Source: Chelatococcus sp. HY11
GTDB taxonomy: Bacteria; Pseudomonadota; Alphaproteobacteria; Rhizobiales; Beijerinckiaceae
Direction: 5' to 3'
Assembly (NCBI RefSeq): GCF_018398335.1
Contig: NZ_JAHBRX010000001.1
Coordinates: 248,001-312,000 of the forward strand
Length of the DNA: 64,000 bases
Shown: positions 1 through 64,000 of the stretch, one piece after another
How positions within the stretch are numbered: the stretch's first letter is position 1
How the letters are laid out: each line of letters starts with the position of its first letter
Translations under genes and position numbers: made by a program
The notes under the pieces: model-generated
The model's database searches: none
What the model saw: only the letters and a program-made list of their open reading frames with translations
What the model was told of the DNA's origin: nothing

Positions 1-1467
1 CGTCTCGACGATGAAGCGCGCCGCTTCCATCAGGGGAATGCGCGCCGCCCGCGCATGGGCATGGAGAACCTGCACGGTCGCGTCGCCGAGGCCGCGCTTT
101 GGCGTATTCAGGATGCGCTCGAAGGCGAGATCGTCGGCGGGCTGGGCGACGCAGCGGAAATAGGCGAGCGCGTCGCGGATCTCCATACGCTCGTAGAAGC
201 GCGGGCCGCCGATGACGCGGTAGGGCAGGCCGAGCTGCACGAAACGGTCTTCGAGCTCCCGCATCTGCGCGGAAATGCGCACGAGGATGGCGATTTCGGA
301 GAGATTGTGCCCCTTGGCCTGCAACGCCTCGATCTCTTCGCCGACGAGGCGGGCCTCTTCCTCCGAGTCCCACGCGCCGGTGATCGTCACCTTCTCGCCC
401 GGTTCATCGTCCGTGCGCAGTGTCTTGCCGAGCCGGCCCTCGTTATGGGCGATGAGGTGGGAGGCAGCCGCGAGGATATGAGCATGGGAGCGGTAGTTGC
501 GCTCCAGTCGCACCACCACGGCACCCGGAAAATCGTGCTCGAAGCGCAGGATGTTGTCCACCTCCGCGCCACGCCAGCCATAGATCGACTGGTCGTCGTC
601 ACCGACGCAGGCCAGATTGCGCTGGCCGGGCTCGCGCCCCTGGGCCAGCAGCCGGAGCCACAGATACTGCGCGACGTTGGTGTCTTGGTATTCGTCCACC
701 AGCATATAGCGGAAGCGCTTCTGATACTGGGCGAGGACGTCCGGATGCTCGCGGAAGAGGCGGATGGTCTCGGTCAACAGGTCGCCGAAATCGGCGGCAT
801 TCAGGATCTTCAAGCGTTCCTGATAATGGCGGTAAAGTTCTGTGCCCCGGCCATTGGCGAAGGCGGCGCCCTCACCGTGCGGCACTTGGTCGGGGCCGAG
901 TGCCCGGTTCTTCCAGCCGTCGATGATGCTCGCGAGCTGGCGGGCCGGCCAGCGCTTCTCGTCGAGATTAGCGGCCTGGATCACCTGCTTCATGAGGCGG
1001 ATCTGGTCGTCCACGTCGAGAATGGTGAAATCGCTCTTGAGGCCGACGAGCTCGGCGTGGCGGCGCAGGATCTTGGTGGAAATGGCATGGAACGTGCCGA
1101 GCCAGGGCATGCCTTCGGCCGCCGGCCCGACCAGCATGCCGACGCGCGCCTTCATCTCGCGCGCCGCCTTGTTGGTGAAGGTGACGGCGAGAATGTCGGA
1201 AGGGCGGGCGCGGCCGATGGCGATCAGATGGGCGATGCGCGTGGTGAGCACCCTGGTCTTGCCCGTGCCGGCACCCGCGAGAACGAGCACCGGCCCCTCG
1301 GTGGTCTCCACCGCGAGGCGCTGCTCGTGGTTGAGACCGGCGAGATAGGCAACAGGCGCTGCCTGCGCTCGGGCGCGCTCGCTGAGGCTGCCGCCACGCG
1401 GCGCGGCCCGGGTGGCCTCGCCGTCGGCGTCGTGCTTCCGGGATGGGTGGTTCAGACCTTGATTCAT
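1..1467 (-). CDS. UvrD/PcrA-type ATP-dependent DNA helicase (N-terminal part, cut by window edge)
   Basis: Superfamily 1 helicase that unwinds DNA 3'-5' in repair and replication. The reverse strand reads from an ATG at 1467 to the left edge in frame for 489 codons with no stop, so the C-terminus lies outside the window. Visible motifs are a Q-motif region (LNHEQRLAVE, residues 45-54), Walker A AGAGTGKT (64-71), motif Ia TFTNKAA, Walker B/motif II VDEYQDTN (about 260), motif III GDDDQSIYGWRG and motif IV ERNYRS. The first ~40 residues are a charged, poorly conserved extension. The plus strand carries a 510-codon open frame over the same DNA, which is only the antisense shadow of this high-GC gene. 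UvrD versus PcrA cannot be separated without the C-terminus. Confidence 0.95.
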   Translation of the reverse strand, partial: MNQGLNHPSRKHDADGEATRAAPRGGSLSERARAQAAPVAYLAGLNHEQRLAVETTEGPVLVLAGAGTGKTRVLTTRIAHLIAIGRARPSDILAVTFTNKAAREMKARVGMLVGPAAEGMPWLGTFHAISTKILRRHAELVGLKSDFTILDVDDQIRLMKQVIQAANLDEKRWPARQLASIIDGWKNRALGPDQVPHGEGAAFANGRGTELYRHYQERLKILNAADFGDLLTETIRLFREHPDVLAQYQKRFRYMLVDEYQDTNVAQYLWLRLLAQGREPGQRNLACVGDDDQSIYGWRGAEVDNILRFEHDFPGAVVVRLERNYRSHAHILAAASHLIAHNEGRLGKTLRTDDEPGEKVTITGAWDSEEEARLVGEEIEALQAKGHNLSEIAILVRISAQMRELEDRFVQLGLPYRVIGGPRFYERMEIRDALAYFRCVAQPADDLAFERILNTPKRGLGDATVQVLHAHARAARIPLMEAARFIVET

Positions 1468-1635
1468 GGGACGACCTTGGACCAAAACGCGAACGGCGTC
1501 GAGCTTTCCGGCGATGCGGATGGCGTTATGGGCACGCTGCCCACACTAAAGCCATGGCGCGCGACGGCTTCCATCCCATATAAATAGCGCGCTCTGATGT
1601 AGGTACGCGGGGCGCGGTATGGGAGGAGCGGTGCG

Positions 1636-1968
1636 ATGTGTACCGAAATGCGTACGCGTGTTTCCTGGGGTCGGGAAAGACCTCAGTCTGGCAAAAGCGA
1701 GAAGGGCATTGCGCCGCGCGCCGTGGTCTCATTTGGTGCGATGATCGCGATCCTTGTGGCGACACAGGGGGCACTTGCGCAAACGAACAATCAGTTCCAG
1801 CGCGACTACCAGCAGCAGAACCGCGCTATCGAGCGCCAGTTGCAGGACAATAGCCAGCAGCAGCTTCAGCAGCAGCAGATGAATCAGCTGCGCAACCAGC
1901 AGATGCGCCAGCAGCTCACGCCGCCAGCCTATGTTCCGCCGCCGCCAGTGCAGAATTTCCGGCGATAG
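1636..1968 (+). CDS. Small exported glutamine-rich protein, function unknown
   Basis: Not a recognised family. The 110-residue product has a hydrophobic stretch (AMIAILVATQGALAQ, about residues 35-49) that looks like a signal peptide ending at ALA-Q, although the N-region before it is unusually long. The mature part is almost only Gln, Asn and Arg (runs such as QQQLQQQQMNQLRNQQMRQQ) and ends in a Pro-rich tail (PPPPVQNFRR). A GGAGGA box 8 nt before the ATG at 1636 supports this start. An internal ATG at 1741 would give a more usual signal peptide but has no comparable ribosome site. Low-complexity Q-rich periplasmic proteins of this size are common hypothetical genes in Hyphomicrobiales. Confidence 0.6.
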   Translation: MCTEMRTRVSWGRERPQSGKSEKGIAPRAVVSFGAMIAILVATQGALAQTNNQFQRDYQQQNRAIERQLQDNSQQQLQQQQMNQLRNQQMRQQLTPPAYVPPPPVQNFRR

Positions 1969-2127
1969 GACGTTGCCGTCAGTGGCTGGCCGATGGGTGA
2001 GAGGCTGTTTCCGGGGCTGATGTCCTGTTTTCGTTTCGACACCGGCCGCGCACGCAGCTAAAAGGGCCTTTGATCAGGCTGTGACGGCGCCTCGCGCGCC
2101 GTGGCACGAGAAGGGGGGTCGATCGAG

Positions 2128-3540
2128 ATGTTGCAAGCCGCGCCAGCAGGTGTCCGTCCTTCTCCGGATGCGGTCGCAGCGGTCGTCGATGCCCTGGCCG
2201 CTAATTTCGGTTCACGGCTCGTGACAAGCCATGCGGTTCGCGAGCAGCACAGCAATACCCTGACCTGGGTGCCGAGCCAGGCGCCCGACGCCGTCGTCTT
2301 CCCAAAGACGACCGAGGAGGTGGTCGCCATCGTCAGGCTTTGCGCCGAGCACCGGGTGCCGGTCATTCCCTTCGGCACGGGCACGTCCTTCGAGGGGCAT
2401 GTGAACGCCCCGCTTGGCGGCATCTCGATCGATACAAGTCTGATGAAACAGATCATCGCGGTGCATGCCGAGGATCTGAGCTGTGTCGTCGAACCGGGAG
2501 TGACCCGCAAGGAACTCAACGACTTCCTGCGTGACCAGGGCTTGTTCTTCCCCATCGACCCCGGCGCGGACGCCTCGATCGGCGGCATGGCGGCGACACG
2601 CGCCTCCGGCACCAATGCCGTCCGCTACGGCACGATGAAGGACAACGTGCTGTCGCTGACCGTCGTGACGCCCGAGGGCGCCGTGGTGAAGACCGCGAGC
2701 CGGGCCAAGAAATCCTCCGCCGGCTATGACCTCACGCGCCTTTTCGTTGGCTCGGAGGGCACGCTCGGCGTCATCACATCCATCACTCTCAAGCTGCACG
2801 GCATTCCCGAGGCCGTGTCGGCGGGCATCTGCCCGTTCCCCTCGGTGCATGCGGCGTGTGACGCTACCATCCTGACGATCCAGACCGGCTTGCCCGTGGC
2901 CCGGATCGAGCTTCTCGACCAGACCATGGTCAAGGCGGTGAACCTGCACTCGAAACTCGGCCTGCCGGAGAGCCCGCTGCTGTTGCTGGAGTTCCACGGC
3001 ACGGAGGCGAGCGTGCGCGAGCAAGCCGAGCGCTTTGGCGAAATCGCCAAAGACCTCGGGGGCGGGCCCTTCATCTGGGAGACCAAGGCGGAGGATCGTT
3101 CGCGCCTGTGGCAAGCGCGCCATGACGCCTATTGGGCGACGCTCGCGCTTCGGCCCGGCGCGCGGCCAGTGCCGACCGACGTCTGCGTACCGATCTCTCA
3201 GCTCGCCGATTGTGTGGAGGAGACACGGGCCGACATCGCCGAGATCGGGTTGATCGCCCCGATCGTCGGGCACGTCGGAGACGGCAATTTCCACGTGCAG
3301 CCGCTCGTGAATACGGAAGACCCGGCGGAGATCGAGGTGCTGGAGGCGTTCCTGAAACGCCTGGTGATGCGCGCGCTCGCCATGGGCGGAACCTGCACGG
3401 GCGAGCACGGCGTGGGGCAGAAGAAGATGCATTATCTCGAGGCGGAGCACGGTGCCCCGGCTCTCGACCTGATGGCCCGAATCAAACGGGCGATCGATCC
3501 GCTGAACATCATGAATCCCGGCAAGATCGTCGACGTTTAA
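2128..3540 (+). CDS. FAD-binding oxidase, D-lactate dehydrogenase (cytochrome) / glycolate oxidase GlcD type
   Basis: Flavoprotein of the FAD_binding_4 / FAD-oxidase_C family that oxidises a 2-hydroxy acid, probably D-lactate, and passes electrons to the respiratory chain. The 470-residue product has the PCMH-type FAD-binding half with PFGTGTSFEGHVNAPLGGIS and GADASIGGMAATRASGTNAVRYG, then the C-terminal half with the HVGDGNFHVQ and GTCTGEHGVGQKK motifs that carry the conserved histidines of D-lactate dehydrogenases. Length fits the family (about 470). The ATG at 2128 is preceded by AGGGGGG at 2112-2117. A GTG at 2101 in the same frame would add nine residues without a ribosome site. It stands alone between a Q-rich gene and asmA. 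Confidence 0.9.
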   Translation: MLQAAPAGVRPSPDAVAAVVDALAANFGSRLVTSHAVREQHSNTLTWVPSQAPDAVVFPKTTEEVVAIVRLCAEHRVPVIPFGTGTSFEGHVNAPLGGISIDTSLMKQIIAVHAEDLSCVVEPGVTRKELNDFLRDQGLFFPIDPGADASIGGMAATRASGTNAVRYGTMKDNVLSLTVVTPEGAVVKTASRAKKSSAGYDLTRLFVGSEGTLGVITSITLKLHGIPEAVSAGICPFPSVHAACDATILTIQTGLPVARIELLDQTMVKAVNLHSKLGLPESPLLLLEFHGTEASVREQAERFGEIAKDLGGGPFIWETKAEDRSRLWQARHDAYWATLALRPGARPVPTDVCVPISQLADCVEETRADIAEIGLIAPIVGHVGDGNFHVQPLVNTEDPAEIEVLEAFLKRLVMRALAMGGTCTGEHGVGQKKMHYLEAEHGAPALDLMARIKRAIDPLNIMNPGKIVDV

Positions 3541-3649
3541 TGCGCAGATGCCCTCGAAATGCCAACCGGGGGCGCTATCGTCTGGCATGTCGTGCGGCCA
3601 GATGTGTTCACTGCACGGTGTGTCGTCACCCCGCGCGGGCGACAGAACG

Positions 3650-3681
3650 CGTTTTGAGCAAAATACGTTTTGACCAAAATG
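3650..3681. promoter_or_regulatory. Tandem 16-bp repeat with internal palindromes upstream of the AsmA gene
   Basis: The 289-base gap before the AsmA gene holds two head-to-tail 16-mers, CGTTTTGAGCAAAATA (3650-3665) and CGTTTTGACCAAAATG (3666-3681). Each contains the near-palindrome TTTTGANCAAAA, so the pair looks like two adjacent operator half-turn sites. A possible -10-like TAGTAT follows near 3717. No known regulator is recognised from this motif. Apart from this the gap 3541-3829 shows no gene. Confidence 0.4.
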
Positions 3682-3829
3682 CTTGCCACTCCTAGTCATT
3701 TTCTGCAGGGAAGTCGCTAGTATAGGTTCGACCCTAGTGGCCGCTTGGCCGCGTTCTCTCGCAACCGACCGCCCACGACAGACTGCCTGACCGACCGCCC
3801 ATGACCGATCGATCCAAGAGCCCAGAAGC

Positions 3830-6800
3830 GTGCGCGATATCCTGACGATCATCGCTGGCCTGATTGTCCTCGTGCTCTGCGCGGCGCTCGCAGTGCCTTA
3901 TTTCGTCGATTGGGACGCGCGGCGGGGGGACGTGGAGCTCGCGCTGTCACGGGCCCTTGGTCTCCCGGTGATCACGCAGGGTGATATCAATCTGCGGCTC
4001 CTGCCTTCGCCGCGGGTGATCTTAGGCCGTGTCACGATCGGTACTCCGGCCGCGGGCCGTCCTGGCATCACGGCGAACGAACTCTCGGTGGAGCTTGAAA
4101 CCACCGCGCTGCTGTCGGGTGCGGTCCGCGTGGTCGAGGCGCGGCTCGTGCGGCCGGTGGTCACAGCTGTTGTGGGCGATGACGGGCGCGTGATGCTTCC
4201 CGAGCTCAGCAACTCGATCCCGATGCCGATCACCGCATTCGGCATCGAGAAGCTGGTGGTCGACGCGGGACAACTGCGCCTCATCGAGGCCGAGGGCGGT
4301 GTGCGCGACATCGGGCCGATCAGCGGGGAGATCCAGGCGGTGGCTCTGTCCGGGCCGTGGCGCATCGCCGGGCAGGTGGGGAACATACCGCTGCGCCTCT
4401 CGACCGGCACGATCGATGCCGAGGGGCGCCTGCGCGTCAAAGGCGGCATCGGCGAGCTCACTTCGCCGCATCTCGATATCGATGGCGATCTTCTGCTGAC
4501 GACCGCCACGCCCGCCGGCGGCGGCTCGCGCGCCTTCGCCCCCGGCTTCAATGGCCGGCTTGGAGCGGTGATACCGTTGCCGCAGGCCGATACGGCGCGT
4601 GCCGACGCGGCTCAGGACGCGGCGCAACCGCCGTCCGCGTTGATGGTGACGGCGACTGTGACGACGGCGGGGCGCCGCCTGAAGGCGGAGACGGTGGAAG
4701 TCACGACCGCGAACGGTGGTTCCAGCCTCGCGCTGGCGGGCACCGGTGAGCTCGATTTCGGGCGCAGTGGTCCGGTCTTGTCAATGGCGCTGACATCGCG
4801 CCGGCTGGAGATCACGCAGGGTACCGACCTTGCCGGACGCGTCGGGGAGATCGGCGAGAGGCTCGTCACGACCCTGCCTTCGCTGAAGGCATCCATTGGT
4901 GTTCAGGCAGCAAGCTTCGCCATAGCCGGTGAGGAGTTTGGGCCGCTTGATCTTGCCGTTGGGCGGGAGAACGGCAAGGCCACGGTTGAGCGTTTCAATC
5001 TCGCAGGCGCCGGGGATGCCCGGCTGGAGGCGTCCGGCAGTGTCGACTTCGGAACGGAGACGGCCTTCTCGGGTCGGGTAGCGTTCGGCATCAGGGAGCC
5101 GGCGCGCCTCGCGCTGTCGCTTGGCCGCATAGGTCTTTCCCGGCCCCTGATCGAGGCGATCTCCGCCTTGCCGGCATCGCGCGCCGTCGCCGATCTGTCG
5201 ATGTCATCCGCCGTGCTCGCCGCGCGCAACATCCGTTTCACGGCCGGCGACGCCACGCTGTCGGGCCTTTTCCGCTACACGCCGCCGACGGGGGCGGAGC
5301 GTGCCCGCTTTGATGCGCAACTCGCCGGCAAGGGGCTGGATCTCGCGAATATCCCCCTGCTCGATGCTGGCGTCGGTGGTCTGACGGGGGCGGATCTCGG
5401 CCTCTCGATCGATCTGGAGGCGCCCCGCTTCGGGACGATCGCCTCGCCGGGCGGGCGGCTGAAGGCCCGAGTTACGCGGGATGCTGAAGCCTTGACGATT
5501 GCCAGCGCCGAGATGACGAATGTCGACGGCGCGAATATGAAGCTTGCCGGTCGGATCGGCCGCGATGGTGGCCAGATCGATGGAGGCTTGACGGCTCCGC
5601 GCCCAGCGGTGATCGCGGCGCTGGCCGCGCGTTTCCTGCCGCCATCCTTCGCAGAAACGCTCCAGCGGGTTGCGCCGCTCGCTGCTCCGCTGACGCTTGC
5701 GCTGAAAGCGGAGCGGCGTGACGCGAGCGCGCCCGTGCTCGCCACCCTGGAGGGGCAGGGCGGCGGTACGGCGTTCCGCACGGCCCTCAGTCTGCCTGCA
5801 CCCGGAGCGGGGCAGACGGCGCAGGGAAGCGATGCCAGCGTCTGGATGGAGCTCACCGCTCGCGATGGCGTCGATCTGCTGCGGCAGCTCGGCGTCGATG
5901 TCGTGCCACTTCCGGGCCTTGGCGAAGGCCGGCTTATCTTCGACGCGAAGGGCCGGACATTGGCCGATCTCGCCGGCACGGCGGAGTTGCGGGTGGCGGG
6001 AGCGACCTTGTCGCTCGCCGGACGCTTGGGTGGAACCGGTCAGGCCGGCGATCCGCCACCGCTTGCGCAGGGAAAGGTAAAACTCGCGACGGATGACCTC
6101 GCACCTCTGGCGCAGGTCCTCGCGCGATCGTTTCCCGGACTGTTGCCGGGGACGGGCGCGCATCTCGAGGCCGATGGCCAGCTCTCCGCACAGGGTGTGG
6201 TGTTTACTGGCCTCAAGGGCGAAGTCGCCGGCGCCCCGGTGGAGGGCCGCCTCGCCATCAATGAAACAGGCCAGATCGACGGCACGCTCAGGGTGCCGCG
6301 CCTGCGGCTCACGGATCTCACGGCGCTGGCGCTGGGGCCGGTTTCGCCACCCACAAGGGGACAGATCTGGTCGTCGCAGCGGTTCGTTCCGGCGATGCCG
6401 CCTGTCGCTGGCAAGGTTGAGCTCGGCTTTGGCCGGCTCGACGTCATCGAGGGGATAACGCTGGCGGATGGCAAGCTTGGTCTTGATCTCACGTCAGATG
6501 CCATCACCCTGCGTGATGTCAGCGGAGGTTTCGGCGGTGGCTCTGTGCTCGCCAATGTAAAGCTCCAGCGGCAGGGCACGCTTGCGGCGGCGACGGGTAA
6601 CGTGGCGCTCAAGGACGTGGAGGCGTCCGCCCTGTTCGGAAAGGGGCCCGGCGGGCGGTTGTCCGGCCGCATGGAAGCGGGAAGCTCCGGCGAGAGCGTC
6701 GCGGCACTTGTCGCCAACATGTCCGGTGGCGGCGAACTGCGTAGCGTCGGCTCATTGATAGCAAGGCTTGATCCGGCGGGGATAGCGCGGGGCCTCGGTA

Positions 6801-7672
6801 AGCTCATGGCGCAGGACCCCATTCGGGCTGAAGCAACCGTGGTCCGCGACACGATCGCGCGTGAGCTCGATTTGGCGAACTGGCCGCTGACCGAAGTGGT
6901 GATGCCCTTGACCCTGTCGGGGGGAACGTTGCGTTTCGGGCCCGTCACGATCGACAGTCGGGATGTGCAGCTGCGGCTCGCGGGCTCAGTGGAACTCGGG
7001 TCGCTCACCCTCGACGCACGGGGGCTGATGGTCTCCAGGCAGTTGCCGGTGGGCTGGAGTGGAGCCGCTCCCGAGATTGCCGTGTCGTGGCGTGGGCCGC
7101 TGACCGATCCCGGCCGCAGTGTCGAGGCGGCCGCGCTCGCCAATGGTCTCGCGGTGATCGCGCTTGCCCGCGAGCTCGATCGTATCGACAAGCTGGAGGC
7201 GGACGCGAAGGAGCGCGCCGAGCGGATCCGTCAGCTGCGTCTTGAGCGTGAACGTCTGGCGGCGGAGAAGCGTGCCGCGGAACAGCGCGACAATCAGGAA
7301 CGGAACAGTCAGGAACGCAATGGCCTGGACGGGGGCGGCTTGGACCCGGCGACAACCGGTGGCACCAATAATCTTCCGTCGCAGGCGCCACTGCCTCCCG
7401 CCGCTCCACCACCGGTCTCGCCGCGTTCGGAGATCCCGACGATCGTTCCGTCCTTCGCCGGCGATGAGAACACAGCGATCGGTGAGGGAGATGGCGCACC
7501 ACAGGAACGTGCTTCGCTGAGCAGCCATGGCGTCAGGCCCGCCCAGCCAGCCCGCGTTCCGGCGCCGACTGCCATGGGACTATCGATTCCAACCGGCGCG
7601 CAACCCTCGCCGCGGGCACGGACAGGTGCGCCGCTCGACCTTACGCCACCGGGCTATGCTCCCCTGCGATAA
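3830..7672 (+). CDS. AsmA-family inner-membrane-anchored periplasmic protein
   Basis: Large member (1280 residues) of the AsmA/TamB-like family, thought to act in transport of phospholipids between the membranes or in outer-membrane assembly. An N-terminal membrane segment (ILTIIAGLIVLVLCAALAVP, residues 4-23) is followed by the typical AsmA start YFVDWDARRGDVE and RLLPSPRVILGRVTIG. The long beta-rich middle part repeats short Gly/Leu/Asp strands. The tail contains a charged coiled segment (LDRIDKLEADAKERAERIRQ onward, about 1110-1160) and a low-complexity Pro/Gly/Asn C-terminus. Start is GTG at 3830. No partner gene is adjacent. The following RHH/DUF4169 genes run towards it. Confidence 0.88.
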   Translation: MRDILTIIAGLIVLVLCAALAVPYFVDWDARRGDVELALSRALGLPVITQGDINLRLLPSPRVILGRVTIGTPAAGRPGITANELSVELETTALLSGAVRVVEARLVRPVVTAVVGDDGRVMLPELSNSIPMPITAFGIEKLVVDAGQLRLIEAEGGVRDIGPISGEIQAVALSGPWRIAGQVGNIPLRLSTGTIDAEGRLRVKGGIGELTSPHLDIDGDLLLTTATPAGGGSRAFAPGFNGRLGAVIPLPQADTARADAAQDAAQPPSALMVTATVTTAGRRLKAETVEVTTANGGSSLALAGTGELDFGRSGPVLSMALTSRRLEITQGTDLAGRVGEIGERLVTTLPSLKASIGVQAASFAIAGEEFGPLDLAVGRENGKATVERFNLAGAGDARLEASGSVDFGTETAFSGRVAFGIREPARLALSLGRIGLSRPLIEAISALPASRAVADLSMSSAVLAARNIRFTAGDATLSGLFRYTPPTGAERARFDAQLAGKGLDLANIPLLDAGVGGLTGADLGLSIDLEAPRFGTIASPGGRLKARVTRDAEALTIASAEMTNVDGANMKLAGRIGRDGGQIDGGLTAPRPAVIAALAARFLPPSFAETLQRVAPLAAPLTLALKAERRDASAPVLATLEGQGGGTAFRTALSLPAPGAGQTAQGSDASVWMELTARDGVDLLRQLGVDVVPLPGLGEGRLIFDAKGRTLADLAGTAELRVAGATLSLAGRLGGTGQAGDPPPLAQGKVKLATDDLAPLAQVLARSFPGLLPGTGAHLEADGQLSAQGVVFTGLKGEVAGAPVEGRLAINETGQIDGTLRVPRLRLTDLTALALGPVSPPTRGQIWSSQRFVPAMPPVAGKVELGFGRLDVIEGITLADGKLGLDLTSDAITLRDVSGGFGGGSVLANVKLQRQGTLAAATGNVALKDVEASALFGKGPGGRLSGRMEAGSSGESVAALVANMSGGGELRSVGSLIARLDPAGIARGLGKLMAQDPIRAEATVVRDTIARELDLANWPLTEVVMPLTLSGGTLRFGPVTIDSRDVQLRLAGSVELGSLTLDARGLMVSRQLPVGWSGAAPEIAVSWRGPLTDPGRSVEAAALANGLAVIALARELDRIDKLEADAKERAERIRQLRLERERLAAEKRAAEQRDNQERNSQERNGLDGGGLDPATTGGTNNLPSQAPLPPAAPPPVSPRSEIPTIVPSFAGDENTAIGEGDGAPQERASLSSHGVRPAQPARVPAPTAMGLSIPTGAQPSPRARTGAPLDLTPPGYAPLR

Positions 7673-7681
7673 GGGGAATAT

Positions 7682-7936
7682 TCAGTTCACGGGGCGTTTG
7701 CGATAGTGCTCGAGGATCGTGACCCGGATAGCCGAGGATAGATTATTGCCGGCGCGGCCCGCATCGATCGTCGCGATGAATTCCGCGATAGGCTGCTTGT
7801 TCTCTGCAGCAATTTCCTTCAGCGCCTCCCAGAAAGGCTCTTCGAGGGAAACGCTGGTGCGGTGGCCTGCGATGACGACTGATCGCTTCGCGACCAGATT
7901 CTGCCCCGCGGCGGCTTTCTGATTGGTAGCCATCAT
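7682..7936 (-). CDS. Ribbon-helix-helix domain protein
   Basis: 84-residue protein of the RHH_4-like family, a small DNA-binding or sulfotransferase-associated fold. Visible: a basic N-terminus, then the strand RTSVSLEEPFWEALKEIAAE and the helix region ending SSAIRVTILEHYRKR, typical of ribbon-helix-helix dimers. Its ATG overlaps the stop of the DUF4169 gene by 4 nt, so the two are translationally coupled, a pairing seen across Hyphomicrobiales. Its target is unknown. Confidence 0.85.
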   Translation of the reverse strand: MMATNQKAAAGQNLVAKRSVVIAGHRTSVSLEEPFWEALKEIAAENKQPIAEFIATIDAGRAGNNLSSAIRVTILEHYRKRPVN

Positions 7937-8151
7937 GATGTGGGTTCGCCATCGGCGCTCCCTTCAACGCGGCGCGTCGGCTCCAGGCGGTGGCCTTCGA
8001 GCTGGCGCTTCTCGCGTTCGTCCTGAACGTCCCGCGCCCGGCGGAAAGCTGCGGGCTCTCCAAACCGGGCGCGGTTGGTGTTTGCTTCCGCCTCGCGCTC
8101 AGCGCGAAGCTTAGCTTTGCGTGCCTGCCTCAGGTTGACGATGTCCGCCAT
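7933..8151 (-). CDS. DUF4169 family protein
   Basis: 72-residue, very basic and Arg/Glu-rich protein starting MADIVNLRQARKAKLRAERE and ending around HRLEPTRRVEG, the recognisable DUF4169 pattern (an N-terminal DIVNLR strand and a long charged helix with an NRARFG turn). The function of the family is unknown. The ATG at 8151 was chosen because the family begins at MADIVNLR; the frame stays open 22 codons upstream but that part is not family-like. It is the first gene of a two-gene operon with the RHH gene. Confidence 0.82.
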   Translation of the reverse strand: MADIVNLRQARKAKLRAEREAEANTNRARFGEPAAFRRARDVQDEREKRQLEGHRLEPTRRVEGSADGEPTS

Positions 8152-8270
8152 GGTAGCCCCGTCCCGTGGTGGCCGGATTTTTGTAGCCGGCTCACACTCT
8201 TCTCCGGCCGGCATCATATCGCAACTTGCGGCTTTCTGGAGGCAGCACCGTAAGTGGTAAACCCCCTATA

Positions 8271-9662
8271 CTAATGAGGACTCAGCATATCCTGCGGCCG
8301 GACGATGGCATCAAATTCCTCAGCCGTCACAGCACCCGATTTCAAGGCCTCCTCGCGGAGCGTGGTGCCATTGTGATGAGCGGCCTTGGCGATGGACGCC
8401 GCCTTGTCGTAGCCGACCTTTGGCGCGAGCGCCGTCACCAGCATGAGCGAACGCTGCATGAGCTCATCGATGCGCGTGGTATTGGCCTCGATGCCGACGA
8501 CACAATTGTCGGCGAAACTCACCGCCGCGTCAGCGAGCAGGCGGACCGACTGCAGGAACGCGTAGCCGATCACAGGCTTGAACACGTTGAGCTCCAGGTG
8601 GCCCTGGGAACCCGCGACGGAAATCGTCGTCTCGTTGCCCAGCACCTGGGCCGCGACCATGGTGATGGCCTCGCACTGGGTAGGATTGACCTTGCCGGGC
8701 ATGATCGAGGAGCCGGGCTCGTTCTCCGGCAGTGACAGTTCGCCGAGGCCGGAGCGCGGGCCGGATCCGAGCAGGCGGATGTCGTTAGCGATCTTGTTGA
8801 GGCCGGCGGCGACGCTCGTCAGGGCGCCATGGGCAAAGACCATCGCGTCGTGGGTGGCGAGAGCCTCGAACTTGTTCGGCGCCGTGACGAAGGGCAGGCC
8901 GGTCAGTTCGGCGACCTTGGCCGCGAAGGCATCGGCAAATTTCGGGTGGGCGTTGAGACCCGTACCGACCGCCGTACCACCCTGCGCAAGACGATAGAGA
9001 TCCTCAAGGGTCTTGTTCACGCGGGCGATGCCGTACTCCACCTGCTGGGCGTAGCCGGAGAATTCCTGTCCGAGCGTGACAGGCGTCGCATCCTGCAGAT
9101 GCGTGCGACCGATCTTGACGATGTCCTTGAAGGCCTCGGCCTTGTCGTTCAGCGCCTTGTGCAGGTGGGTGAGCGAGGGCAGGAGATGCGCCGTGATCGA
9201 ACGGACCGCGGCGATGTGCATCGCGGTCGGGAACGAATCGTTCGACGACTGGCCGCGGTTCACATGATCGTTGGGATGCACGGGCTTTTTGGAGCCGAGC
9301 TCGCCGCCAAGGATCTCGCTTGCGCGGTTGCCGATCACCTCGTTGGCATTCATGTTCGACTGTGTGCCGGAGCCCGTCTGCCACACGACGAGCGGGAAAT
9401 GGTCGTCGAACTTGCCGTCCATCACCTCTGTGGCGGCGGTGGCGATCGCATCCGCAAGCTTGGGATCAAGGGCGCCGAGGTCCTTGTTCACCAGCGCGGC
9501 GGCGCGCTTTACGAGCGCCAGGGCGTGAACGAGCGGAAGGGGCAGCCGTTCGCCGCCGATGCGGAAATTCTGCAGAGAGCGTTGGGTCTGCGCACCCCAA
9601 TAGCGGTCCGCATCGACATCGATCGGGCCAAAGGAATCAGTTTCGCTGCGGGTCTTGGACAT
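8271..9662 (-). CDS. fumC: Fumarate hydratase, class II
   Basis: Class II fumarase catalysing fumarate + water to L-malate in the citric acid cycle. The 463-residue product has the N-terminal [16 protein letters not shown], the substrate-contacting [14 protein letters not shown] and [15 protein letters not shown], and the signature loop [13 protein letters not shown] with the catalytic Ser. The length matches the ~460-residue family. The ATG at 9662 follows a GGGAG box; a TTG one codon upstream is less likely. It is monocistronic, with about 200 non-coding bases on its 5' side and a short gap to DUF4169. Confidence 0.97.
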
Positions 9663-9864
9663 CAAGCGCTCCCTGTCACGGTTCCGCGCAGGCCATATAA
9701 GCCTTGAGCCGGAGAGTCGAGAGGGACGCGCGGGAGAAATGCCGCAGCGGACGGCTTTTTCGCGCGGACATCATAGTCCGAGCGATAGTCCCCGCGCGAT
9801 GAACGTCGAGACATCGGCGAGCGCGGGGCTTCGCTGCGGCTGAAGCCAGGTCAGCTTTTCTGGA

Positions 9865-10476
9865 TCACGTTTTCTTGCGGAATGCGTCGAGGCTTACGAC
9901 CTCGGCCCCGGTTTCCGCGCCGACTTCCGCCGGTTCCGAGGTCGCCGGAGCCTTGGCAGCTGGCTTCGCCTTCGCTGGCGTATCGCCAGTCTCCTCTGTC
10001 GCATCCGCTAATGCGGCGGGGCGCTTGGCGGGAGCGATGCTTGGCGTTTTCGGCTTGTCCGCTTCCGCCCTGGAGGCCGTGGTGGCGCCCGCGCCCTTGG
10101 CGTCGTCGCCCACGGCTTCGCTGTCCGTCTCGAACTTCAGCCCGAAATCAACTGACGGATCAAAAAAGCCTGTGACGGCTTCGAATGGCACGAGCAAGCG
10201 TTCGGATACGCCGGAAAAGGACAGCGAAACCTCGAAGGCATAATCCGTGACCGCAAGGTCCCAGAACTGGTGCTGAAGCACGATTGTCATGTCGTCCGGA
10301 TAACGCTCGCGCATGCGCGCGGACAGCCGGACGCCGGGGAAGCGCGTTCGGAACGAGATGAAGAAATGATGGTCGCCAGGCAGGCCATCACGTGCGACTT
10401 CTGAAAGAATCTTGCGCACAGCGCCGCGCAAGGCTTCCTGAACATGGAGATCGTAGCGAATTTGATCCTGGGCCAT
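9865..10476 (-). CDS. sspB: ClpXP adaptor SspB (alphaproteobacterial type)
   Basis: SspB-alpha tethers ssrA-tagged proteins to the ClpXP protease. The 203-residue protein has an N-terminal folded domain (IRYDLHVQEALRGAVRKILS through FEVSLSFSGVSERLLVPFEA and VDFGLKFE), then an acidic/Ala/Pro-rich flexible tail from about residue 120. The conserved C-terminal patch VVSLDAFRKK probably docks on ClpX. The tmRNA gene lies immediately upstream on the same strand, so the tag RNA and the adaptor that recognises it are neighbours. Confidence 0.92.
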   Translation of the reverse strand: MAQDQIRYDLHVQEALRGAVRKILSEVARDGLPGDHHFFISFRTRFPGVRLSARMRERYPDDMTIVLQHQFWDLAVTDYAFEVSLSFSGVSERLLVPFEAVTGFFDPSVDFGLKFETDSEAVGDDAKGAGATTASRAEADKPKTPSIAPAKRPAALADATEETGDTPAKAKPAAKAPATSEPAEVGAETGAEVVSLDAFRKKT

Positions 10477-10509
10477 CAGCTCGGAACGCTTGGGACAAAC
10501 AACGGACGG

Positions 10510-10548
10510 ACGAAAAGAAAGTGGAGGCTTCTGTTGCCAGGTGCCTCC
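10510..10548 (-). terminator. Intrinsic terminator-like hairpin downstream of the tmRNA gene
   Basis: On the reverse strand a GGAGGC / GCCTCC stem (10523-10548) with a 14-nt loop is followed by CACTTTCTTTT. It lies between the end of the tmRNA and the sspB start and would end the tmRNA transcript. Confidence 0.65.
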
Positions 10549-10872
10549 GAACCCCGCCCGACGGGGCTAACCGCCGGGACTTTAAATCGGGTACCTAAAC
10601 TGCGTTACGCAGCCTGGGCAACCGGAGCATAGTTGTCGTTGGCAACTATAAGTTCGGCCCGATAACGGCGGAACCATGCCGAGCAAAAGTCCACCCTTTA
10701 CACCCTCGTCGATCCTATTTCGCCCCCGCCGAAAGACAGCCGCGCGCTCGAAATACGAAGCCGCTGCCCTTTGGTGGAGGCGCCGGGTACCGCCCCCGGG
10801 TCCGAAAGGTTTATTGCGATGGCCGTTTATCGCCATATCCGTCTTGCGACGGCACCGATAATATAGGGGCCT
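10549..10872 (-). ncRNA. ssrA: Transfer-messenger RNA, permuted two-piece type (ssrA)
   Basis: The reverse strand encodes a tag reading frame at 10643-10605, ANDNYAPVAQAA then TAA. Upstream in transcription order lies the acceptor piece: a T-arm with stem CCGGG/CCCGG, acceptor strand CGCCTCC and 3' ACCA ending at about 10772. A ~34-nt intervening loop follows, then the coding piece begins at about 10737 with GGGGGCG. GGGGGCG pairs with CGCCTCC over seven positions (one G-U), which proves the circular permutation typical of alphaproteobacteria. The outer 5' and 3' ends are approximate. Tag and acceptor ends are read directly. The location next to sspB fits its role in trans-translation and ClpXP targeting. 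Confidence 0.94.
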
Positions 10873-11284
10873 TGGACGCCGCTGGGAAGATCGTCTGGCG
10901 CCGCGATGCACAATCAGGGGCGCGCTCCCTGCATTTTTTTGACGCAGGCGGTTCCTGTCCGGCCTTGTCCCATGGAAGAGAGATAAGCTCCGTGCCATCC
11001 GGCGTCGGGAGCTTGAGCGGGGCGGCAGCGGTCGGGCCTGCCGGTTTTATTGCCAATCGCGACGGACGCCAGGGCGCAGGGGGAAGTGGACTCCCCGTCT
11101 TGACTACGAGGTCCCCACTATCGCGGTAACCAATCGGGATTGACGCCGGATGCGCCGTAATATTCGGAAATGCAAAGTATTTCTCGCATATACGCTCGCT
11201 ATCCACGCATCGTGAAACCAAATGCATTCTCGAAATATTTCATATTCGATCAGCATTTTCTGATCGCGTTTGTGAGGTAGTGAC
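10873..11284. other. Non-coding interval between tmRNA gene and small exported protein
   Basis: No convincing gene is seen. The reading frames here have poor composition and no ribosome sites. The part next to 10873 must contain the tmRNA promoter (leftward). The AT-richer part at 11150-11284 probably holds the promoter of the following rightward gene. Confidence 0.5.
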
Positions 11285-11710
11285 ATGTTGAAACGTGCAT
11301 TGCTTGTAGCAGCGGCCGCAATTGCTGGCGGCATGATGGTCTCGGCTCCGGCCTCGGCGCAGGTTATCTTTGCCGGCGGCTATGTCTCGGGCGGACCGGT
11401 CTATTTCAACAGCGGATTCGCAGGTCCTTTCGTACCGGGCTATGCGTTGGCCTCCGGGGTGTTCGGTGAACGTGTCTACGTTCGCACGGCCCCGGTTATA
11501 GCCGCTCCGGTTGTCACCCACGTCGTTGCCGCCCCCGTCGTGCGCACCCGGGTCATCACCACCCGTTTGGTTTCGACCCCCGTCGTGACGACCCGCATCG
11601 TGCGCCGGCATTATGTCGTCGCGACGCAGCGTCAGGTGGTCCGTCGCGTGGTTCATCGCGCGGCCTACACGACCGTGTCTCCGTGGACGCATGCGGCTTA
11701 TTGGTATTAA
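11285..11710 (+). CDS. Exported Val/Thr/Arg-rich protein, function unknown
   Basis: 141 residues with a clear Sec signal peptide (MLKRALLVAAAAIAGGMMVS then APASA-Q at about 27). The mature part begins with a Gly/Phe/Tyr-rich stretch and continues as an irregular repeat of V-V-T/A-R (VVTHVVAAPVVRTRVITTRL). It ends in aromatic residues AAYWY, which may allow outer-membrane targeting. Not a named family that can be recognised. A GTGAGGTAG box lies just before the ATG. Confidence 0.7.
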   Translation: MLKRALLVAAAAIAGGMMVSAPASAQVIFAGGYVSGGPVYFNSGFAGPFVPGYALASGVFGERVYVRTAPVIAAPVVTHVVAAPVVRTRVITTRLVSTPVVTTRIVRRHYVVATQRQVVRRVVHRAAYTTVSPWTHAAYWY

Positions 11711-12066
11711 TAATCTGAATTCGTTTGTCTTTTTCACACGCGTTCAAACTGGTTGCGGCTTGCGCAATGTGGCGTTTCGGATCGCGCGCAAATCTGGGAT
11801 CCCAGGTCCGAACGCATCCGGTCGGGTGACGATCCAACCGGAGCATGGCATTGCGCCGGGGTATATGGCGGGGCAGCCGGCTAGCGGGCTGCCCCCCAAA
11901 CCTTGTTGATGGCCGCAAATCGGCGGACAATCGGGCTCCGCTGACGTGATGCCTTCTGCTATGGGTAGGTTGAAGCTCAGCTCGCCGGACCCATTTCTCA
12001 AATGGGCTGGCGTCGATCGCGCCACGGCTGGCCCGGTGGCGCTTCGCCCCATGCGGCAGGTGGACC
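11711..12066. other. Non-coding interval with one strong hairpin
   Basis: No gene is seen in these 356 bases. The only structure is a 9-bp GC hairpin GGGGCAGCC / GGCTGCCCC at 11870-11895 with an 8-nt loop. It lacks a T-run on either side, so it is a weak terminator or a repeat relic. The upstream region of thyA lies at its right end. Confidence 0.45.
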
Positions 12067-12861
12067 ATGCAGGCCTATCACGATCTTTTGCGCCATATCC
12101 TCGACGAGGGACGCTCAAAATCCGATCGGACCGGCACGGGCACCCTGTCTTTGTTCGGTTATCAGATGCGATTCGACCTGACGGAAGGCTTTCCGCTGGT
12201 CACGACAAAGCGCGTGCACCTGAAATCCGTGGTGCATGAGCTGCTATGGTTCCTCAAGGGCGATACGAACATTCGCTACCTCAGGGAAAACGGTGTCTCG
12301 ATCTGGGATGAGTGGGCTGACGAGAACGGTGATCTTGGCCCCGTCTATGGCCGCCAGTGGCGTTCCTGGGCCGCGCCGGACGGCAAGGTCGTCGACCAGA
12401 TCGCCTGGGTCGTGAACGAGATCAAGCGCAACCCTGATTCGCGGCGCCTCGTTGTCAGTGCCTGGAACCCGGCCGATCTCGACAAGATGGCGCTTGCCCC
12501 GTGCCACTGCCTCTTCCAGTTCTACGTGGCCGACGGGCGCCTCTCGTGCCAGCTGTATCAGCGCTCCGCGGATGTGTTTCTGGGCGTTCCCTTCAACATC
12601 GCGAGCTATGCGCTGCTCACCCATCTCGTGGCGCATGAATGTGGCCTCGGCGTCGGGGATTTCGTGCACAGCTTCGGGGATGTGCATCTCTACATCAACC
12701 ATCTCGAACAGGCGCGCCTGCAACTCTCACGGGACATCAGGCCGTTGCCTCATCTGAGGCTGAACCCCGCCGTCCGGTCGCTGTTCGAGATCAGCTTCGA
12801 TGACGTCGTCTTCGAGGGCTATGATCCGCACCCAGCCATCAAGGCGCCGGTCGCGGTCTAA
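12067..12861 (+). CDS. thyA: Thymidylate synthase
   Basis: ThyA methylates dUMP to dTMP with methylene-tetrahydrofolate. The 264-residue length is exactly that of E. coli-type ThyA. Motifs: N-terminal [28 protein letters not shown], phosphate-binding [10 protein letters not shown], catalytic Cys in [32 protein letters not shown], and C-terminal [13 protein letters not shown]. The dihydrofolate made here is recycled by the product of folA about 160 bases downstream. Confidence 0.98.
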
Positions 12862-13018
12862 ATGCCTGCGCGTCTTGTCCCGTTGTGGCGAATCAGCTGC
12901 ATTTGGCATGTCTTAGTCTGGCCTGGCTGAGCTTTTCGATTTGCCACGCCAGAGCGCCTTGTGAAGAGAGTGTGACAATGCCATTCCCCGTCTTTGGGCG
13001 CTACCCCCGCGTGTGCCG

Positions 13019-13534
13019 ATGACGAAGCCGCTCGCTCTGATCGCGGCGGTGGCCGACAATGGCATCATCGGCGAAGGCAATCGCCTGCTGTGGCACCTGC
13101 GTACGGATCTCCAGCGCTTTCGCCGCCTGACCCAGGGGCGGCCGCTTCTCATGGGCCGCAAGACCTACGATTCGATCGGCCGGCCATTGCCCGGGCGCGC
13201 CATCGTCGTGCTCACACGGGATCCCGCCTTTGCGCCGGAGGGCGTGGTGGTGACGCATGATCTGGCCGCGGCGCGGATGCGCGCGGAGGAGGCCGCGGAT
13301 CGTCTCGGCTCCGATACGGTGATGGTTGCGGGCGGTGGGGAAATCTACGCTTTGACACTGCCGTTGGCGCAGCGGCTCCACCTCACGCGGGTGCATGTCG
13401 CGCCGGCGGGCGATACCGTCTTCCCGGCCTTCGACCCGGCGGATTTCAACGTGACCCTCAATGAGGAGCATGCGGCAGGGCCCCAGGATGATCATGCCTT
13501 CACGTTCATCGATTATGAGCGGCGGCAGGGGTAG
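13019..13534 (+). CDS. folA: Dihydrofolate reductase
   Basis: Reduces dihydrofolate to tetrahydrofolate with NADPH. The 171-residue product contains IAAVADNGIIGEGNRLLWHL (substrate site with the acidic residue in LRTDLQRF), the NADPH-binding LLMGRKTYDSIGRPLPGR, and VMVAGGGEIYALTLP. The ATG at 13019 gives the standard DHFR start MTKPLALIAAV; a GTG two codons earlier is also in frame. It lies downstream of thyA on the same strand, and the two enzymes form one metabolic cycle. Confidence 0.96.
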   Translation: MTKPLALIAAVADNGIIGEGNRLLWHLRTDLQRFRRLTQGRPLLMGRKTYDSIGRPLPGRAIVVLTRDPAFAPEGVVVTHDLAAARMRAEEAADRLGSDTVMVAGGGEIYALTLPLAQRLHLTRVHVAPAGDTVFPAFDPADFNVTLNEEHAAGPQDDHAFTFIDYERRQG

Positions 13535-13839
13535 GCGACCACCAAATCCCGCGTGATCGGCAGATTTTCGCGGTGTCGTGCCTTGCCTGATAGGCTCGTG
13601 AGTTGACGAACTATGGTTTTAACCCCACTTGCGCTTGACATGGGGGCCTTCGGCAACCCATCAACCTTGAGCAAACCCTTCGCGGGCGCGCCATGCGGAT
13701 AGGCCGATGACCTGTTACTTGATGACAGGCGCGGCGGCTGTATGGCGCGAAACTTGATGGTTTGGGATCGGGTTTCGTTCGGCCTGGACGCCGGGCGGAT
13801 CCGGACCCCAAACACGGCGGCAGTGAGGAACGGCTGAGC
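13535..13839. other. Non-coding interval upstream of hflK
   Basis: 305 bases without a supported gene. A shadow frame continues into hflK from 13762 but the true start at 13840 is better (see hflK). The interval presumably carries the hflK promoter; I could not fix -35/-10 boxes. Confidence 0.4.
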
Positions 13840-14991
13840 ATGTCTTGGAGCAACCACAGCGGCGGTCCGTGGGGCCAAAAGCCCGGCGGTCCTTGGGGAT
13901 CAGGCCCTTCGGGAGGCGGCGGCGGTGGCGGTGGTAATCCGCCCGATCTCGAGGACTTCATCCGGCGTGGCCAAGACAAGCTGCGCAACATCATTCCCGG
14001 TGGCGGCGGTGGCGCCAGCGGCCGTGGGATAGCGCTGATCGGCCTTGGCGCCGTATTGTTGTGGCTGGCTACGGGCTTCTACACGGTGCGCCCCGACGAG
14101 GTCGGCATCAACATGATCTTCGGCCGCTATGTCGGCACGACCGGCGAAGGTCTGCGCTACAATTTCCCCTATCCCATCGGCTCGGTGATCAAGCCGCAGG
14201 TCACGACGGTCAACACCATCGAGGTGGGCCAGCGCACGGGCGACACGAGCCGCCGGGTAACGGCGGGACGCGAGGTGCCGGAAGAGAGCCTTATGCTCAC
14301 CGGCGACGAGAACATCGTCGACATCAACTTCACGGTGCAGTGGCAGGTAAGCCCCTCGCGCCCGCAGGACTACGTGTTCAACCTGCAGAACCCGGACGCG
14401 GCGATCAAGGCGGCGGCCGAGAGCACGATGCGCGAGATCGTCGGACGGCGTAATATCCAGTCGGTCCTGACGACGGACCGTGGCGCGATCGAGGCGGAAG
14501 TGCGCCAGTCGATGCAGAAGCTGCTCGACGAATACGGCGCGGGTGTTGAGATCCGCCAGGTGCAGCTGCAGAAGGTCGACCCGCCTCAGCAGGTCATCGA
14601 CGCCTTCCGCGACGTGCAGGCGGCCCGCCAGGACCAGGACCGCATCAGGAACGAGGCTGAGACCTACGCGAGCCGCGTGGTTCCGGAAGCACGCGGTGAG
14701 GCGTCTCGTATCATCCAGGCCGCCGAGGGTTACCGCGAACGTGCCGTCGCCGAGGCGCGCGGTGCCGCCTCGCGCTTCACACAGGTCTACGAGGCCTACG
14801 CGGCCGCGCCGGACGTGACGCGCGAGCGTATGTTCATCGAGACAATGGAGCGCGTGTTGTCTGGGTCTGACAAGGTGCTCATCGATTCCAAGGAGAGCCA
14901 GGGGGTCGTGCCGTATCTGCCATTGGGTGAGTTGCAGCGGTCGGCGCCGCCTGCGCAGGGTTCCACCGTGCGTCAGGGAGCCACGCGATGA
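13840..14991 (+). CDS. hflK: FtsH protease modulator HflK
   Basis: HflK forms with HflC a membrane complex (SPFH/band-7) that surrounds and restrains the FtsH protease. The 383-residue protein has a Gly/Pro/Trp-rich cytoplasmic N-terminus, one membrane segment at about 63-82 (IALIGLGAVLLWLATGFYTV), then the SPFH domain (VRPDEVGINMIFGRYVGTTG, LTGDENIVDINFTVQWQ) and a coiled region rich in Arg/Glu/Ala. The ATG at 13840 is preceded by GAGGAA with good spacing. The frame upstream is open but has no HflK-like sequence. Its end overlaps the hflC ATG by 4 nt. Confidence 0.95.
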   Translation: MSWSNHSGGPWGQKPGGPWGSGPSGGGGGGGGNPPDLEDFIRRGQDKLRNIIPGGGGGASGRGIALIGLGAVLLWLATGFYTVRPDEVGINMIFGRYVGTTGEGLRYNFPYPIGSVIKPQVTTVNTIEVGQRTGDTSRRVTAGREVPEESLMLTGDENIVDINFTVQWQVSPSRPQDYVFNLQNPDAAIKAAAESTMREIVGRRNIQSVLTTDRGAIEAEVRQSMQKLLDEYGAGVEIRQVQLQKVDPPQQVIDAFRDVQAARQDQDRIRNEAETYASRVVPEARGEASRIIQAAEGYRERAVAEARGAASRFTQVYEAYAAAPDVTRERMFIETMERVLSGSDKVLIDSKESQGVVPYLPLGELQRSAPPAQGSTVRQGATR

Positions 14992-15923
14992 GCAGCACCC
15001 TCAAGACGGGCGGCATTATTGTCGTCCTCATCCTTCTGGTTGTCCTCTACAGTGCGACATTCGTCGTCAGCCAGACCCAGCAGGCGCTCGTGCTTCGCTT
15101 CGGCGGCGTGCGCGAGGTGATTTCGAACCCTGGCCTCTACTTCAAGGTGCCGTTGGTCGAAAACGTGGTCTACCTCGACAAGCGCGTGCTCGACCTCAAT
15201 CTTCCCGAGCAGGAAGTGATCGCTTCCGATCAGAAGCGCCTCGTGGTCGACGCGTTCACGCGTTATCGCATCTCCGATCCCGTCCGCTTCTACCAAACGG
15301 TCAGCAACGTGGCTGGCGCGAACCTGCGCCTCGCCAACATCATCAATTCGACGGTGCGCCAGTACGTGGCTGACGCGAGCTTCACCGACGTGGTGCGGAC
15401 ACGCCGCGAGGAATTGATGCAGCGTATCCGCCAGGAAGTGAACAAGCAGGCCAATGGGCTTGGCATTTCTGTCGTCGATGTGCGCCTGCGCCGCGTGGAC
15501 CTGCCGCAGCAGAACAGCCAGGCGGTGTTCCAGCGGATGCAGACCGAGCGCCAGCGCGAGGCCGCCGACATCCGTGCCCAGGGTTCCGAACTCGCCCAGG
15601 GCATCCGGGCGCGCGCGGATCGCGAGGTCACGGTCATCAAGGCCGACGCGAGCCAGAAGGCTGAGACTCTCCGCGGTGAGGGTGACGCCGAAAGCAACCG
15701 CGTCTACGCCGAGGCCTATGGCCGGGATCCCGGGTTCTTCGCCTTTTTCCGCTCGATGCAGGCTTACGAATCAAGCCTTGGCTCGCAGGCGGCGGGCGGC
15801 ACGCGGCTTGTCCTATCGCCAAACTCGGACTTCTTCCGCTATTTCGTTGATCCGGCGGGGAAATTGCCCGGCCCGACGCCGCCGCCTGCCGCCGCCCAGG
15901 GCGCTCCGGCTGCCAATCCCTGA
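14988..15923 (+). CDS. hflC: FtsH protease modulator HflC
   Basis: Partner of HflK. The 311-residue SPFH-domain protein has an N-terminal membrane anchor (GGIIVVLILLVVLYSATFVV), then VSQTQQALVLRFGGVREVIS, KVPLVENVVYLDKRVLDLN and the conserved C-terminal AYGRDPGFFAFFRSMQAYE and LVLSPNSDFFRYF. The ATGA overlap with hflK indicates coupled translation and equal amounts. A strong terminator follows at 16006. Confidence 0.95.
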   Translation: MSSTLKTGGIIVVLILLVVLYSATFVVSQTQQALVLRFGGVREVISNPGLYFKVPLVENVVYLDKRVLDLNLPEQEVIASDQKRLVVDAFTRYRISDPVRFYQTVSNVAGANLRLANIINSTVRQYVADASFTDVVRTRREELMQRIRQEVNKQANGLGISVVDVRLRRVDLPQQNSQAVFQRMQTERQREAADIRAQGSELAQGIRARADREVTVIKADASQKAETLRGEGDAESNRVYAEAYGRDPGFFAFFRSMQAYESSLGSQAAGGTRLVLSPNSDFFRYFVDPAGKLPGPTPPPAAAQGAPAANP

Positions 15924-16005
15924 TCGAGCATGCGGGTGGATACGGACCGTGACGGCCGTTTTTCCGCTTGCGTCCCCATGCTCGCATACAAGACAAGAAA
16001 GAATG

Positions 16006-16040
16006 CACGTGAAGGAGGGTATCCCTCCTTCACGTGTTTT
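16006..16040 (+). terminator. Strong intrinsic terminator after hflKC
   Basis: Perfect 14-bp inverted repeat CACGTGAAGGAGGG / CCCTCCTTCACGTG (16006-16036) with a 3-nt loop TAT, followed by TTTT. It ends the hflKC transcript, or partly attenuates it ahead of DUF2065, which begins only 24 nt further on. Confidence 0.85.
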
Positions 16041-16063
16041 GTGATGGCGTGCGGGGGCCTGGC

Positions 16064-16258
16064 ATGACCGATTTCTTGGCTGCGTTGGGCCTTCTGCTCG
16101 CCATCGAAGGGATCGTGTTCGCCGCTTTTCCCGCCGCGACTCGCAAGGCGCTCGCGGAAGCCGCGGAGGCCCCGATCGAACGGATGCGCGTCGTCGGCGT
16201 TATCTCGGCGGTGGCGGGGGTTCTCATCGTCTGGATTGTACGAAGCGGTATTGTTTAG
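16064..16258 (+). CDS. DUF2065 family small membrane protein
   Basis: 64 residues with two membrane helices (FLAALGLLLAIEGIVFAAFP and VVGVISAVAGVLIVWIVRSG) joined by a charged loop (RKALAEAAEAPIERMR). This is the DUF2065 pattern; the family is commonly found just downstream of hflC, which supports a link to HflKC/FtsH. The ATG at 16064 gives the family start MTDFLAALGLLLAIEG; the in-frame GTG upstream falls in the terminator. Confidence 0.88.
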   Translation: MTDFLAALGLLLAIEGIVFAAFPAATRKALAEAAEAPIERMRVVGVISAVAGVLIVWIVRSGIV

Positions 16259-16452
16259 GGCTTGTAACTCCGACGTTTGAGCACGATTTCCCCATGTGGC
16301 GGCGTTCCATGTGGCGGCGTGCCGTGCCGCATGGCATTGACGCAAGCACGCGTTGACGGGGAAGTGACAGAGCGGCCGTCGCGGGTCTGCCTTATTCGTG
16401 CTTCAATAAGGGCTGCCCAGAGCGGCGTTGATTTCAAGAGATAGAGGGCTCC

Positions 16453-17937
16453 ATGGCCGGTTTTCCGACGTTATCGATGTCCCTGGTGGCGACGCAGACG
16501 AGGCGGGTCGCATCTGCGATAGCGATCGTGTCGGCCATCGCGCTGGCACCGTTGCCCGCCCTGGCAAGGGGGCCTGATTCCTTCGCCGATCTCGCCGAAC
16601 AGGTGACGGATGCCGTGGTCAATATTTCCGCGGCCACGACGGGTGGCGCCACGCGTGAGCGCGCGATGCCGCAGCTGCCGCCGGGCACGCCTTTCGAGGA
16701 TCTGTTCGAGGAGTTCTTCAAGCGTCGCGGACAGGGCGGGGATGCGCCTCAGGCGCCGCGCCGCGCCAGCTCCCTCGGCTCCGGCTTCGTCATTGATTCG
16801 TCCGGCATCATCGTCACGAACAACCACGTCATTGGCGAGGCGAACGAAATCACGGCCATCTTCAACGACGGCACCAAGCTTAAGGCCGAGCTTCTCGGCA
16901 AGGATTCCAAGCTCGATCTCGCCGTGCTCAAGGTGAAGCCGGACAAGCCGCTGAAGGCGGTGAAATTTGGTGATTCGGACAAGCTGCGCATCGGCGACTG
17001 GGTGATCGCCATCGGCAACCCCTTCGGACTGGGCGGCTCGGTCTCGGCGGGTATCGTATCGGCTCACAACCGCAATATCGACCAGGGCCCCTACGACAAC
17101 TACATCCAGACCGACGCGGCCATCAACCGCGGCAACTCCGGTGGTCCGCTGTTCAACATGGCCGGTGAGGTCGTCGGCATCAACACGGCCATTCTCTCGC
17201 CGACCGGCGGCTCTGTCGGCATCGGCTTCGCCGTGCCGTCATCCATGGCTTCGACAGTCGTCGACCAGTTGCGTGAGTTCGGTGAGACGCGCCGCGGATG
17301 GCTCGGCGTTCGCATCCAGGGCGTCGATGATCAGACCGCGGAGGCGCTGGGTCTTGAGAAGGCGCGTGGCGCGCTCGTGGCGGGTGTCGACGAAAAGGGG
17401 CCTGCAAAGCCCATCGGCTTGGAGATCGGTGACGTGATCACCAAGTTCGATGGCAAGGAAGTGAAGAGCGCCCGGGATCTGCCGCGGATGGTCGCGGCTA
17501 CTCCGGTCGGCAAGGATGTCGAGGTTGTCTATCTCCGCAAGGGCAAGGAAACCACGGCGACCGTCAAGCTGGGCCGTCTCGAGGACGGGGAGAAGCAGGC
17601 GAATGTGGCCAAGGATGGTGGCGTCGAGAAGCCGGTGGCGCGCAAGGCGCTCGGTCTCGACTTGTCCAGCATCACCGACGACCTGCGTCGCCGCTATTCG
17701 ATCAAGGACGATCTGAAGGGCGTGGTCGTCACGCGCGTCGATCCCAATTCCTCGGCCGCCGACAAGCGTATCCAGAGCGGCGACATCATCATGGAAGTCG
17801 GCCAGGAGTCGGTGTCGTCGCCGGCCGATGTGACCAAGCGTGTCGAGGCCCTGAAGAAGGACGGCAAGAAGTCGGCGCTCCTTCTCGTGGCCAATGCCCA
17901 GGGCGAGGTGCGCTTCGTGGCCGTGACCATCGAGTAA
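16453..17937 (+). CDS. degP: Periplasmic serine protease DegP/HtrA (Do family)
   Basis: Periplasmic protease-chaperone that degrades misfolded envelope proteins. The 494-residue product has a signal peptide (ASAIAIVSAIALAPLPALA-R), a trypsin-like domain with catalytic His in NNHVIG (about 125), Asp in SKLDLAVLK (about 156) and Ser in GNSGGPLF (about 229), and two PDZ domains (RGWLGVRIQGVDD onward and KALGLDLSSI onward). The order hflK-hflC-DUF2065-degP is conserved in alphaproteobacteria and groups inner-membrane and periplasmic quality control. A terminator follows at 17980. Confidence 0.96.
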   Translation: MAGFPTLSMSLVATQTRRVASAIAIVSAIALAPLPALARGPDSFADLAEQVTDAVVNISAATTGGATRERAMPQLPPGTPFEDLFEEFFKRRGQGGDAPQAPRRASSLGSGFVIDSSGIIVTNNHVIGEANEITAIFNDGTKLKAELLGKDSKLDLAVLKVKPDKPLKAVKFGDSDKLRIGDWVIAIGNPFGLGGSVSAGIVSAHNRNIDQGPYDNYIQTDAAINRGNSGGPLFNMAGEVVGINTAILSPTGGSVGIGFAVPSSMASTVVDQLREFGETRRGWLGVRIQGVDDQTAEALGLEKARGALVAGVDEKGPAKPIGLEIGDVITKFDGKEVKSARDLPRMVAATPVGKDVEVVYLRKGKETTATVKLGRLEDGEKQANVAKDGGVEKPVARKALGLDLSSITDDLRRRYSIKDDLKGVVVTRVDPNSSAADKRIQSGDIIMEVGQESVSSPADVTKRVEALKKDGKKSALLLVANAQGEVRFVAVTIE

Positions 17938-17979
17938 AAGGAACGGCGCGGGCACTCCGCGCCCATCGTGACAAAGCAG

Positions 17980-18012
17980 ACGGCCGCTCCGGGTTTCGGG
18001 GCGGCCGTTTTT
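17980..18012 (+). terminator. Intrinsic terminator after degP
   Basis: ACGGCCGC / GCGGCCGT stem with an inner CCG/CGG pair and a T-run at 18008-18012. It also lies at the 3' end of the convergent lipid-kinase gene. Confidence 0.8.
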
Positions 18013-18014
18013 GT

Positions 18015-19025
18015 TTATGCCAACGGACGTGTGTAGACCTCGACCGCACCGGGTATGACATGGAAGCTTGCCGGGGTCTTGCCCGTGAGCTCCCCGTCGG
18101 TGTTGATGCTGCGCGGGCGCCGCGTCTCGACCGTGCAGGCCGTCGTGGTGAAGGTGTAAACTTCGCGCCAGCGACCCTGGGTGCCTTGCTTCAGAGCGGG
18201 GAGGAGGGCCAGCAACTGCCACCAGTGCTCGACGCCGAGGCTGTAGACGTGCAGCAACCCGTCATCCGGCCGCGCGTCGAGGTCTACTGTGAGGCCGCCG
18301 CCGTAGTGACGACCGTTGCCGACTGACACCTGGACTGTGCGGATGACGTCGCGCTTGCCGTCATGCTCGATCGTCACTGTGAATGGCCTCATCCGCGCCA
18401 GGATGCGCAGGCCTGCCAGCGCGTAACCAAGGGTGCCGAAGCGCTTCTTGGCGTCGGCGGTCAATTCCCGCGCGAGGTCGGCGCTGAAGCCGATGCTGGC
18501 GACATTGAAGAAAGGGACGCCATTCACTTCGCCGAGGTCAATCGGACGGTGATGGCCATCGACGATGATGGAAGCGGCCTCGACGGGCGAGGGCGGGATC
18601 GCGAGACTTCTGGCGAGATCATTGGCGGTGCCGAGCGGCAGGATCCCAAGTGGCAGATCGGTCCGCGAAAGCGCCGGCGCGGCCCTGTTCAGGGTGCCAT
18701 CGCCGCCTCCGATGATGACGCAGTTGCATCCTGACGCGCGGGCGTTGTCGATGGACACCGCGACATCAAGCGGATCGGCCTCCATCAGCTCAATGCCGCC
18801 AGCGCGAAGGCGATCGAGCGCTGCGTCCGGGACAGGATATCCGTTGCGTGCATGCCTATTGATGACGAGCAGTGCCTTGCGGGCGGGTTGTGGCAAGATG
18901 GTCTCCACGTGGAGCGGGGGCTGTGTCACGGACACCGCCTGACGGTCTGTTGGTGGGATGAGCTTTTCCTGGAGCGGCGGAATGCAATGGACCGGGATCG
19001 CCGCTCCATCCCTAGTTGTAAGCAT
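18015..19025 (-). CDS. Diacylglycerol kinase-like lipid kinase
   Basis: Member of the DAGK catalytic (YegS/LCB5) family that phosphorylates a lipid alcohol with ATP. Family marks: ALLVINRHARNGYPVPDAAL, the ATP-binding CVIIGGGDGTLNRAAPAL, LGILPLGTANDLARSL, and FFNVASIGFSADLARELT in the C-terminal beta domain, ending with SINTDGELTGKTPASFHVIP. The start is uncertain. ATG 19025 gives 336 residues with a nonconserved ~45-residue N-terminus; the frame is open to a GTG at 19127, and none of these starts has a clear ribosome site. A second paralogue lies at 19863-20822. Confidence 0.9.
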   Translation of the reverse strand: MLTTRDGAAIPVHCIPPLQEKLIPPTDRQAVSVTQPPLHVETILPQPARKALLVINRHARNGYPVPDAALDRLRAGGIELMEADPLDVAVSIDNARASGCNCVIIGGGDGTLNRAAPALSRTDLPLGILPLGTANDLARSLAIPPSPVEAASIIVDGHHRPIDLGEVNGVPFFNVASIGFSADLARELTADAKKRFGTLGYALAGLRILARMRPFTVTIEHDGKRDVIRTVQVSVGNGRHYGGGLTVDLDARPDDGLLHVYSLGVEHWWQLLALLPALKQGTQGRWREVYTFTTTACTVETRRPRSINTDGELTGKTPASFHVIPGAVEVYTRPLA

Positions 19026-19188
19026 CACTTTGGTCGAAAGCCGTTTCACTGTAATCCGGCCTGATGCCTTTTTGGACGACGGCACTGCCGCTGTCAGTCG
19101 GGGTGGGGTAATGCGAATATCCCACACCTATCTAGGGACAGATCGTGGAGCGTCCATGGCGCCGCAAGGGCATAAGGAGGATTAAAGC

Positions 19189-19938
19189 TTGGGCTTCGAT
19201 TTCAAGGCCATGTGGAAAGGGGCGCTGCGCGAAGTCGGCTTGGTATTGGCCCTCCTTGTGATGGCCGGCGGAATTCTCGGCTTTCTGGCGGTTGCCGAGG
19301 AAATGCGCGCTGGCGAGCTGGAGGCGTTCGATACCGGCATTCTCCTCGCCCTGCGCAATCCCGCCGATCTTGCCGACCCGATCGGTCCGCGATGGCTGGA
19401 AATCGTCATGCGCGATATCACAAGCCTCGGCAGCATCCCGGTGCTGGCGCTCATCATTATGGTCGTGATCGGTTATCTTGTCCTGGTGCACAAGCGTGCC
19501 ATAGCGGTGCTGCTCACGGTCTCCATGGGGGGCGGACTTCTCCTCGGCCATCTTCTGAAGCTCGGGTTCGACAGGCCAAGGCCCGACCTCGTGGCCCATC
19601 TCGTTGATATCCATTCGCTCAGTTTCCCGAGCAGCCATGCCATGCTGTCGGCCATTACCTATCTCACGATCGGCGTGCTCCTGGCGCGGGTGGAGAAAAG
19701 GCGCGTCGTGCGCCTGTATATCCTCGCGGTCGCGGTCGGGCTGACGCTTCTGGTTGGCCTCAGCCGGCTCTATCTCGGCGTGCACTGGCCGAGCGACGTG
19801 CTGGCGGGCTGGTGCGCCGGGGCGGCCTGGGCGATGGCCTGCTGGCTTGTGCTCGTTCTCGCTCAGGGACGGTGGTCGGCGGGCAGCGATGATGCTCCAT
19901 TGGAGCCGGGCCCGAGGAGTGCCGTGGAACCGAGGTGA
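19189..19938 (+). CDS. PAP2-superfamily membrane phosphatase
   Basis: Membrane phosphatase of the type-2 phosphatidic acid phosphatase family, acting on lipid phosphates such as phosphatidic acid or undecaprenyl diphosphate. The 249-residue product has several membrane helices and all three signature motifs: KLGFDRPRP, SFPSSHAM and SRLYLGVHWPSDVLAG. The start is TTG at 19189, decided by a perfect AAGGAGG 8 nt upstream. Its 3' end overlaps the convergent lipid kinase by 76 nt. With a kinase on each side, the block suggests a kinase/phosphatase balance on one lipid pool. Confidence 0.92.
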   Translation: MGFDFKAMWKGALREVGLVLALLVMAGGILGFLAVAEEMRAGELEAFDTGILLALRNPADLADPIGPRWLEIVMRDITSLGSIPVLALIIMVVIGYLVLVHKRAIAVLLTVSMGGGLLLGHLLKLGFDRPRPDLVAHLVDIHSLSFPSSHAMLSAITYLTIGVLLARVEKRRVVRLYILAVAVGLTLLVGLSRLYLGVHWPSDVLAGWCAGAAWAMACWLVLVLAQGRWSAGSDDAPLEPGPRSAVEPR

Positions 19939-20822
19939 ACGGCCAGCGCGCTGCGCTGGCAGGCGGCACGAAAAAGCGTCGTGTGCATGGGTTCTCCGTC
20001 GAGGTTGACGTGCAGAACCTCATCTGAGGTGAACTCGATCCACGGGCTCCTGACGCGCACCACGAGTTCCTCGATGCCGGCCGCGCCCTGGCCGAGGAGG
20101 CGGGCAAGCGCGTCGAAACGCTCCTCCGCGTCGAGTTCTGGCAGGATCATCAGATCGAGCAGGCCATCGTCGATCAGCGCATCTGGGCAGAGGGGGATGC
20201 CGCCACCGGCTTGGCGCCCGTTGCCGATGGCGAGGGCGAGGAAACGTCCCTCCCACGAGAAACCCTCGGCGTGGAAACGTCCGTTGTTGGATGAGAGTTC
20301 GCGAAACCGCGTAAGGCCCGTCAGGACATAAGCGAGGCCACCGAGGCGGCGCTTCAGTTCAGGATCGGTCTCGACGGTGACGCGTGAGCCGAAGCCGCCC
20401 GTCATCACATTGATGAAGTTGCGCTCATTGATGCGCCCGACATCGATCACGTGAGCCCGACTTTCCGCGGCTATCCGCAGGGCGGCCGTCATGTCAGTGA
20501 CCGGTATGCCGGCCGAACGCGCGAAATCGTTGGCTGTGCCGAGCGGCAGGATGCCGAAGGAGCAACGCTCCGGCGGGCGCGCTGCCAGACCTGCGGAGAA
20601 CACCTCGTTGACCGTGCCGTCGCCGCCGCCCGCGACGATGACGTCGACATCGCCTTGGCGCGCGGCTTCCACTGCCTCCTGCGCCATACGGGCCGCGTCA
20701 CCCGCTTCATAGGTGACACGCACACCCACGCCATGCCCCTCCCGCCGCAGGGTACGAACCGCGTGGCGCACCTCCGCATTTCCCGCCGCCTTGCCGTGAA
20801 GGATGATGCGGATGTTGGTCAT
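19863..20822 (-). CDS. Lipid kinase, YegS/DAGK family
   Basis: 319-residue paralogue of the 18015-19025 product. Family motifs: IRIILHGKAAGNAEVRHAVR, VDVIVAGGGDGTVNEVFSAG, GILPLGTANDFARSAGIP, NFINVMTGGFGSRVTVETD, and VLHVNLDGEPM near the end. This is closer to YegS in length and motif order than its neighbour. The C-terminal ~25 codons overlap the tail of the PAP2 gene on the other strand. It follows DUF4105 on the same strand within 10 bases and may be co-transcribed with it. Confidence 0.92.
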   Translation of the reverse strand: MTNIRIILHGKAAGNAEVRHAVRTLRREGHGVGVRVTYEAGDAARMAQEAVEAARQGDVDVIVAGGGDGTVNEVFSAGLAARPPERCSFGILPLGTANDFARSAGIPVTDMTAALRIAAESRAHVIDVGRINERNFINVMTGGFGSRVTVETDPELKRRLGGLAYVLTGLTRFRELSSNNGRFHAEGFSWEGRFLALAIGNGRQAGGGIPLCPDALIDDGLLDLMILPELDAEERFDALARLLGQGAAGIEELVVRVRSPWIEFTSDEVLHVNLDGEPMHTTLFRAACQRSALAVHLGSTALLGPGSNGASSLPADHRP

Positions 20823-20828
20823 GATCCG

Positions 20829-21842
20829 TCACCTGTTGCCGTCAGTGATCGCTGTCGTGGGCACGGGAATACCGGGGACATTGGCCCGGATCGCATTGGA
20901 AAAGTCCGGACTTTTATCAGCCGCGATCGCACGCTCCGTGATCCGGCCGCGTTTCCTCAACTCGGCCACGCTGGTGTTGGTGTCGAGGCCGCCGACATCG
21001 TGGATGTATTCTGGCAAATAGCCCGACAGCACCAGCCGGTAATCCATGGGAAGGCCCGGCACGATGCGGTTCACCATCTCATAGACGATGGTGGTGCAGT
21101 TGGCGGTGATGGTGTTGTAGAAGCGCGGCCGCTGCGTGAGGGCATTCGCCGCCTCGGCATAGGCGAGAAACAGTGATCGAGCCGCCTCCTTGGACATGCG
21201 AATCCGGTAGATGTAGGTGTCCTCGCCGCGCACATTCGGCCGCAGCCGGACGATGTCGCGCTCGTCGGCCGCGACGATGCTTGTCTCGAATTCCTTGAAG
21301 AAACCGCCTATCTCCGAGAAGCTCTCGGTCTTTTCCTTGCGGATCTCGACCGAGAAAACAACGAACTGGCCGTCGGCGAAGCCAAAGGACACCAGCGTGT
21401 GGGCGATGGCCGGCCGCCCCCAGTAGGACAGCACCATATCGACCGACGTCAGCGTGGCGAGGTCGTAGCGGCGCGTCTCCCAGCGGGGCGTGTAGTCCGT
21501 CTCGGTGCGCCATTCGAAATTGCGGACGTTATGCAGCGTGACGCTGTTACCGTTGATCTCGGCTGAGAGCATCCGGCCGACGTCATCCGCCCATTCCCTG
21601 TCGTTTGAGGGCCTGATGGTGGTCCACCACAGACTGAGCCCGACGAACACCGCAGCATAGAGCAGGAGCGGGCGCCAGTCTCCCCGGAGAAGCACGACGA
21701 TCGTGCCGAGCGAGAGCAGCAACCAGCCGGCGATCGCGGCGTAGCGCCCATAGGGGCCGACGGGTAACCGGTACCACAGCGCTCCAGACCACCAGATCCC
21801 GCAGAAGACCATCGCGATCACGAGCAGGGCGACCACGATCAT
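20829..21842 (-). CDS. DUF4105 domain membrane protein
   Basis: 337 residues. Three hydrophobic segments form the N-terminus (MIVVALLVIAMVFCGIWWSG, AAIAGWLLLSLGTIVVLL, PLLLYAAVFVGLSLWW). A periplasmic DUF4105 domain follows, with DYTPRWETRRYDLATLTSVD, the FSVEIRKEKTESFSEIGGFF segment, and NTITANCTTIVYEMVNRIVP, whose Cys in a TANCTT context resembles the active-site region of papain/NlpC-like families. ATG 21842 has GAGG at 8 nt; an ATG six codons earlier is possible. A 484-codon open frame continues upstream through serB in the wrong frame and is not real. Function unknown. Confidence 0.85.
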   Translation of the reverse strand: MIVVALLVIAMVFCGIWWSGALWYRLPVGPYGRYAAIAGWLLLSLGTIVVLLRGDWRPLLLYAAVFVGLSLWWTTIRPSNDREWADDVGRMLSAEINGNSVTLHNVRNFEWRTETDYTPRWETRRYDLATLTSVDMVLSYWGRPAIAHTLVSFGFADGQFVVFSVEIRKEKTESFSEIGGFFKEFETSIVAADERDIVRLRPNVRGEDTYIYRIRMSKEAARSLFLAYAEAANALTQRPRFYNTITANCTTIVYEMVNRIVPGLPMDYRLVLSGYLPEYIHDVGGLDTNTSVAELRKRGRITERAIAADKSPDFSNAIRANVPGIPVPTTAITDGNR

Positions 21843-21903
21843 GCGCAAACCTCGCGGCATCCGAGAGCGATCACGCGCGACGGCGGGTTTCTCCCGTTTC
21901 TGT

Positions 21904-22836
21904 TCAGTCGGTTGGCCTGACGAATTCATCGCTGCGATAGCCCTGGGCAAAGAGGAGGGCGGTGAGATCGGCATGGTCGAGGCGCGCGTGGGCGGCAGCG
22001 GCCACGGCTGGTTTGGCACGGAATGCCACACCAAGGCCAGCGTCTCCGAGCATCGCGAGGTCATTGGCGCCGTCGCCGATCGCCACCACCTCGTGCGCGG
22101 CGAGGCCGAATTTTTCGCGCAGCTCCTGCAAGGTGGCGAGCTTCGCCTCCCGTCCGAGGATCGGTTCCTCGACCTTGCCGGAAAGCTTGCCGCCTTCCGT
22201 GAGAAGCACGTTGGCGCGGTTTTCCTCGAAGCCGAGAACCTTGGCGATCCTCGTGGTGAACAGGGTGAAGCCGCCGGAGACAAGGCAGGTATAGGCCCCC
22301 TTGGCGCGCAGCGTCGCGATGAGCGTGCGGCCGCCGGCGGTCAGCGTGATGCGCTCAGTGATAATGCGGTCAACGACATCGACATCGAGGCCGGCGAGAA
22401 GGGCGACGCGCTCGCGCAACGCTGGCTCGAAGGCGATCTCGCCTCGCATGGCGCGCTCGGTAATCGTCGCCACCTTGTCCTTCAGGCCCACGAAGTCGGC
22501 GAGCTCGTCGATGCACTCCTGACCGATCATGGTGGAATCCATGTCGGCGAGGAACAGTCGCTTGCGGCGCTCGGCCAGCCGCTGGACGAAGACATCGATC
22601 GGCAATCCGTCGAGCGCAACATGGACGCGCTTGGCCATGACGCGCGGGTCAGGGTCGGCGGCGCCCTCGATCGCAGGCCGGAAGGGGATGTCGACCGCGA
22701 GCGTCGGATCGAGCCGCGCGGGCGTTCCGGCTTCAGGTAGGGCTTGCGCCACGCGGGCGATGAGGGCATCGCTGAGGAGATCGCTTCCCGGGGCCGCGAC
22801 CAGCGTCGCGACATGCGTCTGGGTGGTGTCGGTCAT
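21904..22836 (-). CDS. serB: Phosphoserine phosphatase
   Basis: HAD-family enzyme performing the last step of serine synthesis, phosphoserine to L-serine. The 310-residue product has an N-terminal ACT-like part (THVATLVAAPGSDLLSDALI), then motif I FLADMDSTMIGQE (DxDST), motif II LVSGGFTLF, motif III with Lys near GREAKLATLQ, and the Mg-binding GDGANDLAMLGDAGLGVAF. ATG 22836 was chosen over an ATG seven codons upstream because it starts the family pattern. Its start lies 30 bases from that of miaA on the other strand, so the two share a short divergent promoter region. Confidence 0.96.
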   Translation of the reverse strand: MTDTTQTHVATLVAAPGSDLLSDALIARVAQALPEAGTPARLDPTLAVDIPFRPAIEGAADPDPRVMAKRVHVALDGLPIDVFVQRLAERRKRLFLADMDSTMIGQECIDELADFVGLKDKVATITERAMRGEIAFEPALRERVALLAGLDVDVVDRIITERITLTAGGRTLIATLRAKGAYTCLVSGGFTLFTTRIAKVLGFEENRANVLLTEGGKLSGKVEEPILGREAKLATLQELREKFGLAAHEVVAIGDGANDLAMLGDAGLGVAFRAKPAVAAAAHARLDHADLTALLFAQGYRSDEFVRPTD

Positions 22837-22866
22837 GCGGATACGGTGGCCATGCAAACGGGGTGA

Positions 22867-23838
22867 ATGGGAAAGGACGTTGAGGTGTCGGACAGACTGC
22901 GCACCATTCTCATCGCAGGGCCAACCGCATCAGGCAAGTCCGCGTTGGCGACAAGCCTCGCGCAGCGCTATGGCGGCGTCGTCGTCAACGCCGATTCGAT
23001 GCAGGTCTATCGCGACCTCAGAATCATTACCGCGCGGCCGAGTGTTGAGGATGAGGAGGCGGCGCCGCACGCGCTCTATGGGCATGTCGACGGCGCCGAG
23101 AACTATTCGGTCGGCCGCTATCTCATCGATATCGAACCGGTGCTGGCCTCGGCCAGGAAGGCGGGCCGGCCGGTCATCATCACGGGCGGCACGGGCCTTT
23201 ACTTCAAGACGCTGATCGAAGGTCTGTCGGATATCCCGCCGGTACCCGAGGAGGTGCGGCGCGACGTGCGCTCGCGCGCCGAGGGCCGTGATACGCCCCT
23301 GCTGTATGCGGATCTCGCGGTCCGGGATCCGCAGAGCGCCGCACGGATCGGGCCGACCGATCGCCAGCGCATCTTGCGCGCGATGGAGGTCCTGGCGGCG
23401 ACGGGCCGTTCACTTACCTTCTTCCGCAGCCACAAGCGACCAGGCCTCTTGTCCCATGCTGATCGACTGGGGCTGTTCCTCATGCCGGACCGTGCGGAGC
23501 TCGCCCGCCGCATCGATGCGCGCTTTCTCGTCATGATGGAGGCTGGCGCGCTGGAGGAGGTGAGGGCGCTCGGGGCGCGCGGGCTCGATCCCGACCTTCC
23601 CGTCATGCGCGCCCACGGCGTTCCCTGGCTTATCCGTCATCTCAAGGGGGAGATCGGGCGCGACGAGGCCGTCCGCGAAGCGCAGAGCGATACCCGCCGC
23701 TATGCCAAGCGGCAGTTCACCTTCTTCCGGCACCAACTGGCCGGCTTTCAATGGGTGACGCCTGAAGACGCCGAGGCGGCGGCCGCGGGGCAGGACTGGC
23801 TCGCATCGCCGATCGCGCTTGGAACGGACGGCGGCTGA
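22867..23838 (+). CDS. miaA: tRNA dimethylallyltransferase
   Basis: MiaA adds an isopentenyl group to adenosine-37 of tRNAs reading UNN codons. 323 residues with P-loop LIAGPTASGKSALATSLAQR (about 14-33), VVNADSMQVYRDL, ITGGTGLYFKTLIEGL, the tRNA-binding DRQRILRAMEV, and the C-terminal RYAKRQFTFFRHQL. Length and motif order are standard. Confidence 0.96.
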   Translation: MGKDVEVSDRLRTILIAGPTASGKSALATSLAQRYGGVVVNADSMQVYRDLRIITARPSVEDEEAAPHALYGHVDGAENYSVGRYLIDIEPVLASARKAGRPVIITGGTGLYFKTLIEGLSDIPPVPEEVRRDVRSRAEGRDTPLLYADLAVRDPQSAARIGPTDRQRILRAMEVLAATGRSLTFFRSHKRPGLLSHADRLGLFLMPDRAELARRIDARFLVMMEAGALEEVRALGARGLDPDLPVMRAHGVPWLIRHLKGEIGRDEAVREAQSDTRRYAKRQFTFFRHQLAGFQWVTPEDAEAAAAGQDWLASPIALGTDGG

Positions 23839-23910
23839 TCGCATTCGCTGTCACATCAGCGCCATCGAGCCTGAGCTAGACGGGGCAATCTCCACCATGG
23901 GAGTTCCCCA

Positions 23911-24846
23911 ATGATCACGCGTCGCGACAGTTTGAAAATCGGCGGCATCGCCGCCCTCATGGCCCCCTTCGCGGGCTTCGGCGCCACAAGCGCCAGCGCG
24001 CAGGCCAGCCCTGATTTCCGTTTCGGCATCATCGCCGATCCGCAATACGCGCCGGTTCCGCCGAACCCGCAGGGAACCCGCTTCTACGCCAATAGCCTGT
24101 GGAAGCTGTCCGAGGCCATCAAGACCCTCAACAAGGAAGACCTGCAGTTCGTCGCGACCCTGGGCGACATCATCGATCGTCATTGGCAGAGCTTCGGCGA
24201 TATCATGCCGCTCTATGACGCGCTGAAGCACGAGAAGTTCTTTCTGCTCGGCAACCACGACTATGAAGTGGCGGCTGACTATCTGAACGCGGTGGTCCGG
24301 ACGGCGGGCATGCCGAGCGCCTATTACGACTTCAAGGGCGGCAACTATCGCTTCATCGTGCTCGACGGCAACGATGTGAGCCTGTTCTCGACTGGCCCCA
24401 AGCACCCGAAGCAGGAGATCGCCCGCGAGCGCCTGAAGAAGCTGCAGGAGGCCAAGGCCATCAATGCGATGACATGGAACGGCTCGCTCAGCGACGAGCA
24501 GTTCTCCTGGCTGCAGGCTTCATTGGACAAGGCCAAGCAGGCGGGTGAGAAGGTCATCGTGCTCTGCCATTATCCGGTCTTTCCCGCCAATGTTCACAAC
24601 CTGTGGGACAGCGAGCGGATCGTGGATCTTCTGACGAGCTACGACAATTTCGTGGCCTTTTTCAACGGCCATAACCACGCTGGCAACTACGGCGAGGTAT
24701 CGGGCAAGTATTTCGTCAATTTCAAGGGCATGGTCGACACGCCCGACACGTCGGCGTTCGCGGTGGTCGAGGTCTTCGGCGACAAGATCGCGATCCGCGG
24801 CTTCGGCCGTGAGACGAACCGCACCCTCGGCATCCGCGCGGCCTGA
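23911..24846 (+). CDS. Tat-exported metallophosphoesterase
   Basis: 311-residue calcineurin-like phosphoesterase. The N-terminus MITRRDSLKIGGIAALM carries a twin-arginine signal with cleavage near SASA-Q (about 31). Metal-binding motifs are GIIADPQY, LGDIIDRHW, LLGNHDYEV, LCHYPVF and NGHNHAGNY, the full set for a two-metal site. The pattern resembles Mn-dependent ADP-ribose/CDP-alcohol diphosphatases, but the substrate cannot be fixed. Export of a folded metalloenzyme fits the Tat route. Confidence 0.88.
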   Translation: MITRRDSLKIGGIAALMAPFAGFGATSASAQASPDFRFGIIADPQYAPVPPNPQGTRFYANSLWKLSEAIKTLNKEDLQFVATLGDIIDRHWQSFGDIMPLYDALKHEKFFLLGNHDYEVAADYLNAVVRTAGMPSAYYDFKGGNYRFIVLDGNDVSLFSTGPKHPKQEIARERLKKLQEAKAINAMTWNGSLSDEQFSWLQASLDKAKQAGEKVIVLCHYPVFPANVHNLWDSERIVDLLTSYDNFVAFFNGHNHAGNYGEVSGKYFVNFKGMVDTPDTSAFAVVEVFGDKIAIRGFGRETNRTLGIRAA

Positions 24847-24856
24847 CGCAAGAGGC

Positions 24857-25663
24857 TTACGTCACCTCGTCCGTGATCACCGAGAACTGGACGAGGCTGC
24901 TGCGGCCGAAGCTGGTCGAGATGGCGACGTCCGTCGCGTCCCGGCCAGTTGCCATGAGGATCCGGCCGATGCGCGGCGTATTATGCCGCGCATCGAAGGT
25001 ATACCAGCGACCGCCGAGCCAGACTTCAAACCAGGCACTGAAATCCATCGGCAGATCAACGGGCGGGATGCCGATGTCGCCGAGATAGCCGGTGCAATAG
25101 CGCGCCGGGATATTCATGCACCGGCAGAATGTGATGGCGAGATGCGCGTAGTCGCGGCAGACGCCGATCCGTTCCGCGAAGCCGTCCGAGGCCGTCCGCG
25201 CGGTCGAGGCATGTTCATAGCCGAAGGCGATATGATCGTGCACGAAGTCACAGATCGCCTGCACACGTGCCCACCCGGGCTGGATCTCGCCGAAAAGCGC
25301 CCAGGCCCTGTCCGCCAGCTTGTCGGTGTCGCAATAGCGACTGCCAAGAAGATAAACGAGGACGTCGTCTGGCAAATCCTCGATGGCATGCTGCGGCGCG
25401 TCGGGGGCGACGGGGTCTGGAAGGCCGCTGTCTCTGATGACAAAATCCGCCGCGAGAGTGAGCCGCCCCTCCGGCGCGGTCAGCCGGCCGCAGTGGTTGC
25501 CCATGCTGTCGATGTAAGAGGTGATGGGTGTCGGCGGGTCGGCCGTTATGGCTTGTGGTGTGATGAGATCCTGCTCGCGTGAGGGATGCACGCTCAAGAG
25601 GATGAGCATCGGCGTGGGCTGCGGGCAGTCGTACGTGATCTCGTAGCCCGCACGAATTTTCAT
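24857..25663 (-). CDS. Transglutaminase-like cysteine protease family protein
   Basis: 268-residue protein of the bacterial transglutaminase-like family: an N-terminal beta domain (MKIRAGYEITYDCPQPTPML) and a papain-like core with Cys in RIGVCRDYAHLAITFCR. The second motif reads DFSAWFEVW where many relatives have His before Ala-Trp, followed by GGRWYTFDARHN with the Asp. The Ser at that position may be usual for this subfamily, so loss of activity is not claimed. ATG 25663 has GAGGAG upstream. A second transglutaminase-like gene follows at 25792 on the same strand. The reaction in the cell is unknown. Confidence 0.88.
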   Translation of the reverse strand: MKIRAGYEITYDCPQPTPMLILLSVHPSREQDLITPQAITADPPTPITSYIDSMGNHCGRLTAPEGRLTLAADFVIRDSGLPDPVAPDAPQHAIEDLPDDVLVYLLGSRYCDTDKLADRAWALFGEIQPGWARVQAICDFVHDHIAFGYEHASTARTASDGFAERIGVCRDYAHLAITFCRCMNIPARYCTGYLGDIGIPPVDLPMDFSAWFEVWLGGRWYTFDARHNTPRIGRILMATGRDATDVAISTSFGRSSLVQFSVITDEVT

Positions 25664-25791
25664 CGCTGCTCCTCTCCACCTCAAGCTGATCTGCCTCGAG
25701 CCAAACCACAACACCTCCCACCCCGCGAACGGCTGTTACGAGGGTGCAAGCAGACCCCCTGCGAAGGCCTTATAGTCTGGCTGATCTCGCG

Positions 25792-26745
25792 CTAGTTGCG
25801 CTGATCGACAACGCGCCGTGGGCCGTCGCGTTCCACAGACGCTCCATCCGTGCCGGCACGGTTGGTGTTGGCGGCTTCCGACGAGACCTGCACCTCGACG
25901 ACCATGTCGAGGGAATCGCCGGGCAAACCTATCCAGGTCCCGGACAACGGAACGGCCTGGCTCGGGTCCCGCGCCACTGCGACGCGGATAAGATCCCGGT
26001 TGCCGATGATCCCATTGGTCGGGTCGAACTCCACCCAGCCCGCGCCGGGCAGATAGACCTGACACCAGGCATGGGTGGCGCCGCCGCCAAGCCGCGTGGG
26101 GCCGTCGCGATCGGGAACATAGAGGTAGCCTGTGACGAAACGTGCCGCGAAACCGAGAGAGCGCACGGCCTCCATCATGAGGAGCGCGAAGTCGCGACAG
26201 GTCCCCTGACGCAGCCCGAGCGTCATGGCCGGCGGCTGGATGCCCGCCTCCGTCCTCCTGGAATAGCGGAAGCTCTCCTGGATGGCGCATGTCATCGTCA
26301 TCAGCAGGGTGCCGGTGTCGGTGGGATGGCCGACGCGCAGAAACTGCCGCGCCCAGTTGCGTACAACGTCACCCGGGTCGGGATAATGCGGCTCCATGCA
26401 CCGCGCGAGATCCGGCAGTTCCTCCGCGCTATAGGCAAAGGGGTAGGTCTTCGCGTCGGCATCCATCTGGAAATCCGGCGCGTTGAACGGCGAGTGCTCA
26501 AGCTTGATCTGGCTGTCGAAGGTCAGCTCGCTGGCGCGGCCCGTGAAGCGGGCGAGCGCGACGCAATTGCCAAATACGTCGTGGATCCAGCGGATCGACG
26601 CCGGGGTCGGCGTGATCGTCAGGCGGCTGTCGAGGAAGCGCTGGTCATAGCTGTCGCGCGGACGGAACATCAACCGATGCTCGCCGAAGGCGACCGGCTG
26701 CTTGTAGCGATAGGTCGTGACATGCCTGACGGTCAGAATGCTCAT
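25792..26745 (-). CDS. Transglutaminase-like family protein (N-terminal beta-domain type)
   Basis: 317 residues. Begins MSILTVRHVTTYRYKQPVAF, the classic transglutaminase N-terminal domain, followed by RDSYDQRFLDSRLTITPTPA. The core carries an intact triad: Cys in RQGTCRDFALLM, His in GGATHAWCQVYL and Asp in WVEFDPTNGI. ATG 26745 gives the family start; the open frame continues 38 codons upstream without family sequence. It is probably one transcript with the paralogue at 24857-25663, which differs at the His position. Confidence 0.9.
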   Translation of the reverse strand: MSILTVRHVTTYRYKQPVAFGEHRLMFRPRDSYDQRFLDSRLTITPTPASIRWIHDVFGNCVALARFTGRASELTFDSQIKLEHSPFNAPDFQMDADAKTYPFAYSAEELPDLARCMEPHYPDPGDVVRNWARQFLRVGHPTDTGTLLMTMTCAIQESFRYSRRTEAGIQPPAMTLGLRQGTCRDFALLMMEAVRSLGFAARFVTGYLYVPDRDGPTRLGGGATHAWCQVYLPGAGWVEFDPTNGIIGNRDLIRVAVARDPSQAVPLSGTWIGLPGDSLDMVVEVQVSSEAANTNRAGTDGASVERDGPRRVVDQRN

Positions 26746-27252
26746 CGCCGCGTCGTCACACAGAAAACCGTCCAGCCGACGGGCTGGGCCGAGCTCATGA
26801 TACACGCGTCTGGCGAGAGAATCGTGGTCGTGCCTGCGTTCAGGTCTTGGCATGGCCAATGGCCCGTCACCTTCTTCATCATCCGGTCCCGTCGCAGCGT
26901 TTCACGATTCGCAGATCCGGGATCTGCGAAAATCGTACCAGCCACAACATTCGCTGGCGGCGAGCATTTTGCGGCCCATCATCTGCGGGGCCTGTCACCG
27001 CGAGCGGGCTTCTGGCGGCAGACTGTGGCGGTTTCGCGGAAGGACCGAACTTGCCATCTTGGGCGCATGATCGGCCTGACGCTTGGGCGCATGGCCGCGC
27101 AAGAGGCGCTCTCTGCCCATCGGATGGGCAAAGTGGCCATTTGGCCAGGCAATATAATTACGCCATTGCTGCTTTTTTGGCGTAGTTCTGTCTTGACCGG
27201 TTCGAGGGTCTCAACTAACGTCCAGCCAATTCAGGATAGGGATGACGGGCGC
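26746..27252. other. Non-coding interval with a 23-bp palindrome, upstream of the ilvB leader
   Basis: No gene is supported in these 507 bases. A perfect palindrome TTCGCAGATCC-G-GGATCTGCGAA lies at 26908-26930, flanked by CGA and TCG that extend it with a small bulge. It sits between the divergent transglutaminase gene and the ilv leader, so it may be an operator or a hairpin repeat. The AT-richer 27140-27240 probably contains the promoter of the ilv leader transcript. Confidence 0.45.
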
Positions 27253-27303
27253 ATGCGCGCGAAGCTTATTGTATCGGGGGCGCCATCGACGGAGCGGGAC
27301 TGA
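27253..27303 (+). CDS. Possible ilv leader peptide with Leu-Ile-Val codons
   Basis: A 16-residue frame MRAKLIVSGAPSTERD lies 172 nt upstream of ilvB. Three consecutive codons for Leu, Ile and Val (CTT ATT GTA) are exactly the end products of the pathway. A GCGGG/CCCGC hairpin spans its stop codon, a longer stem GCGCCA (27280-27285) / TGGCGC (27321-27326) encloses it, and an intrinsic terminator follows. This is the architecture of ribosome-mediated attenuation. Having only one codon for each amino acid is fewer than in classical leaders, so the peptide call is tentative while the terminator is firm. Confidence 0.55.
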   Translation: MRAKLIVSGAPSTERD

Positions 27304-27330
27304 CCCGCAGGTCCGTTTGGTGGCGCATGC

Positions 27331-27354
27331 AAGGCTCCTTCGGGGGCCTTTTTT
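27331..27354 (+). terminator. Attenuator terminator upstream of ilvB
   Basis: Stem AAGGCTCC / GGGGCCTT with a TTCG tetraloop (27331-27350, one G-U pair) and six T. It lies 71 nt before the ilvB ATG with no gene ended here, so it must act as a regulated terminator of the ilvB leader. GGAGC at 27291-27295 can pair with GCTCC in its left arm, giving a candidate antiterminator. Confidence 0.82.
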
Positions 27355-27424
27355 GTTGCCCGATCCGGATCCGGCCCCTCCAACGCGACGCACCACGGAG
27401 CGATTTCCACTCGGAGCGAATTCC

Positions 27425-29221
27425 ATGAGCAAGACCAAGAGCGAAACGGTGAGCGAAACAGCAAACGAGATCATGAGCGGCGCCGAGATGGTCGTGCGGG
27501 CGCTCCAGGACCAGGGCGTCGAGCACCTCTTCGGCTATCCCGGCGGCGCCGTGCTGCCAATCTATGACGCGCTCTTCCATCAGGACACCATTCGCCACAT
27601 TCTCGTTCGGCATGAACAGGCCGCGGTGCATGCCGCAGAGGGCTATGCCCGTTCCTCGGGCAAGGTCGGCTGCGTGCTCGTGACCTCAGGCCCCGGCGCG
27701 ACCAATGCCGTGACGGGCCTGACCGACGCGCTCATGGACTCCATCCCGGTCGTCTGCATCACCGGCCAGGTGCCGACGCAGCTCATCGGATCCGATGCCT
27801 TCCAGGAAGCGGACACCGTCGGCATCACCCGCCATTGCACCAAGCACAACTATCTCGTGAAGCGCATCGAGGACCTGCCGCGCATCCTGCACGAGGCCTT
27901 CTACGTGGCCTCGCATGGCCGGCCGGGCCCCGTCGTCATCGACATCCCGAAAGATATCCAGTTCGCCAAGGGCGGCTATGCGCGCCCGACCGACAACCAG
28001 CACAAGACCTATCGTCCTGTGGTGTCCGGCGACATCGAGAAGATCCGCGCCGCGGTTGCGCTGATGGCTACCGCCAAGCGCCCGATCTTCTATACGGGCG
28101 GCGGCGTCATCAACTCCGGTCCGGAAGCGGCCTCGCTGCTGCGCGAACTCGTGCGCCTGACGGGCTTCCCGATCACCTCGACCCTGATGGGGCTCGGCGC
28201 TTATCCCGCGTCCGACCAACAGTTCCTCGGGATGCTGGGGATGCATGGCACCTACGAGGCCAACCACGCCATGCATGACTGCGATGTCATGATCAACATC
28301 GGCGCGCGCTTCGACGACCGCATCACTGGCCGCATCGATGCCTTCTCGCCCGGCTCGCGGAAGATCCACATCGATATCGACCCCTCGTCGATCAACAAGA
28401 ACGTCAAGGCCGATATCGGGATCGTGGGCGACTGCGCCAATGTCCTCGAGGACATGCTGCGGATCTGGAAGAACTTGCCATCGGATGTCGAGAAGCCGAG
28501 CCTGAAGAGCTGGTGGGGGAAGATCGCGGGCTGGCGCGCGCGCAACTGTCTCGCCTACCGCCGTTCGGACACGGTCATCAAGCCGCAGTATGCGCTGGAG
28601 CGGCTGCAGGCCCTGACGGCCGACCGCGAAACCTACATCACGACGGAAGTCGGCCAGCACCAGATGTGGGCGGCGCAGTTCCTGAAGTTCGACAAGCCGA
28701 ACCGCTGGATGACCTCCGGCGGCCTCGGCACCATGGGCTACGGCCTGCCGGCCGCGATCGGCGCGCAGATCGCCCATCCGGAGGCGCTCGTCATCGACGT
28801 GGCGGGCGAGGCCTCCATCCTCATGAACATGCAGGAAATGTCGACCGCCCTGCAGCACCGCCTGCCGATCAAGGTCTTCATCCTCAACAACGAATACATG
28901 GGCATGGTGCGCCAGTGGCAGGAACTGCTGCATGGTGGGCGTTATTCGGAGAGCTATTCGCACTCGCTCCCTGATTTTGTGAAGCTGGCGGAGGCTTATG
29001 GCGGCGTCGGCATCCGCTGCGAGAACCCCGCCGACCTAGATGGCGCGATCCTCGAGATGATCAATTCGCCGCGCCCGGTGATCTTCGACTGCATCGTCGA
29101 CAAGATGGAGAACTGCTTCCCGATGATCCCGTCGGGCAAGGCCCATAACGAGATGATCCTCGGCGACGCCGCCGAAGACATCGGCGCGATCATCGACGAG
29201 AAGGGCAAGATGCTGGTGTGA
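27425..29221 (+). CDS. ilvB: Acetolactate synthase large subunit
   Basis: Catalytic subunit of acetohydroxyacid synthase, the first common step to Val, Leu and Ile; uses thiamine diphosphate, Mg and FAD. The 598-residue product shows GAEMVVRALQDQGVEHLFGY with PGGAVLPIYDAL, the catalytic Glu in VRHEQAAVHAAEGYARSSG, SGPGATNAVTGL, and the ThDP motif (GGLGTMGYGLPAAIGAQIA, then GEASILMNMQEMSTALQ, ending NNEYMGM). ATG 27425 follows the attenuated leader. The small subunit gene ilvN comes after an intervening GST gene. Confidence 0.96.
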   Translation: MSKTKSETVSETANEIMSGAEMVVRALQDQGVEHLFGYPGGAVLPIYDALFHQDTIRHILVRHEQAAVHAAEGYARSSGKVGCVLVTSGPGATNAVTGLTDALMDSIPVVCITGQVPTQLIGSDAFQEADTVGITRHCTKHNYLVKRIEDLPRILHEAFYVASHGRPGPVVIDIPKDIQFAKGGYARPTDNQHKTYRPVVSGDIEKIRAAVALMATAKRPIFYTGGGVINSGPEAASLLRELVRLTGFPITSTLMGLGAYPASDQQFLGMLGMHGTYEANHAMHDCDVMINIGARFDDRITGRIDAFSPGSRKIHIDIDPSSINKNVKADIGIVGDCANVLEDMLRIWKNLPSDVEKPSLKSWWGKIAGWRARNCLAYRRSDTVIKPQYALERLQALTADRETYITTEVGQHQMWAAQFLKFDKPNRWMTSGGLGTMGYGLPAAIGAQIAHPEALVIDVAGEASILMNMQEMSTALQHRLPIKVFILNNEYMGMVRQWQELLHGGRYSESYSHSLPDFVKLAEAYGGVGIRCENPADLDGAILEMINSPRPVIFDCIVDKMENCFPMIPSGKAHNEMILGDAAEDIGAIIDEKGKMLV

Positions 29222-29245
29222 GGCGAGGGCGCGGATGAAGGGCTT

Positions 29246-29346
29246 CCCCTCTCCCCGGCGGGGAGAGGGTGGGGTGAGGGGCGGCTCCCTGCTCGGGGTT
29301 CCCTCACCCGGCCCTGCGGGCCGACCTCTCCCCGCCGGGGAGAGGT
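29246..29346. repeat. Composite palindromic repeat after ilvB
   Basis: Two GC-rich palindromes, CCCTCTCCCC-GGC-GGGGAGAGGG (29247-29269) and CCTCTCCCCGCCGGGGAGAGG-type (29325-29345, read in parts), face each other. Inner arms GGGTGGGGTGAGGG / CCCTCACCCGG pair to form a large cruciform. This is the CTCTCCCC-type intergenic mosaic element widespread in Hyphomicrobiales genomes. It may stabilise or end the ilvB message. Confidence 0.8.
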
Positions 29347-29442
29347 GAGGCGCGGTGATCGCCGTCTTCACAATTTTTCATTGGAACGGATGAACGTCCA
29401 GCGCCACGCTCAATAATCACCATTTCCAGCACGGAACGTCCC

Positions 29443-30138
29443 ATGCCGACCCTCGTCATCGCCAACAAGCTCTATTCCTCATGGTCCATGCGGCCGTGGC
29501 TTCTCCTGCGCCAGCTTGGCATTCCCTTCGAGGAGGTGCTCATTCCGCTCGCGCAGCCGGACACCAAGGAGCGGATCCTTGCGTTGTCGCCCGGCGGCAC
29601 GGTGCCAATCCTGATCGACGACGGCGCCACCGTCTGGGAATCCTCGGCGATCATGGATTATGCGCATGAGCGTTGGCCCGACGCCGGCGTATGGCCGGCG
29701 GACCGGGTCGCGCGCGCGGTCGCGCGCTCCATTTGCGGCGAGATGCATGCGGGGTTCCGTGGCCTGCGGTCCGCCTGCCCGATGAATCTCGGCAAGATCT
29801 ACCAGCCCCGGGATCGCGGCCCGGATGTGCAGCGCGACGTCGATCGCATCACGACGATCTGGCGCGATGCCCGCAAGCGTTTCGGGGCGGGCGGCGCCTT
29901 CCTGTTCGGCGCGTTTTCAGCGGCGGATGCGATGTATGCGCCGGTGGTCACGCGCCTCAACTCCTATTCCATCCCGGTGGATGCGGATATCCGCGAATAC
30001 ATGGATGCCGTCACCGGCACGGCTGCCTTCCAGGAATGGAAGACTGCAGCCCTCAAGGAAACATGGGTCGTCGCCCATGACGAGCCGGATGAGCCCGTCC
30101 TGACCGATCTCAGACCCAATTCGTCTGGAAAGCCCTGA
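29443..30138 (+). CDS. Glutathione S-transferase family protein
   Basis: 231 residues. N-terminal thioredoxin-fold domain LVIANKLYSSWSMRPWLLLR with a Ser-Ser-Trp-Ser active-site region, then the glutathione-contact motif SPGGTVPILIDD and VWESSAIMDYAHERWPD (E-S pair). The C-terminal helical domain contains FLFGAFSAADAMYAPVVTRL, the N-capping box. The substrate is unknown. The gene sits between ilvB and ilvN, which are usually adjacent, and 40 bases separate it from ilvN, so it may be co-transcribed with the latter. Confidence 0.92.
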   Translation: MPTLVIANKLYSSWSMRPWLLLRQLGIPFEEVLIPLAQPDTKERILALSPGGTVPILIDDGATVWESSAIMDYAHERWPDAGVWPADRVARAVARSICGEMHAGFRGLRSACPMNLGKIYQPRDRGPDVQRDVDRITTIWRDARKRFGAGGAFLFGAFSAADAMYAPVVTRLNSYSIPVDADIREYMDAVTGTAAFQEWKTAALKETWVVAHDEPDEPVLTDLRPNSSGKP

Positions 30139-30178
30139 TATCATGCGCCATTTTCCACCACCTTCACGAGGGAACCCC

Positions 30179-30712
30179 ATGTCGTCCGTCTATTCGGATC
30201 CGCCGCCCGCCGCTCCCGTGTCACGCCATACCCTCGCGGTCATCGTTGACAACGAGCCAGGGGTTCTCGCCCGCATCGCGGGCCTGTTCTCGGGGCGCGG
30301 CTACAATATCGAGAGCCTGACGGTCTCAGAGACGGAACACGAGAAGCACCTGTCGCGCATCACCATCGTGACGACGGGCACGGAAGCCGAAATCGAGCAG
30401 ATCAAGGCCCAGCTCGCGCGGCTCGTGCCGGTGCACCGGGTGCGCGACCTCTCTGACGAAGGGCCGACGATCGAGCGCGAACTCGTGCTCCTGAAGGTGG
30501 TGGGGCAGGGGGACCAGCGCGTCGAGGCCCTGCGGCTGGCGCAGGCCTTCGGCGCCCGTACGCTCGACGCGACGCTGTCTTCTTTCGTCTTCGAATTCAC
30601 CGGTGCCCTCGATGATGTCGAGCGCTTCATCGGCATCATGGCCGATTGCGGCCTCGTCGAGGTCTCCCGCACCGGCGTCGCGGCCATGAGCCGCGGCGCG
30701 GAGGCGATGTGA
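30179..30712 (+). CDS. ilvN: Acetolactate synthase small (regulatory) subunit
   Basis: Regulatory subunit that gives acetolactate synthase full activity and valine feedback inhibition. 177 residues with an N-terminal ACT domain (HTLAVIVDNEPGVLARIAGL, then FSGRGYNIESLTVSETE) and the C-terminal ALS_ss_C domain (RELVLLKVVG, VFEFTGALDDVERFIGIM). ATG 30179 has GAGGGAA before it. The small-subunit gene is called ilvH or ilvN in different species. Confidence 0.95.
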   Translation: MSSVYSDPPPAAPVSRHTLAVIVDNEPGVLARIAGLFSGRGYNIESLTVSETEHEKHLSRITIVTTGTEAEIEQIKAQLARLVPVHRVRDLSDEGPTIERELVLLKVVGQGDQRVEALRLAQAFGARTLDATLSSFVFEFTGALDDVERFIGIMADCGLVEVSRTGVAAMSRGAEAM

Positions 30713-30787
30713 CGCCAGATGCTGAACGGGGGCGGCCGTGATCGGATCATTGCGTGTCCGATCTTCGACCGCGTTACCAGTCCATGC

Positions 30788-30886
30788 CATCCCCGGCGGG
30801 CTGCGCAGCAGTCCGGGAAGGGGATCCAGAGACCAAGTCTCCGCGTTCATGGATCCCCTTCCCGTCGCTACGCGACGCCGGGGATG
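30788..30886. repeat. Nested palindromic mosaic repeat after ilvN
   Basis: Outer arms CATCCCCGGCG (30788) / CGCCGGGGATG (30876) enclose inner arms GGGAAGGGGATCCA (30815) / TGGATCCCCTTCCC (30850). The CCCCGGCGGGCTGCGCAGCA-type element is a familiar intergenic repeat in Hyphomicrobiales. It fills most of the gap between ilvN and the convergent DUF924 gene. Confidence 0.8.
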
Positions 30887-30960
30887 ACACGGAGACTTTT
30901 GTGCAGACTTTGCGACGTCATGATCGGGCTTGTCCCGACCATCCTTGAATGTTGATGGCC

Positions 30961-31506
30961 CTAGCCTGCAAAGCCGCCCTCGTCGAGAAACCGCCGCTCT
31001 TCCTCCGTGGTGTCGCGGCCGAGCAGCGGGTTGCGATGGGGGAAGCGTCCGAAGCGGATGATGATAGCGCGATGTTCCTCAGCGAAAGGCAGACCCTCGG
31101 CCGGACCGTTGGCCCTGTACAGGGCGAGGCAATGGTCCTGGTCGGCGAGCTCCTCGGAATGCATGAGTGGCAGATAGAAGAACTGCCGCTCTATGGGTTC
31201 GACCTCGCGGTCGAAACCGCGCAGGATGGCGCGTCCGGCCACTTCGCGGGCGAGAGGGTCCGTGGCGAAGCTGCGGGCGGTGCCGCGGAACATGTTGCGC
31301 GGGAACTGGTCGAGCAGGATAAGAAGGGCAAGCGCTGCCTTGGGGACGCCCTCCCAGGCAGCGAGCGCGCCTTCGGCGGCCTGCTCGTGCAGCGCGAGGA
31401 AGCGGTCGCGGATATCCTGATCGAAGTTCGGGTCCTTGACATACCAACGCTCCGGCCCAGCTTCGAACCAGAATGTCAGAACATCCCTTATGCCGGCGTG
31501 CGTCAT
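30961..31506 (-). CDS. DUF924 family protein
   Basis: 181-residue all-helical protein with the DUF924 marks VLTFWFEAGPERWYVKDPNF, LALLILLDQFPRNMFRGTAR, SFATDPLAREVA, FYLPLMHSEELADQD and FGRFPHRNPLLGRDTTEEER. The fold is TPR-like; the biochemical role is unknown. ATG 31506 gives the family start. The frame is open to 31686 but that part is not conserved. It is transcribed divergently from ilvC. Confidence 0.9.
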   Translation of the reverse strand: MTHAGIRDVLTFWFEAGPERWYVKDPNFDQDIRDRFLALHEQAAEGALAAWEGVPKAALALLILLDQFPRNMFRGTARSFATDPLAREVAGRAILRGFDREVEPIERQFFYLPLMHSEELADQDHCLALYRANGPAEGLPFAEEHRAIIIRFGRFPHRNPLLGRDTTEEERRFLDEGGFAG

Positions 31507-31630
31507 GGGTAGCCTTCTCCAATTGATAGAAACGTGAGAGTGGCGTGCCGTGCAGACCTCAAATTCACGAATGCCACTTGACCGAACGCGCCGCTCACGC
31601 TTTACCGCCGCCAACGCGATGGCGGTATGA

Positions 31631-32704
<1,074 letters not shown>

Positions 32705-32746
32705 TGGGTTCAAGAACCAGTCGGTTTCCGGACTGGCACAGACCAC

Positions 32747-32772
32747 AAGGGCGGCTTCGGCCGCCCTTTTTT
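32747..32772 (+). terminator. Intrinsic terminator after ilvC
   Basis: AAGGGCGGC-TTCG-GCCGCCCTT with six T, 43 nt after the ilvC stop. A textbook hairpin with a TTCG loop. Confidence 0.92.
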
Positions 32773-32796
32773 GTTGGCGACGCGGCCGGGCTGCGC

Positions 32797-32845
32797 CGAT
32801 CCCTCCCCTCAGGGGAGGGTGGCGCCGCAGGCGCCGGGTGGGGTC
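32797..32845. repeat. Palindromic mosaic repeat, copy 1
   Basis: CCCTCCCCT-C-AGGGGAGGG palindrome (32801-32819) followed by a GGCGCC/GGCGCC hairpin and GGGTGGGG. The same unit occurs in opposite orientation at 33009-33061 with a different middle hairpin, so the flanks are conserved and the central stem varies. Confidence 0.78.
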
Positions 32846-32891
32846 CACCGGAGGCTGACCCAACGGCAATATTGGCCGGTCTGGTATCGTC

Positions 32892-32997
32892 TAGAGCACT
32901 TCCGGTGAACTCCGGTTCACCGGAAATGCTCTAAATATTTGTTTCCACGCATTTTCTTCACGCGAACCGGTTTCCACTTCGTTCGAAAATGCTCTAG
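32892..32997. repeat. Two adjacent inverted-repeat elements ending in TCTAG
   Basis: The left part is a long imperfect hairpin TAGAGCACTTCCGGTGAAC / GTTCACCGGAAATGCTCTA (32892-32933). The right part (32942-32997) runs from CACGCATTTTCTTCACGCG to GAAAATGCTCTAG. This is the CTAGAGCATTTTC-type repeat found in hundreds of intergenic sites in Hyphomicrobiales. No gene is present in 32705-33121. Confidence 0.78.
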
Positions 32998-33008
32998 TGC
33001 GGCGTGCT

Positions 33009-33061
33009 CCCCACCCGACCTCGCTGGCGCGAGGCCACCCTCCCCTGAGGGGAGGGATCAG
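33009..33061. repeat. Palindromic mosaic repeat, copy 2 (inverted)
   Basis: Reverse-orientation copy of the 32797-32845 unit: CCCCACCCGACC, a central hairpin CCTCGC-TGGC-GCGAGG, then CCACCCTCCCCTGAGGGG. It lies just before the end of the leftward methyltransferase gene. Confidence 0.78.
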
Positions 33062-33121
33062 CGCGGGCTGCACCCCTTTTCATCTCCCTCGCGCGAGGAC
33101 CTGAATGACCCAGCGCCTGCC

Positions 33122-33820
33122 TTACGCCGGCTTCTCCCATTCCATGACATGGCAATAAGGAATGCTGCGATAGCGCGCGCGCCGGTCGGCCGGGCCGCCG
33201 TTGGTGTCGGGCTCGTCGAAATGGCGCAGGATGAGGCCTGCCGCGATGAGCGGCTTCATGTAGCTCGACAACGGCCGGTGCCAGTTCTGGATGCGGATGC
33301 CACGCCATTCCACCCATTCGGCGCGCTCGTCGAGATAGTCGCGGATCACGAAGCGGCTTTTCAGCGGTGGGTCGTCCCAGGCCCCAGCGGTCGTGAAGCT
33401 GTTGAGATTGACGATGACGAGGCTGCCGCCGGGGCGGAGAACCCGCGCCATCTCGTGGATGGCCGCTGTCGCATCCGTGATGTCGATCAGAGAGAGATAG
33501 CTGACGACGAGGTCGAACATATCGTCGGCGAAGGGGAGCGCCTCAGCCCGTCCCTGCCGGTAATCGCCCTCGGGATCGCGGCGCCTTGCCTCGGCGAGCA
33601 TGTCTTCGGTCGGGTCAAGGCCGATGGCGTCGATGCCGCGTTCGCGCAGCATGCGGCAGAAGCGCCCCTCGCCGCAGCCGACATCGAGGCCGTTGCGGTG
33701 GCCACGCCCCTCGATCCGCTGAAGGACAGGCCGATCGGTCACAAACTCCCGGGTAAAGTCACCGTGCTCTCCCATATCGGCGATCCAGGCAGCAGCCGAT
33801 TCATTCCATCCGTTGGACAT
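33122..33820 (-). CDS. Class I SAM-dependent methyltransferase
   Basis: 232 residues with the Rossmann methyltransferase motifs: motif I GLDVGCGEGRFCRMLRERG, acidic GLDPTEDMLAEA, motif II DDMFDLVVSYLSLIDI, and motif III RVLRPGGSLVIVNLN. The Methyltransf_11-like core is followed by an insert with WHRPLSSYMKPLIAAGL, typical of small-molecule methyltransferases. The substrate is not predictable. ATG 33820 was chosen as the family start. Confidence 0.88.
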   Translation of the reverse strand: MSNGWNESAAAWIADMGEHGDFTREFVTDRPVLQRIEGRGHRNGLDVGCGEGRFCRMLRERGIDAIGLDPTEDMLAEARRRDPEGDYRQGRAEALPFADDMFDLVVSYLSLIDITDATAAIHEMARVLRPGGSLVIVNLNSFTTAGAWDDPPLKSRFVIRDYLDERAEWVEWRGIRIQNWHRPLSSYMKPLIAAGLILRHFDEPDTNGGPADRRARYRSIPYCHVMEWEKPA

Positions 33821-33980
33821 GGGAATACCTCGCTGATGAAAAAGGGCGGCGTCCCTCGCATGAACCCGTGGATGCGTCAACTGTTCAGAACATTCACCGT
33901 GCCCTTCCGACATGGAAAGTTGGTTGCAAAGCCCATATGTAAGGCGCGGGCGCGGGTTGACTATCGTTGAGGCAAGCACG

Positions 33981-35117
33981 ATGAGCGCAAGCGATTTCTA
34001 CGATGGCGTGCCAGTCTTCACCCGGTTCGCGGATCTGCTCGACGAAGGCCTGTATCGCCCGTTGCCGGATGATTGGGTGATCGGGCTCTCGGATGTTGTA
34101 TCGTCAACGGCGGCGATCGCGGCGGGACGATACAAGGCGGTCAATATCGCGGGCGCCGCCGTGATAGCCGCCGTGACGAACGCCCTTGGCAGCATGGATT
34201 TCCCGTATGTGTTCGGGGGCGATGGCGCGAGCTTCGCGGTGCCGTCGGCGCAGGCGGAGGCCGCGCGCTCGGCGCTCGCCACGACGGCGGGCTGGGTCGG
34301 CGTCGATTTGCAGCTCGACCTGCGTGTCGCACTGGTGCCAGTCGCGACTGTCCGCGCGGCTGGCCTTGATTTACGCGTGGCAAGATTTGCGGCGTCGCCG
34401 CATGTCAACTACGCGATGTTCTCCGGCGGAGGCTTGGCCTGGGCTGTCGCCGCGATGAAGGCCGGCGAGTTCGCCATCGCCCCACGCAGCGACGCGCCGC
34501 CGGATCTGACGGGTCTCTCCTGCCGCTGGGCGGAGATACCGGCCGAGCGCGGCACCATTCTTTCGGTCATCGTGACGCCCGTCGCGGATATCCCAACCGA
34601 GGGCTTCCGAAAGGTCGTCGAGGATGTATTGCGTCTCGCCAGTTCCGCCGGCCGGCCGACGCCGGCGCCCGCGCGCGGCTGGTCGCGCCCCGGCGCCGAA
34701 CTCGAGGCGCTTGCCATGAAGCACGACGGCAGGCCGCTTGTTCTCAGGCGCGTGCTTGCCCGGCTGAAAGCCATGGGCAGCGCGATCGCCATGAATCGCG
34801 AGCGCGTCGGCCGCTTCGATTCCGCGCGCTATCTGCTTGAAATCGGAGAGAATACGGACTTTCGCAAGTATGACGATGGGCTGCGCATGACCATCGATTG
34901 CACCCTCGACGAGGCGGCGGCCATCGAGCATTACCTTGCCGATGCCGCCGCTCGCGGGATCGCACTCGTCGGCACTCACCGTCAGGATGCGGCCCTGATG
35001 ACCTGCCTCGTTCCTTCGGCGATGAGCAACAATCACGTCCATTTCGTCGATGGGGCGGACGGCGGTTATGCGACGGCGGCGACCAAGCTCAAGGTGCTGC
35101 CGCGTTCATTGTCCTGA
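33981..35117 (+). CDS. DUF3095 family protein
   Basis: 378 residues matching the DUF3095 pattern: FYDGVPVFTRFADLLDEGLY, PLPDDWVIGLSDVVSSTAAI, RYKAVNIAGAAVIAAVTNAL and FPYVFGGDGASFAVPS, which resembles a degenerate nucleotide cyclase core, and HDGRPLVLRRVLARL further on. The family is reported beside cyclases or lipid proteins in other genomes. Function unknown. GAGG lies upstream of the ATG. Confidence 0.85.
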   Translation: MSASDFYDGVPVFTRFADLLDEGLYRPLPDDWVIGLSDVVSSTAAIAAGRYKAVNIAGAAVIAAVTNALGSMDFPYVFGGDGASFAVPSAQAEAARSALATTAGWVGVDLQLDLRVALVPVATVRAAGLDLRVARFAASPHVNYAMFSGGGLAWAVAAMKAGEFAIAPRSDAPPDLTGLSCRWAEIPAERGTILSVIVTPVADIPTEGFRKVVEDVLRLASSAGRPTPAPARGWSRPGAELEALAMKHDGRPLVLRRVLARLKAMGSAIAMNRERVGRFDSARYLLEIGENTDFRKYDDGLRMTIDCTLDEAAAIEHYLADAAARGIALVGTHRQDAALMTCLVPSAMSNNHVHFVDGADGGYATAATKLKVLPRSLS

Positions 35118-35257
35118 AGCACGCAGATTTTATTCCGCACCACCGCGTCATTCCGCGGCGGGCCGAAGGGCCCGAGCCCGGAATCCATGAACGCGACAGT
35201 GAGCCAGCAGGGCGCGCAGGCTCCAGCCGGCTCTGCCAAGCTCACGCCGGCCGGCGT

Positions 35258-35782
35258 TCAAGCTGGCAGAAAAGCTCGCAGCGTGGCCGCCGCCGGCGCC
35301 AGCACCAGGAAGGCCCACACCATGGCCGATGCCACGTTGGCCGTGTGGAACAGCAGAGCCGGCGTGCCGAACATGCCCGCGACCAATGCACCGACGCCAT
35401 GCAGAGGGCCTGAGAAGCGGGTAAGAAACACCGTCCATGAGCCCCAGCGTTCAAAGAAGTGCTGACCGGCAGCCATGGTCTCCGGGTAACGATTGAAGGG
35501 CCACATCGTCAGGGCGCGCTCGCCGTAGTGACGGCCGAACCAGAAGGAAATGAGATTGCCGAGCGTGCCTCCGGCGACCGCCGCGAGCCAGGACGGCCAG
35601 AGCTCGATGCCGCCGGCGCCGATGAGCGCGCCGATGGCGAGAAGCACCACGGAGCCCGGGACGAACAAGGAGACGATGACGATGGATTCGCCGAAGGCGA
35701 GGCCGAAAGCCAGCGCCGGCGCCCAGGTGGAATGCGTCTGAACGAAGCTGGTGATGTCGGCGACGATAGTGGCGAAGGTCAT
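35258..35782 (-). CDS. DedA-family membrane protein
   Basis: 174-residue integral membrane protein of the DedA/SNARE-associated family, thought to flip polyprenyl-phosphate or phospholipid carriers. Visible: LAFGLAFGESIVIVSLFVPG with the re-entrant acidic F-G-E-S motif, GTLGNLISFWFGRHYG, and FLTRFSGPLHGVGALVAGMF with the conserved R-F-x-P pattern in a shifted form. ATG 35782 was chosen; 22 further codons are open upstream without a family match. Confidence 0.9.
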   Translation of the reverse strand: MTFATIVADITSFVQTHSTWAPALAFGLAFGESIVIVSLFVPGSVVLLAIGALIGAGGIELWPSWLAAVAGGTLGNLISFWFGRHYGERALTMWPFNRYPETMAAGQHFFERWGSWTVFLTRFSGPLHGVGALVAGMFGTPALLFHTANVASAMVWAFLVLAPAAATLRAFLPA

Positions 35783-35882
35783 CGCCCAGCTATGGCGGTC
35801 AGACGTGTTGGTGGTCAAGTGCCCGGCTGTGGTGCGAGGCGGAAGCAATTCGCAAGGGATCTGTGCTACGGGCGACCCCGTC

Positions 35883-35902
35883 CGCCCTGGAGGGCGTTTT
35901 TT
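35883..35902 (+). terminator. Short hairpin with T-run upstream of the lipoprotein gene
   Basis: CGCCCT-GG-AGGGCG followed by six T, only 15 nt before the lipoprotein ATG. It may be an attenuator of that gene or the terminator of an unseen short transcript. Confidence 0.65.
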
Positions 35903-35916
35903 GCGGAAGGTGCTCT

Positions 35917-36315
35917 ATGCGTCCAGTTGTGTTGACCGGCCTTGTGCTGGGATCTCTCATGCTTGTCGGATGCGTCTCGACGACGTCCAACCCGGAGGCG
36001 CTCAAGGAGCGGCACCGCCAGCAATGCAGCGAATTCGGCTTCGATCCCGAGACCGACGGCTTCGCCAACTGCATGATGGAGCAGTGGGAACGCGCCGAGG
36101 ACCGCGAGGCGGAGGAGCGGCGCAGGACGAATGAAATGATCCGCGAGAACAACCGGCGCGCGGCCCAGACCGAAGCGCTCAAGGCCCAGAACAAGCAGAT
36201 GAGCTTCATGCGTGCCGGGAACACAAGCTTCCCCGTCTGCAATGCGGCGAGCCCGGGCGCTGGGCTCGATGTCACATCGGGCAAGTGGTACGGAAATTCG
36301 TGCCGGGCCTACTGA
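35917..36315 (+). CDS. Small lipoprotein, function unknown
   Basis: 132 residues. MRPVVLTGLVLGSLMLVGC is a signal with lipobox LVGC (Cys at 19), so the product is a lipoprotein with mature N-terminus CVSTTSNPEAL. The mature part has a long charged helix (WERAEDREAEERRRTNEMIR) and three further Cys (SEFGFD context, NCMMEQ and SCRAY). GGAAGG precedes ATG 35917. The frame extends upstream to 35863 across the terminator, which argues against a longer form. No named family is recognised. Confidence 0.78.
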   Translation: MRPVVLTGLVLGSLMLVGCVSTTSNPEALKERHRQQCSEFGFDPETDGFANCMMEQWERAEDREAEERRRTNEMIRENNRRAAQTEALKAQNKQMSFMRAGNTSFPVCNAASPGAGLDVTSGKWYGNSCRAY

Positions 36316-36453
36316 CGCCCGCATGTGCAGCCCGTGCGAGTGCAACCTATGCGAGGGCGGATCAGCGCGTGTGCTTAAGCCACGCTCTCGCTTTCCGGTA
36401 TCCGAGAGGACATGATTGGAGTACACCGATCACCTGATCGGATGGACGTCCTC

Positions 36454-37302
36454 ATGAATATTCTCTCGATCCAGTCCCATGTCGCCTATGGCCATGTTGG
36501 CAACGCCGCAGCCGTCTTCCCCATGCAGCGGCTCGGCGTCGAGGTCTGGCCCATCCATACGGTGCAGTTTTCCAATCACACGGGTTACGGCGCCTGGAAG
36601 GGCCGGGTCTTCGACGGCCCGGCGATCGAGGAACTGGTCGAGGGCATAGCCGAGCGCGGCGCGCTGCCGCGCTGCGATGGCGTGCTCTCGGGCTACATGG
36701 GCGCTGTCGATATCGGCAACGCCATCCTGTCGACGGTGGCGAAGGTGCGCGCGGCCAACAGCCGCGCTCTCTACTGCTGCGACCCGGTCATCGGGGATGT
36801 CGGGCGCGGCATCTTCGTGCGGCCGGGTATCGCCGAATTCATGCGCGATCAGGCCGTCCCCGCCGCTGACGTGGTGACACCGAACCAGTTCGAGCTTGCG
36901 CTTCTGGCGGGGCATGAGGTGGTCGATCTCGCGGACGTCAGGCGCGCCGTTGCCGCCGTGCATGCGCTGGGGCCACGCGTCATCATGGTGACATCGCTCG
37001 ACATCGCGGACATGCCAGCGGACGCGCTGGATCTTCTCGCATCGGATGGCACCTCCCTGTGGCGCGTGCGCACGCCGCGCCTTGATCTCCGCATCAACGG
37101 CGCGGGCGACGCGATCGCGGCCCTGTTCTTCGTCCACTACCTCCGGACGGGCAGTGCGGCACAAGCGTTGACCGACGCCGCCTCGTCGATCCACGGATTG
37201 TTGAAGCGCACCGCCGAGGCGGGCGCGCGCGAGATCCTGCTCGTCGCGGCTCAGGACGAATTCGTTAGCCCCAGCCAGCGTTTCGCAGCGGAGTTGGTAT
37301 GA
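36454..37302 (+). CDS. pdxY: Pyridoxal kinase
   Basis: PdxY/PdxK-type kinase that phosphorylates pyridoxal in the B6 salvage pathway. 282 residues. MNILSIQSHVAYGHVGNAAA and VEVWPIHTVQFSNHTGYGAW match the family start. DGVLSGYMGA, CCDPVIGDVGRGIFV, TPNQFELALLAG and the anion-hole INGAGDAIAALFF (usually G-T/A-G-D) are all present. Start 36454 is chosen by family alignment; the frame opens at 36412. Its stop overlaps the start of the phzF gene. Confidence 0.93.
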   Translation: MNILSIQSHVAYGHVGNAAAVFPMQRLGVEVWPIHTVQFSNHTGYGAWKGRVFDGPAIEELVEGIAERGALPRCDGVLSGYMGAVDIGNAILSTVAKVRAANSRALYCCDPVIGDVGRGIFVRPGIAEFMRDQAVPAADVVTPNQFELALLAGHEVVDLADVRRAVAAVHALGPRVIMVTSLDIADMPADALDLLASDGTSLWRVRTPRLDLRINGAGDAIAALFFVHYLRTGSAAQALTDAASSIHGLLKRTAEAGAREILLVAAQDEFVSPSQRFAAELV

Positions 37303-38219
37303 TGACGTTGCTTTCAAACCGCCCCAGTCGCCGTTTCCTTACGCTCGACGTGTTCACGGACAGCGCGCTCGCAGGCAACCCGCTTGCCGTCGTGCTCGAC
37401 GCGGACCGGCTGGATGACGTCGCGATGCAGAAGATCGCCGCCGAGTTCAACCTGTCGGAAACCGTCTTCGTCCTGCCGCCGGAGGATATCGCGCATCGCG
37501 CGCGGCTGCGTATTTTCACGCCGACCCAGGAACTGCCCTTCGCCGGGCATCCGACCGTCGGCGCCGCGGTTCTCCTTGGCCTGCTCGACGGTGCGCCGAC
37601 GGGGTCCTTCACCGTCGAGGAGCGGGTAGGGCTGGTGCCCTGCGAAGTCGCGATCGCCGGCGATGGGGTGGGGGAGGCGACCTTCTCCCTGCCGCGACTC
37701 CCGGAACGCGTGGGGGCGCTGCCGGAGGCGTCGATCATCGCCGCGGCGCTGGGGTTGGTGGACAGCGATATCGGCTTCGCGCGCCACGTGCCCGCCCAAT
37801 ATTCCGCCGGTTCACCCTTCGCGCTGGTCCCGGTCGCGAGCCGTGCCGCTGTCGATCGCGCCGCCAACATGAAGGTTGGCTGGGACGCCGCCTTCGGGCA
37901 GGTGAAACGTGGCAGCGCCTTCATTTATTGCAGTGAGCCGGTCGATCCCGCGCATCGCTTCTATGCGCGCATGTTCGCGCCGAGCCTTGGCATCGGCGAG
38001 GACCCCGCGACGGGTTCGGCGGTGGCGGCCTTTGCCGGAGCGGTCATGGACCATGAGACGCTCGGCAACGGCGAACACAGGATCGTCGTGGAGCAGGGCT
38101 ATGCGATGGGACGGCCGTCGCAGATCGTGCTGACGCTCACCGTCGCGGACGGAGCTCTCGCGAAGGCGACGATCGGCGGCAAGGCGGTGCTCGTCAGCGA
38201 AGGTAGGCTGTTTGCGTGA
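37299..38219 (+). CDS. PhzF-family isomerase/epimerase-like protein
   Basis: 306-residue member of the PhzF (diaminopimelate-epimerase-fold) family. Marks: LDVFTDSALAGNPLAVVLDA with NLSETVFVLPP (Glu catalytic), RLRIFTPTQELPFAGHPTVG, and GEDPATGSAVAAFAGAV. The substrate is unknown outside phenazine producers, and no phenazine genes are nearby. It overlaps pdxY (ATGA) upstream and the Nudix gene (GTGA) downstream, a three-gene translationally coupled operon. Confidence 0.92.
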   Translation: MMTLLSNRPSRRFLTLDVFTDSALAGNPLAVVLDADRLDDVAMQKIAAEFNLSETVFVLPPEDIAHRARLRIFTPTQELPFAGHPTVGAAVLLGLLDGAPTGSFTVEERVGLVPCEVAIAGDGVGEATFSLPRLPERVGALPEASIIAAALGLVDSDIGFARHVPAQYSAGSPFALVPVASRAAVDRAANMKVGWDAAFGQVKRGSAFIYCSEPVDPAHRFYARMFAPSLGIGEDPATGSAVAAFAGAVMDHETLGNGEHRIVVEQGYAMGRPSQIVLTLTVADGALAKATIGGKAVLVSEGRLFA

Positions 38220-38938
38220 CGGCGACCCTGCCCCGCCCCGCTGCGAGGATCGTTCAGCTCGATGACGTCGACATGCATCTGGCGGCCGGCGCATGGCCTT
38301 GGGCGGTCGCGAACCGCGCGCGGATCGACGCCAACTGGCTGCGCCTGAAGGCCGAGAAGCCGGCGCTCTACAACGGGCAGGTGCTCGTGATGAGCGAGAG
38401 CCGGATCGCCGACCGCAAGTTGACCGGCCGCTACATCGCGACCGATTACGCGAGCTTCCTCGCCATGCGGGATTTTGGTGTGCCCGCGCCGGGCACCGGC
38501 AATTGCTTCGCCATGGCGGCGCTGCGCTCAGCCGATGGCGCCTACGTCCTCGGAGTCATGGGCGAGCACACCGCCAACGCCGGGAAGGCCTATTTTCCCG
38601 CCGGCACGCCCGATCTGGCTGACGTGCTGCCGGACGGCCGTGTCGACCTCCTAGGGAGTGTCGGGCGGGAGCTGGCCGAGGAAACGGGGCTCGGTGCCGA
38701 CGACGTGACGGTCGGCGAAGGGTGGACGGCCATTCTTGATGGGCCACGGCTGGCCCTGATGCGCCCTGTCCAGTCTGAGCTTCCGGCCGACAGGCTCGTC
38801 GGCCGGATCGAAGATTTTCTCGCCACGGAGGCCGAGCCAGAACTTGCCGGCATCAGGCTCGTGCGCACGGCTGGGGATATCGATCCCACGGCCATGCCGT
38901 TCTTCCTGCAGTGCTACCTCAGGCATGTCCTGGCGTGA
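38216..38938 (+). CDS. Nudix hydrolase-like protein
   Basis: 240 residues with a Nudix box near the middle: the segment ending GSVGRELAEETGLG keeps the RELxEETGL core of GX5EX7REUXEEXGU, preceded by DLADVLPDGRVDL in place of the usual N-terminal Gly-Glu part. So the box is divergent at its start. Starts with GTG overlapping the phzF stop. The substrate, probably a nucleoside diphosphate derivative, is not predictable. The shared operon with pdxY hints at nucleotide or cofactor housekeeping only by position. Confidence 0.8.
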   Translation: MTATLPRPAARIVQLDDVDMHLAAGAWPWAVANRARIDANWLRLKAEKPALYNGQVLVMSESRIADRKLTGRYIATDYASFLAMRDFGVPAPGTGNCFAMAALRSADGAYVLGVMGEHTANAGKAYFPAGTPDLADVLPDGRVDLLGSVGRELAEETGLGADDVTVGEGWTAILDGPRLALMRPVQSELPADRLVGRIEDFLATEAEPELAGIRLVRTAGDIDPTAMPFFLQCYLRHVLA

Positions 38939-38959
38939 GGCGGGCCGTCGCGCCAGGGC

Positions 38960-39304
38960 CTAGGGATAACCGTTCCGCGACTTGACGGCGGCGAGGATGG
39001 CGAGCGCCTGGCCGTCGTTGCCCTGGGCACAGGCGCTGGCGGCACGGCCGACGTCCGGAACCATGGTTTTGTAAACGGACGGGCTGAGATGGCCGACCTG
39101 AACGTCGCTGTCGATGATGCGACGGAAGCCGAGGATCGGCGCGCCACAGCTGCGGCCGGCGAGGCTCGCGCCATCAAGCGGCGCGGCGACCACGCCGTTC
39201 GAGGTGTCCGCGTAGGCCTGAGCAGCGGGAGGGTTCTGCGCTGTCGTGTTGCAGGCGGCCAAGCCCAACAGGAGTGGCACGGCGAAGGTCAAGCGGCTCA
39301 ACAT
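38960..39304 (-). CDS. Small lipoprotein, function unknown
   Basis: About 114 residues. LTFAVPLLLGLAAC is a lipoprotein signal with lipobox LAAC. The mature part begins NTTAQNPPAAQAYADT and has a compact region (GAPILGFRRIIDSDVQVGHL, AASACAQGNDGQALAILAAV) with two Cys. Two ATGs (39310, 39304) are possible; GGGG spacing favours 39304. It is convergent to the Nudix gene. No family is recognised. Confidence 0.68.
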   Translation of the reverse strand: MLSRLTFAVPLLLGLAACNTTAQNPPAAQAYADTSNGVVAAPLDGASLAGRSCGAPILGFRRIIDSDVQVGHLSPSVYKTMVPDVGRAASACAQGNDGQALAILAAVKSRNGYP

Positions 39305-39475
39305 CAGCATCCCCGGAGTCTGATTCCATCGTGCCGCCAGCTTTTTCATTTGTCATGGCCGGGTCAACCGCATGATTGATGACTTGTCAGCGCCTATTCG
39401 TCTCGGTTACAACCATTTGAGCGATCGTCGTTGACGCGGGTGTCCGCGGCTGCGTTGAAAAGGGATTGAGGTTCG

Positions 39476-39598
39476 GTGACTGCGATAGCTTCAGAGATTG
39501 CGCAGGGGACCGCGGACTTGTCCGCCGTCACTCTTGACGCGCGTCTTGAGCTGTCTTCGCGCCTGAGCCTTATTGGCCTTCTCCTTAGCCGCCCCTGA
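39476..39598 (+). CDS. leuA leader peptide, Leu-rich
   Basis: A 40-residue frame starting GTG with GAGG 5 nt upstream and ending SLIGLLLSRP. Leu codons (TTG, CTT, CTG, CTC) make up 10 of 40 residues and cluster as CTT-ATT-GGC-CTT-CTC-CTT just before the stop. A hairpin begins at the stop codon. This is the classical design for ribosome stalling on scarce leucyl-tRNA ahead of leuA. Rhizobial leuA leaders of this form are known, with similar LLLSRP-like endings as I recall. Confidence 0.75.
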   Translation: MTAIASEIAQGTADLSAVTLDARLELSSRLSLIGLLLSRP

Positions 39599-39631
39599 GG
39601 GCCGGCCGGGCTTTGCCTGGGCCTTCAGGGG
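39592..39631 (+). promoter_or_regulatory. Leader hairpin of the leuA attenuator
   Basis: CCCCTGA / TCAGGGG with an inner GGCC/GGCC extension, overlapping the last codons and the stop of the leader peptide. A stalled ribosome on the Leu codons would disrupt it. No T-run follows, so it may be the anti-antiterminator or act through translation. Confidence 0.55.
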
Positions 39632-39699
39632 ATGTGACGGCTACCGCGATCGAGCGCCGCCCCTGCGAGAAGCGCTCCTCAAGCTCAAGGACGAACACA

Positions 39700-41259
39700 A
39701 TGAATTCTCCGGTATCCGCGTCCGACAAGGACCGCGTCGTTATCTTCGATACCACCCTGCGCGACGGTGAACAGTGCCCCGGCGCGTCGATGACGCCTGA
39801 GGAAAAGCTCGAGGTCGCCGAGATCCTCGACACGATGGGCGTCGACATCATCGAGGCGGGCTTCCCCATCGCCTCGATCGGCGATTTCGAGTCCGTCGTG
39901 GAAGTGGCAAAGCGCACGAAGAACGCGGTTGTCGCGGGCCTGGCACGCGCTATTCCGGGTGATATCGCGAGGGCCGGGGAGGCCGTGCGCCACGCGCGGC
40001 GGCCACGCATCCACACCTTCGTGTCGACCTCGCCGATCCATCTGGCGCATCAGATGCGCAAGAGCGAGGAGGAGGTGCTCGAGATCATCACCGCGACGGT
40101 GACCCAGGCGCGCAACCTTGTCGACAACGTCGAATGGTCGGCCATGGACGCGACGCGCACGCCGATCGCCTATCTCCTGCGCTGCGTGGACGCGGCCATC
40201 AAGGCCGGCGCCACCACCATCAACCTGCCGGACACGGTGGGTTACGCGACGCCGGATGAATACCGCGCCATGTTCCGCACTGTCCGCGAGACGGTGGCCA
40301 ATGCCGACAAGGTGGTGTTCTCCGTGCACTGCCATGACGACCTGGGGCTCGCCGTCGCCAATTCGCTGGCGGGTGTCGAGGGGGGCGCGCGCCAGGTGGA
40401 ATGCACCATCAACGGGCTCGGCGAGCGCGCCGGCAATGCCGCGCTGGAAGAGATCGTGATGGCGATCAAGACACGCGGCGACGTGCTGCCCTATACGGTC
40501 GGTGTGGATACCACCATGCTGACGCGGGCCTCGAAGCTCGTATCGGCCGTGACTTCCTTCCCGGTGCAATACAACAAGGCCATCGTCGGCCGGAACGCCT
40601 TCGCCCATGAGAGCGGCATTCATCAGGACGGTATGCTCAAGGAATCCTCAACCTACGAGATCATGACGCCCGAGTCGGTCGGTGTGTCGAAGACCTCGCT
40701 GGTCATGGGCAAGCATTCCGGCCGCCATGCCTTCCGTGACAAGCTGAAGGCGCTCGGCTACGAGCTGGGCGACAATGCCCTGGAGGACGCGTTCCGTCGC
40801 TTCAAGGACCTCGCCGACCGCAAGAAGGACGTCTATGACGAGGATATCGAGGCCCTCGTCGATCAGGGCATCCTGACGGCGCATGATCGCGTCAAGCTCG
40901 TCTCGCTCTCGATCATCGCCGGGACGCGCGGGCCGCAGCGGGCCACCATGAAGCTCGACATCGGCGGAGAGGTGCGTACCGAGGAGGCGGAGGGCAACGG
41001 GCCCGTCGATGCCACCTTCAATGCCATCAAGGCTTTGGTGCCGCATGATGCCAAGCTCGAGCTCTACCAGGTGCATGCCGTGACCGAAGGCACCGACGCG
41101 CAGGCGGAAGTCTCGGTGCGTCTCGATGCCAAGGGCAGCCCGGTGACGGGCCGCGGCTCCGATCCCGATACGCTCGTCGCCTCCGCGCGGGCCTATCTAT
41201 CGGCCCTGAACAAGCTTCTAGCGCGCGGCGAGCGTCTGCACGCGCAGGCCGCCGAGTAG
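39700..41259 (+). CDS. leuA: 2-isopropylmalate synthase
   Basis: First committed step of leucine synthesis: acetyl-CoA + 2-ketoisovalerate to 2-isopropylmalate. 519 residues: catalytic barrel with VVIFDTTLRDGEQCPGASMT, IEAGFPIASIGDFE, metal-binding SVHCHDDLGLAVANSLAGVE, and AFAHESGIHQDGMLK, then the C-terminal LeuA dimer regulatory domain (about 390-519) for leucine inhibition. AAGGA lies before the ATG at 39700. Regulated by the leader peptide described upstream. Confidence 0.97.
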   Translation: MNSPVSASDKDRVVIFDTTLRDGEQCPGASMTPEEKLEVAEILDTMGVDIIEAGFPIASIGDFESVVEVAKRTKNAVVAGLARAIPGDIARAGEAVRHARRPRIHTFVSTSPIHLAHQMRKSEEEVLEIITATVTQARNLVDNVEWSAMDATRTPIAYLLRCVDAAIKAGATTINLPDTVGYATPDEYRAMFRTVRETVANADKVVFSVHCHDDLGLAVANSLAGVEGGARQVECTINGLGERAGNAALEEIVMAIKTRGDVLPYTVGVDTTMLTRASKLVSAVTSFPVQYNKAIVGRNAFAHESGIHQDGMLKESSTYEIMTPESVGVSKTSLVMGKHSGRHAFRDKLKALGYELGDNALEDAFRRFKDLADRKKDVYDEDIEALVDQGILTAHDRVKLVSLSIIAGTRGPQRATMKLDIGGEVRTEEAEGNGPVDATFNAIKALVPHDAKLELYQVHAVTEGTDAQAEVSVRLDAKGSPVTGRGSDPDTLVASARAYLSALNKLLARGERLHAQAAE

Positions 41260-41324
41260 CCGGACCGCATAGCGCGACGCAGCTCGCGCATAACGCCGCG
41301 AGCCACTTTCTTCGCTGACATCTC

Positions 41325-41360
41325 AAGCCGCCCCGGCGCAGAAGCCCCGGGGCGGCTTTT
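41325..41360 (+). terminator. Intrinsic terminator after leuA
   Basis: AAGCCGCCCCGG / CCGGGGCGGCTT, a 12-bp stem with a 10-nt loop and TTTT. It closes the host part before the tRNA-Lys gene. Confidence 0.9.
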
Positions 41361-41566
41361 CAACAGGTACCGCTCCCGCCAAAGAGCGGAGGGTGCATTG
41401 TTGTGTGTCGAAATTTCCTTTATTTTATAACGCATTGATATGATCTCGTCGCCCGCGGAGCGTCATCTCACCGCGAAAAGCTGGCAAAATGTGTTTGTGG
41501 TGCTGGACATGGGCAAAGCTCTTTGGTAACAACCCCGAGTTCTCGGCGCTCAGTGAGTGTCGCGGC

Positions 41567-41642
<76 letters not shown>

Positions 41643-41730
41643 AATTACCGCTTATTTATCAAGCGGTTAGGTGGATACCCCCTCAAAAATCGCTATAGCG
41701 GAACGCCTAGTTTGCAGGTTAGTTTGCAAC

Positions 41731-42789
41731 CTATGTTCCCGTTGCGTACCTCGCTCCCAGCTTCGCAATTGCTATTTCTGCAAGCTCGAGACGGCCGCCC
41801 AGATAGTGCGCATCGAGGATCGCTTCCACGTCTTTCAAGCTATGGCCGGTGATCGAAGCGATCTCCGGCACGGTGCATCCGGACAGCGCCAAGCGCGTCA
41901 CGGCAGTGCCTCGCAGATCGTGGAAATGCAGGTCGCCAAGGCCCGCACTTTCATGCGCCTTGTTCCACGAGGACCGGAATCCGCTTTCCGTCCATGGATG
42001 GCCGTGGCGGGAGTTCACCAGAATATGCGTCGATGCACGCTTGCCGCGATCGATCGCGTCCAGAGACACGCGCAGCGGCTCGCCTACAGGAATCGTGACG
42101 CGCTTCCGCGTCTTGCCCTGACGCAGCCGAATCGTCTTGCCGTCATAGGCCGACCACGTGAGCGCGAGCAGATCCCCCTGCCGCTGCCCGGTCCATAGTG
42201 CCAAGAGTAGAGCGAACTGAAGCTCCTCGGAGGCCGCGGCACAGAACGCCGTGATGTCCTCGGCACTCCAAATTTTCTCCGCCCGTTCCGACTCATAAAG
42301 CCGGCCACCGCGTTCGCACACGTTGACCGCGATCCGTCCGTTGTCTTTCGCCACCGAAAGGACTCGCGCCAGCGTCGTCCAAGCATAGTCCGCCTTGCGT
42401 GGCTTTGCTGCGAAGCTGTCGCGCCATGCCTTGAATTCGCCGCGGCTCTTCGGGTGCTCGACCACGCTAACCGGCATGGTCCCGAACTCGTCTTCGATCA
42501 GCCTCAGATAGCGCTCGTAGTCCCGCTGCGTCTTCTGCGCGAGCGTGGTGAACTCCGATGACTTCCGGTACTCGTCGACCAGCTTGAACAGCGTGCCCTC
42601 AGTGGGCCGCCTCCTTGCCCTCTGAGCGTCGGTATAGGCCACGAAGAACCTCGGATCCTCCGGCTGCAGGGGAGTGCCGTCGGGAGCCTTGAGAAGTGGC
42701 CCACCGCGCCACGCATAAAAGTAGGTCCGCCGCGTCCCATCTGCGAGGATCTTAGTGGCCCGTGCCACGCCTGGCAGCTTTTGCCGCAT
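41731..42789 (-). CDS. Phage tyrosine-family integrase
   Basis: Site-specific recombinase for integration and excision. 352 residues: N-terminal core-binding domain (EYRKSSEFTTLAQKTQRDYE and following) and C-terminal catalytic domain with Arg in LLALWTGQRQGDLLALTWS, the HxxR pair in LHFHDLRGTAVTRLALSG, His in SITGHSLKDVE and Tyr in ILDAHYLGG. ATG 42789 was chosen because the family begins MRQKLPGVARA; the frame is open 20 codons upstream, inside the excisionase gene. Its position beside the tRNA-Lys defines the left end of the prophage. Confidence 0.95.
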   Translation of the reverse strand: MRQKLPGVARATKILADGTRRTYFYAWRGGPLLKAPDGTPLQPEDPRFFVAYTDAQRARRRPTEGTLFKLVDEYRKSSEFTTLAQKTQRDYERYLRLIEDEFGTMPVSVVEHPKSRGEFKAWRDSFAAKPRKADYAWTTLARVLSVAKDNGRIAVNVCERGGRLYESERAEKIWSAEDITAFCAAASEELQFALLLALWTGQRQGDLLALTWSAYDGKTIRLRQGKTRKRVTIPVGEPLRVSLDAIDRGKRASTHILVNSRHGHPWTESGFRSSWNKAHESAGLGDLHFHDLRGTAVTRLALSGCTVPEIASITGHSLKDVEAILDAHYLGGRLELAEIAIAKLGARYATGT

Positions 42790-43030
42790 CGCGCTCTCGC
42801 TTCCACTTGTCGAACTCGTCTTCGGGCTCAGCCTCCGCGCCGATCCCACTCGCCTTGTTGAGGTGGGCGTCGATTGCCAGACGGTCCCACCTCTTCAGCC
42901 CGACCAGCGCCGGAGGCAGCAGGCCAGCCTCCACCCACTTGGTGAACGTCGCCACACCAGCCCCACAATAAGCGGCCGCCTCCGGGCGCGTCATTAGCCG
43001 CTTGGGGCTGTTGTCGTTGGCTGCTGCCAC
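42752..43030 (-). CDS. AlpA/excisionase-like helix-turn-helix protein
   Basis: 92 residues with a winged/MerR-like helix-turn-helix: MTRPEAAAYCGAGVATFTKW, VEAGLLPPALVG, KRWDRLAIDAHLNK. This is the usual form of small excision regulators read just before an integrase. Its end overlaps the integrase start by 38 nt. The C-terminal tail is highly charged (DEFDKWKRERDAAKAARRG). Likely role: directing excision or regulating int. Confidence 0.85.
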   Translation of the reverse strand: MAAANDNSPKRLMTRPEAAAYCGAGVATFTKWVEAGLLPPALVGLKRWDRLAIDAHLNKASGIGAEAEPEDEFDKWKRERDAAKAARRGTGH

Positions 43031-43042
43031 TGGCGCCTCCTG

Positions 43043-43576
43043 TTACGCGTACTCGATGCGGACGCCCATCTCGATCAAGGCGCGGTCTCGCCTGCGCACC
43101 CCGCCAAGGGTTTTCCTTTGCCACGCTTCGCGCCGCCAGAACGGCGTGCCGGGGAGGCTCTCATGCTCCGGGATGTAATCGCCCCAGTCAGGAACCTCGC
43201 ACCCCGTGGACAGGTCGTGAACCGCCACGATGCAGGATGCAGGGATATGGCCGAACACAACGTGCCAAGTGTCCTCACACCGGCCGTTGTTCGCACGCAG
43301 GTTCGAGATCGTCACCGGCGTGACGTGTCCCGGCGCCCACTCGGTCCACTTCACGAGCGGCACATTCGGAGGTGGCTCGACCGTCAGGCGGAACCGCCGC
43401 TTGTTGACGGCCCTCGTGCCCTCGAGGCCATGACCGTTCGGCTGGTCCGACGTGGTCAGCCAGACGCCGACGCGCCCTTTGTACTTCGCCAAATCAGTTG
43501 GGACATCGCCGACCGTCAGGCCATATTTCGCGATCGGGCGGAGGTACTCAGCGGCGGTGTAGTGATAGAATGTCAT
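43043..43576 (-). CDS. Phage protein of unknown function, ART-like N-terminus
   Basis: 177 residues. The N-terminus TFYHYTAAEYLRPIAKYGLT, then GRVGVWLTTSD, recalls the YHYT...I...GL and WLT pattern of ADP-ribosyltransferase/KptA-like folds, but no catalytic set can be confirmed. ATG 43576 is decided by the ribosome site: TGAGGAGG is 6 nt before it and abuts the alternative ATG at 43582. It is the last of a leftward series of small genes. Function unknown. Confidence 0.72.
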   Translation of the reverse strand: MTFYHYTAAEYLRPIAKYGLTVGDVPTDLAKYKGRVGVWLTTSDQPNGHGLEGTRAVNKRRFRLTVEPPPNVPLVKWTEWAPGHVTPVTISNLRANNGRCEDTWHVVFGHIPASCIVAVHDLSTGCEVPDWGDYIPEHESLPGTPFWRREAWQRKTLGGVRRRDRALIEMGVRIEYA

Positions 43577-43587
43577 TGTCATCCTCC

Positions 43588-43995
43588 TCACTGCCCTGAT
43601 GCACGCGCAATTGCGGCGCTCGCGATCTCGCTCGGCGTCTGCGTCTTCGTCTCTATTTTCTCTACCGCCTTGCGGATCGCCTCGGCCCTGCGCTTCCGGT
43701 AGTCGGCCATGGCGAACAGGTAATCCTGCATGTAGATCTCATCCGAAGCAGTTGCTTCCTCGCCTTCGGGAAAATGCAAGTCGATCTGCTTACCAGTGTG
43801 CATCTCGACACTATAGGCGTAGCTGGGCAGCGTCTCGGGTGGCACAAGTGCGCGCAGGATCCTGCACATATCAACCATGTCGGAGTATTCCTGCCTCTGT
43901 CGGGGCAAGGACTGGATCTGCGTTATTCCATAAAGCAGCGCCTGAGCCTGAATATACCCGTCGCGACCCGTCACGTCTTTTGCTACCTTCGTCAT
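43588..43995 (-). CDS. Phage hypothetical protein
   Basis: 135 residues, no family recognised. The middle contains YSDMVDMCRILRALVPPETL and the C-terminus is a charged helix (YRKRRAEAIRKAVEKIETKT). GAGGAGAGAG lies just before the ATG. It lies 11 bases upstream of the ART-like gene and is probably co-transcribed. Confidence 0.68.
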   Translation of the reverse strand: MTKVAKDVTGRDGYIQAQALLYGITQIQSLPRQRQEYSDMVDMCRILRALVPPETLPSYAYSVEMHTGKQIDLHFPEGEEATASDEIYMQDYLFAMADYRKRRAEAIRKAVEKIETKTQTPSEIASAAIARASGQ

Positions 43996-44073
43996 GGCTC
44001 TCTCCTCAAGGCAAAGCTTCGCCGTCTGCTGTCAATGCAGTGTGCGGAAGATGAATTGTTGGGGTAGGGTGGG

Positions 44074-44310
44074 TTAAGCCGCTAGGACGGACTCAACCGC
44101 CGGCAGATCTACGCCGGCCAGCCTCAGAACGGATTCCGCTCGGGTTGACGGCGGCGCCGCATCCATGTGGGCTGTGCACGCGATCGTGCCGCAGGGGACG
44201 CAGCCAGCAAGCCCCGCCTCAGCGCGGGCGTGGAGCATCTCCTCATGCAGCCACTCGACGTAACCGAGCATGATCTGGCGCTGTCTGTCGCCAGGATGGG
44301 TGTAGTCCAT
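44074..44310 (-). CDS. Small phage hypothetical protein with Cys residues
   Basis: 78 residues beginning MDYTHPGDRQRQIMLGYVEW. The centre has C-V-P-C-G-T-I-A-C-T-A-H, a possible small metal site. No family recognised. It follows the 44322 gene in the same leftward series. Confidence 0.6.
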   Translation of the reverse strand: MDYTHPGDRQRQIMLGYVEWLHEEMLHARAEAGLAGCVPCGTIACTAHMDAAPPSTRAESVLRLAGVDLPAVESVLAA

Positions 44311-44321
44311 GGCCGCCTCCG

Positions 44322-44594
44322 TCAGGACACCAGCACTGGTGGATAGCGGCGTTCACACACTCGGCCCCACCAATCCGACAGCCGATCGTGAAGCTCAAAT
44401 GGCATGGCCACCTCGGCATGAACGTGCTCGCCATCGTGGCCAATTATCAGCATCGCGTCGCAGATGTCGGTCAGAAGGGCCGCGATTAGGAGGGCCGCTT
44501 CGTCAGCGGCCCTAGCGCCCTCCGAGGGCGGGCGGCTTGATCTTCTTCTTCTGGATGGCAAGGGGTCAGTGGCAGCGACAGCAATGGACGTCAT
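44322..44594 (-). CDS. Small phage hypothetical protein
   Basis: 90 residues starting MTSIAVAATDPLPSRRRRSS, then a compact helical part (ADEAALLIAALLTDICDAML) and HVHAEVAMPFELHDRLSDWW. GAGGAG about 9 nt upstream sets the ATG at 44594. The frame continues through the leader terminator and cannot be used there. First gene of the leftward block. Confidence 0.62.
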   Translation of the reverse strand: MTSIAVAATDPLPSRRRRSSRPPSEGARAADEAALLIAALLTDICDAMLIIGHDGEHVHAEVAMPFELHDRLSDWWGRVCERRYPPVLVS

Positions 44595-44616
44595 CTGGGT
44601 AGTCTCCTCGATTTTA

Positions 44617-44676
44617 AGAAAAAGCCCCCTGGCCGTCTCGCAGGCACATGAAGACAGCAGCCTTTCGGCCAGGGGG
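44617..44676 (-). terminator. Leader terminator (attenuator) upstream of the leftward small-gene block
   Basis: On the reverse strand an 11-bp stem CCCCCTGGCCG / CGGCCAGGGGG (44676-44666 with 44635-44625) and a 30-nt loop is followed by CTTTTTCTT. It lies before, not after, the 44594 gene, so transcription starting near 44760 would stop here unless antiterminated. This suggests a short RNA or regulated readthrough. Confidence 0.7.
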
Positions 44677-44776
44677 AGGTTGTGTTTGCCCAAGTCAGGC
44701 AAATCAGCTAACACCATGATTAAAGCCTGATCTTGCGTGGGAGTCAATGCATTTTACATGACCTTAGGAAAAAAAC

Positions 44777-45025
44777 ATGATTGATCCAGCTCGTTGCAGG
44801 GCGGCGCGGGCAATTTTGGGTTGGTCGCAAGCCGACTTATGCGCTGCAGCTAAGATTGGGCGCGCTACGCTCACTGATTTTGAGGCTGGCAGGAGGACGC
44901 CTTATGAGAGGACGCTCCGCGATATCCAGACCGCTCTCGAAGCGGCCGGCATCATCTTCATCGACGAGGATGCGACCTCCGCAGCAGGCGGGCCGGGCGT
45001 CCGGCTACGGAAGGACACACCATGA
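44777..45025 (+). CDS. XRE-family helix-turn-helix transcriptional regulator
   Basis: 82 residues: MIDPARCRAARAILGWSQAD, LCAAAKIGRATLTDFEAGRR, then LEAAGIIFIDEDATSAAGGP. This is the compact Cro/CI-type HTH of alphaproteobacterial mobile elements, in which the domain makes up almost the whole protein. It is divergent from the leftward block, and the AT-rich 44710-44776 between them probably holds both promoters. Likely controls the leftward genes or the lysis/lysogeny choice with the larger repressor at 45763. Confidence 0.85.
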   Translation: MIDPARCRAARAILGWSQADLCAAAKIGRATLTDFEAGRRTPYERTLRDIQTALEAAGIIFIDEDATSAAGGPGVRLRKDTP

Positions 45026-45121
45026 CCCCGCACCCGAGCCCTCACGTCCCCATCATTCCGATTCGTTTAGACAGATGACCTTGCCGCTCTGCACGGGCGC
45101 ATCTGCGCGACCTACGCGCTT

Positions 45122-45448
45122 TTGGACTTCCTGCTATCCGCAGTCACAGCCCGCGCCGGCCCCGCCACACACTCCTACAAGATCTCCCGCAGGATAGCGG
45201 CCGCACGGCGCGCGGAGCCTCGCCTGGCGCCTTTGCTGGTCCGCATGAGGGCATACACGCGCATCCGCAGGCTGGCGGCCCACGGCGTGCTGGTCGGCGC
45301 GGGCGAGGTGCTGTCGTATGCCTTCTACAGGCCGGACGGCACGAGGCGGCTTGTGATGGAGGTGGTAACGATCCCCAGACAGGAGCTCGAGCGGCTCGCC
45401 GCGGAGTTTGATGGTTATGTCGCGGAGGTCTTGGCGGTGGTGGGGTGA
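45122..45448 (+). CDS. Phage hypothetical protein, possibly N-terminally frameshifted
   Basis: 108 residues from a TTG start, with a folded-looking C-terminus (YAFYRPDGTRRLVMEVVTIP). The same frame stays coding-like upstream (DDLAALHGRICATYALLDFL) up to a TAG at 45068 without an ATG or GTG. An ATG at 45022, overlapping the XRE stop, reads MTPHPSPHVPIIPIRLD in another frame. One extra A near 45074 would separate the two, so the gene may be frameshifted or use +1 frameshifting. No family recognised. Confidence 0.5.
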   Translation: MDFLLSAVTARAGPATHSYKISRRIAAARRAEPRLAPLLVRMRAYTRIRRLAAHGVLVGAGEVLSYAFYRPDGTRRLVMEVVTIPRQELERLAAEFDGYVAEVLAVVG

Positions 45449-45470
45449 AATCCGACAGGCTGTCGGATTT
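45448..45470. promoter_or_regulatory. 23-bp palindrome at the end of the preceding gene
   Basis: AAATCCGACAG-G-CTGTCGGATTT, perfect 11-nt arms. It begins at the last base of the stop codon of the 45122-45448 frame. A weak terminator or an operator; there is no T-run beyond TTT. Confidence 0.5.
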
Positions 45471-45508
45471 GCTGCAGACCGGTTCATGAGCGTGGCGGAG
45501 ACGTTCCA

Positions 45509-45539
45509 TGGCAAATGTAACACCGTGTTACATTTGCCA
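45509..45539. promoter_or_regulatory. 31-bp perfect palindrome, candidate operator
   Basis: TGGCAAATGTAACAC-C-GTGTTACATTTGCCA with 15-nt arms and a 1-nt centre, in the non-coding 45471-45762 between the XRE block and the 3' end of the repressor gene. Symmetry and length suit a dimeric DNA-binding protein. The same interval also has TCCCCCCA/TGGGGGGA (45603-45625) and a small CCTCAG/CTGAGG hairpin. No gene is supported in the interval. Confidence 0.6.
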
Positions 45540-45762
45540 CCCACCGCCCTCTATGCCCTCGCCAGCCACGCTTGTCCCCAACCTCAGCTCGCCTGAGGGT
45601 ATTCCCCCCAATCTGGCTGGGGGGATGTGTCGCCCAGCGGCGGAATGTTTTTGTAGCCTGTTCCCCATTGTGCCCTCGTTGTCAGATATCCGGCGCACGC
45701 GGCGCTTCGATGACAACCAAGGTGGCATAACAAATGGTATTGGTCAATTAGTATTTGTGAGA

Positions 45763-46467
45763 TTAGTACGGCCGGCCGCTGAAAACAATTTTATGCATAT
45801 GCCGTACACGCTCGATCGGGATGGCCAGGTCTTGCTCCGGGTTAAACTGGTGCAGGATTAGTGATTCGTCGTCCTGTGAAACAAACTGCTTCACGATCCC
45901 CTCCGTGGGTTCCGTCTCGCCGCTTTCAGCCAACTGCACGACCACGAAATCGCCCCTCGCGACAGGAAGGCGAGGGTGCACGTAGACCCTCTCCCCGGCG
46001 TAAAATCGCGGAACCATCGATTCACCGTAGCAGTACACCACATAGCTGCCAGCAACGTTTGCCAGCTCAGGCGGAGCGGGGACCGTATCGTATGTCGTGT
46101 CGGAAATATGGAATGCGCCAGCGTTGCCGCCCGCAGCCACGCCCAGAACAGGGAGCTCCTTCGCAAGTGGCGGACCCGCCGGAATCATGGGGACGACTGT
46201 TGTCACGCCACTCGGGCTACGATGCTGCCCTTTGACTCGGAAAGGCGTTCGGACTTCCCGCGGAGACATCTTGTTTGGCGATAGGCCGTGAATTTCTAGG
46301 GAAAGCCCCAAAACGTCGACGAGCGCCTTTAGATTCCTAGGCTCGGCGACGTCCCCGCGCTCGATGGCTGCAATTGCCTGCTGGGACAGGCCGACTTTCT
46401 CACCAAGGGCAGCCTGGCTGAGTCCCATTGCAGTGCGCGTTTCGCGTACCAGTTCGCCAAGCGTCAC
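45763..46467 (-). CDS. CI-like phage repressor, XRE HTH plus S24/LexA peptidase domain
   Basis: 234 residues. N-terminal HTH (TAMGLSQAALGEKVGLSQQA, residues 13-32), linker, probable self-cleavage site Ala-Gly around 112-113 in VAAGGNAG, and the serine-lysine peptidase core with Ser150 in YCYGESMVPRF and Lys193 in EGIVKQFV. RecA-stimulated self-cleavage would induce the prophage after DNA damage. The start is GTG 46467, decided by AAGGAGG 6 nt upstream. Diverges from the early operon across an operator-like region. Confidence 0.93.
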   Translation of the reverse strand: MTLGELVRETRTAMGLSQAALGEKVGLSQQAIAAIERGDVAEPRNLKALVDVLGLSLEIHGLSPNKMSPREVRTPFRVKGQHRSPSGVTTVVPMIPAGPPLAKELPVLGVAAGGNAGAFHISDTTYDTVPAPPELANVAGSYVVYCYGESMVPRFYAGERVYVHPRLPVARGDFVVVQLAESGETEPTEGIVKQFVSQDDESLILHQFNPEQDLAIPIERVRHMHKIVFSGRPY

Positions 46468-46535
46468 CGTCGCCTCCTTCAAAAAATAATTGTCGTTGTG
46501 CCACAACGGGTTGGCGAGCGCAACTAATTTCCCGT

Positions 46536-46578
46536 TTGACAATTTGGTGATTCTTATGCAAATTGTTTGTACAAATTG
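46536..46578 (+). promoter_or_regulatory. Early promoter/operator region with CAAATTG repeats
   Basis: A consensus -35 TTGACA at 46536-46541 overlaps CAATTTG (46540-46546). Two direct CAAATTG copies follow at 46559-46565 and 46572-46578, with TTTGTACAAA between them. The arrangement fits several repressor sites over the rightward early promoter. A -10 box could not be fixed. Confidence 0.55.
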
Positions 46579-46593
46579 ATGAGGGCCAACCAC

Positions 46594-47121
46594 ATGTCCG
46601 CACAGTTCGATGTCCACACGCCACCAGATTCCCCCGCAGAGATCGCTGCGCAACTCATTGCCGAGTCCGGTGGCGACCGTGACGCCGCGACGGACCGTTT
46701 AGCTGCCATCGCCCGCCGAAGGCCGGAATGGCACCATGAAATCATAAGAAGATGGGCCACAGCTTTGGTCGGCGAGGCCGCCCGCTCGCGCAACATGACA
46801 ATTCGCGCCAGTAGTGTCCCCAACACCGCCGCGACCGAGCGGGCGAACGAAAGGGCACGCGCCTATGGCGGAGCGGCTGCGGAGTCTTTGCTTTGCTACG
46901 AGCTGCGCGTGAACGGCAAGTCGGTTCATCTCGGCGATGCGACCGCGGCGCAGGTCGCGGAAGTGGCACGCCGATACATGTCGCAGGGAAGCGCGATGGT
47001 CCGTACGGGACAGTGGTTGCAAAGAATTGCTGCCGCGGTGCCTGATGGCAAGCTCGTGCGCCAAGTATTTAGCGCCAGAGAATTGGGGCGACATCAGTCG
47101 TCCCGAAGGAAAGCCGCGTGA
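46594..47121 (+). CDS. Early phage protein of unknown function
   Basis: 175 residues starting MSAQFDVHTPPDSPAEIAAQ; helical, basic (AAIARRRPEWHHEIIRRWAT), with a basic tail RQVFSARELGRHQSSRRKAA. GAGGG 8 nt before ATG 46594 supports this start over ATG 46579. First gene of the rightward early operon, directly after the operator region, a usual place for antirepressor, Cro-like or replication regulators. No family recognised. Hairpin array 1 begins 6 nt after its stop. Confidence 0.72.
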   Translation: MSAQFDVHTPPDSPAEIAAQLIAESGGDRDAATDRLAAIARRRPEWHHEIIRRWATALVGEAARSRNMTIRASSVPNTAATERANERARAYGGAAAESLLCYELRVNGKSVHLGDATAAQVAEVARRYMSQGSAMVRTGQWLQRIAAAVPDGKLVRQVFSARELGRHQSSRRKAA

Positions 47122-47126
47122 GCGGC

Positions 47127-47398
47127 GGGGCGGGCCAACAAGAGCGCGCAACCCATTGGTGCATCGCCCGCCCCAAATTTTTTGAACTCGTGGGCCAGGA
47201 CTTCGACGAAACCCATTGCTCTGTCGCCCACGTACCCAATCGGCTGGCCATTCCCTATTCGCAACCCAGAACAGGTACGCCAGCCACCCTCATCGATGGG
47301 GCCACCCAGATCGCACAACCCATTGTATTCGCGCCCCATCCCACCCCTTGCTGCGGGCCACTGCACGAGCGCAACCCATCGAGCCTCCGCCCTCAGCA
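47127..47398 (+). repeat. Hairpin-repeat array 1: five hairpins with 30-nt AACCC loops
   Basis: Five tandem hairpins fill the gap between two early genes: 47127-47174, 47189-47232, 47242-47285, 47295-47340 and 47351-47396. Each stem closes with GGC...GCC, and the outer pairs differ but stay complementary (GGGGCGGGC, CGTGGGC, GGCTGGC, GATGGGGC, CTGCGGGC). Every loop is exactly 30 nt, begins CA, has AACCCA at loop positions 15-20 and ends in C. The rest of the loop varies. Spacing is 53-62 nt. Shared loop length with compensated stem changes points to selection on folded RNA or single-stranded DNA. Strand is given in transcription direction of the operon. Confidence 0.88.
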
Positions 47399-47415
47399 CC
47401 CCAAGGAGAACACCC

Positions 47416-48381
47416 ATGCTATCCGTCGCCGAGATCGCCGAATCGACTACCCGAAATTCACGAATTGCTGCTGGCCACAGCGGACGCGGAACCCAGGCCA
47501 CGCGCGCCAGCAGCAACACTAACCGAAGCGAGGGGGCCACCCCAGGCGCGCCACCCACAATAGAGCCGCTCCCTCGCTTCGCCACCCCAGACGCCGTCCC
47601 GCTTGCGCCCTACGAGCCGACGGCCGAGATCACGCAGACCACCGACCAAATCATCGAAATTTGGCGGCTAAGGCAGGACATGGTCTCGGCGCAGACCAAA
47701 TTGACTCTGCAAGCGCTCGCGCTTCTCCGCCGCGCCGTGGGCGGCGATAAGAAAGAGGCCGCCGCTATATTCGCCGCCGTCAAAAATGGCGAGCCGCACC
47801 GCCTGGCCGCGCACGTCCTGCCGCACCTTGCCGCGCTGGAGCCCATCGAAAGGCAACGCGCGGCCTATGAGAAATCCCTCGTAAAGCTCGTCAGGACGTT
47901 GCCGATCCATGCGTGGGCCAAGTCCGTTAAAGGGCTCGGCGACCTCTCCCTTGCCGGCATCGTAGGGGAATGCGGAGACGTGGGCACTTACAAGAGCGTC
48001 TCGGCGGTTTGGAAGCGCATGGGCCTTGCGGTGATCGACGGCAAAGCCCAGGGCCGGCCGGGGCAGGGCGCAACGCCCGATGATTGGGTGACGCACGGCT
48101 ATAACAAGCGCCGCCGCTCAGTGTCCCGCGTCGGGCTCCAGTACGTGATTGGCAGCATGGGGCTCTATAGGGCGCCGTTCGGCGCGGATGACCCCGGAGC
48201 TACCGAGTACCAGAAGGTCTTTACCGACCGCGCTCGATACGAGGCGCAGGCGCTCGGCTTGCCAGTCAAAGAGTCCAAGACAGGGAAGGATTCCTATGAC
48301 GCGCACGTCGCAAACCGCGCGCTGCGGTATGTCGAGAAACGCGTTCTAAAACATCTCTATCTTGAATGGCGGCGCTCCTAG
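47416..48381 (+). CDS. IS110-transposase-like protein (Tnp_20-type C-terminal domain only)
   Basis: 321 residues. The C-terminal half matches the IS116/IS110/IS902 domain: helix-hairpin-helix VKGLGDLSLAGIVGECGDVG (171-190), YKSVSAVWKRMGLAV, RSVSRVGLQYVIGSMGL (235-250) and VANRALRYVEKRVLKHLYLE (298-317). Upstream is a helical segment (76-160) like the coiled linker of IS110 enzymes. The DEDD RuvC-like domain is absent, and the usual catalytic Ser-Gly after G-L-x-P is replaced by GLAVIDGKAQG (203-213). So it probably binds nucleic acid without recombining it. AAGGAGAA sets the ATG at 47416; the frame upstream runs through the hairpins. Hairpin arrays flank it on both sides. Exact function unknown. 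Confidence 0.8.
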   Translation: MLSVAEIAESTTRNSRIAAGHSGRGTQATRASSNTNRSEGATPGAPPTIEPLPRFATPDAVPLAPYEPTAEITQTTDQIIEIWRLRQDMVSAQTKLTLQALALLRRAVGGDKKEAAAIFAAVKNGEPHRLAAHVLPHLAALEPIERQRAAYEKSLVKLVRTLPIHAWAKSVKGLGDLSLAGIVGECGDVGTYKSVSAVWKRMGLAVIDGKAQGRPGQGATPDDWVTHGYNKRRRSVSRVGLQYVIGSMGLYRAPFGADDPGATEYQKVFTDRARYEAQALGLPVKESKTGKDSYDAHVANRALRYVEKRVLKHLYLEWRRS

Positions 48382-48389
48382 CGCTGCCT

Positions 48390-48555
48390 GGGGCGGGCCA
48401 ATGGAGGTGCGTAACCCGGCAGCCAGTCGCCCGACCCACACGCCGATCGGAACGTTGCGGCGATACGGCCAGCGAAACCCACGTACCATTCGCCTCGCGT
48501 TCCGACCAGCGGCTGGCCAAGAAGCCCTCGCAACCCACCACTGGTACGCCAGCCG
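48390..48555 (+). repeat. Hairpin-repeat array 2: three hairpins with 30-nt AACCC loops
   Basis: Three further members of the same family between the IS110-like gene and the next gene: 48390-48437 (9 bp, one mismatch), 48448-48504 (long stem CGGAACG/CGTTCCG plus GGC/GCC with one bulge and one mismatch) and 48510-48555 (CGGCTGGC/GCCAGCCG). Loops are again 30 nt with AACCC at loop positions 15-19 and a final C. The second starts GA instead of CA; the first has G instead of A at position 20. Spacing is 56-63 nt. Confidence 0.87.
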
Positions 48556-48579
48556 TCCCCCTTTTCGCACACAGGTGCC

Positions 48580-48801
48580 ATGCCCCACATCCCGCGAATA
48601 ACGCCCCTTGAGCTGATGTGCCCAGGATTCGAGTCCGACACGGGAATCTGTCTCTCGATCGCCAGGGGTGCCGTTCGGCTGACCCTGAACGACAACGAAG
48701 CGCGTGAGCTCATGGATTTCCTGAAGGAGAATCCGAGGCTGAAAGATCGCGCGAAAGGCGGAAGGAACGTCAAGGCCAAATATAACAGGCGCTCACCATG
48801 A
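48580..48801 (+). CDS. Small phage hypothetical protein
   Basis: 73 residues: MPHIPRITPLELMCPGFESD, a strand pair (CLSIARGAVRLTLNDNEARE) and a basic tail (RAKGGRNVKAKYNRRS). Its stop overlaps the primase ATG by 4 nt (ATGA), so translation is coupled. No family recognised; may assist the primase. Confidence 0.68.
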   Translation: MPHIPRITPLELMCPGFESDTGICLSIARGAVRLTLNDNEARELMDFLKENPRLKDRAKGGRNVKAKYNRRSP

Positions 48802-51119
48802 CCCTCCTAACACCCACCACGCCCACGGCGCTGACGCCGTATAACCAGACCGGCAGTACCCTCGTCGACCAGGGCTTTAGCGCGATCCCATGTCGGCCTG
48901 GATCCAAGAGGCCAGGCTCCTACAGTTATGGGCAATGGTACGGCCGGAACGATTGGCAACAATACTGTTCTCGCCTTCCGACCGACTATGAAACCCGCGC
49001 TTGGGAGCGTTGGCCGGACGCTGGTGTCTGCGTGGCCCTGGGCTATGCGGGCCTCATAGCGGTCGACATCGATACGGACGACCCGGAGCTGTGTGCAGCG
49101 CTGGCTGCGGTCATCCCCGAATCCCCGATAATGAAAAGAGGGCAAAAGGGTTTTACGGCTTTCTATACCGGGCCTGACAGCATCAAGTCGGCCGCCTTCA
49201 ATGTGAACAACGAGCGCGTCGTGGACCTCCTGGCTCACGGCAAGCAGACGGTCGTCCCGCCAACGATTCACCCGGAGACGCAACGGCCTTATCAATGGAT
49301 AGGCGAGGCGCTCGAAACCACGACGCCCGATCGCCTGCCCACACTCCCCGCTGACATCGCCGAGCGCATCGCGGAAGCTTTGTCCCCGTTTGGATACGCC
49401 CCGACGCATACCCCCAGGCCGCAAGGCGATGGCTATGGCCACTCAATTTGGCGCGACCTCAACGCCAAGGCGCTCGAAGACCTCGACGCGTGGGTGCCTG
49501 CGCTCGATCTCCCCAAATGCAAAAAGACGCCACGCGGCTACGTGGCTGTGCCGTTCTGGCGACCGTCAAATCGCGGCCGGCCCACCCACCAGCGCAACCC
49601 GAATCTGAAAATCACCCGCGACGGTATCAAGGACTTCCATGACGGGGATCGCGGTTACACCGCCCTCGACGTCGTCATGGAGGCGCTCGGTTGCGGGCTC
49701 GACTTCGCGGACCAGTGGTTGCGTGAAAAGCTCGGCTACCAGGAGCCGGACCTTTACGGGCTCGAAGCCTGGTTCCCGAAGGTCGCTGCCACGGAATCCG
49801 CGCCCGAGCCATCCGAGCCCCAGCCTGTCGCGGCACCACGTGCCAACGTCAACCCGTTCACGCCGTCTGCTGCCGGCGGGCTCCTGCAGGCCATCTCCCA
49901 GTGGGTCTTGGACAATGGACGGCGTCCCGTGCCTGAGTATGCCGTCATGGCCGCCACGACGTTCCTGGCGGGTCTGTACGGCCGTCGCTGCGTCGGACCT
50001 ACCGGCGCGGGGCTGAACGTCTACTTCGTGGGCTTGGGCTCCTCTGCCCACGGAAAGGGGCATCCGTTGAAGGCACTCAAGACCCTGGCCGTCGACACCG
50101 GCTTGCAGCAGCTCGTCGTTGCCGGCGACTTCACGGCCGACAGCGCCATCGAGCGCGCCCTGCGACGCTCCCCGTCCATGGTCGTGGCGTGGGACGAGTT
50201 CGGGCTGGTCCTCCAGGGTGTGAACGGCAAGAACGCATCCTCCTGGACGCGCACGGTTCGGCGCGCGCTCCTGGAGGTCTACAGTCTGTCGGCGGACATG
50301 TGGACCGGCAAGCAGTATGCGGATCCGAAGCGCGACGATCCCGAGCCGATCTTCTGCCCCACGCTGTCGATCCTGGGCATGACCACGCCTTCAACGTTCT
50401 ATGACGGTCTGGCGGACGGCAACCTATCGGACGGCTTCCTGAACCGCATGACGGTCATCCACGCCACCGAGACGCCCGAGCGCCGTAAGGCGCCTCCGGT
50501 GATGATCACGCCGCCTTCGTTGCAAGCGGCCATCAAGGATGCGGCAAATACCCAGTTCGGCCGGGGCAACCTCGCAGGCGCAAACCACCGTGATTCCCGC
50601 GCCAGGCCCCCCCTCCACGTCGTCGAATGGGACAGCCCCGCTGTCGAAGCCCGCTGGCTTGAAATCGAGGATTGGCAGATCGCCGAGATCGAGGAGCGCA
50701 ACGGCGTCGAGGGCATCATCGGGCGCACCGCCGAGCAGACGATCAAGCTCGCCACCATCCGCGCGCTGTCCCGTGACGGCGCCCGAGCGCGCGTCACACT
50801 CGACGATGTTGAGTGGGGTTACGCCGTCGTGCAGCGCTCTCTTGATTGCCTCGATCGCGGCGTGCGTGAGCACATGGCGTCAAGCGAGTTCGAGTCCCTC
50901 TGCAAGGCGATCGTCGCCGCCCTGCGGAAGGCAAAGGACGGGTCGATGGGCATGGCGTCACTGTTGCGCGTCAAGGGCATCTCACGATCCGAGGACCGGC
51001 ACGTCAACGCCGCCATCGACAGGCTGGTGCGGATCGGGGAGGTGACCAAGGTCCACAACCCGAGGCGCGCCGGATTCAGCCTCAAACTGACGGAGGGCTA
51101 TGATGTAAAACCGGTGTAG
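48798..51119 (+). CDS. Phage primase-polymerase / DUF3987 helicase-like replication protein
   Basis: 773 residues. The N-terminal half is a PrimPol-type domain (FSAIPCRPGSKRPGSYSYGQ, metal-binding IAVDIDTDDPE near 92, KGFTAFYTG with GKQTVVPPTIHPE). The C-terminal half is a DUF3987 P-loop helicase-like domain with GLGSSAHGKGHPLKALK (about 411) in place of a standard Walker A, VVAWDEFGL (about 461) as Walker B, and a C-terminal winged-helix-like end (RVKGISRSEDRHVNAAIDRL). It would start and unwind phage DNA. The iteron-like region after its stop is a likely origin. Confidence 0.88.
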   Translation: MTLLTPTTPTALTPYNQTGSTLVDQGFSAIPCRPGSKRPGSYSYGQWYGRNDWQQYCSRLPTDYETRAWERWPDAGVCVALGYAGLIAVDIDTDDPELCAALAAVIPESPIMKRGQKGFTAFYTGPDSIKSAAFNVNNERVVDLLAHGKQTVVPPTIHPETQRPYQWIGEALETTTPDRLPTLPADIAERIAEALSPFGYAPTHTPRPQGDGYGHSIWRDLNAKALEDLDAWVPALDLPKCKKTPRGYVAVPFWRPSNRGRPTHQRNPNLKITRDGIKDFHDGDRGYTALDVVMEALGCGLDFADQWLREKLGYQEPDLYGLEAWFPKVAATESAPEPSEPQPVAAPRANVNPFTPSAAGGLLQAISQWVLDNGRRPVPEYAVMAATTFLAGLYGRRCVGPTGAGLNVYFVGLGSSAHGKGHPLKALKTLAVDTGLQQLVVAGDFTADSAIERALRRSPSMVVAWDEFGLVLQGVNGKNASSWTRTVRRALLEVYSLSADMWTGKQYADPKRDDPEPIFCPTLSILGMTTPSTFYDGLADGNLSDGFLNRMTVIHATETPERRKAPPVMITPPSLQAAIKDAANTQFGRGNLAGANHRDSRARPPLHVVEWDSPAVEARWLEIEDWQIAEIEERNGVEGIIGRTAEQTIKLATIRALSRDGARARVTLDDVEWGYAVVQRSLDCLDRGVREHMASSEFESLCKAIVAALRKAKDGSMGMASLLRVKGISRSEDRHVNAAIDRLVRIGEVTKVHNPRRAGFSLKLTEGYDVKPV

Positions 51120-51300
51120 CCAATGATGCAAACGGCCGATTCTTGCATTCTTAATGATGTAAGGATGCAAAAATTTCGGTCGCTCTTACATCATTGGATT
51201 CCCTTACCCCATAAGGCTTTCATATATTAATAATGTAAATATAGGGGGGGTACACATCTACTCTAAAAAGAAGGGTAGATTCTGAGAAAAGGGTATTAAT
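51102..51300. other. AT-rich iteron-like region, candidate replication origin
   Basis: The motif GATGYAA recurs in 51102-51192: forward at 51102, 51125, 51156 and 51164, reverse (TTACATC) at 51186, plus AATGCAA-type at 51143. AATGATGTAAG (51153) and CTTACATCATT (51185) form an 11-bp inverted repeat. The following 51200-51300 is the most AT-rich stretch noticed in the window. Its position just after the primase/helicase gene fits a phage origin. No gene is present in 51120-51399. Confidence 0.6.
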
Positions 51301-51399
51301 TACATTATAGGCAAGCCCCGTCCCGAGAAGCGGGGGAAGCTGCGCCGCTGGCGCTGCCCATAACACACCCTACCGATAGCCATCACCACCAGGATCCAG

Positions 51400-51783
51400 A
51401 TGGCCCCCAGACGAATTCCGGAATGGCGCTTGCAGCACGCTGCTGTTCGCGCCCTGTTTCAAGCAAAGAAATCCGGCCAACCGCTCCGCTATGCCGGCAG
51501 CATGAGCGCCGGCAAACGCAGCCCCCGAGATCGAGCGATAGCAAAAGCAACCGGGCTGGAACCCGGCGAACCCGATCTGTCGATCTATCTCCCCGGCGGG
51601 CGATTATTGCAGATCGAGATCAAAACCACGGACGGCGAGCTGTCCTCAGAGCAAATCGACGCCCACGCCGAAATTCTCGAGCTGGGCTTCCCTCCCGTGG
51701 CCGTCGTCATCGCCAAGGACGAAGACGACGCAGCCAGCCAGACCATGGCGCTCGTGCGCCAGCGCATTCAGGACAGCCAATGA
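51400..51783 (+). CDS. VRR-NUC domain nuclease
   Basis: 127 residues of the VRR-NUC (PD-(D/E)xK) family, standalone phage type. Active-site residues are in GEPDLSIYLPGGRLLQIEIK: Asp in EPD, Glu and Lys in IEIK, then TTDGELSSEQIDAHAEI. N-terminal LQHAAVRALFQAKKSG supplies the helix Glu/Gln region. It may process replication or recombination intermediates. ATGA-type overlap with the next gene. Confidence 0.9.
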   Translation: MAPRRIPEWRLQHAAVRALFQAKKSGQPLRYAGSMSAGKRSPRDRAIAKATGLEPGEPDLSIYLPGGRLLQIEIKTTDGELSSEQIDAHAEILELGFPPVAVVIAKDEDDAASQTMALVRQRIQDSQ

Positions 51784-52463
51784 CCATAGCAGCCAATGAC
51801 AACGCCCCTTCGGCCCGAAAGCTCGCGATGGACGCGGAGCGGAAGAGAGACGACCGAGCGGCTGAAAAATTGAAGCGCTCGATCAGGGCTCGACAGGCGA
51901 TCGGGGAGGGATGGGACGGCAGGGCCGACAACGACAACATCGCATGGCCCCTGGCCAAGGCGCTACTGGCCGAAAAGAACGGCGACCTGCTCAAATACGC
52001 CATCCGATATCGGCAGATCGAAGCCAGCGCGACGAGCGGCGCGCTGCTGGGAGGGACATCGCAGGGCATGGAGTTCATGCCGCTCGATCAGCGAACCTGG
52101 CTCAATGCGAAGGGCGAGGTTGTTAACAAGGGGGCCCGGAAGCTAACCGCCGTGGAGGTGACCGGCGACATCGGCACGCAGAACGGCGCGAAGGTCGCAA
52201 AGAAGTGGAACGGCGACGCCAAGGTCAATGCGATGATCGACGACAAGGCCTTGCTGGCACAGTTGCGCAGCCGGCTGGGCCTCATCCTTGAGCCCTTCGA
52301 GGATCTTGTGCTGCACGGCGCTACGCTGGAGAGGGTTGGGCGCGCACTCGGTTCGGGAAACATCAATGCAGCAACTGGAGCGGCTAAGGCTGTCGCCCAC
52401 ATGGGCCTCATCGCTATCCGCGACGCACTTGGCGAAATCAGGCGAGAAGACATAGCAGCGTAG
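51780..52463 (+). CDS. Phage hypothetical protein
   Basis: 227 residues starting MTIAANDNAPSARKLAMDAE. The first half is basic and helical, followed by GWDGRADNDNIAWPLAKALL. The C-terminus LERVGRALGSGNINAATGAA, then KAVAHMGLIAIRDAL, looks like an HTH-type regulatory end. ATG overlaps the VRR-NUC stop. No confident family; could be a late-gene regulator by position. Confidence 0.68.
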   Translation: MTIAANDNAPSARKLAMDAERKRDDRAAEKLKRSIRARQAIGEGWDGRADNDNIAWPLAKALLAEKNGDLLKYAIRYRQIEASATSGALLGGTSQGMEFMPLDQRTWLNAKGEVVNKGARKLTAVEVTGDIGTQNGAKVAKKWNGDAKVNAMIDDKALLAQLRSRLGLILEPFEDLVLHGATLERVGRALGSGNINAATGAAKAVAHMGLIAIRDALGEIRREDIAA

Positions 52464-52544
52464 CTGCTCATGACCAGATCACCCTCCCGTGCGGGTTAAT
52501 GGGAAGCCAATCAACTTCCACCGAATTTCAGGAGCGCGTCCTCG

Positions 52545-52796
52545 ATGACGAAGCGTCCAAGCCTCGACCACTATGACAATCGCGACTACGACAACGCCAC
52601 GCTTTTGACGGGCGACGCATGGGCCAACGATGCCCTGTACATCTCCATGACCGAGGGCAGAACGCATGCCCGCGACAAAGCGCTGCTGAAGCAGTTCGGC
52701 GTGGATGGAAGCGTCCCGCTCCATCAGGCGATGATCAACGCTGGCCTGGCAGCCAATGACAACAACCCACCTGTCGCCATGGCCGTTGCCGCATAG
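52545..52796 (+). CDS. Small phage hypothetical protein
   Basis: 83 residues with an acidic N-terminal part (LDHYDNRDYDNATLLTGDAW). The end contains GLAANDNNPPVAMAVAA, an ANDN tail that also starts other proteins in this prophage. No family recognised. CAGGAGCG precedes the ATG. Confidence 0.6.
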   Translation: MTKRPSLDHYDNRDYDNATLLTGDAWANDALYISMTEGRTHARDKALLKQFGVDGSVPLHQAMINAGLAANDNNPPVAMAVAA

Positions 52797-52998
52797 CAGA
52801 ATTTGGGCAGGCTAACAGTTTGCCGATGCGCTCAGCGATCGGACTGCCCACGTAACGACGCCGCCTTGGCTGTGTGCCGGGGCGGCTCACCAATTCACAC
52901 GGGAGAGCCACGAGGGTGGATGCCTGCGGTTCGTTCGCGGACATGAAAGCCCGAAGCCAAAGCGGACGTCGTATGGCTCCGCAGACAGTGGCGCAAAG

Positions 52999-53253
52999 TC
53001 ATTGCGATGTGCCGACCACTTCGAATTCAAAGTCCTGCTGATTGCATTGCTCGCAGACGATGTTGAGCGCCTGGGGGATATTGGCGGCCTGTAGTTGTTC
53101 CTGTGAGGGCAGGAGGTCGTCGTAGGGCTCAATAGCGATCCCGCGCTCGTTGATGATATGGCAGTGCTTGCAGACGGCATAGTACCGAACTGACGTTGCA
53201 CTCAGCTGGTCCGCGGTTAACGGCGGGATGTTTGAGATCTCGATATGGGCCAT
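52999..53253 (-). CDS. Small zinc-ribbon-like protein on the opposite strand
   Basis: 84 residues: MAHIEISNIPPLTADQLSAT, then CKHC and CEQC 43 residues later, a two-knuckle zinc-ribbon pattern, ending QQDFEFEVVGTSQ. It is the only leftward gene in the rightward middle region and has its own probable promoter near 53270, which fits a moron (accessory gene expressed in the lysogen). Function unknown. Confidence 0.65.
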   Translation of the reverse strand: MAHIEISNIPPLTADQLSATSVRYYAVCKHCHIINERGIAIEPYDDLLPSQEQLQAANIPQALNIVCEQCNQQDFEFEVVGTSQ

Positions 53254-53467
53254 CGTTTCTCTCCATAAATGTTCCCTATTTGTTCACGTTGAGATTGCTG
53301 AGTCAACCCACGGTCATTCCCGGACTGCCTCTGGCGCTCGCCGCTATGCCGCCGGCCCAGGTGACGTGCCGCACGATGCGCGGCCGCCGTCGCCGACCCT
53401 CGGAGACAAATCCGACCGGATCGGGTTCCTAGGCCGATCACGACGGGACAAAGGCCGGGGATTATTC

Positions 53468-53555
53468 GGGAAGGCGCCAAAGCCGGAGAGTTGGGGCGGG
53501 CTGTAAACCCGCTGCCTTTGTTGCTGAGTAGGTTCGACTCCTACCCTTCCCACCA
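53468..53555 (+). tRNA. Phage tRNA-Tyr (GTA anticodon)
   Basis: 88-nt type-II tRNA: acceptor GGGAAGG/CCTTCCC, D stem CCAA/TTGG, anticodon stem GCGGG/CCCGC with loop CTGTAAA (anticodon GTA), a long variable arm as expected for Tyr, T stem GTAGG/CCTAC, and encoded ACCA. Position 8 is C and the D stem is unusual, so some scanners may score it low. Confidence 0.88.
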
Positions 53556-53705
53556 GTTCAGCGCGGCAGTAACCGGGGCGGATTGCCCACACGGCGAGCC
53601 CGCGCCTGGTGCGGTGACACGGTGATCAGCATGCCGTGGGTGCCCGCCTGATCAGGGCATTTCACTTTGCGAGGGGTTGCTGGCCTCGCCCGCACCACCT
53701 CATCA

Positions 53706-53781
53706 GCCGCCGTAGCTCAGCTGGAAGAGCAGTCCCTTTGTACGGCACAGGTCGCGGGTTCGATTCCTGCCGGCGGCTCCA
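53706..53781 (+). tRNA. Phage tRNA-Thr (TGT anticodon)
   Basis: 76 nt: acceptor GCCGCCG/CGGCGGC, D stem GCTC/GAGC, anticodon stem GTCCC/GGCAC with one C-C mismatch, loop TTTGTAC (anticodon TGT), T stem GCGGG/CCTGC with loop TTCGATT, discriminator T and encoded CCA. The second phage tRNA, 150 nt after the first. Confidence 0.88.
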
Positions 53782-53795
53782 ATCATAGGAATATC

Positions 53796-53918
53796 ATGGG
53801 CAAAAAGATGCTTGCCGCTGGCGCCATCATCGGGCTGGCGCTGATCGCTGTCGGCGAAATCCTATGGCGCATCATCCTCCCGACCATCGGGCTTCTCTGG
53901 TGGTTCGGGGTGCTGTGA
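53796..53918 (+). CDS. Very small membrane protein
   Basis: 40 residues, MGKKMLAAGAIIGLALIAVG then EILWRIILPTIGLLWWFGVL, essentially one or two membrane helices with a Lys-Lys cytoplasmic start. ATG 53796 lies 15 nt after the tRNA-Thr. No family recognised. Confidence 0.55.
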   Translation: MGKKMLAAGAIIGLALIAVGEILWRIILPTIGLLWWFGVL

Positions 53919-54007
53919 TGCACGCCGTCACGATCGCCTTTTGGGTGCACGCCATTCATTGCATGTGGGTTAGCGTGTTCGGTACCTGATCGCCGCAAGG
54001 CGACCCT

Positions 54008-54048
54008 CGGCCGGGTCGAGCGCCTCGTTGCGCTCCCCGGCCGTTTTT
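54008..54048 (+). terminator. Strong intrinsic terminator before the late operon
   Basis: Stem CGGCCGGG / CCCGGCCG (54008-54043) extended inward by GAGCGC/GCGCTC and followed by TTTTT. It separates the tRNA/small-gene region from HNH-terminase, 14 nt before the HNH start. Confidence 0.82.
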
Positions 54049-54061
54049 GTGAGGGCGATCA

Positions 54062-54352
54062 ATGGCGGACGATCGACGGCCATGGCGCGGCCTCTACAAG
54101 ACGGCCGCATGGCGCCAGCTGCGTCTCTCCTGCCTCGCTGCCCACCCGCTGTGCGTGATGTGCGAGGAGGTTGGCGACGTCACTCCGGCTGACACTGTGG
54201 ATCACAAGATCCCCCATCGCGGCGACACCGCGCTGTTCTTCGATCCGGGCAACCTGCAGAGCCTCTGCAAGCGGTGTCACGACAGCCACAAGAAGCGAAT
54301 CGAGAACGGTCAGATCGTCACCGCGACCGGCCTCGACGGCTGGCCGATATAG
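54062..54352 (+). CDS. Phage HNH endonuclease
   Basis: 96 residues with an HNH site: CVMC zinc knuckle, DHKIPHRGD (first His), FFDPGNLQSLCKRCHDSHKK (Asn and last His, second CxxC). GAGGG before the ATG. In HK97-like phages an HNH protein next to the terminase stimulates cos cleavage, and its position here directly before terS fits that role. Confidence 0.92.
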   Translation: MADDRRPWRGLYKTAAWRQLRLSCLAAHPLCVMCEEVGDVTPADTVDHKIPHRGDTALFFDPGNLQSLCKRCHDSHKKRIENGQIVTATGLDGWPI

Positions 54353-54528
54353 TTTCAAACGAAACCAGTCCCCAGTTGGCACGCCAGATAGTTTCACGCG
54401 CAACTATCGACCGTGTCCCATTTTGGGACGGGGAGGGGTGTGTCATATTTCACACACATTTAGGGGCGGGTACCGACTGGGGTGACGACTTCTGAATAAC
54501 CGCAACAAAAAAGGCATTTGAGGACGCC
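54353..54528. other. Hairpin-rich gap between HNH and terS, candidate cos site
   Basis: 176 non-coding bases with GATAGTT/AACTATC (54387-54408), GTCCCA/TGGGAC (54415-54429) and GTGTGT/ACACAC (about 54438-54457). ATAGTTTCA occurs twice (54349 and 54388). The position beside HNH and terS is usual for cos. Confidence 0.45.
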
Positions 54529-54960
54529 ATGGCAACCCGAGGTAGAAAATCGGCCGCCAGCAAGGAAGCTGTGCCGGCGATGCTGCCTGGGCAGAGGCCG
54601 AGGCCTCCAGCGGGCCTCACCGCCAAGCAAAAACGAGAGTGGGGCGCGGTGGTCAACAGGCTGCCGGCGGATTGGTTTACTCGGGAGACACATGCGCTGC
54701 TGGTCCAATATGTCCGGCACGTTGAGCGCGCCGACATCCTTGCGAAGGCGATCGACAAATTCCCGCCGGCTGATCTCGAAACCGAAGACGGCGTCGAGCG
54801 CTACGATAAGCTCACCAAGATGGCCGAACGAGAGGGACGGGCGCTTTCATCGCTCGCCACCCGCATGAGACTGACGCAGCAGTCCAGATACAACGCGAAG
54901 AACGCGAACACCGGCGCCGAAAAGGCAGGCACGGCATCAACGAAGCCTTGGGAGAGCTGA
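54529..54960 (+). CDS. Phage terminase small subunit, P27 family
   Basis: 143 residues: MATRGRKSAASKEAVPAMLP, then LTAKQKREWGAVVNRLPADW and DKLTKMAEREGRALSSLATR with RLTQQSRYNAKNAN, the P27-type terminase small subunit pattern. It binds the packaging site and the large subunit. Its stop overlaps the terL start by 1 nt (TGATG). Confidence 0.92.
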   Translation: MATRGRKSAASKEAVPAMLPGQRPRPPAGLTAKQKREWGAVVNRLPADWFTRETHALLVQYVRHVERADILAKAIDKFPPADLETEDGVERYDKLTKMAEREGRALSSLATRMRLTQQSRYNAKNANTGAEKAGTASTKPWES

Positions 54961-56504
54961 TGACGCGCGGTGAACGCAATTGTCGATGGATTGAGAAGCA
55001 CTGTTACATCCCAGAGGGCGCCCACATCGGGCGCCCTGTTCGTTTGAGGCCTTGGCAGAAAGACATCATTCGCGGCATCTATGACAATCCGAGCAACACG
55101 CGCCGCGCGATTGTCAGCCTCGGTCGCAAGAACGCCAAGACGGCCCTTTCCGCCTTCCTCCTGCTACTCCACCTTTGCGGCCCGGAAGCCCGGCCAAACA
55201 GCCAGCTCTATAGCGCGGCCCAGTCGCGAGAGCAGGCATCCGTCATTTTCAACCTGGCGGCCAAGTGCGTCCGGATCTCCGCGAGTCTGCGGGACTATGT
55301 GACAATCAAGGACTCCGGCAAGGAGCTTGTTTGCGGCGAACTGGGCACAAAGTATCGGGCGCTTTCTGCCGATGCCGGTACAGCCTACGGCTTGTCGCCG
55401 ATCTTTATCGTGCATGACGAGCTTGGCCAGGTAAAAGGCCCGCGGTCGGAGCTCTATGAAGCCCTGGAAACCGCCACCGGCGCGCAGGAAAATCCTCTAT
55501 CGATCGTGATCTCGACGCAGGCGGCGACCGATGCGGACCTGCTGTCCGTCCTGATTGACGACGCGATCAAGTCGAACGATCCAAAGATCCGCGTCTTTCT
55601 GTACACGGCGCCGATGAGCATAGACCCGTTTACGGAAGAGGCGGTGAAGATCGCCAACCCCGCCTTCGGCGACTTCCAGAATCCAGCCGAGACGCTGCAG
55701 ATGATGGAAGAAGCGCGGCGCCTTCCGTCTCGCGAGGCAGCATACCGCAATTTGGTCCTCAACCAGAGGGTCGAGTTAAACAGCCCCTTCATGCCGCGTG
55801 CTGTTTGGGAGGCGTGCTCCGCAAAGCCGGACCATGATTTCACCGGTCGCCTGGTGTACGGCGGTCTCGACCTGTCTGAAACGACTGACCTGACAGCGTT
55901 GGTGCTCGTGGCGCCGGCTGGGGGTGGAGCATGGGACGTGGTACCCACGTTCTGGCTGCCGGGCGATGGACTTGCCGAGCGGGCTCGTGCGGATCGGGTT
56001 CCCTATGATGTTTGGGCCGATAGCGGTGCCTTGAACGCTATTCCGGACGCTCGGAGTATCGAATACGACTATATCGCGCGGTATCTGCGAGGTGTATTCG
56101 ACCGCTACAACGTTCAGAAGATCGCATTCGACCGCTACAACTTCCGTCACTTCCGCCCTTGCTTGATCCGGGCTGGCTTCTCTGAAGATGAGATCGAGCA
56201 ACGCTTCGCCGAGTTCGGCCAAGGCTTCGTCTCCATGTCTCCAGCGTTGCGGGCGCTCGAGACGTTGGCGGTCAATCAGAAGCTGAGGCACGGCGGGCAC
56301 CCCGTGCTCAACATGTGCGCGGCGAACGCTATCGCGAAGCCGGATGATGCCGGTAACCGCAAACTGACTAAGGCGCAGAGCCGCGGTCGTATCGACGGAA
56401 TGGTTAGTCTGGCCATGGCGGTCGGAGTGGCTAGCGAGTTCGTCGAAGAATCTGCGCCAGCGACATCTCCCTGGGACGATCCCAGCTACTCTTTGGTGGC
56501 CTGA
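54960..56504 (+). CDS. Phage terminase large subunit
   Basis: 514 residues. Packaging ATPase with variant Walker A SLGRKNAKTALSA (about 53-65), Walker B IFIVHDELGQ (about 147) and adenine-contact RPWQKDIIRGIYD. The C-terminal RNase-H-like nuclease has GGLDLSETTDLTALVLV (first Asp) and FDRYNFRHFRP, and a third acidic site near QSRGRIDGMVSLAMAV. ATG 54960 is supported by GGAGAG; an upstream TTG is less likely. It moves DNA into the prohead through the portal. Confidence 0.95.
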   Translation: MTRGERNCRWIEKHCYIPEGAHIGRPVRLRPWQKDIIRGIYDNPSNTRRAIVSLGRKNAKTALSAFLLLLHLCGPEARPNSQLYSAAQSREQASVIFNLAAKCVRISASLRDYVTIKDSGKELVCGELGTKYRALSADAGTAYGLSPIFIVHDELGQVKGPRSELYEALETATGAQENPLSIVISTQAATDADLLSVLIDDAIKSNDPKIRVFLYTAPMSIDPFTEEAVKIANPAFGDFQNPAETLQMMEEARRLPSREAAYRNLVLNQRVELNSPFMPRAVWEACSAKPDHDFTGRLVYGGLDLSETTDLTALVLVAPAGGGAWDVVPTFWLPGDGLAERARADRVPYDVWADSGALNAIPDARSIEYDYIARYLRGVFDRYNVQKIAFDRYNFRHFRPCLIRAGFSEDEIEQRFAEFGQGFVSMSPALRALETLAVNQKLRHGGHPVLNMCAANAIAKPDDAGNRKLTKAQSRGRIDGMVSLAMAVGVASEFVEESAPATSPWDDPSYSLVA

Positions 56505-57754
56505 TGAAGATATTTGGATATGAGCTTCGTCGGGTGAGCTCCAACGAGCAGCGGTCGACGGTGACGGTGAGCGCCCCTTATGGGGAGTTCATAGAATTCT
56601 TCGGCGTCAGGCCCGTGGACATGCCGAATGTGACCACGGACAGCGCCCTCACTGTTCCGGCCGTTCTTGCAGCGGTCACCTTCCTGTCGCGGACGTTGGC
56701 AGCTTTGCCGCTACATGCCTACCGCTCCACCAAAGACGGCGCTGAGCGTCTTTCCGGCAAGATCCACACTGTCGTTCATGACGCGCCGAACGACAACATG
56801 GATAGCTTCAAATTCCGCCAGTACCTCTGGCAACAGGTTTTTACCGGTGGCCGGGGGCTTGCATGGATAGAGCGGACCCCGCAGGGCATCGAGGCCCTTT
56901 GGCCCCTCGATCCTGTGGCGACGACTATCAGTCGGGCGGCTGGGGTGACGACTTATACCTGTGACGGCAAGCAGTACCCGTCTGCTGACGTGATCGATGT
57001 CCCATTCATGTTGAAGCACGACGGGCTGTCGCATTACGGCCCGATCGACCGGGCGAGTAGCGCAATCCAGCAAGCCCTGGCAATGGCTGACTACGGCAAG
57101 AACTTCTTTGCTGGGGGAGGCGTACCGCCGCTGGCGCTTACCGGCCCGGTGCCTGCTGGCGACGAGGCCATGCAACGAGCGCGGCGGGACATCAAGCGCG
57201 TGATAGATGCCGCCAAGGAAAAGCGCGAACCGGTCTTTCCTATCCCGCCAGGGTACGAACTCAAGCCAGTCGGAATTGACCCTGAAAAAGGGCAGATGAC
57301 CGATGCGAGGCGCTTCCAGGTCGAGGAGATCGCCAGAGGCTGGCAATTGCCGCCTGTGTTTCTGCAGGATCTAACTCGGGCCACCTTCACTAACGCTGAG
57401 CAGCAGGATCTTCATCTCGTCAAGCATTTGATCGGCCAATGGGCCGGCGCCTTGGAAGGCGAGATGAACCTGAAGATGTTCGGCCGCGGTCGTGGAAATC
57501 GGTATGTCGAGCACAACCTGGACGGATTGATGCGCGGTGATTTCACGTCGCGAATGACCGGGTACGCCACTGCCGTACAGAACGGAATCCGATCCCCTGA
57601 CGAAGTAAGGGCGCTGGAAAACCTGCCAGCACATGGCGGCTGGGCTGCAAAGCTGCACATTCAGGGCGCCACGGTGCCACTGGGTGAGCAAGTAACGGGT
57701 GGCGAGGATCCGCCCGCAAACGATAACAGCGGCTCTGAGGCGGAAGCGGCATGA
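56504..57754 (+). CDS. Phage portal protein, HK97 family
   Basis: 416 residues with DSALTVPAVLAAVTFLSRTL, VVHDAPNDNMDSFKFRQYLW, the stem region MQRARRDIKRVIDAAKEKRE, and FQVEEIARGWQLPPVFLQDL with THNAEQQDLH-like contact (FTNAEQQDLHLVKH). Forms the dodecameric DNA gate and adapter for terminase. Start overlaps the terL stop; ends overlapping the protease start. Confidence 0.95.
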   Translation: MKIFGYELRRVSSNEQRSTVTVSAPYGEFIEFFGVRPVDMPNVTTDSALTVPAVLAAVTFLSRTLAALPLHAYRSTKDGAERLSGKIHTVVHDAPNDNMDSFKFRQYLWQQVFTGGRGLAWIERTPQGIEALWPLDPVATTISRAAGVTTYTCDGKQYPSADVIDVPFMLKHDGLSHYGPIDRASSAIQQALAMADYGKNFFAGGGVPPLALTGPVPAGDEAMQRARRDIKRVIDAAKEKREPVFPIPPGYELKPVGIDPEKGQMTDARRFQVEEIARGWQLPPVFLQDLTRATFTNAEQQDLHLVKHLIGQWAGALEGEMNLKMFGRGRGNRYVEHNLDGLMRGDFTSRMTGYATAVQNGIRSPDEVRALENLPAHGGWAAKLHIQGATVPLGEQVTGGEDPPANDNSGSEAEAA

Positions 57755-58359
57755 CAGAATTCGAGAAGAGAGGCGGCACGCTCGGTGTCGAGGCGCGGGA
57801 TGATGACAGCAAGCGGACCCTGATTGGATACGCCGCGGTTTTCAACAGCGACACAACGATCGGGGATTACTTCGTGGAGCGCATTGCGCCCGGAGCATTC
57901 GACGCCGCCTTGAACGCTGATGTGCGCGCCCTTGTGAACCATGACACGGGGCGGGTGGTTGGCCGGACGAAATCAGGTACGCTTCGGTTGTCGGCGGATA
58001 GCCGCGGCCTGCGGGTCGAGATCGACGTTCCGGACACGGTCGATGGTCGCGATCTTTGGACCCTGGTCCAGCGTGGCGATATCTCGGGCATGTCGTTTGG
58101 ATTCAGCGTGACCAAACAAGAGTGGGACGAATCCGGCGACAGGCCGGTCCGCACCATTTTGGGCGTCGACCTGTTTGAGGTCAGCGCCGTCGCTTTTCCG
58201 GCGTACGACGACACAAGCTTGGCGATGCGATCGCTTGAAGCGATCCGAACAGACGGCGAGCGCCGGCGTAGCAACGCGACCGCAGCGCGTAGACGCATCG
58301 CAGAGCGCAAAGCTCACATGGAACAGTCAATTCGGGGCATCCGGCAGGAAGCGCCCTAA
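57751..58359 (+). CDS. HK97-family prohead protease
   Basis: 202 residues. Herpes/HK97-type serine protease with His in VRALVNHDTGRVVGRT and Ser in GDISGMSFGFSV, plus LIGYAAVFNSDTTIGDYFVE. It cuts the delta scaffolding part of the capsid protein during maturation. ATGA overlap with portal. Confidence 0.95.
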   Translation: MTEFEKRGGTLGVEARDDDSKRTLIGYAAVFNSDTTIGDYFVERIAPGAFDAALNADVRALVNHDTGRVVGRTKSGTLRLSADSRGLRVEIDVPDTVDGRDLWTLVQRGDISGMSFGFSVTKQEWDESGDRPVRTILGVDLFEVSAVAFPAYDDTSLAMRSLEAIRTDGERRRSNATAARRRIAERKAHMEQSIRGIRQEAP

Positions 58360-58407
58360 TCACCCGGCGACGCCGGAGGGCGGGAGCCTCCTGCCAGAAA
58401 CCACAGC

Positions 58408-58429
58408 AGCCCGCTTAGCGGGCTTTTTT
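58408..58429 (+). terminator. Intrinsic terminator between protease and capsid genes
   Basis: AGCCCGC-TTA-GCGGGCT followed by TTTTT, ending 8 nt before the capsid ATG. Its place inside a late operon is odd. It may be read through, or may separate the protease message from a capsid transcript made from its own promoter. Confidence 0.78.
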
Positions 58430-58436
58430 ATTGGGT

Positions 58437-59723
58437 ATGTCAATGTCCCTTACTGAAATGCAGCAGAAGCGCGGCGAACTGGTTACTCAGGCCCGTGAAG
58501 CTCTCGATGCGATCAAGACGAACACCGACGAGGCTCGAGCCAATGAGCTTGAGGGCCGCCATGACAGGATCATGGCGGATCTTGACAGGCTCGATCGCAA
58601 TATCGAGCGCGAAATGCGGGTAGCTGAGGCTGAACAACGTCAGTCGGATGCAGCCGAGGCCGAGCGGCGCGCCCGTCGCCCGACTGGCCGTGACGTTGAG
58701 GCTCCCGGCCGCTCTGACGCTGCTCCACTGGAGTATCGTCAGGTCTTTCACAAGTTCCTCGCCGTTGGCGGTGATCCGTCCGAACTGACGTCGGAAGAGC
58801 GCGCCGTTCTTCGCCGTGGCGCTGAGGCAAAGGCTGAGTTCCGCGCTCAGACTGCCGGCGCGACGACTGCCGGCGGCTTCACGGTCCCGACCGAGCTTGC
58901 CGGCTTCATAATCAAGACGATGAAGGCCTGGGGGCCGATGTACGATGAGGACATCTGCACCGTCCTCAACACGGCAAGCGGCAACCCGATCAAGATCCCG
59001 ACCGTCGATGACACCGCCGTCACTGCTGAGAAGCATACGGAAGCGACGGCCCTCACTGACGACGGCGGCAAGGACGTCACCTTCGGGCAGAAGTCGCTTG
59101 ATGCCTACGTCTACGATACCGAGTTCATTCGCTTCTCCATGGAGCTGGCACAGGATTCGATCTTCAACGTCGAATCCCTGCTGGGTGACCTGCTCGGTGA
59201 GCGCCTTGGCCGCCTGGCTAACAGGGAGTTGACTGTCGGCGACGGCGCTGGCGATCCCAACGGCATCGTCACGGCGTCGAGCCTCGGCAAGACTGCCACC
59301 GCAACCGCAGCGATCGCCAGCGACGAGATCATCGATCTTCTTCACTCGGTGAATTCGGCCTATCGCCGCTCCCCGAAGTCCCGCTTCATGTTCGCGGATA
59401 CGACCCTGGCGGCGATCCGTAAGCTGAAGGACGGCCAGGGCAATTACCTTTGGGCCATGGGCGATATCACCACGGGCGAGCCCAGCACGCTGCTCGGCTA
59501 CCGCTACAGCATCAATGACGACATGGATGCGCTCGCGGCGGCCAAAAAGGTCATGCTTTTCGGCGATTTCAGCAAGTATTTTGTACGAAAGGTCGGATCT
59601 CCCGTCATTGGCGTCCTTCGTGAGCGCTTCTGGCCGGATCTCGGCATCGCTGGCCTCATCCGCTTCGACGGTGAGCTTGGCGACACTGCTGCGGTGAAGC
59701 ACCTCATCACCGCCGCTTCGTAA
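58437..59723 (+). CDS. Major capsid protein, HK97 fold
   Basis: 428 residues. The first ~110 residues are a charged coiled delta/scaffold domain (MQQKRGELVTQAREALDAIK, NEMRVAEAEQRQSD-like) which the prohead protease would remove. The HK97-fold core starts around AGATTAGGFTVPTELAGFII, with PTVDDTAVTAEKHTEATALT, FSMELAQDSIFNVESLLGDL and LLGYRYSINDDM. ATG 58437 and 58443 are both possible, and neither has a strong ribosome site because the terminator hairpin occupies the leader. Confidence 0.95.
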   Translation: MSMSLTEMQQKRGELVTQAREALDAIKTNTDEARANELEGRHDRIMADLDRLDRNIEREMRVAEAEQRQSDAAEAERRARRPTGRDVEAPGRSDAAPLEYRQVFHKFLAVGGDPSELTSEERAVLRRGAEAKAEFRAQTAGATTAGGFTVPTELAGFIIKTMKAWGPMYDEDICTVLNTASGNPIKIPTVDDTAVTAEKHTEATALTDDGGKDVTFGQKSLDAYVYDTEFIRFSMELAQDSIFNVESLLGDLLGERLGRLANRELTVGDGAGDPNGIVTASSLGKTATATAAIASDEIIDLLHSVNSAYRRSPKSRFMFADTTLAAIRKLKDGQGNYLWAMGDITTGEPSTLLGYRYSINDDMDALAAAKKVMLFGDFSKYFVRKVGSPVIGVLRERFWPDLGIAGLIRFDGELGDTAAVKHLITAAS

Positions 59724-59774
59724 CCAACGTTGGCGCCGTACATCGCGGCGCCAACCCCTACCGAGGTGATCCCC

Positions 59775-59957
59775 ATGAAGATCAAGATGCTCGTCGGCAT
59801 CGCCGGCACTGACTTCGCTTTGTCTCCCGATGAGGAGACGGATCGCTTCTCGACCAAAGAGGCGACGCGCATGATTGAGGCCGGATTTGCCGTCCCGGTC
59901 GCTGACGAGAAGGTCGAGCGCGCCACAAAGAAGCCAGCGCCCGAAAAGCGAGGCTAG
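59775..59957 (+). CDS. Small phage structural-region protein
   Basis: 60 residues, MKIKMLVGIAGTDFALSPDE followed by TKEATRMIEAGFAVPVADEK and a basic tail. Typical of small proteins encoded between capsid and connector genes. GAGGTGAT lies before the ATG. Function unknown. Confidence 0.75.
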   Translation: MKIKMLVGIAGTDFALSPDEETDRFSTKEATRMIEAGFAVPVADEKVERATKKPAPEKRG

Positions 59958-59958
59958 T

Positions 59959-60585
59959 ATGTGGTATCCCGCGACTGTCATAGAAGCCCCGGAAGGCACG
60001 GCCCCGCTCACGCTCGATCAGGCCAAGCGTCAGTGTGGCATTCCGCTGAGCCGAACGGACCTGGATGACACGCTCACGTTGCTGATCATGGCCGCGCGGG
60101 ATCATGTCGAGCGCTATTGCGCCGTCAGAGTGCCATCCCAGAGGCTGAGAGTGAAGTGCGATAGGTTCGGCGATTTCGAACGTGTTCCTGTCGCGCCGGT
60201 GCAGTCTGTGGCCTCGATCAGCTATAGGGACGCTGATGGAGTTGTGCAGACGCTGGATCCGACACGGTACGAGCTCCGCAACGACGATCTCACGGTCTCG
60301 ATTGTCCCGGCTTTCGGTGTGCGTTGGCCGGTAATCCAATCCGGCTCGCGCATCACCGTTGATGCTGTTGCAGGCTACGTCACGGCGCCGCCGGCACTGT
60401 CCTCTGCAATGCTTCTACTAGTTCGATCGCAGTATGGCCTGACCGGCTCCGATGTGAATCTGAAGAAGAAGGTCGTCGAGGGCATTGGCTCCCGCGAATG
60501 GGACATGACTGGATCGGTTGACGCGATCACGCGCCAAGCTGTTGCCAATTTTCTCGAGCCCTTTCGCTGTTGGCCACTGCTGTGA
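59959..60585 (+). CDS. Head-tail connector protein (gp6-like)
   Basis: 208 residues: LTLDQAKRQCGIPLSRTDLD, DDTLTLLIMAARDHVERYCA (the helical gp6-type core), then a beta insert and VVEGIGSREWDMTGSVDAIT at the end. This is the phage gp6/YqbG-like head-tail connector pattern, forming the ring below the portal. Starts 1 nt after the preceding stop. Confidence 0.85.
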   Translation: MWYPATVIEAPEGTAPLTLDQAKRQCGIPLSRTDLDDTLTLLIMAARDHVERYCAVRVPSQRLRVKCDRFGDFERVPVAPVQSVASISYRDADGVVQTLDPTRYELRNDDLTVSIVPAFGVRWPVIQSGSRITVDAVAGYVTAPPALSSAMLLLVRSQYGLTGSDVNLKKKVVEGIGSREWDMTGSVDAITRQAVANFLEPFRCWPLL

Positions 60586-60920
60586 TGACCCCCGATGAAA
60601 TGATCGCCGATCTGGATGCCGCTTTGGCTGCGGATGGCACCGACATCGTCTTCCGGCAGACGCGCAAGGCGCCGACGCCAGATGAAGACACGCCAATTAA
60701 GGGCCATGTCAGAGACACGGGCGCGGTGGAGAGCGGCAACGGCGTGGCCGCGGTTCGCTCGGTCGTGATCATCTCGCCAACCGGCCTGCCTGCTATCCCG
60801 AAGCGCCTCGATCAGATCCTCATTGATGGCAAGGTCCGCACTGTCCAACTGCCGCGCGTCAAGCGGGTAGAGGGTCAGGTGGTACGCATCGAACTCGACT
60901 GCGAAGGCGTGCCAGGCTGA
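60585..60920 (+). CDS. Phage head-closure-like protein
   Basis: 111 residues: MTPDEMIADLDAALAADGTD, then VFRQTRKAPTPDEDTPIKGH and a strand-rich remainder. Overlaps the connector stop (TGATG) and the next start (TGATG). The position equals head-closure/stopper genes in HK97-like phages; sequence similarity is not strong. Confidence 0.72.
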   Translation: MTPDEMIADLDAALAADGTDIVFRQTRKAPTPDEDTPIKGHVRDTGAVESGNGVAAVRSVVIISPTGLPAIPKRLDQILIDGKVRTVQLPRVKRVEGQVVRIELDCEGVPG

Positions 60921-61519
60921 TGGCTGTCAAGGTGAAGGTCGATCCGATCGACCGCGACATTGCTCTTGCACTGTCATCGAGCGTTGGCCCTGAAGCCCGT
61001 AGCAAGATCATCGCCGATTTCGCCCGAGAGGAACTTGCTAAAGCGCAAGTGCAGAATAAGCAGGCCCTCGGTCACGAGACGCCTCACACCGCCTTCGTCG
61101 ACGGCCAGGAAGGCGCCCCCCTCGATAGCGTGAAGCCGGACGGCCGGATCGTCTTCGAATTCGACCTGGTCAACGAGATCTTCGCTTGGATTGGCGAGCA
61201 GCTTGTCCTGCACTCCCCCGTCCTCACGGGCCGCTATCGCGGCTCTCACAAGTTTTATGCGGACGGTGTCGAGATCGAGCCCGGTCTGAACGTGCCGGAT
61301 GCTCAGGAATATGCCTTCGTCAACATCCAGCCCTATGCCCGTAAGATCGAGCGCGGCTTCTCTGAGAAGGCTCCGGACGGCGTCTTTGAGGCTGTCGCCG
61401 CGCTCGCCAATGCCCGCTTCGGCAACATGGCCCGCATCCGCTTCTCATACCGGACTGTTGCCGGATCCACGAAGGATCCGGACACCAGGCAGCCGGCTGT
61501 CATCATCACACTGAGGTAG
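60920..61519 (+). CDS. Phage tail-component protein (gp10/neck-like by position)
   Basis: 199 residues: N-terminal helix DIALALSSSVGPEARSKIIA, then HSPVLTGRYRGSHKFYADGV, a motif common in HK97-gp10-like neck proteins, and AYARKIERGF-like PYARKIERGFSEKAPDGVFE. Predicted tail-completion/neck function. Overlaps the preceding gene by 1 nt. Confidence 0.78.
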   Translation: MAVKVKVDPIDRDIALALSSSVGPEARSKIIADFAREELAKAQVQNKQALGHETPHTAFVDGQEGAPLDSVKPDGRIVFEFDLVNEIFAWIGEQLVLHSPVLTGRYRGSHKFYADGVEIEPGLNVPDAQEYAFVNIQPYARKIERGFSEKAPDGVFEAVAALANARFGNMARIRFSYRTVAGSTKDPDTRQPAVIITLR

Positions 61520-61523
61520 CCGG

Positions 61524-61934
61524 ATGCCCAGCAAAGCAGTCGCCGACGCCGTCGAGGCGCGGCTTTCCGCTCTGTGGACGCGGTGCCCCGTGTTCGACAT
61601 CAACGAAGAGCCAACCGGCCCGGAAGATGGATCCGCCTTCCTGGAGGTCCAGTACCCCGTCGCGAACCGGGGACAGATCACCATCGGAGCGCCGGGCAAC
61701 AACGTCTTTCGCGAGGAAGGCGCCATCCGCTTTGTCCTGCGCACCGATCGTGGCCAAGGGCGCGATACGGCTCTCGCATGGGCTGATGAGCTGGCGATGA
61801 TCTTCCAGGCGAAGCAGTTCGACGGTGTCACCACCTGGGCGCCGTCAGCCCCTACGCTCGATGGCCGGAACTATTCTGACAACTATTTCACCGTGACCTT
61901 CGCGGTTCCCTACTACGCCGACACGCTCGGCTGA
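61524..61934 (+). CDS. Phage tail terminator-like protein
   Basis: 136 residues: AVADAVEARLSALWTRCPVF, NVFREEGAIRFVLRTDRGQG and FTVTFAVPYYADTLG. The pattern matches small tail terminator (DUF4128-like) proteins that cap the tail tube. It lies directly upstream of the tail tube gene. Confidence 0.8.
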   Translation: MPSKAVADAVEARLSALWTRCPVFDINEEPTGPEDGSAFLEVQYPVANRGQITIGAPGNNVFREEGAIRFVLRTDRGQGRDTALAWADELAMIFQAKQFDGVTTWAPSAPTLDGRNYSDNYFTVTFAVPYYADTLG

Positions 61935-62018
61935 CCCCTTCAACAATTCACCGGCGGGCCGATCGCTCGCTTTTCTCGGGTCGCCTGCGGAACCCGCACG
62001 ACCATTTTGGAGGCCCGC

Positions 62019-63494
62019 ATGGCCGATCTGCAGTCAACCAACCGCGTCAAGCTTGCCAAAGTCCGCGAGGTCACCGCCGGCACCACGCCGCCCAACCCCG
62101 CCTTCAAGGAGATCCGGCAGACGTCGAGCGGCCTCAATGCCGCCCCACAGACCGTCACATCGAATGAGATCCGCGCCGACCGCCAGGTCGCTGACCTCAT
62201 CCTCGTCGGCCTCCAGGTCGCTGGCGATGTCGGCGGTGAACTGTCGTTTGGCGCGGCGGACGATGATTTCGAGGAAGCGCTCCAGGGTACGTGGGCCAGC
62301 AAACCCGCGATCGTCGTCGCGACCGTTGACACCGAGATCTCGGATGTCACCGCCACCACGGTCACCGTGGCGTCGGGTGGCGCAGCCTTCAAGGCTGGCC
62401 ATCTTGTCGCGCTGAGCGGCCTTCCCACACCGGCCAACAACAAGCTGGCACGGGTCACCTCGTCCACTGCGACGACCATCGTGTTTCCGGCTGCCACCTT
62501 CGCGATCGAGGCGGACCCTATCCCTGTCGGTGCGGCAGCCCGCGTCGTCGGTTTCGAGGCGGCTTCCGCTGACGTCGCGGCCGTCACCGCCGGCGGCAAT
62601 GGTCTCACTGCGACGGCTCTAGATTTCACCACGCTCGGGCTCAACGTCGGGGAATGGGTGAAGATCGGCGGATCTGCCACGGGTACCCAGTTCGGGACCG
62701 CCGCGAACAATGGATGGGCTCGTGTGTCGGCCATCGCCGCGGGCAAGCTCTCGTTCGATCAGGTACCGGCCGGCTGGAATGCCGACACTGGCACTGGCAA
62801 GACGATCCAGATCTTCACGGGCGATTTCCTCAAAAACGGCACAACGAAGCGTTCCTCCACCTTCGAGCGCCAGTATCTCGATCACTCCCCGGTTAGTTAC
62901 GAGTATTTCCGTGGTCTGGAGCTGAACACGCTCAGCATCAGCGCTCCGGCGCAGCAGATCGCGACCTACACCAAGGGCTACATCGGCCGTGAGGCTGAGA
63001 TCCTGTCAGCCCGTGTCTCTGGTGCGACCGATATCGCGGCGACCACGGGCGATGTGCTCAACACCTCGTCCAACGTCGGACGGATCGGCATCGGCGGTGT
63101 CGCGGTCACCGGCCCGAACTTCGTGATGTCGGCGACGGTCGAGATCAATAACAACCTTCGGGCGCAGAACGCGGTCGGCTCGATCGGTGCTGTTGGCATT
63201 GGCAACGGCGAATTCGCGGTGACGGGCACGCAGGAACTCTATTTCGGCGACAAGTCCATTTACGAGGCCGTCCTCGGCAACACGCCGTCGAACTTCAGCA
63301 TCCTGTTCGGTCGTCAGGACGGTGCGCGGCCCTCGATCCTGATCGACATGCCGTACACGAAATACTCGTCCGGCGCGCCGGGCGTCAGCGGCAAGAATGC
63401 CGACGTGATGCTGTCGGCCAACTTCCAGGCGATCCGTCACCCGACGCTGGGCTACACCATGGCGGTCCAACGCTTCCACTATCTGCCGGCGTAA
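62019..63494 (+). CDS. Phage major tail tube protein
   Basis: 491 residues. The tail-tube fold is visible in ADLQSTNRVKLAKVREVTAG, FKEIRQTSSGLNAAPQTVTS, SNEIRADRQVADLILVGLQV and FLKNGTTKRSSTFERQYLDH. It is longer than minimal tail tubes (about 200-250), with an inserted beta domain near 110-250 (VTATTVTVASGGAAFKAGHL), probably an Ig-like decoration. GGAGG 5 nt before ATG 62019. Confidence 0.88.
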   Translation: MADLQSTNRVKLAKVREVTAGTTPPNPAFKEIRQTSSGLNAAPQTVTSNEIRADRQVADLILVGLQVAGDVGGELSFGAADDDFEEALQGTWASKPAIVVATVDTEISDVTATTVTVASGGAAFKAGHLVALSGLPTPANNKLARVTSSTATTIVFPAATFAIEADPIPVGAAARVVGFEAASADVAAVTAGGNGLTATALDFTTLGLNVGEWVKIGGSATGTQFGTAANNGWARVSAIAAGKLSFDQVPAGWNADTGTGKTIQIFTGDFLKNGTTKRSSTFERQYLDHSPVSYEYFRGLELNTLSISAPAQQIATYTKGYIGREAEILSARVSGATDIAATTGDVLNTSSNVGRIGIGGVAVTGPNFVMSATVEINNNLRAQNAVGSIGAVGIGNGEFAVTGTQELYFGDKSIYEAVLGNTPSNFSILFGRQDGARPSILIDMPYTKYSSGAPGVSGKNADVMLSANFQAIRHPTLGYTMAVQRFHYLPA

Positions 63495-63599
63495 CGCCGC
63501 AGAACGACAGCCGCACGGCGCCCAACGCGCCGGGGGCGGCCGGCGGGCGGTGTGTCATGGCGCTGCCCGCCATCCTTTCCATGACAAGGAGTGTTTCTT

Positions 63600-64000
63600 A
63601 TGGATATCAATAGCATCAAGGTCGATAGCGCCGTAATCGAGGTGGGCGAGTGGGTGCGGAAGATCCCAGAAATGGGAGACCTCGGCCTCAAAGTCCGCGG
63701 CGAGGGCAATGAGGATTTCAAGCGGTTCCTCAATCGCAAGCTTCGCAATGTGCCGAAAGGTGCACGTCATCGTGACGGCACCGTTCCGCCCGCACTCATG
63801 GAAAGCATTATCGGCGAGGCGCTGCTCGAGACAGTCCTTATCGACTGGGCAAATCTCAAGAATGGGGACGAAGACGTGCCCTACAGCAAGGAACTTGCCC
63901 GCACGTTCCTCACCGACAAGGATTATCGCCATTTCCGCACGGCGGTTCAGTGGGCTGCGTCGTTCGTTGCGGGCGGCCAGGAATTCGCTGACGAGGATGA
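63600..64000 (+). CDS. Phage tail assembly protein, partial (cut by window end)
   Basis: 133 codons are visible with AAGGAG 8 nt before the ATG: MDINSIKVDSAVIEVGEWVR, LKVRGEGNEDFKRFLNRKLR, then ALMESIIGEALLETVLIDWA and KELARTFLTDKDYRHFRTAV. The pattern fits the tail assembly chaperone (gpG-like) gene that usually follows the tail tube gene and precedes the tape measure. The 3' end lies outside the window. Confidence 0.75.
   Translation, partial: MDINSIKVDSAVIEVGEWVRKIPEMGDLGLKVRGEGNEDFKRFLNRKLRNVPKGARHRDGTVPPALMESIIGEALLETVLIDWANLKNGDEDVPYSKELARTFLTDKDYRHFRTAVQWAASFVAGGQEFADED

What the first reader, a model, noticed from the sequence alone, without database searches (positions are those of the whole stretch)
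47122..48579. Arrays of constant-loop hairpins flanking a catalytically stripped IS110-like protein: candidate undescribed RNA-protein system
Eight hairpins in two arrays fill both non-coding gaps around the gene at 47416-48381 (47127-47398 and 48390-48555). All have 30-nt loops with AACCC at loop positions 15-19 and a GGC/GCC inner clamp, while outer stem sequences change in a paired way. The protein between them resembles the C-terminal domain of IS110 recombinases, which use structured bridge RNAs made from the non-coding flanks of their gene. Here the RuvC domain and the Ser are missing. Inference: a domesticated bridge-RNA-type protein that binds the hairpins, serving phage replication, regulation, or competition with real IS110 elements. 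I do not recall a described system with this make-up.
Basis: partly seen in the sequence, partly recalled or inferred. Interest (0 to 1): 0.9.

Follow-up and report, generated by a model that had tools for sequence, protein, structure and literature searches.

The report
TIGR-TasA guide array in a prophage
The hairpins are a guide-RNA array of the recently described TIGR-Tas family, with a nuclease-free partner protein in a bacterial virus; comparing relatives shows that the guide segments are replaced slot by slot in a fixed hairpin scaffold, two of them inside the partner's own gene, which bears on how such arrays change.

The parts
47416..48381 (+). tasA, solo Nop-domain protein of 321 aa; residues 1-61 disordered, coiled coil and Nop core about 70-321; no nuclease domain seen
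   Evidence: NF052498 1.5e-20; 9MTY; AlphaFold2 and fold search; Shine-Dalgarno-like AAGGAG before the ATG
47127..47174 (+). TIGR unit 1: A ACAAGAGCG, B TTGGTGCAT
47189..47232 (+). TIGR unit 2: A GGACTTCGA, B TTGCTCTGT
47242..47285 (+). TIGR unit 3: A TTCCCTATT, B GAACAGGTA
47295..47340 (+). TIGR unit 4: A CCCAGATCG, B TTGTATTCG
47349..47398 (+). TIGR unit 5: A CTGCACGAG, B TCGAGCCTC
47465..47516 (+). TIGR unit 6, inside tasA (residues 17-34): A CAGCGGACG, B GGCCACGCG
47524..47581 (+). TIGR unit 7, inside tasA (residues 37-56): A CCCCAGGCG, B CAATAGAGC
48389..48438 (+). TIGR unit 8 (C box of the loop is CCG): A ATGGAGGTG, B GCAGCCAGT
48449..48503 (+). TIGR unit 9, weak (scan gives 48456-48497; outer GGAACG/CGTTCC read by eye): A TACGGCCAG, B CGTACCATT
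48509..48556 (+). TIGR unit 10: A AGAAGCCCT, B CCACTGGTA
46594..47121 (+). conserved partner gene directly before the array (stop ends 5 nt before unit 1); start taken as the ATG at 46594 (in-frame ATG at 46579 and TTG at 46567 also exist; the piece aligned and folded began one codon later, 46597); no known family
45763..46653 (-). S24-type phage repressor on the opposite strand (ORF as listed; true start probably further in); suggests that the array operon is an early, repressor-controlled one (inferred)

Best explanation
This is a TIGR-TasA system of the stem-loop-array kind in a prophage. Partner gene, array and tasA are packed so tightly behind a divergent repressor that they are probably one early transcript (inferred). 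Each hairpin is cut out as one guide (shown in print for another stem-loop TasA locus, not here). A dimer of the nuclease-free TasA holds the two box C and two box D motifs, and the two 9-nt spacers pair with opposite strands of an adjacent 18-bp DNA target, so that the target strand reads A followed by the reverse complement of B (orientation inferred from the paper's cleavage data for TasR). TasA lacks a nuclease, so it should block or bend the target, not cut it (inferred). The spacers are replaced slot by slot while stems, loops and slot order persist (shown). The likeliest reason is that the targets are changing competitors, above all other phages (inferred). Sub-claims: membership in TIGR-Tas about 0.95; guided DNA binding about 0.85; competitors as main targets about 0.55.
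Against: The TIGR_Tas_endo score is under that model's cut-off of 100 bits. No target was found for the window's guides: one search shows no excess over control geometries; the one frequent match (unit 10, a phage methyltransferase in 15 IMG/VR contigs) is exact in INPHARED only in phages of Gardnerella and Pseudomonas and has no match with fewer than 2 mismatches in 397 related genomes. The capsid match is one of 39 guides tested, and the second of the 39 with an exact match hit only those unrelated phages. No expression data. The structure model is middling (mean pLDDT 67, seven sequences). More distant Tas-like hits (L015, L017-L020, L022) show 3 or fewer units of this layout within the 1.5 kb fetched.
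Confidence: 0.82

Rival explanations
1. A domesticated IS110 protein that binds many small bridge-like RNAs.
For: Weak matches to IS110 models and fold similarity to IS621 and ISCro4.
Against: Both IS110 and Transposase_20 are far below their cut-offs (30.9 of 140 and 12.9 of 21.3 bits); Tas structures match better; array of single-target units, not one two-loop RNA.
Confidence: 0.05
2. TasA guides act on the phage's own or its host's genes (regulation, lysogeny, or help to the integrase).
For: TasA has no nuclease; the module lies beside the repressor; the paper lists regulation and help to integrases as options.
Against: Spacers differ in most slots between closely related prophages; two guides shared by two loci have no match with up to 2 mismatches in four genomes of the genus except their own units (gap 0 only); no near-perfect site in the window or the related prophage regions beyond chance. 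Only these guides and regions were tested; the whole host genome was not searched with the window's own guides except unit 10.
Confidence: 0.25
3. The hairpins are not guides but structural elements (attenuators, protein or packaging sites) whose loops drift freely.
For: No expression evidence; no targets for the window's guides; a few spacer pairs are partly alike.
Against: Constant 9-nt segments between conserved boxes, the anatomy of TIGR arrays, beside a Tas-like protein in ten of ten close loci examined; of 72 spacer comparisons 8 are identical and 8 have 5-8 of 9 bases equal, about 4 of which chance would give, so most changes are wholesale.
Confidence: 0.06
4. The two 'in-ORF' units lie before the true start of tasA and are not translated.
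For: The Nop core begins near residue 70; a later in-frame ATG exists (residue 89, about 47680).
Against: Strong Shine-Dalgarno-like AAGGAG before 47416; MLSVAEIA.ST.RNSR is kept in four loci and a similar peptide precedes the units in others; between the three close relatives, differences before and after the units are few and mostly in third positions after them, inside them even over all three.
Confidence: 0.12

Closest known systems
TIGR-TasA with a stem-loop array (Peromyscus gut contig, Faure et al. 2025, PMC12045711)
   Different: Here spacers and loop are all 9 nt, units also lie inside tasA, a conserved partner gene is present, and stems keep slot-specific sequences between loci; whether the published locus shares any of this was not checked
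TIGR-TasR / TIGR-TasH
   Same: Nop core and coiled coil; nearest solved structures
   Different: No HNH or RuvC domain here; hairpins instead of dual repeats
IS110/IS621 with bridge RNA
   Same: Related RNA-binding domain
   Different: No RuvC-like domain, below IS110 cut-offs; many single-target units
Box C/D snoRNP (Nop5/Nop56/58)
   Different: Described TIGR relatives guide DNA binding, not RNA methylation; fibrillarin and L7Ae were not looked for here

Membership tests
TIGR-Tas | Tas protein with a Nop domain | tested here: met
   but NF052498 is under its curated cut-off (74.1 of 100 bits)
[quoted passage not shown]
   Ten units, all spacers 9 nt
TIGR-Tas, stem-loop subtype | Palindromic, variable stems in place of edge repeats | tested here: met
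TIGR-Tas, TasA type | No nuclease domain | tested here: met
   Residues 1-61 low confidence, matches span about 69-321; no HNH or RuvC model among hits up to E 1
TIGR-Tas | Array processed into Tas-bound guide RNAs | not testable with these tools
   Needs RNA sequencing
TIGR-Tas | Both spacers pair with opposite strands of one DNA target | tested here: inconclusive
   One guide of a relative fits; none for the window beyond chance
IS110 transposase | N-terminal RuvC-like (DEDD) domain | tested here: not met
IS110 transposase | Curated model score | tested here: not met
   30.9 bits against 140; PF02371 12.9 against 21.3
IS110 transposase | One bridge RNA with target and donor loops | tested here: not met
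   Ten separate units with one A/B pair each
Box C/D snoRNP | RNA methylation with fibrillarin and L7Ae | not tested
   No such genes were looked for
CRISPR | Identical repeats with single spacers | tested here: not met
   Units differ in stems and carry two 9-nt spacers; cas genes were not searched for

The most novel reading that the evidence does not exclude
TIGR stem-loop arrays evolve as fixed, slot-addressed scaffolds in which 9-nt spacers are exchanged in place against competing phages, and guide slots inside tasA make the tasA mRNA its own guide precursor, so that cutting out or TasA-binding of those units limits TasA synthesis; the conserved partner protein may serve spacer exchange or guide maturation.
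Probability: 0.3. Interest if true: 0.85.

Novelty: new variant of a known kind. Interest (0 to 1): 0.64.

Why it matters
The TIGR-Tas paper names spacer origin, natural targets and the role of nuclease-free TasA as open questions. These loci offer a natural experiment: almost the same module in related bacteria with new guides in old slots. That suggests that spacers are replaced without array growth, unlike in CRISPR, and it names concrete, culturable phages and a concrete partner gene to test. Guides inside an effector's own coding sequence would be an unusual dual use of one stretch of RNA.

Tried and rejected
Rfam gave only tmRNA and tRNA in the window. Target search in DNA held here, two duplex geometries plus colinear controls: 99 guides against about 0.36 Mb (two of the 99 were stray rows outside arrays and two hand-added P2 units were missing), 99 guides against 0.14 Mb of two Rhizobium phages, then 127 distinct guides against 0.70 Mb in 52 loci. 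Beyond sites that had been fetched because they match, the only matches with at most one mismatch were one in the expected geometry, in a gene that I read as host metabolism, and one in a control geometry. The joined-guide DNA search of the own genome had no candidates and shows nothing. IMG/VR pattern scans of four guides gave 1, 1, 15 and 2 contigs; one control geometry gave 1. The first lies on a contig whose ORFs look to me like a levivirus (no search) and is taken as chance; the second is a contig of P10VF's own length (156,446); the 15 all lie in one gene, a phage DNA methyltransferase (phrog_498; first seen), at the motif RSPYQW; the last two were not examined. That gene family is listed in 280 INPHARED records, 158 of them of Streptococcus or Gordonia phages (40 rows shown), and the guide's exact hit in Pseudomonas phage CRC2 is not in such a reading frame, so I do not claim it as a target. 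The 2-mismatch matches (48 of 397 genomes) were not examined further; the control pattern there also matched often. BLAST against INPHARED covered 39 guides in nine calls: 2 of 39 had an 18/18 match. In the five queries joined without spacers, at least 5 of 340 junction windows had exact 18-base matches, none in Rhizobium phages. Only held a built-in positive control (found); the matches sat at the E-value limit, so misses are possible. Gaps of 1-2 were not tested by BLAST.

A and B spacers of one unit are not more alike than at random. The partner protein has no Pfam family up to E 1 and only PHROGs matches of E 0.13 or worse, and no PDB fold match at E below 0.001. Supplementary files of the TIGR paper could not be read, so I cannot say whether its tables list this locus.

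Full report
WHAT IS THERE. The window holds part of a prophage in an alphaproteobacterium (alpha tmRNA): integrase at 41731-42849 beside tRNA-Lys 41567-41642, S24 repressor, primase, then terminase, portal and head genes. Between repressor and primase lie a partner gene (46594-47121), five hairpins, tasA (47416-48381) and three more hairpins. Two further hairpins lie inside tasA at 47465-47516 and 47524-47581. Every unit reads: stem ending in GGC, CA, nine bases, CG, three bases, CCCA (CCCG in unit 8; CA for CG in unit 4; GA for CA in unit 9), nine bases, C, then GCC (GCT in unit 7) and the other arm. Eight units pass a strict score; none do in 500 shuffles of the same DNA or elsewhere in the window.

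HOW IT PROBABLY WORKS. From the paper's cleavage data (8-nt 3' overhangs, cut 5' of the base paired to the fifth spacer base) I infer that the target strand reads A followed by the reverse complement of B. A nuclease-free TasA should bind, bend and block such a site; that step is inference. Unit 1 begins 5 nt after the partner's stop codon, and a promoter-pattern scan found no sigma-70 site in 45700-49000 (1.0 expected, weak evidence), so one early transcript is likely.

SPACERS CHANGE, SLOTS STAY. The own genome carries a second copy, P2 (81% protein identity); two genomes of the genus carry one each (G015, G055), and 7 of 397 family genomes have a match at 1e-10 or better. P2, G015 and G055 each have 12 slots (two P2 units, one with a degenerate C box and one with a 31-nt loop, were added by hand). 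Their Nop-coding DNA is 93-95% identical; the aligned chromosome and prophage blocks around them are 82-98% identical (P2-G015 and P2-G055). Stem arms are 272/288 and 274/288 identical; as three of the eight stem positions are the constant clamp, the remaining five are about 91% identical. Loops are 292/324. Spacers are 121/324 for A and for B: of 36 comparisons each, 4 A and 4 B are identical; of the other 64, 8 have 5-8 of 9 bases equal, where unrelated spacers would give about 4. G055 and G015 share both spacers of units 4 and 6 and nearly those of unit 3; P2 and G055 share unit 7; P2 and G015 share only spacer B of unit 12, so one spacer can change alone. Unit 2 of P2 and G015 is partly alike (7/9 and 6/9), which may mean stepwise change. 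The window against these three, units 1-7: stems 317/336, spacers 96/378, the chance level. In six other loci 19 unit pairs with at least 20 of 24 equal stem bases have 24.3% spacer identity; all pairs have 26.2%. These 19 pairs are not independent, and the weaker ones may be alike by GC-rich convergence; four share 23 or 24 of 24 bases, and their spacers match at 1, 8, 5 and 4 of 18.

GUIDES INSIDE THE GENE. Nine-base spacers are three codons, and the 30-nt loop is ten, so a swap keeps the frame. Between P2 and G015, differences in the segment with units 6 and 7 fall 14, 14 and 11 on codon positions 1-3; after it 2, 0, 10; in the Nop part 6, 1, 34; before it, in 48 bases, 2, 0, 1. The segment is thus read as protein but shaped as guide. 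Judged by the first in-frame ATG, units also lie in the gene in L006, L007, L077, L078, L080, L011 and L014, not in L008. Starts in L011 and L014 are uncertain; with the later ATGs that I prefer, L078 (2360) has three and L080 (2111) four. If such units are cut out or bound by TasA, tasA expression should fall: an autoregulation hypothesis, untested.

LIMITS OF THE ARRAY LAYOUT. Of the more distant Tas-like hits, L011 and L014 have arrays of this layout; on the coding strand within 1.5 kb, L012 has 6 rows, L013 and L015 3 each, L018 1, and L017, L019, L020 and L022 none, by a scan tuned to 30-nt loops.

PARTNER GENE. A protein of 174-215 aligned residues without known family lies near tasA in all seven loci aligned (20-28% identity to the window's; downstream in L080, about 0.9 kb away with another ORF between in L078). 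In 394 family genomes it was found in three, all of this genus, always beside tasA; in G055 it is in two pieces about 1.5 kb apart. I did not check that the four more distant genomes with TasA-like hits were among those 394. Its predicted model has pTM 0.46.

TARGETS. Of 39 guides tested against INPHARED, two have exact 18/18 matches. One, from the R. esperanzae prophage (L007 unit at 6880-6937), lies in the major capsid gene of Rhizobium leguminosarum-type phages P10VF, RL38J1, RL2RES and AF3 (AF3 has no host in the record), gap 0, inferred geometry. Chance matches do occur (at least 5 of 340 junction windows), none of them in Rhizobium phages; I estimate from recall that such phages are about 1% of that collection, so the host match is the weight of the evidence. 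The other, window unit 10, is probably chance or points to an unknown phage's methyltransferase. No guide tested has a convincing target in its own phage or host.

NOVELTY. Searches of the open-licence library showed one paper that, by title and abstract start, reports TIGR-Tas experiments; the rest I saw as listings only. TasH structures released in 2026 are in the PDB; their papers I did not see. The kind is known. In-gene guides, slot-wise replacement and the partner gene are not in the text that I read; the supplement could not be opened.

Noticed in passing
L005:1501-2463 with units 1212-2793 (G000 C1:116897-117856): A second TIGR-TasA module in the same genome, 81% identical protein; no spacer is shared with the window in the slots compared.
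   Followed up: yes
L005:2646-2666: A 21-nt palindrome, ATGACGGCCGTCGGCCGTCAT, between hairpins of the downstream array; G055 has a similar one. Could be an operator.
   Followed up: no
window 48509-48556 (unit 10): Its target sequence occurs exactly in 15 IMG/VR contigs, all in a phage DNA methyltransferase at RSPYQW.
   Followed up: partly
G055 C1:3043463-3045357: The partner gene beside tasA is in two pieces about 1.5 kb apart.
   Followed up: no
L022:25-1953 (G000 C3 near 48203): An open frame whose first part looks (by eye) like a serine recombinase and whose end looks IS110-like; a third, weak TIGR_Tas match in the own genome.
   Followed up: no
L010 and L009, unit 6: The reverse complement of spacer B resembles the array's own loop, so its target differs from its own unit by only two bases.
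   Followed up: no
L014:776-1341: Eight regular hairpin units all lie in one long open frame that runs into the Tas-like protein.
   Followed up: partly
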